Assembly (NCBI GenBank): GCA_014729315.1
Contig: WJKD01000954.1
Span: 1-10,354 of the forward strand
Origin: Promethearchaeota archaeon
GTDB taxonomy: Archaea > Asgardarchaeota > Lokiarchaeia > Sigynarchaeales > SOKP01
Direction of reading: 5' to 3'
DNA: 10,354 nucleotides
In this document: piece by piece, positions 1 through 10,354 of the stretch
Position numbering within the stretch: the first letter of the stretch is position 1
Layout: every line of letters begins with the position of its first letter
Translations under genes and position numbers: made by a program
The notes under the pieces: model-generated
What the model was told of the DNA's origin: nothing
What the model saw: the letters and a program-made list of their open reading frames with translations, nothing else
Databases searched by the model: none

Positions 1-1659
<1,659 letters not shown>

Positions 1660-1673
1660 TTATTCATGAATAA
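1660..1673. promoter_or_regulatory. 14-bp perfect palindrome at the predicted gyrB transcription start
   Basis: TTATTCATGAATAA is self-complementary over all 14 bases. It sits 34 bp before the gyrB ATG and about 25-30 bp downstream of the candidate TATA box, where transcription should begin. A dimeric repressor site or supercoiling-linked control is possible. In DNA this AT-rich chance cannot be excluded, but 14 exact bases is longer than most AT palindromes here. Confidence 0.4.
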
Positions 1674-1696
1674 GATGATATTTTAACGATTTACAT

Positions 1697-1706
1697 ATAA
1701 TATAAA
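1697..1706 (-). promoter_or_regulatory. candidate TATA box for gyrB
   Basis: On the minus strand this reads TTTATATTAT, a good archaeal TATA-box match. It would place the start of transcription near 1672-1676 and give a leader of about 45-50 nt. The 261-bp gap between the 70-residue ORF and gyrB holds this box, the palindrome at 1660-1673 and no other gene that I can support. Confidence 0.45.
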
Positions 1707-1887
1707 GTGTTTCTAGCTTATTAATGTTTAGTGGATTTTTAAAACAAGAGGGCACTCTAAAACTCACTAATTTTATACGGAAATATATTATACTTGATAA
1801 TTTTATTTAGGAATATGTAATATCTATAAAGAAATAGGTCAAAATTAATCCATTAACGAAGAGACCGAGGTTTGAATTCTACTGTTC

Positions 1888-2100
1888 TTAAGGCTCCGCC
1901 TTCTCTATATTCGTATTTATGAATAGTTTAGGAGATATAAGATTCTTCTCTACGTGATCCAACTTATCTGGGCAATATATTAGATTGGATTTGCTTATAT
2001 TCCAAAATTTTCCCGGTTTAGGTTTTCTAGATACACAATTTAGTCTACTTTCTCCGATTTCGGAAATAATTTTATCTAAAATTGTTCGCTTAGGATTCAC
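1888..2100 (-). CDS. small protein of unknown function, coupled to folP
   Basis: A 70-residue ORF beginning with GTG whose first bases overlap the folP stop (GTGA), a layout typical of translational coupling. The product is basic in its first half (KPKPGKFW near residues 27-33), contains two cysteines (C23, C44), and has no signal peptide or membrane segment. I do not recognise a family. The tight overlap supports a real gene co-expressed with folP, perhaps a small partner or an accessory of pterin metabolism, but that is inference. Alternatively it is a chance ORF, or the remnant of a C-terminal extension of the synthase. A short GC-rich hairpin (1890-1902) lies in its last codons. Confidence 0.5.
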   Translation of the reverse strand: MNPKRTILDKIISEIGESRLNCVSRKPKPGKFWNISKSNLIYCPDKLDHVEKNLISPKLFINTNIEKAEP

Positions 2101-2966
2101 TTCGAGTCCCTAAGCGATTTAGCCATTATCAAAATTTCTTTAAGCTGACTATTGACATCGTGCGTTCTAATGATATGTGCTCCGTTATATACCGCGATCG
2201 CTGTGGCAGCTAGAGTTCCGTTAAACCGGTTCTCCGGTTCCTCGATATTTAGAACAGCTCCAATGAAAGATTTTCTCGATAAAGCAACCAAAATAGGCTT
2301 ACCTAGCACCCGTAATTTTTCAAGATTAGTTATGATTTTCATATCACATTCAGGAGTCTTTTCCTCAACCCAGCGACCTATGCCAGGATCTAGTATAATT
2401 AAATTCTCGTCATAGCCGTTATTAATTAAATTTTCAATGACAACTCGAAATTCTTCTATAATTTCTTCAATCGTAAGAATATCACCAGGGATCTCTTTTG
2501 AAGCCATTAGAATAACCGGAAGCTTTTGTTCTACGACATATTCTTTTAAGCGGGTGTCTGTATTAAAACTACTTACGTCGTTAATAATCACGTTTCTGTC
2601 GTATTTTTTTGCAATTTCATGTGCTTTCTTAGCGACTTTCATATATTGAGTATCAATCGAAACCAGAACATCTTTTTGAATGATTTTACATACTGTTTTT
2701 ATAGCCGGTATTATCCTATTTATTTCTTCCTGTAAGCTAATTTTATTCGACCAAGGGGCCGTCGAGCGAGCGCCTATATCAAGAATTTTGGCACCATTTC
2801 GAGTCATTGAAAGGGAAACTGATTTTAATGCAGACATATCCTCATATACAGAACCTTTAAAAAAGGATTCGGGACTTAAATTAAGCACGCCCATAACGAT
2901 TGGAGGTAAATCATCTCCTATTTCTAGTGATTTAAAAAGTTTTGTGAAAATTTTTGTCATTATCAT
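2097..2966 (-). CDS. folP: dihydropteroate synthase (archaeal-type, variant active-site loops)
   Basis: TIM-barrel pterin-binding enzyme that joins 6-hydroxymethyl-dihydropterin pyrophosphate to p-aminobenzoate, or possibly to a ribofuranosyl-aminobenzene phosphate, in folate or methanopterin synthesis. Numbered from the ATG at 2966 (289 residues), it shows MGVLNLSPESF (25-35, N29), SIDT with D105, NDVSS with N129, DPGIG with D193, SRKSF with K232, and RTHDV with R267/H269. These match the catalytic and pterin-binding residues of bacterial DHPS. Two substrate loops differ: the usual GGESTRP is GARSTAP (65-71), so the loop-2 Arg is Ala, and the usual MH after the fifth strand is MAS (154-156). 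The start is uncertain: an in-frame TTG at 2987 and a second ATG at 2960 are alternatives. It is followed without a gap by a 70-residue ORF. RR1 lies upstream on the same strand, with a candidate TATA box in the gap between them. Confidence 0.88.
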   Translation of the reverse strand: MIMTKIFTKLFKSLEIGDDLPPIVMGVLNLSPESFFKGSVYEDMSALKSVSLSMTRNGAKILDIGARSTAPWSNKISLQEEINRIIPAIKTVCKIIQKDVLVSIDTQYMKVAKKAHEIAKKYDRNVIINDVSSFNTDTRLKEYVVEQKLPVILMASKEIPGDILTIEEIIEEFRVVIENLINNGYDENLIILDPGIGRWVEEKTPECDMKIITNLEKLRVLGKPILVALSRKSFIGAVLNIEEPENRFNGTLAATAIAVYNGAHIIRTHDVNSQLKEILIMAKSLRDSK

Positions 2967-3021
2967 GAATGCAATAAAAAGTATCAAGTAATTATATTTC
3001 TTTTAAAATGATTATAATTGA

Positions 3022-3031
3022 ATAAATATAA
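3022..3031 (-). promoter_or_regulatory. candidate TATA box for folP
   Basis: The minus strand reads TTATATTTAT, about 60 bp before the chosen folP ATG. This predicts a start of transcription near 3000 and a leader of 35-40 nt, and it favours the internal ATGs (2966/2960) over the TTG at 2987. Other AT-rich runs nearby make the choice uncertain. Confidence 0.35.
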
Positions 3032-3061
3032 TGAATATTTTATTATATTCAGAACTTTAAC

Positions 3062-3934
3062 TTAATGCTTTGAAAAAATTAAATTTATTTCATCCCAGAA
3101 ATCCGTGATTTTCCATATATCCCCTTTTTTTATTTTATTTGAGATAGAATCCATTATTTGACGCAGATTTATAGATTGCTCGTAAGAGATAGTAGACGCA
3201 ATTAAACCAATCATAAAAAATTGCTCATTTGATTTTTTAGGAAGTCCATCAAACAAAATAAATGCTCTTTTATTTAGTTTTGGAAGAGTGATTAATAAAT
3301 CTCCAGAAATATCATTCTTATTTCCTGGAATTAGATTTCTATACCCATGAATTATTTGAGAGGCTATTTTCTCTACCTGGAAATCTGGTTCGTGTAGGCT
3401 ATAATATTGATTTATTATTGGTCCTAAAACCTTATCCCAGTGTATATATATAAAGATCAAATTATTCTTGTTTTCGTCTTCTTCCTTGGAATCTACTGAT
3501 TTTCTGCTAACTATTGATTTAACTTTTTCGATTTGTTTAATGCTCACTTTTTTGGTTTGAGATCTCAGAAGTTTTCCTTTAATGACTGCAATCAAATCAT
3601 CTTCAGAAATCGGTTTAATAAGGTAATCGTCAACCCCAAGTTGCTTTCCTGCTCGTATTTCTTCGGGAGATGAGAGTTCAGTAAGAAAGATAAAAGGAAT
3701 TTTATTCCATTTGGGATTTTTGGTCAATTCTAAAAATAACTTCATACCGTTCATTTCTGGTATATTAATGTCAGAAATTATTAAATTTGGTTGGGATATT
3801 TCTTTTTGCAGGATATTCAAGGCTCCATTCCCATTTCTTGCTATCAGGACATCGAAATCATTTTTTTTAAGAAGAATTTTCGTCTTATTAAGGAAAAACT
3901 CGTCCTTATCAACTAAAAGAATTAGAAAATTCAA
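3062..3934 (-). CDS. response regulator RR1: receiver plus longin-like C-terminal domain
   Basis: A 290-residue signalling protein. Residues 1-122 are a CheY-type receiver with acidic D9/D11, phospho-acceptor D55 (ISDIN), T85 (FLTEL) and K107 (KP). A charged linker (about 123-157) leads to a C-terminal domain (158-290) that is not a helix-turn-helix or a known enzyme. It begins with a strand and IHWDKVLGPII (164-174), followed by strands such as ISGDLLITL and FFMIGLIA. The W-D-x-x-L-G-P start followed by an aromatic-rich stretch recalls longin-type domains such as those of NPRL2 and FLCN; this is a judgement by eye. The start codon is TTG: no ATG is in frame before the upstream stop, and a TATA-like box lies only about 20 bp upstream, suggesting a leaderless mRNA. 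It diverges from the paralogue RR2. No histidine kinase is in the window. Confidence 0.88.
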   Translation of the reverse strand: MNFLILLVDKDEFFLNKTKILLKKNDFDVLIARNGNGALNILQKEISQPNLIISDINIPEMNGMKLFLELTKNPKWNKIPFIFLTELSSPEEIRAGKQLGVDDYLIKPISEDDLIAVIKGKLLRSQTKKVSIKQIEKVKSIVSRKSVDSKEEDENKNNLIFIYIHWDKVLGPIINQYYSLHEPDFQVEKIASQIIHGYRNLIPGNKNDISGDLLITLPKLNKRAFILFDGLPKKSNEQFFMIGLIASTISYEQSINLRQIMDSISNKIKKGDIWKITDFWDEINLIFSKH

Positions 3935-3948
3935 GGTCTTAATATTTG

Positions 3949-3958
3949 TTATAAATAT
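3949..3958 (-). promoter_or_regulatory. candidate TATA box for RR1 (leaderless arrangement)
   Basis: The minus strand reads ATATTTATAA with its centre about 20 bp before the TTG start of RR1. At the usual spacing to the start of transcription, the mRNA would begin at or very near the start codon, so translation would be leaderless. This also supports TTG as the true start. Confidence 0.35.
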
Positions 3959-4153
3959 GAAAAAATTTATCTTTTATCCGATGATTTTATCTATTCGTCT
4001 TACTATTAATAATTATTCCTTAATTTAATCCTCTTAAGACATTTAAATCTGGGTTTATCATTTAAGATCAGAAGATAAATTCATCAATCATAACCTTCTA
4101 AAAAAGTATAATTAAAAATTCTTTAATACCAAGTCAATTTCAAATTCTAAAGA

Positions 4154-4161
4154 TTTAAATA
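4154..4161 (+). promoter_or_regulatory. candidate TATA box for RR2
   Basis: TTTAAATA preceded by a purine-rich AAAG that could serve as a TFB recognition element. It predicts transcription from about 4182-4187 and a 35-nt leader before the ATG at 4220. The 285-bp spacer between the divergent RR genes also holds a short inverted repeat (TTTATC 4054-4059, GATAAA 4074-4079) and no gene. Confidence 0.35.
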
Positions 4162-4219
4162 ATTGCGTAGCATAGTTAATCTTTAGGTAATTTTTTACTT
4201 GACAGTATGATTAGGAAAA

Positions 4220-4906
4220 ATGCAACCGCTCATTTTAATTGTTGACGACAATCCAGAGCTTTTAACAAGTTTAAAAAGGATTTTAGAAATAAATAATTAC
4301 AAAGTGAAGACCGCAACGAATGGAAAAGCAGCTCTTAAAATTCTTTCTGATCTATCCGAACTGCCCGATTTGATTATAAGCGATATTGTCATGTCTGAGC
4401 TGGGAGGATACGATTTCTTTCAAAAAATTGCGAGTAATGCACAATACTACAACATTCCTTTTATCTTTTTAACAGGGTTATCTTCTCCCGAAGAAATTCG
4501 ATTGGGTAAAAGATTGGGCGTAGACGATTACATAACAAAACCTTTTAAAGAGGAGGATCTTCTGGCGACGATAAAAGGAAAATTATTTAAAAGAAAGATA
4601 ACCTCCACTTTGGAAAAAAATCTTGGTGAGGGAAACAAAAATAAATTTGCTTTACCAAATGTCATCAAAATCAATCGTTCCAAGAACATCAAACTATTTT
4701 TTGTGGAATGGGATGACGAATTGGGTCCGATCATCGATCATAATTACTATCCAAAAGAAAAAGATAAAAATTTTGATATCGATAAATTAGGACCAAAATT
4801 ATTTAACGGGATGGTTATGCTTTATGGACAAGATAAAATCGATTCTGCAGGATCAATTTTGATTCACATGGATCGCATACGACGTTATGCTTACCTTTTT
4901 TTTTAA
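4220..4906 (+). CDS. response regulator RR2: receiver plus longin-like domain, cut short by a frame change
   Basis: Paralogue of RR1 with the same layout. The receiver (1-122) has D9/D10, phospho-acceptor D55 (ISDIV), T85 and K107. Over residues 81-122 it matches RR1 at 32 of 42 positions without gaps. The C-terminal domain starts at about 157 and carries FVEWDDELGPII (161-172). This frame ends at residue 228, within a beta strand, at a TAA immediately after nine T (4896-4904). Sequence continuing in the next frame (to 5096) matches the rest of RR1. Skipping one T would give 291 residues, against 290 for RR1. So this is probably one gene whose reading is broken by a homopolymer length error, a recent mutation or slippage. 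It diverges from RR1 and converges with the GTPase gene. No DNA-binding domain is present, so output is likely by protein contact. Confidence 0.88.
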   Translation: MQPLILIVDDNPELLTSLKRILEINNYKVKTATNGKAALKILSDLSELPDLIISDIVMSELGGYDFFQKIASNAQYYNIPFIFLTGLSSPEEIRLGKRLGVDDYITKPFKEEDLLATIKGKLFKRKITSTLEKNLGEGNKNKFALPNVIKINRSKNIKLFFVEWDDELGPIIDHNYYPKEKDKNFDIDKLGPKLFNGMVMLYGQDKIDSAGSILIHMDRIRRYAYLFF

Positions 4907-5096
4907 TTTTTATCTTGTAGGTGGGCGAGGAAAAGCTGAAAGACAAAATTATATGATCGGAGTAATAGCTCCCAAAATTAATTATTATGATTCCTTAAAA
5001 CTAGAGCAAATTGCCAAATTGATCTCCGAAGACTTAAACTCTACTGAACAATTTGATATAAAATCATATTGGAAAAAGATAACTAGGTTTCTTTAA
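4887..5096 (+). CDS. C-terminal remainder of RR2 in the shifted frame
   Basis: Continuation of the longin-like domain of RR2, displaced by one base at the T run 4896-4904. The ATG at 4887 lies inside the upstream frame and is probably not a real start; the coding match to RR1 begins after the T run. Recognisable shared pieces are NYMIGVIA (FFMIGLIA in RR1), a helix with SLKLEQIAKLIS (INLRQIMDSIS in RR1) and the ending SYWKKITRFL (DFWDEINLIF in RR1). Conservation up to the stop codon argues that the protein was recently, or still is, translated in full. Taken alone it has no function I can name. Confidence 0.7.
   Translation: MLTFFFNFYLVGGRGKAERQNYMIGVIAPKINYYDSLKLEQIAKLISEDLNSTEQFDIKSYWKKITRFL
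4896..4904 (+). other. T9 tract at the RR2 frame break
   Basis: Nine consecutive T form the junction between the two RR2 frames. Deleting one T, or adding two, restores a continuous protein with the length of RR1. Such a run is a common site both of sequencing length error and of true polymerase or ribosome slippage, so it could be an artefact, a pseudogenising indel or a phase-variable switch. Confidence 0.7.
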
Positions 5097-5114
5097 CGAA
5101 GCGCAATTCTCTGT

Positions 5115-5129
5115 TAAAATAAAATTTTA
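5115..5129. terminator. possible bidirectional terminator between RR2 and the GTPase gene
   Basis: TAAAAT and ATTTTA flank a three-base loop in the 58-bp gap between two converging genes. T-rich sequence on both strands would suit archaeal termination in either direction. The stem is all AT and short. Confidence 0.3.
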
Positions 5130-5154
5130 CCTATAATTATCTCATATTAGGAAA

Positions 5155-5697
5155 CTAAATTGCGAATTTTTTCTCGAAGGTGGTATAAATGGTTGTTTCA
5201 AATATTTGATAAAAATGATCTTCTTTTGCCATTATGTAATTTAATGTATTTAATAATTCGTCTACTTTTTCTTCTGGTACCTCGGGATGCATCTCGAACA
5301 GATTAGGATCAAATTTATGTAAAAAAATATCTGTAGAAATCGTAATTTCGTTTTCTCTCAGCTTTGCCAGGATCTTTTGTAGATAATCGATTGCCAAATC
5401 GTATTTATCAATTCCTTGAACATCAATGACATATATTAATTTCTGTGCTCCTTTAAAATATTCGTTAAAATTTTCTATATAATCGTTTCGATATTGGCTC
5501 TGTCCTCCCAAATCCCATATATTATATTTCGTGTGGTCTAGATAAATATTGGATATTTCTGCACTCTTGGTTGGCTCAATCGAAAGAAAATCGAGCAGAT
5601 TAATTCTACCCGAAAGACTCATTACTATTGAAGTTTTTCCAACATCGTTTAATCCTGCTATAACAATCTTCATGATATCGGATTTACTATTTGACAT
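5155..5697 (-). CDS. Gtr/Rag-like small GTPase
   Basis: A 180-residue Ras-superfamily GTPase. Motifs: G1 P-loop GLNDVGKTS (15-23, K21, T22), G2 T43 (EPTKS), G3 WDLGGQ (61-66, D62, Q66), G4 HKFD (127-130) and a G5-like ETTI (167-170). HKxD in place of NKxD, WDxGGQ, and the LIYVIDVQ strand (87-94) together point to the Gtr/Rag branch rather than Arf, Rab or MglA. There is no N-terminal glycine or C-terminal cysteine for lipid attachment, and no C-terminal roadblock domain as in eukaryotic Rags. The protein stops about 10 residues after G5, so the last helix is shorter than usual. It is 9 bp behind an ArsR-type gene on the same strand, so the two form an operon. A second ATG at codon 9 is a possible start. 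Its neighbours carry longin-like domains, a fold found in regulators of Rag proteins. Confidence 0.88.
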   Translation of the reverse strand: MSNSKSDIMKIVIAGLNDVGKTSIVMSLSGRINLLDFLSIEPTKSAEISNIYLDHTKYNIWDLGGQSQYRNDYIENFNEYFKGAQKLIYVIDVQGIDKYDLAIDYLQKILAKLRENEITISTDIFLHKFDPNLFEMHPEVPEEKVDELLNTLNYIMAKEDHFYQIFETTIYTTFEKKFAI

Positions 5698-5706
5698 AAT
5701 TTTCTA

Positions 5707-6048
5707 TTAAATTCTTAATGTCTCGAGTTTATTTTCATCCAAAAGTTTTTCATATTCTTGTTTTTTCTGCTCTAATACGAAAGACTGGATAATATTAATT
5801 ACTTTGAATATGTTTTGGTTTACTATAGAATATACGCGAACATTCTCATCGTTTTTTTCATATGCAATCAGATGCCATTTTGCAAGAACCTTTAATTGTT
5901 GAGATGTGTAAGATTGACTAATTTCTAAAGCTTCCTCAATCTCCTTTGCGGTCTTACGGGTATTTCTTAAAAGTTTAATAATTTCAAAACGAACTGGATC
6001 GCCTAAAATGCTTAAGAATTCCGTGATTGAAGTTGTTAATTTACTCAT
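5707..6048 (-). CDS. ArsR-type winged-helix transcriptional regulator
   Basis: A 113-residue single-domain regulator. Helix 1 contains LSILGDPVRFEIIKLL (12-27), typical of the ArsR family. The recognition helix-turn-helix spans about 32-60 (TAKEIEEALEISQ, then TSQQLKVLAKWHL), and the wing follows at 61-75 (IAYEKND, VRVYSI). A C-terminal helix (78-105) probably makes the dimer. There are no cysteines, so it is not a classical thiol metal sensor and its signal is unknown. It is first in a two-gene unit with the Rag-like GTPase, 9 bp apart. AT-rich palindromes cluster upstream and could be its own operator. The start is the ATG at 6048; there is no evident Shine-Dalgarno, and a TATA-like box lies about 60 bp upstream. 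Confidence 0.88.
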   Translation of the reverse strand: MSKLTTSITEFLSILGDPVRFEIIKLLRNTRKTAKEIEEALEISQSYTSQQLKVLAKWHLIAYEKNDENVRVYSIVNQNIFKVINIIQSFVLEQKKQEYEKLLDENKLETLRI

Positions 6049-6104
6049 TTTCGTACCATGTGTGTTTATGATGAAAAAGATTCCTAACTAGTAATTGATA
6101 TATA

Positions 6105-6115
6105 TTATATATAAA
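6105..6115 (-). promoter_or_regulatory. candidate TATA box for the ArsR-GTPase unit
   Basis: The minus strand reads TTTATATATAA, about 60 bp before the ArsR ATG, predicting a leader near 36 nt. The first of several palindromes overlaps its upstream edge. Confidence 0.4.
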
Positions 6116-6179
6116 TATGATATTAAAGTTTTTTAATATTGCGATATTGATGGATGGTAATATTTAAATATCATGATAT
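6114..6179. promoter_or_regulatory. cluster of AT palindromes, possible ArsR operator region
   Basis: Four inverted repeats fall within 66 bp: AATAT-G-ATATT (6114-6124), AATAT-TGCG-ATATT (6135-6148), ATATTTAAATAT (6160-6171) and ATATCATGATAT (6168-6179). The first two share the same half-site, which resembles the AT-rich dyads that ArsR-family dimers bind. They lie between the ArsR promoter and the plus-strand genes, so one repressor could control both directions. Base composition alone will produce some such repeats. Confidence 0.35.
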
Positions 6180-6214
6180 CCCTATCAAAGATATAACGAA
6201 TTAAATATAAAAAA

Positions 6215-6400
6215 TTGATTAAACTGAAACAATATTTAGACTACGACAAGGACACTCAAAAAATATTTTTAAGTTGTTTTTTTGAAGATTCCAGTATTGT
6301 AGTCAAACTTAAATTGATTGACGAGGAAGAGAAAGACGAGAGATTAAAAATAGAACTGTTTAACCTCGCCAGTAGCACATATTTAGTTCATGTTATTTAG
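6215..6400 (+). CDS. possible small acidic protein, unknown
   Basis: A 61-residue ORF opening with TTG; no ATG is in frame. The product alternates strand-like stretches (KIFLSCFF, SIVVKLKLI) with an acidic patch IDEEEKDE near residues 35-42, and has no membrane segment or known motif. A candidate promoter (TTTAAATAT at 6163-6171) lies about 45 bp upstream. It ends 29 bp before the Lrp-type gene, so a two-gene transcript is possible. I do not recognise a family, and the odd start codon and lack of a Shine-Dalgarno leave real doubt that it is translated. Confidence 0.35.
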   Translation: MIKLKQYLDYDKDTQKIFLSCFFEDSSIVVKLKLIDEEEKDERLKIELFNLASSTYLVHVI

Positions 6401-6414
6401 AATAAAATATAGAT

Positions 6415-6419
6415 GAGGT
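6415..6419 (+). promoter_or_regulatory. Shine-Dalgarno for the Lrp-type gene
   Basis: GAGGT lies 10 nt before the ATG at 6430 and is the clearest ribosome binding site in the window. It decides the start: the nearer ATG at 6425 runs into a stop after one codon. Its presence suggests that this gene is translated from a leadered, possibly polycistronic message. Confidence 0.6.
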
Positions 6420-6429
6420 AAAAAATGAT

Positions 6430-6954
6430 ATGATAAATAGTAAAATTGGTTTAGACGATATAGACATGAAAATTGTACAGATTATTCAAAAGGATCCTAC
6501 AATAACGCACACAATGATTGCGAAGCGGGTAAATCGTTCGCAACCTACTGTCGGATTGAGAGTTAAAAAATTGGAGAAATCTGGGATTTTACATTATCAA
6601 GCGGGATTTAACTTAAATCAGGTTAATTTAGTATATGCAAAAGTTGATATCGAAACTAAATATCCCGAAAAGATTATAAAAATAATTAAAAAATGTCCGT
6701 ACATGATCCATGCGTATCGCGTTAGCGGTTTAAACAATTTAGTAGTAGTCATTGCAGCTTCAAGCACTAAAAATGTAGAAAAAATAGTGAATTTTCACTT
6801 TCGGAACAATCCAAAAATACAAAATGTAACGCTAGAGTTTATCACCGGTATTATTAACGAATTTATATTACCATTGGGTTTAAATTTTAAACAATGCGAA
6901 TGTTCTAAGGTTATAGATAACGAACAAGAACAATTGTGGGAAGTTGGACACTAA
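6430..6954 (+). CDS. Lrp/AsnC-family transcriptional regulator
   Basis: A 174-residue regulator. The N-terminal helix-turn-helix spans about 8-54: LDDIDMKIVQIIQKD, then TMIAKRVNRSQPTVGLRVKKLEKSGIL, the usual Lrp/AsnC signature. The C-terminal part (about 65-150) fits the RAM ligand-binding and oligomerisation fold, with VYAKVDIE, an RVSGLNNLVVVIAA strand-turn-strand and an EFITGIINEF segment. Lrp proteins bind amino acids or other small effectors and form dimers to octamers. Length is slightly above the usual 150-165 because of a hydrophilic tail that contains a CEC pair (156-158), which might respond to metal or redox; that is speculation. It is 63 bp upstream of the TFB gene on the same strand and has a good Shine-Dalgarno. 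Its target and effector cannot be read from sequence. Confidence 0.9.
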   Translation: MINSKIGLDDIDMKIVQIIQKDPTITHTMIAKRVNRSQPTVGLRVKKLEKSGILHYQAGFNLNQVNLVYAKVDIETKYPEKIIKIIKKCPYMIHAYRVSGLNNLVVVIAASSTKNVEKIVNFHFRNNPKIQNVTLEFITGIINEFILPLGLNFKQCECSKVIDNEQEQLWEVGH

Positions 6955-6963
6955 TATAATCTA

Positions 6964-6973
6964 ATTTAAAAAA
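6964..6973 (+). promoter_or_regulatory. candidate TATA box for the TFB gene
   Basis: ATTTAAAAAA, about 50 bp before the ATG at 7018, would place transcription start near 6994 with a leader of about 24 nt. It sits within the 63-bp gap after the Lrp-type gene, so the TFB gene may have its own promoter in addition to any read-through. Confidence 0.3.
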
Positions 6974-7017
6974 GATTCTAATTATTCAAATAGATAATTA
7001 AAAAGAATGTATTAATT

Positions 7018-7932
7018 ATGATTAGACCTGAAATTCAACAATATGAAGTACTAGATAGAGATGACGGATTTTCAAAGTGTTGCGATAATCCCAGTATTAT
7101 TAAAAGTGAGGGATATTTTGTATGTAAAAATTGTGGAGTTCAAAGCGAAAGAGTTTACAAACATAACAGAGGATATTTTTACAAATACAAAGACGATGTG
7201 AATACGAAACAAAATGAAAAAGTCTATAGCAGAATAGGTCCTCGTACAGTAATTAACGGATACAGAGATGGAAAAGGAAGCGAATTGAAACCTTTAATTT
7301 TGTCTAGATATAGAAGATTAGCAAAAATTAACAGGGGTTTTAGGAACGGATACGAGAGAAATCTATGGATTGCATTTCCCATTTTTAACAAATATAAATT
7401 TACGCTTAATATACCGCAATATATTGAGCAAGATGTGATGAAAATTTATCTTTATATCGCGAAACAAAAGCTGGCCTTAGGACGTACTATAGACGCAATG
7501 ATGGCCGCATCCGTATATGTCGGATTAAAAATAAATGAAATTGCGATTTCAATCGAAGAAATTGCGGACATAGGCCATATTTCCAAACAAGCGTTAGTTA
7601 AGGGATACCAAATAGTCTTTTCGGAAGTATTGCCTAATCTTAATCTTTCAGTAACCAGTTATTCCCCCTATCAATATATTAATCAAATCACAAGTCAAAT
7701 GAAATTGACTATGAGAGTTAGAAAAACTGCCATCAATCTCCTCAGAAAAGCTGAAGCGATAGGATTGAACTTTTCGGGTAAAGATCCAAAAGGTATCGCA
7801 GCGGCATCGATTTATCTTTCGTCCAAAATTTGTGAAGAAGATGAAACTCAAAAAAATATTTGTAAATACGCCAAAGTTTCAGAAGCAACGCTTAGGGTAC
7901 GAAAAAAGGAAATAAAAAAATTCCTGAAATGA
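7018..7932 (+). CDS. tfb: transcription initiation factor B (TFB/TFIIB family)
   Basis: A 304-residue archaeal general transcription factor that recruits RNA polymerase to TBP-bound promoters. The N-terminal zinc ribbon is unusual: C21-C22 as the first knuckle, then C36-x-x-C39 (CKNCG), instead of two spaced CxxC pairs. A B-reader/linker region follows (about 60-100, with IGPRTVI). Two cyclin repeats come next: repeat 1 contains GRTIDAMMAASVYVGLKI (155-172) and repeat 2 contains KDPKGIAAASIYLSSKI (255-271), both classic TFB signatures. Repeat 2 ends with a helix-turn-helix (VSEATLRVRKKEI) that would read the BRE. Length is normal. It is downstream of an Lrp-type gene and upstream of kaiB. Divergence in the ribbon suggests a specialised paralogue rather than the main TFB, since archaea often have several, but only the rest of the genome could show this. 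Confidence 0.95.
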   Translation: MIRPEIQQYEVLDRDDGFSKCCDNPSIIKSEGYFVCKNCGVQSERVYKHNRGYFYKYKDDVNTKQNEKVYSRIGPRTVINGYRDGKGSELKPLILSRYRRLAKINRGFRNGYERNLWIAFPIFNKYKFTLNIPQYIEQDVMKIYLYIAKQKLALGRTIDAMMAASVYVGLKINEIAISIEEIADIGHISKQALVKGYQIVFSEVLPNLNLSVTSYSPYQYINQITSQMKLTMRVRKTAINLLRKAEAIGLNFSGKDPKGIAAASIYLSSKICEEDETQKNICKYAKVSEATLRVRKKEIKKFLK

Positions 7933-7935
7933 TTG

Positions 7936-7970
7936 TAGAATTTTAATAACTCTAAACCATCTAAATTCTA
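7936..7970 (+). repeat. inverted repeat just after the TFB stop
   Basis: TAGAATTT (7936-7943) and AAATTCTA (7963-7970) form an exact 8-bp stem around a 19-nt loop, starting 4 nt after the TFB stop codon. It could fold in the 3' end of the mRNA. The half-site TAGAAT/ATTCTA recurs before kaiB. Confidence 0.35.
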
Positions 7971-8021
7971 TCTATTTTAAAAATCTTAATTTTCCCATAA
8001 AATTATCAGAAGGGGTAAGTA

Positions 8022-8034
8022 TTTTTTTTCTTTT
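8022..8034 (+). terminator. T-rich terminator after the TFB gene
   Basis: T8-C-T4 about 90 bp after the TFB stop, followed by another T7 run at 8060-8066. Archaeal RNA polymerase terminates at such T tracts without needing a hairpin. It probably separates TFB transcription from kaiBC. Confidence 0.5.
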
Positions 8035-8205
8035 AGTATTAATAAATTATTAACTCGATTTTTTTATGCTTTAATCATTATTAATCAATAGGAACTATAC
8101 AAAAAAGAGTATAAAAAATAAAAAAATAATGAAACTCGCAACAAAAAGCGACGATTTTAAATCACATTTAAAAAATATTAAAGATAATAAGAATTTAATG
8201 TATTA

Positions 8206-8224
8206 ATTCTAAAATAAATAGAAT
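8206..8224. promoter_or_regulatory. dyad upstream of kaiB, possible operator
   Basis: ATTCTA and TAGAAT surround seven bases and end 32 bp before the kaiB ATG, near where transcription from the TATA-like run 8168-8177 would begin. A dimeric regulator could bind here; which one is not known. Confidence 0.3.
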
Positions 8225-8256
8225 CCAAAAAAGAGCGAACAAAAAACGGGAATAAA

Positions 8257-8514
8257 ATGAGTAATTTTATGTTCATGTTGTTTATTGCTGGGATGAATAC
8301 CAAATCAAAAAGAGCGCTCAAGAATATAAAAAGCATACTAAGCAAAATGAACATAGATTACGATTTAATCACGATTAATCTCTTAGAAAATATTCAAATT
8401 GCCGAAACAACTAGAATTGTCGCTACTCCAATGTTAATAAGAACGAAACCTGGACCGATAATGAGATTTGTGGGCGATTTCTCAAATTTGGAATCTGATT
8501 TGATCGTAAGTTAA
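8257..8514 (+). CDS. kaiB: KaiB-family clock protein
   Basis: An 85-residue thioredoxin-like KaiB. The N-terminal strand and turn FMLFIAGMNTKSKRALKNI (5-23) match the KaiB pattern LYVAG.TPNS..AL..L. The ATPML stretch (56-60) keeps the proline of the family's ATPTL motif, and KPGPIMRFVGDFSN (64-77) matches PPPVRRIIGDLSN. The C-terminus is about 15 residues shorter than cyanobacterial KaiB, ending soon after the region that refolds when KaiB binds KaiC. KaiB attaches to the first ATPase ring of phosphorylated KaiC. It lies 20 bp before kaiC on the same strand, which supports a functional pair. Translation starts at the ATG at 8257, with a weak GGGA about 9 nt upstream. Whether it switches fold cannot be judged from sequence. 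Confidence 0.9.
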   Translation: MSNFMFMLFIAGMNTKSKRALKNIKSILSKMNIDYDLITINLLENIQIAETTRIVATPMLIRTKPGPIMRFVGDFSNLESDLIVS

Positions 8515-8534
8515 AGCTTAATTTCTGAAGAGTC

Positions 8535-9986
8535 ATGCAAAAATTATCTAAAATTCCCAGTGGTATTGAGGGCTTTGATTACATTTCTAAGGGAGGTATC
8601 CCTCTAAATAGAACGACTTTAATTTCGGGTACTCCGGGGAGTGGAAAAACGATATTTTGTGTTCAATTTCTTATTGGAGGGATTGAAAACGCAAATCAAC
8701 CGGGAGTTTTTGTAACTTTTGAAGAATCACCTCAAGATATTGTTGAAAATATGATTGACTTCGGTTGGGACATTCAAAAGCATATAGATAATGGGCTTTG
8801 GAAATTTGTTGACATTTCGCCATATGTTAATGACGATTTTGAGATTAAAGGAGATTATGATCTAAGCGGGCTTCTGATTAGAATCAAGAGCACAATAAAA
8901 AAAATTGGGGCAAAAAGAGTAGCGTTAGATTCGTTAGCAGCTCTCTTTAACCAATTCCCCGATTCCTCCATTGTAAGAAAAGAAATTTTAAGGCTTAAAA
9001 CTTGTCTTAAATCTTTGTCAGTTACATCGCTAATCACATCAGAATACTACGAGGACTATCCTAAATATCATCAATTTGAAATCGTTGATTTTGTCAGCGA
9101 TAATCTAATAATTTTAAAGAATAGTCCATCGCGGGAATATCGCAGAAGAACCATAGAGATTCTTAAATATAGGGGCTCTGATCATAGAAAGGGGCAGCAT
9201 TCTTTTACAATAAGAGCCGACAGAGGAATAGTTATTATTTCTTTTGAAAGACAACTAGATCCGTTGAATATTAACACAAAACGAGTTTCATCAGGTTTGG
9301 AAGATTTAGACGAGATCCTCGGAGGAGGACTTTTCCAAGGATCAACCACTCTTATTTCTGGACAGACTGGTACAGGAAAAACACTATTATTACTTTCAAT
9401 GTTAAATGGGTTGTTACAGAAGGGAGAAAAATGTATCATGTTTAACTTTGAAGAAAGTAGAGAACAAATCTTGAAAAAAGCCCTGTTATGGAACATTGAT
9501 TTAGAAAAAGCAGAAAGAGGGGACCAGTTTAGGTTATATAATATTTACCCAGAATCACAAGAAATTGAAGATCTTATAATTGATGTTAAGACCAAGTTAA
9601 AAGAATTTTCTCCTAATCGAGTATTTATTGATAGTATTTCTGCGTTAGAACGAATAACCACGGAAATCACTTACAGAGAATCTTTAATTAATATGCTCCT
9701 CTATTTTCGAGAAATGAATATAATCGGATTTTTAACGAGTACCTCGCCCGCTGTTGAATTTACTTTATTAAATTCACAAGAACATATTTCTACGCTCTCA
9801 GATGCAATAATTTTGTTGCGATATTTTGAAAGAGATGGCAAAATTGGTCGGGCTTTAGCTATAATGAAAATAAGAGACTCAGATCACTCAAAATATTTCT
9901 TAGAATACAAGATTAGTGATAATGGCGTGAGTATCCTTTCCCCAATAAAGCAAAATATGGGAATCTTCAAAACTTTGAATGTATAG
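8535..9986 (+). CDS. kaiC: KaiC-type double-domain ATPase with conserved phosphorylation pair
   Basis: A 483-residue protein with two RecA-like KaiC domains. CI: Walker A GTPGSGKT (32-39), catalytic E63-E64 (TFEES), Walker B aspartate D132 (ALDSLAAL). CII: Walker A GQTGTGKT (276-283), E306-E307 (NFEES), Walker B D366 (FIDSISAL). In CII, SQEHISTLSDAI (414-425) aligns with the cyanobacterial segment holding S431-T432, so S419-T420 are the likely autophosphorylation sites and S414 occupies the T426 position. KaiC hexamers autophosphorylate and dephosphorylate to keep time or relay state. The protein ends about 35 residues earlier than S. elongatus KaiC and lacks the A-loop tail that KaiA binds; no kaiA is visible. 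It is preceded by kaiB. Many archaeal KaiC-like proteins have other roles, but the kept Ser-Thr pair and the kaiB neighbour make true KaiC the best call. Confidence 0.95.
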   Translation: MQKLSKIPSGIEGFDYISKGGIPLNRTTLISGTPGSGKTIFCVQFLIGGIENANQPGVFVTFEESPQDIVENMIDFGWDIQKHIDNGLWKFVDISPYVNDDFEIKGDYDLSGLLIRIKSTIKKIGAKRVALDSLAALFNQFPDSSIVRKEILRLKTCLKSLSVTSLITSEYYEDYPKYHQFEIVDFVSDNLIILKNSPSREYRRRTIEILKYRGSDHRKGQHSFTIRADRGIVIISFERQLDPLNINTKRVSSGLEDLDEILGGGLFQGSTTLISGQTGTGKTLLLLSMLNGLLQKGEKCIMFNFEESREQILKKALLWNIDLEKAERGDQFRLYNIYPESQEIEDLIIDVKTKLKEFSPNRVFIDSISALERITTEITYRESLINMLLYFREMNIIGFLTSTSPAVEFTLLNSQEHISTLSDAIILLRYFERDGKIGRALAIMKIRDSDHSKYFLEYKISDNGVSILSPIKQNMGIFKTLNV

Positions 9987-9993
9987 AACTACG

Positions 9994-10005
9994 TTTTTAA
10001 TTTTT
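9994..10005 (+). terminator. T-rich terminator after kaiC
   Basis: Two T5 runs separated by AA begin 7 nt after the kaiC stop. They lie in the 22-bp gap between two converging stop codons, so kaiC transcripts should end here or overlap the opposing gene antisense. Confidence 0.45.
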
Positions 10006-10008
10006 CCC

Positions 10009-10354
10009 TTACACAATACTCGTATTCAAAACCAATATTAACAATAATAATCCTAATCCTGAGGTTAAAAAACCAATAATGATTTCCCCCTTTCTCTCAT
10101 TAAAATTTTCAAAAAACAACGATCCTAACGGCGTTGCAATAATACCGGCAATAACTATGGTTGATAAAAGTGCGATATCAGAAAGGACAATATTTCCGAA
10201 AAAAAGAAGATAGAGTAGAAAGCCCAATCCTGAAATTGTCGATTCAGAAAACGAAGTTAAAGTTTTAATCCCCTCGTAATTACCATCTTTGAATACTTTT
10301 TTGTAGGTTATCAAAGGCCCATATCCTGCTCCGGAAATTATTTGATTAAAAGAC
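10009..10354 (-). CDS. TauE/SafE-like membrane permease, C-terminal part (5' end beyond the window)
   Basis: The frame stays open to the right edge, giving 114 visible C-terminal residues. The first visible part, SGAGYGPLITYKKVFKDGN, resembles the glycine-rich repeat opening the second half of TauE/SafE (DUF81) transporters, in which an anion-exporting bundle is built from two similar halves. Three hydrophobic segments follow: STISGLGFLLYLLFFGNIV, ALLSTIVIAGIIATPLGSLF and a last one ending in LGLLLLILVL, separated by a short charged loop (NERKGE). Such proteins are proposed to export sulfite, sulfoacetate or other small organic anions; the substrate cannot be inferred. A TTG at 10314 is in frame but probably internal, because coding resemblance continues upstream of it. 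It converges on kaiC with only 22 bp between stops. Family assignment is by eye on a partial protein. Confidence 0.65.
   Translation of the reverse strand, partial: SFNQIISGAGYGPLITYKKVFKDGNYEGIKTLTSFSESTISGLGFLLYLLFFGNIVLSDIALLSTIVIAGIIATPLGSLFFENFNERKGEIIIGFLTSGLGLLLLILVLNTSIV

What the first reader, a model, noticed from the sequence alone, without database searches (positions are those of the whole stretch)
3062..6048. Receiver proteins with longin-like outputs next to a Rag-like GTPase: a possible phosphorelay-to-GTPase switch
Two response regulators share an output domain that is neither DNA-binding nor a known enzyme, opening with W-D-x-x-L-G-P-I-I. By eye this resembles longin domains of the NPRL2 and FLCN type. 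Directly convergent with RR2 is a Gtr/Rag-like GTPase (WDLGGQ, HKFD). In eukaryotes Rag GTPases are controlled by longin and roadblock proteins in nutrient sensing. A receiver domain fused to such a module beside a Rag-like GTPase suggests that aspartate phosphorylation could regulate the GTPase. The motifs and gene order are seen; the longin call and the interaction are inferred.
Basis: partly seen in the sequence, partly recalled or inferred. Interest (0 to 1): 0.82.

Follow-up and report, generated by a model that had tools for sequence, protein, structure and literature searches.

The report
Phosphorelay wired to eukaryote-like GTPase
In Asgard archaea, the relatives of our own cells, bacterial-style two-component signalling genes carry a folliculin-like longin domain and often sit, in a conserved gene block, beside a small Rag-like GTPase, which suggests that phosphorylation sets the state of the GTPase; this stretch of DNA holds a rearranged, partly worn copy of that block.

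Summary

The gene link recurs. The domain matches in 71 of 227 Asgard genomes. A GTPase lies within three genes of 66 of 104 receiver-longin ORFs. Of 74 short relatives of the window's GTPase, 45 have a receiver-longin within 5 kb. The usual block is ArsR > Rag-like GTPase > histidine kinase > receiver-longin (33 loci).

Best reading: a two-component system whose output is a longin regulator of the neighbouring GTPase. Two family features suggest GAP activity: the W-D motif that contacts ARF1 in C9orf72, and a b4-b5 loop arginine. The one sizeable group not beside a GTPase lacks that arginine (0 of 10).

Caveats: interaction and direction are untested. The window's copy looks derived: no kinase, RR2 frameshifted, RR1 with a degenerate acid pair and lysine for the arginine.

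The parts
3062..3934 (-). RR1: receiver plus longin response regulator (290 aa)
   Evidence: Response_reg 1.2e-20; output domain modelled as longin
3581..3922 (-). RR1 receiver domain, residues 5-118; phosphoacceptor D55, T85, K107 present; second residue of the acid pair is K10
3065..3469 (-). RR1 longin output domain, about residues 156-290
3413..3439 (-). WDKVLGPII motif of RR1 (W166 to I174); W is present in 85 of 85 aligned rows with a letter there, and W-D aligns with C9orf72 W33-D34
3233..3235 (-). RR1 K234, in the b4-b5 loop column where 72 of 86 family rows have Arg
4220..5096 (+). RR2: receiver plus longin response regulator, interrupted by a frameshift
   Evidence: Response_reg 1.8e-25; read-through alignment to RR1
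4232..4573 (+). RR2 receiver domain with the full acid pair, D55, T85 and K107
4709..4735 (+). WDDELGPII motif of RR2
4896..4904 (+). Run of nine T where the RR2 frame breaks (sequencing error or true frameshift)
5155..5697 (-). Rag-like small GTPase, 180 aa, G domain only
   Evidence: Gtr1_RagA 3.1e-21; AlphaFold2 pLDDT 86.9; best PDB match LokiRagO, TM 0.80
5632..5655 (-). GTPase G1 motif GLNDVGKT
   Evidence: conserved columns
5500..5517 (-). GTPase G3 motif WDLGGQ; Q66 is invariant in all 54 aligned rows
5308..5319 (-). GTPase G4 motif HKFD
5707..6048 (-). ArsR-type regulator, 9 bases upstream of the GTPase; the usual first gene of the block
   Evidence: HTH_5 2.2e-9; clusters 10/13/29
6430..6954 (+). 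Lrp/AsnC-type regulator, divergent from ArsR, as in many relatives
   Evidence: HTH_24 1.4e-13; cluster 1

Best explanation
The block is a two-component system whose output is a longin domain acting on a cognate small GTPase. A membrane (MASE3) histidine kinase senses a signal and phosphorylates D55 of the receiver. This changes the dimer state or exposure of the attached FLCN/FNIP/C9orf72-like longin. The longin then binds the Rag-like GTPase made from the same operon and changes its nucleotide state, more likely as a GAP than as a GEF. ArsR probably controls the operon. SHOWN by computation: the receivers, the longin fold, the Rag-like G domain, and the recurrent gene block with its kinase. 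INFERRED: phosphotransfer, longin-GTPase contact, and the direction of the effect. The window carries a rearranged and partly degenerate copy: the kinase is missing, RR2 lies where it usually is, and RR1 follows.
Against: No contact, phosphotransfer or nucleotide assay exists, and no complex could be modelled. 38 of 104 receiver-longin ORFs have no GTPase within three genes, among them all 13 of cluster 8; some of the 38 lie at contig ends. 29 of 74 short GTPases have no receiver-longin hit within 5 kb; of 20 such loci that I fetched, 4 show the kinase and end at or near it, one of these with a cut receiver-longin, while the other 16 show no kinase beside the GTPase. Other receivers also lie near Rag-like GTPases: 5 of 46 against 4 of 7 within 5 kb (p 0.012), and at 3 kb the difference is not significant (2 of 7 against 3 of 46, p 0.12). 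In the window RR1 has K10 in the acid pair and K234 instead of Arg, RR2 is frameshifted, also with Lys at that spacing, and there is no kinase. Longins also serve roles other than GTPase control (PMC10933270).
Confidence: 0.7

Rival explanations
1. The receiver-longin is a GEF or a loading platform for the GTPase, like TRAPP longins or roadblock dimers, and not a GAP.
For: [quoted passage not shown] in Myxococcus the RomR/RomX complex, RomR being a receiver-domain protein, is the GEF of MglA (PMC9481161 and PMC6785124, abstract starts in the listings). Both window RRs have Lys, not Arg, in the b4-b5 loop.
Against: FLCN and C9orf72-SMCR8, parts of GAP complexes, are among the nearest folds, and the b4-b5 Arg is kept in 72 of 75 rows outside cluster 8 and the window.
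Confidence: 0.3
2. The signal runs the other way: the GTP-bound GTPase docks on the longin and thereby gates the response regulator or kinase, so the longin is an effector or input module.
For: Neighbourhood data do not give direction; receiver-attached domains could also serve as inputs (PMC5847659 passage).
Against: No other output domain was found in RR1 or RR2, and most relatives are about 300 aa, so the longin would be the only exit for the phosphorelay.
Confidence: 0.15
3. The longin only dimerises or localises the regulator, and the GTPase is a neighbour because both are under ArsR control; there is no direct contact.
For: Cluster 8 receiver-longins (13 ORFs) have no GTPase within three genes and mostly sit with Fe-S/FAD oxidase genes; ArsR-GTPase pairs also occur without kinase or RR beside them.
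Against: The link is found with several GTPase clades and orientations, and cluster 8 has lost the Arg and often the D or G of the W-D-G-P motif.
Confidence: 0.12
4. The window's own pair is a decaying duplicate and no longer a working switch.
For: RR2 frameshift at a T9 run, RR1 acid pair D-K, Lys at the finger column, missing kinase.
Against: RR1 keeps an open frame and the longin core; RR2 keeps a full receiver site; a T9 run is a classic sequencing-error site (recalled); the GTPase is intact.
Confidence: 0.4

Closest known systems
FLCN-FNIP, NPRL2-NPRL3 and C9orf72-SMCR8 longin-DENN GAP complexes
   Different: No DENN domain; the longin is joined to a phosphorylatable receiver; presumably a homodimer; archaeal; the window's RR1 has Lys at the Arg column
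Asgard roadblock-longin and longin-GTPase proteins (8yqg; Tran et al. 2024, PMC10933270)
   Different: No receiver is described there; that paper says that MK-D1 GTPase genes generally do not lie in operons with longin genes, whereas here they often do
Myxococcus RomR-RomX / MglA-MglB
   Same: A receiver-domain protein acts on the nucleotide cycle of a small Ras-like GTPase (abstract starts in the listings)
   Different: RomR is not a receiver-longin (recalled); the roadblock part (MglB) is a separate protein; bacterial
NitrOD3 response regulators (Galperin et al. 2018, PMC5847659)
   Same: Archaeal receiver joined to a roadblock-like output domain
   Different: Listed among Nitroso- output domains, not Asgard; roadblock rather than longin; the main text has no occurrence of 'longin' or 'GTPase'

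Membership tests
Longin domain | b1-b2-a1-b3-b4-b5-a2-a3 topology | tested here: met
   Elements E E H E E E H H in that order; the named topology itself is recalled
Longin domain | Structural match to solved longins | tested here: met
Longin domain | Match to a curated longin sequence model | tested here: not met
   None in RR1 or RR2 at E up to 1. Over 86 members 27 families matched, 25 shown, none a longin model; one member meets Folliculin PF11704 at 0.047
FLCN/NPRL2/SMCR8 longin-DENN GAPs | DENN domain after the longin | tested here: not met
   RR1 ends with the longin at residue 290
FLCN/NPRL2/SMCR8 longin-DENN GAPs | Arginine finger in the b4-b5 loop | tested here: inconclusive
   Family: Arg 72 of 86; FLCN chain 6ulg_L residue 164 is Arg with the same six-residue spacing to a Tyr (that R164 is FLCN's finger is recalled). 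Window RR1: Lys
FLCN/NPRL2/SMCR8 longin-DENN GAPs | GAP activity on a Rag or Arf GTPase | not testable with these tools
   Needs a biochemical assay
Two-component response regulator | Acid pair, phosphoacceptor Asp, Thr/Ser, Lys | tested here: met
   RR2 DDDTK; family D55 94 of 95, second acid 91 of 95. RR1 is DKDTK, so it fails one of five
Two-component response regulator | Cognate histidine kinase nearby | tested here: met
   Met in the family (33 loci with a kinase between GTPase and RR; Pfam on three of them); no kinase ORF in the window
Rag/Gtr GTPase | Rag-type G domain | tested here: met
   PF04670 3.1e-21 over cut-off; best fold LokiRagO TM 0.80
Rag/Gtr GTPase | C-terminal roadblock domain | tested here: not met
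   Protein ends at 180 aa after the G domain
Rag/Gtr GTPase | Obligate heterodimer | not testable with these tools
   No complex prediction available

The most novel reading that the evidence does not exclude
Asgard archaea use His-Asp phosphorelays to switch a homodimeric longin GAP with an arginine finger, which turns off its own Rag/Arf-like GTPase. It would be a phospho-controlled relative or forerunner of the FLCN/NPRL2/C9orf72 GAPs, in which a membrane kinase takes the place of the nutrient-sensing complexes of eukaryotes.
Probability: 0.38. Interest if true: 0.92.

Novelty: new variant of a known kind. Interest (0 to 1): 0.8.

Why it matters
Asgard genomes hold tens of small GTPases (37 Rab-like proteins predicted in Loki, PMC10933270), and that 2024 study stated that GTPase genes of MK-D1 generally do not lie in operons with roadblock or longin genes, which makes matching GTPases to GAPs and GEFs difficult. 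Here gene order does pair a GTPase clade with a longin regulator, a sensor kinase and a transcription factor, in blocks short enough to express and test. If the link is real, eukaryote-type longin control of Rag/Arf-like GTPases existed under bacterial-type phosphorelay control in the relatives of eukaryotes. Where the 120 relatives listed bear a name, it is 'response regulator', 'CheY-like', 'PleD family' or 'unnamed protein product'.

Tried and rejected
Region search of RR1's output domain in 5.8 billion proteins found only itself, so relatives were reached through a Lokiarchaeia genome. The 750-790 aa membrane proteins and 130-aa proteins beside the same GTPase clade in L176, L178, L182 and L183 look longin- or roadblock-like by eye, but this was not borne out: hhalign against the family 0.2%, no PDB support for the small protein, Pfam Sybindin only at 0.037 for one. 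A control of all receivers in three genomes is small and biased: I picked G122, G157 and G108 because they hold the block. A distance correlation between longin and GTPase (rho 0.70, 0 of 500 permutations) was not used as evidence, as receiver and GTPase correlate nearly as well (0.65) and shared ancestry explains it. A complex model could not be run. I did not search for the domain outside the Asgard genomes except in the protein collection, where one relative is labelled as from a Nanopelagicaceae MAG, perhaps a mis-binned contig.

Rows dropped: of 106 ORFs with the domain, 104 went into the neighbour count (the window's RR2 tail and one 79-aa ORF left out) and 95 (270-345 aa, or the window's two) into the receiver count; 94 passed a length filter for the longin alignment, 87 after dereplication, of which 85 plus RR1 were aligned (L114 and L122 left out by me). 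Eight weak hits (in G045 C307, G056, G057, G063, G064, G089, G153 C152, G156 C61) were not fetched. Five of the 71 genomes (G056, G057, G063, G064, G089) have only such weak hits in longer proteins; the other 66 have E at most 4e-11. In one search I used the 89 best GTPase hits, whose list is itself cut, and 20 of the 29 unlinked ones were fetched.
Full report
What is in the window. The contig carries a gyrB-like gene (by eye), a Pterin_bind gene (9.1e-53), RR1 (3062-3934, -), RR2 (4220-5096, +, broken by a frameshift), a Rag-like GTPase (5155-5697, -), an ArsR-type gene (5707-6048, -), an Lrp-type gene (6430-6954, +), TFIIB, KaiB and KaiC. No whole genome is held for it. I take it as Asgard by inference: an unrestricted genome scan for the GTPase met one locus, in a Candidatus Lokiarchaeia genome; its TFIIB has a 40% relative there; and the named relatives of the family are Lokiarchaeota, Promethearchaeota and Hermodarchaeota, plus one labelled Nanopelagicaceae. 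The later genome searches were confined to that genome's phylum (227 genomes), so they say nothing about other phyla.

The shared output domain. RR1 and RR2 are alike over their whole length (36%) and, in the output part alone, 31% over 132 residues, E 1e-20. No Pfam model passes its cut-off there, and the 25 best NCBIfam matches shown for each are receiver-based. A profile of the two (A2) matches in 71 of 227 Asgard genomes at E up to 0.001, 66 of them at 4e-11 or better; an 86-row profile (A3) matches in 80 of 227 at E up to 1e-6, the added ones mostly weak and in longer proteins. In the large protein collection a central member has 212 relatives at E up to 0.001 of 290 candidates; 120 are listed, most without a name.

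The recurrent block. I fetched 100 neighbourhoods, called ORFs and clustered them. The common order is ArsR > GTPase (about 180 aa) > kinase (mostly 560-870 aa) > receiver-longin, often with a divergent Lrp gene. One kinase of each of the three main kinase clusters was tested and carries MASE3, PAS, HisKA and HATPase. The ArsR, Lrp and further kinase labels of relatives rest on clustering with these or with the window's genes, or on likeness by eye. Counting, 66 of 104 receiver-longin ORFs have a GTPase within three genes; by offset 35 of 90 at -2 and 16 of 101 at +1, against 0-6% at distances of four genes or more. 33 loci have a kinase between GTPase and RR with ArsR next to the GTPase and RR and GTPase on one strand; further ones have the GTPase directly before the RR, or convergent with it as in the window (L046, L077, L093). 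Starting instead from the GTPase, 45 of the 74 short ones (at most 212 aa) among the 89 best hits of the 227-genome search have a receiver-longin within 5 kb, and 0 of 15 long ones; a crude expectation is 0.3. Of the 29 unlinked ones I fetched 20 loci: four (L169, L174, L179, L185) have a kinase on the GTPase's far side from ArsR and end at or near the kinase, L169 with a cut receiver-longin; the other 16 have no kinase beside the GTPase, some with ArsR alone and six with a large membrane protein. In three genomes, 4 of 7 receiver-longins and 5 of 46 other receivers lie within 5 kb of a PF04670 match (p 0.012; at 3 kb 2 of 7 and 3 of 46, p 0.12).

More than one GTPase lineage. In a tree of 96 GTPases the window's protein lies in a well-supported 48-row clade (100/99) of short Rag-like G domains, 45 of them linked to a receiver-longin and three not counted as linked (L145, L159, L161); cluster 42, next to a receiver-longin in all eight loci where I saw it, is a separate clade (100/100); Rab-like and larger Rag-like types near receiver-longins lie elsewhere. 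The loci were collected around receiver-longins, so these fractions are biased; one search is the fairer count. L080 and L106 encode hybrid kinase-receiver-longin proteins with a GTPase gene on each side (Pfam on the L080 genes).

Mechanism. The receivers keep the phosphorylation site: D55 94 of 95, Thr/Ser 94 of 95, Lys 94 of 95, second acid 91 of 95. The GTPases keep K21, T43, G65, Q66 and HKxD in all 54 rows, so they should hydrolyse GTP. In C9orf72 the residues Trp33 and Asp34 are at the ARF1 interface and the double mutant loses almost all GAP activity (PMC8213707, passages); these align with the W-D of the family (W 85 of 85, D 72 of 85). In Avl9-type DENN GAPs the catalytic arginine is predicted to lie between b4 and b5 of the longin (PMC12803157, preprint, passages). 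In the model of RR1 b4 is residues 222-230 and b5 239-246, and in that loop 72 of 86 family rows have Arg, six residues before a Tyr/Phe as in FLCN R164-Y170 (that R164 is the finger is recalled). Arg is present in 53 of 55 GTPase-linked, 19 of 20 other and 0 of 10 cluster 8 rows; cluster 8 has no GTPase within three genes in 13 of 13 ORFs and mostly sits with Fe-S and FAD oxidase genes. Cluster 8 is one sequence cluster, so this is probably one event, not ten. Hence a phosphorelay-controlled longin, more likely GAP than GEF.

The window's copy. RR1 has D-K in the acid pair, Lys in the finger column and Ile for a conserved Tyr; RR2 has a full receiver site but a frameshift at T9 and, read through, Lys at the same spacing, with Arg three residues after and two before it; no kinase is in the window. 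RR2 takes the kinase's place. This may be decay, a sequencing error, or a derived form.

What is known. Longin GAPs, Asgard roadblock-longins, RomR-MglA and the receiver-roadblock NitrOD3 are the nearest; none of the passages I read describes a receiver-longin or this block. Searches for 'longin' with receiver, response regulator, histidine kinase and Asgard terms, and for Asgard with two-component and output-domain terms, gave nothing on it, in a library without most subscription journals. Papers: PMC10933270 abstract, introduction and passages; PMC5847659, PMC8213707, PMC12803157 and PMC8336837 passages; PMC9481161 and PMC6785124 starts of abstracts in listings only.

Verdict. Longin fold: about 0.95. 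Functional link of receiver-longin and GTPase: about 0.75. Arginine-finger GAP: about 0.4.

Noticed in passing
window 4896-4904: Nine-T run where the RR2 frame breaks; the second half of its longin is in another frame up to 5096.
   Followed up: partly
window 8257-9986: KaiB followed by a double-domain KaiC just downstream of a TFIIB gene (KaiB PF07689 2.7e-16; KaiC PF06745 1.2e-108, two stretches).
   Followed up: no
L130-L140, L142, L144: A separate receiver-longin group (cluster 8, 13 ORFs) has no GTPase within three genes; in 10 of 13 the next gene is a CCG/4Fe-4S protein (Pfam on one, L138), often with FAD_binding_4 genes; its b4-b5 Arg is missing in 10 of 10 rows.
   Followed up: partly
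L173, L175, L176, L178, L182, L183: The same GTPase clade lies beside a 750-940 aa protein (cluster 310) and, in five of six, a 130-150 aa protein; in the four loci whose sequences I read, the large protein looks secreted/membrane-bound with a cytoplasmic longin- or roadblock-like end, by eye only.
   Followed up: partly
L145:238-5965: Two proteins of 669 and 694 aa with an N-terminal longin match (1.1e-13 and 9.7e-13) and TPR hits (the second below cut-off), a 146-aa protein and a GTPase of the window's clade in one cluster.
   Followed up: partly
L080:6674-10845 and L106: Hybrid PAS-HisKA-HATPase-receiver-longin proteins flanked by a Roadblock-Ras protein and a Rag-like GTPase (Pfam on L080; L106 by clustering).
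   Followed up: partly
L075:9319-11001: A PAS-longin protein without a receiver or kinase match.
   Followed up: no
G108 C10 660531-660869, G157 C4 31358-31696: Short receivers (159 and 129 aa frames) within 1 kb of Rag-like GTPases, so other phosphorelay-GTPase pairs may exist.
   Followed up: no
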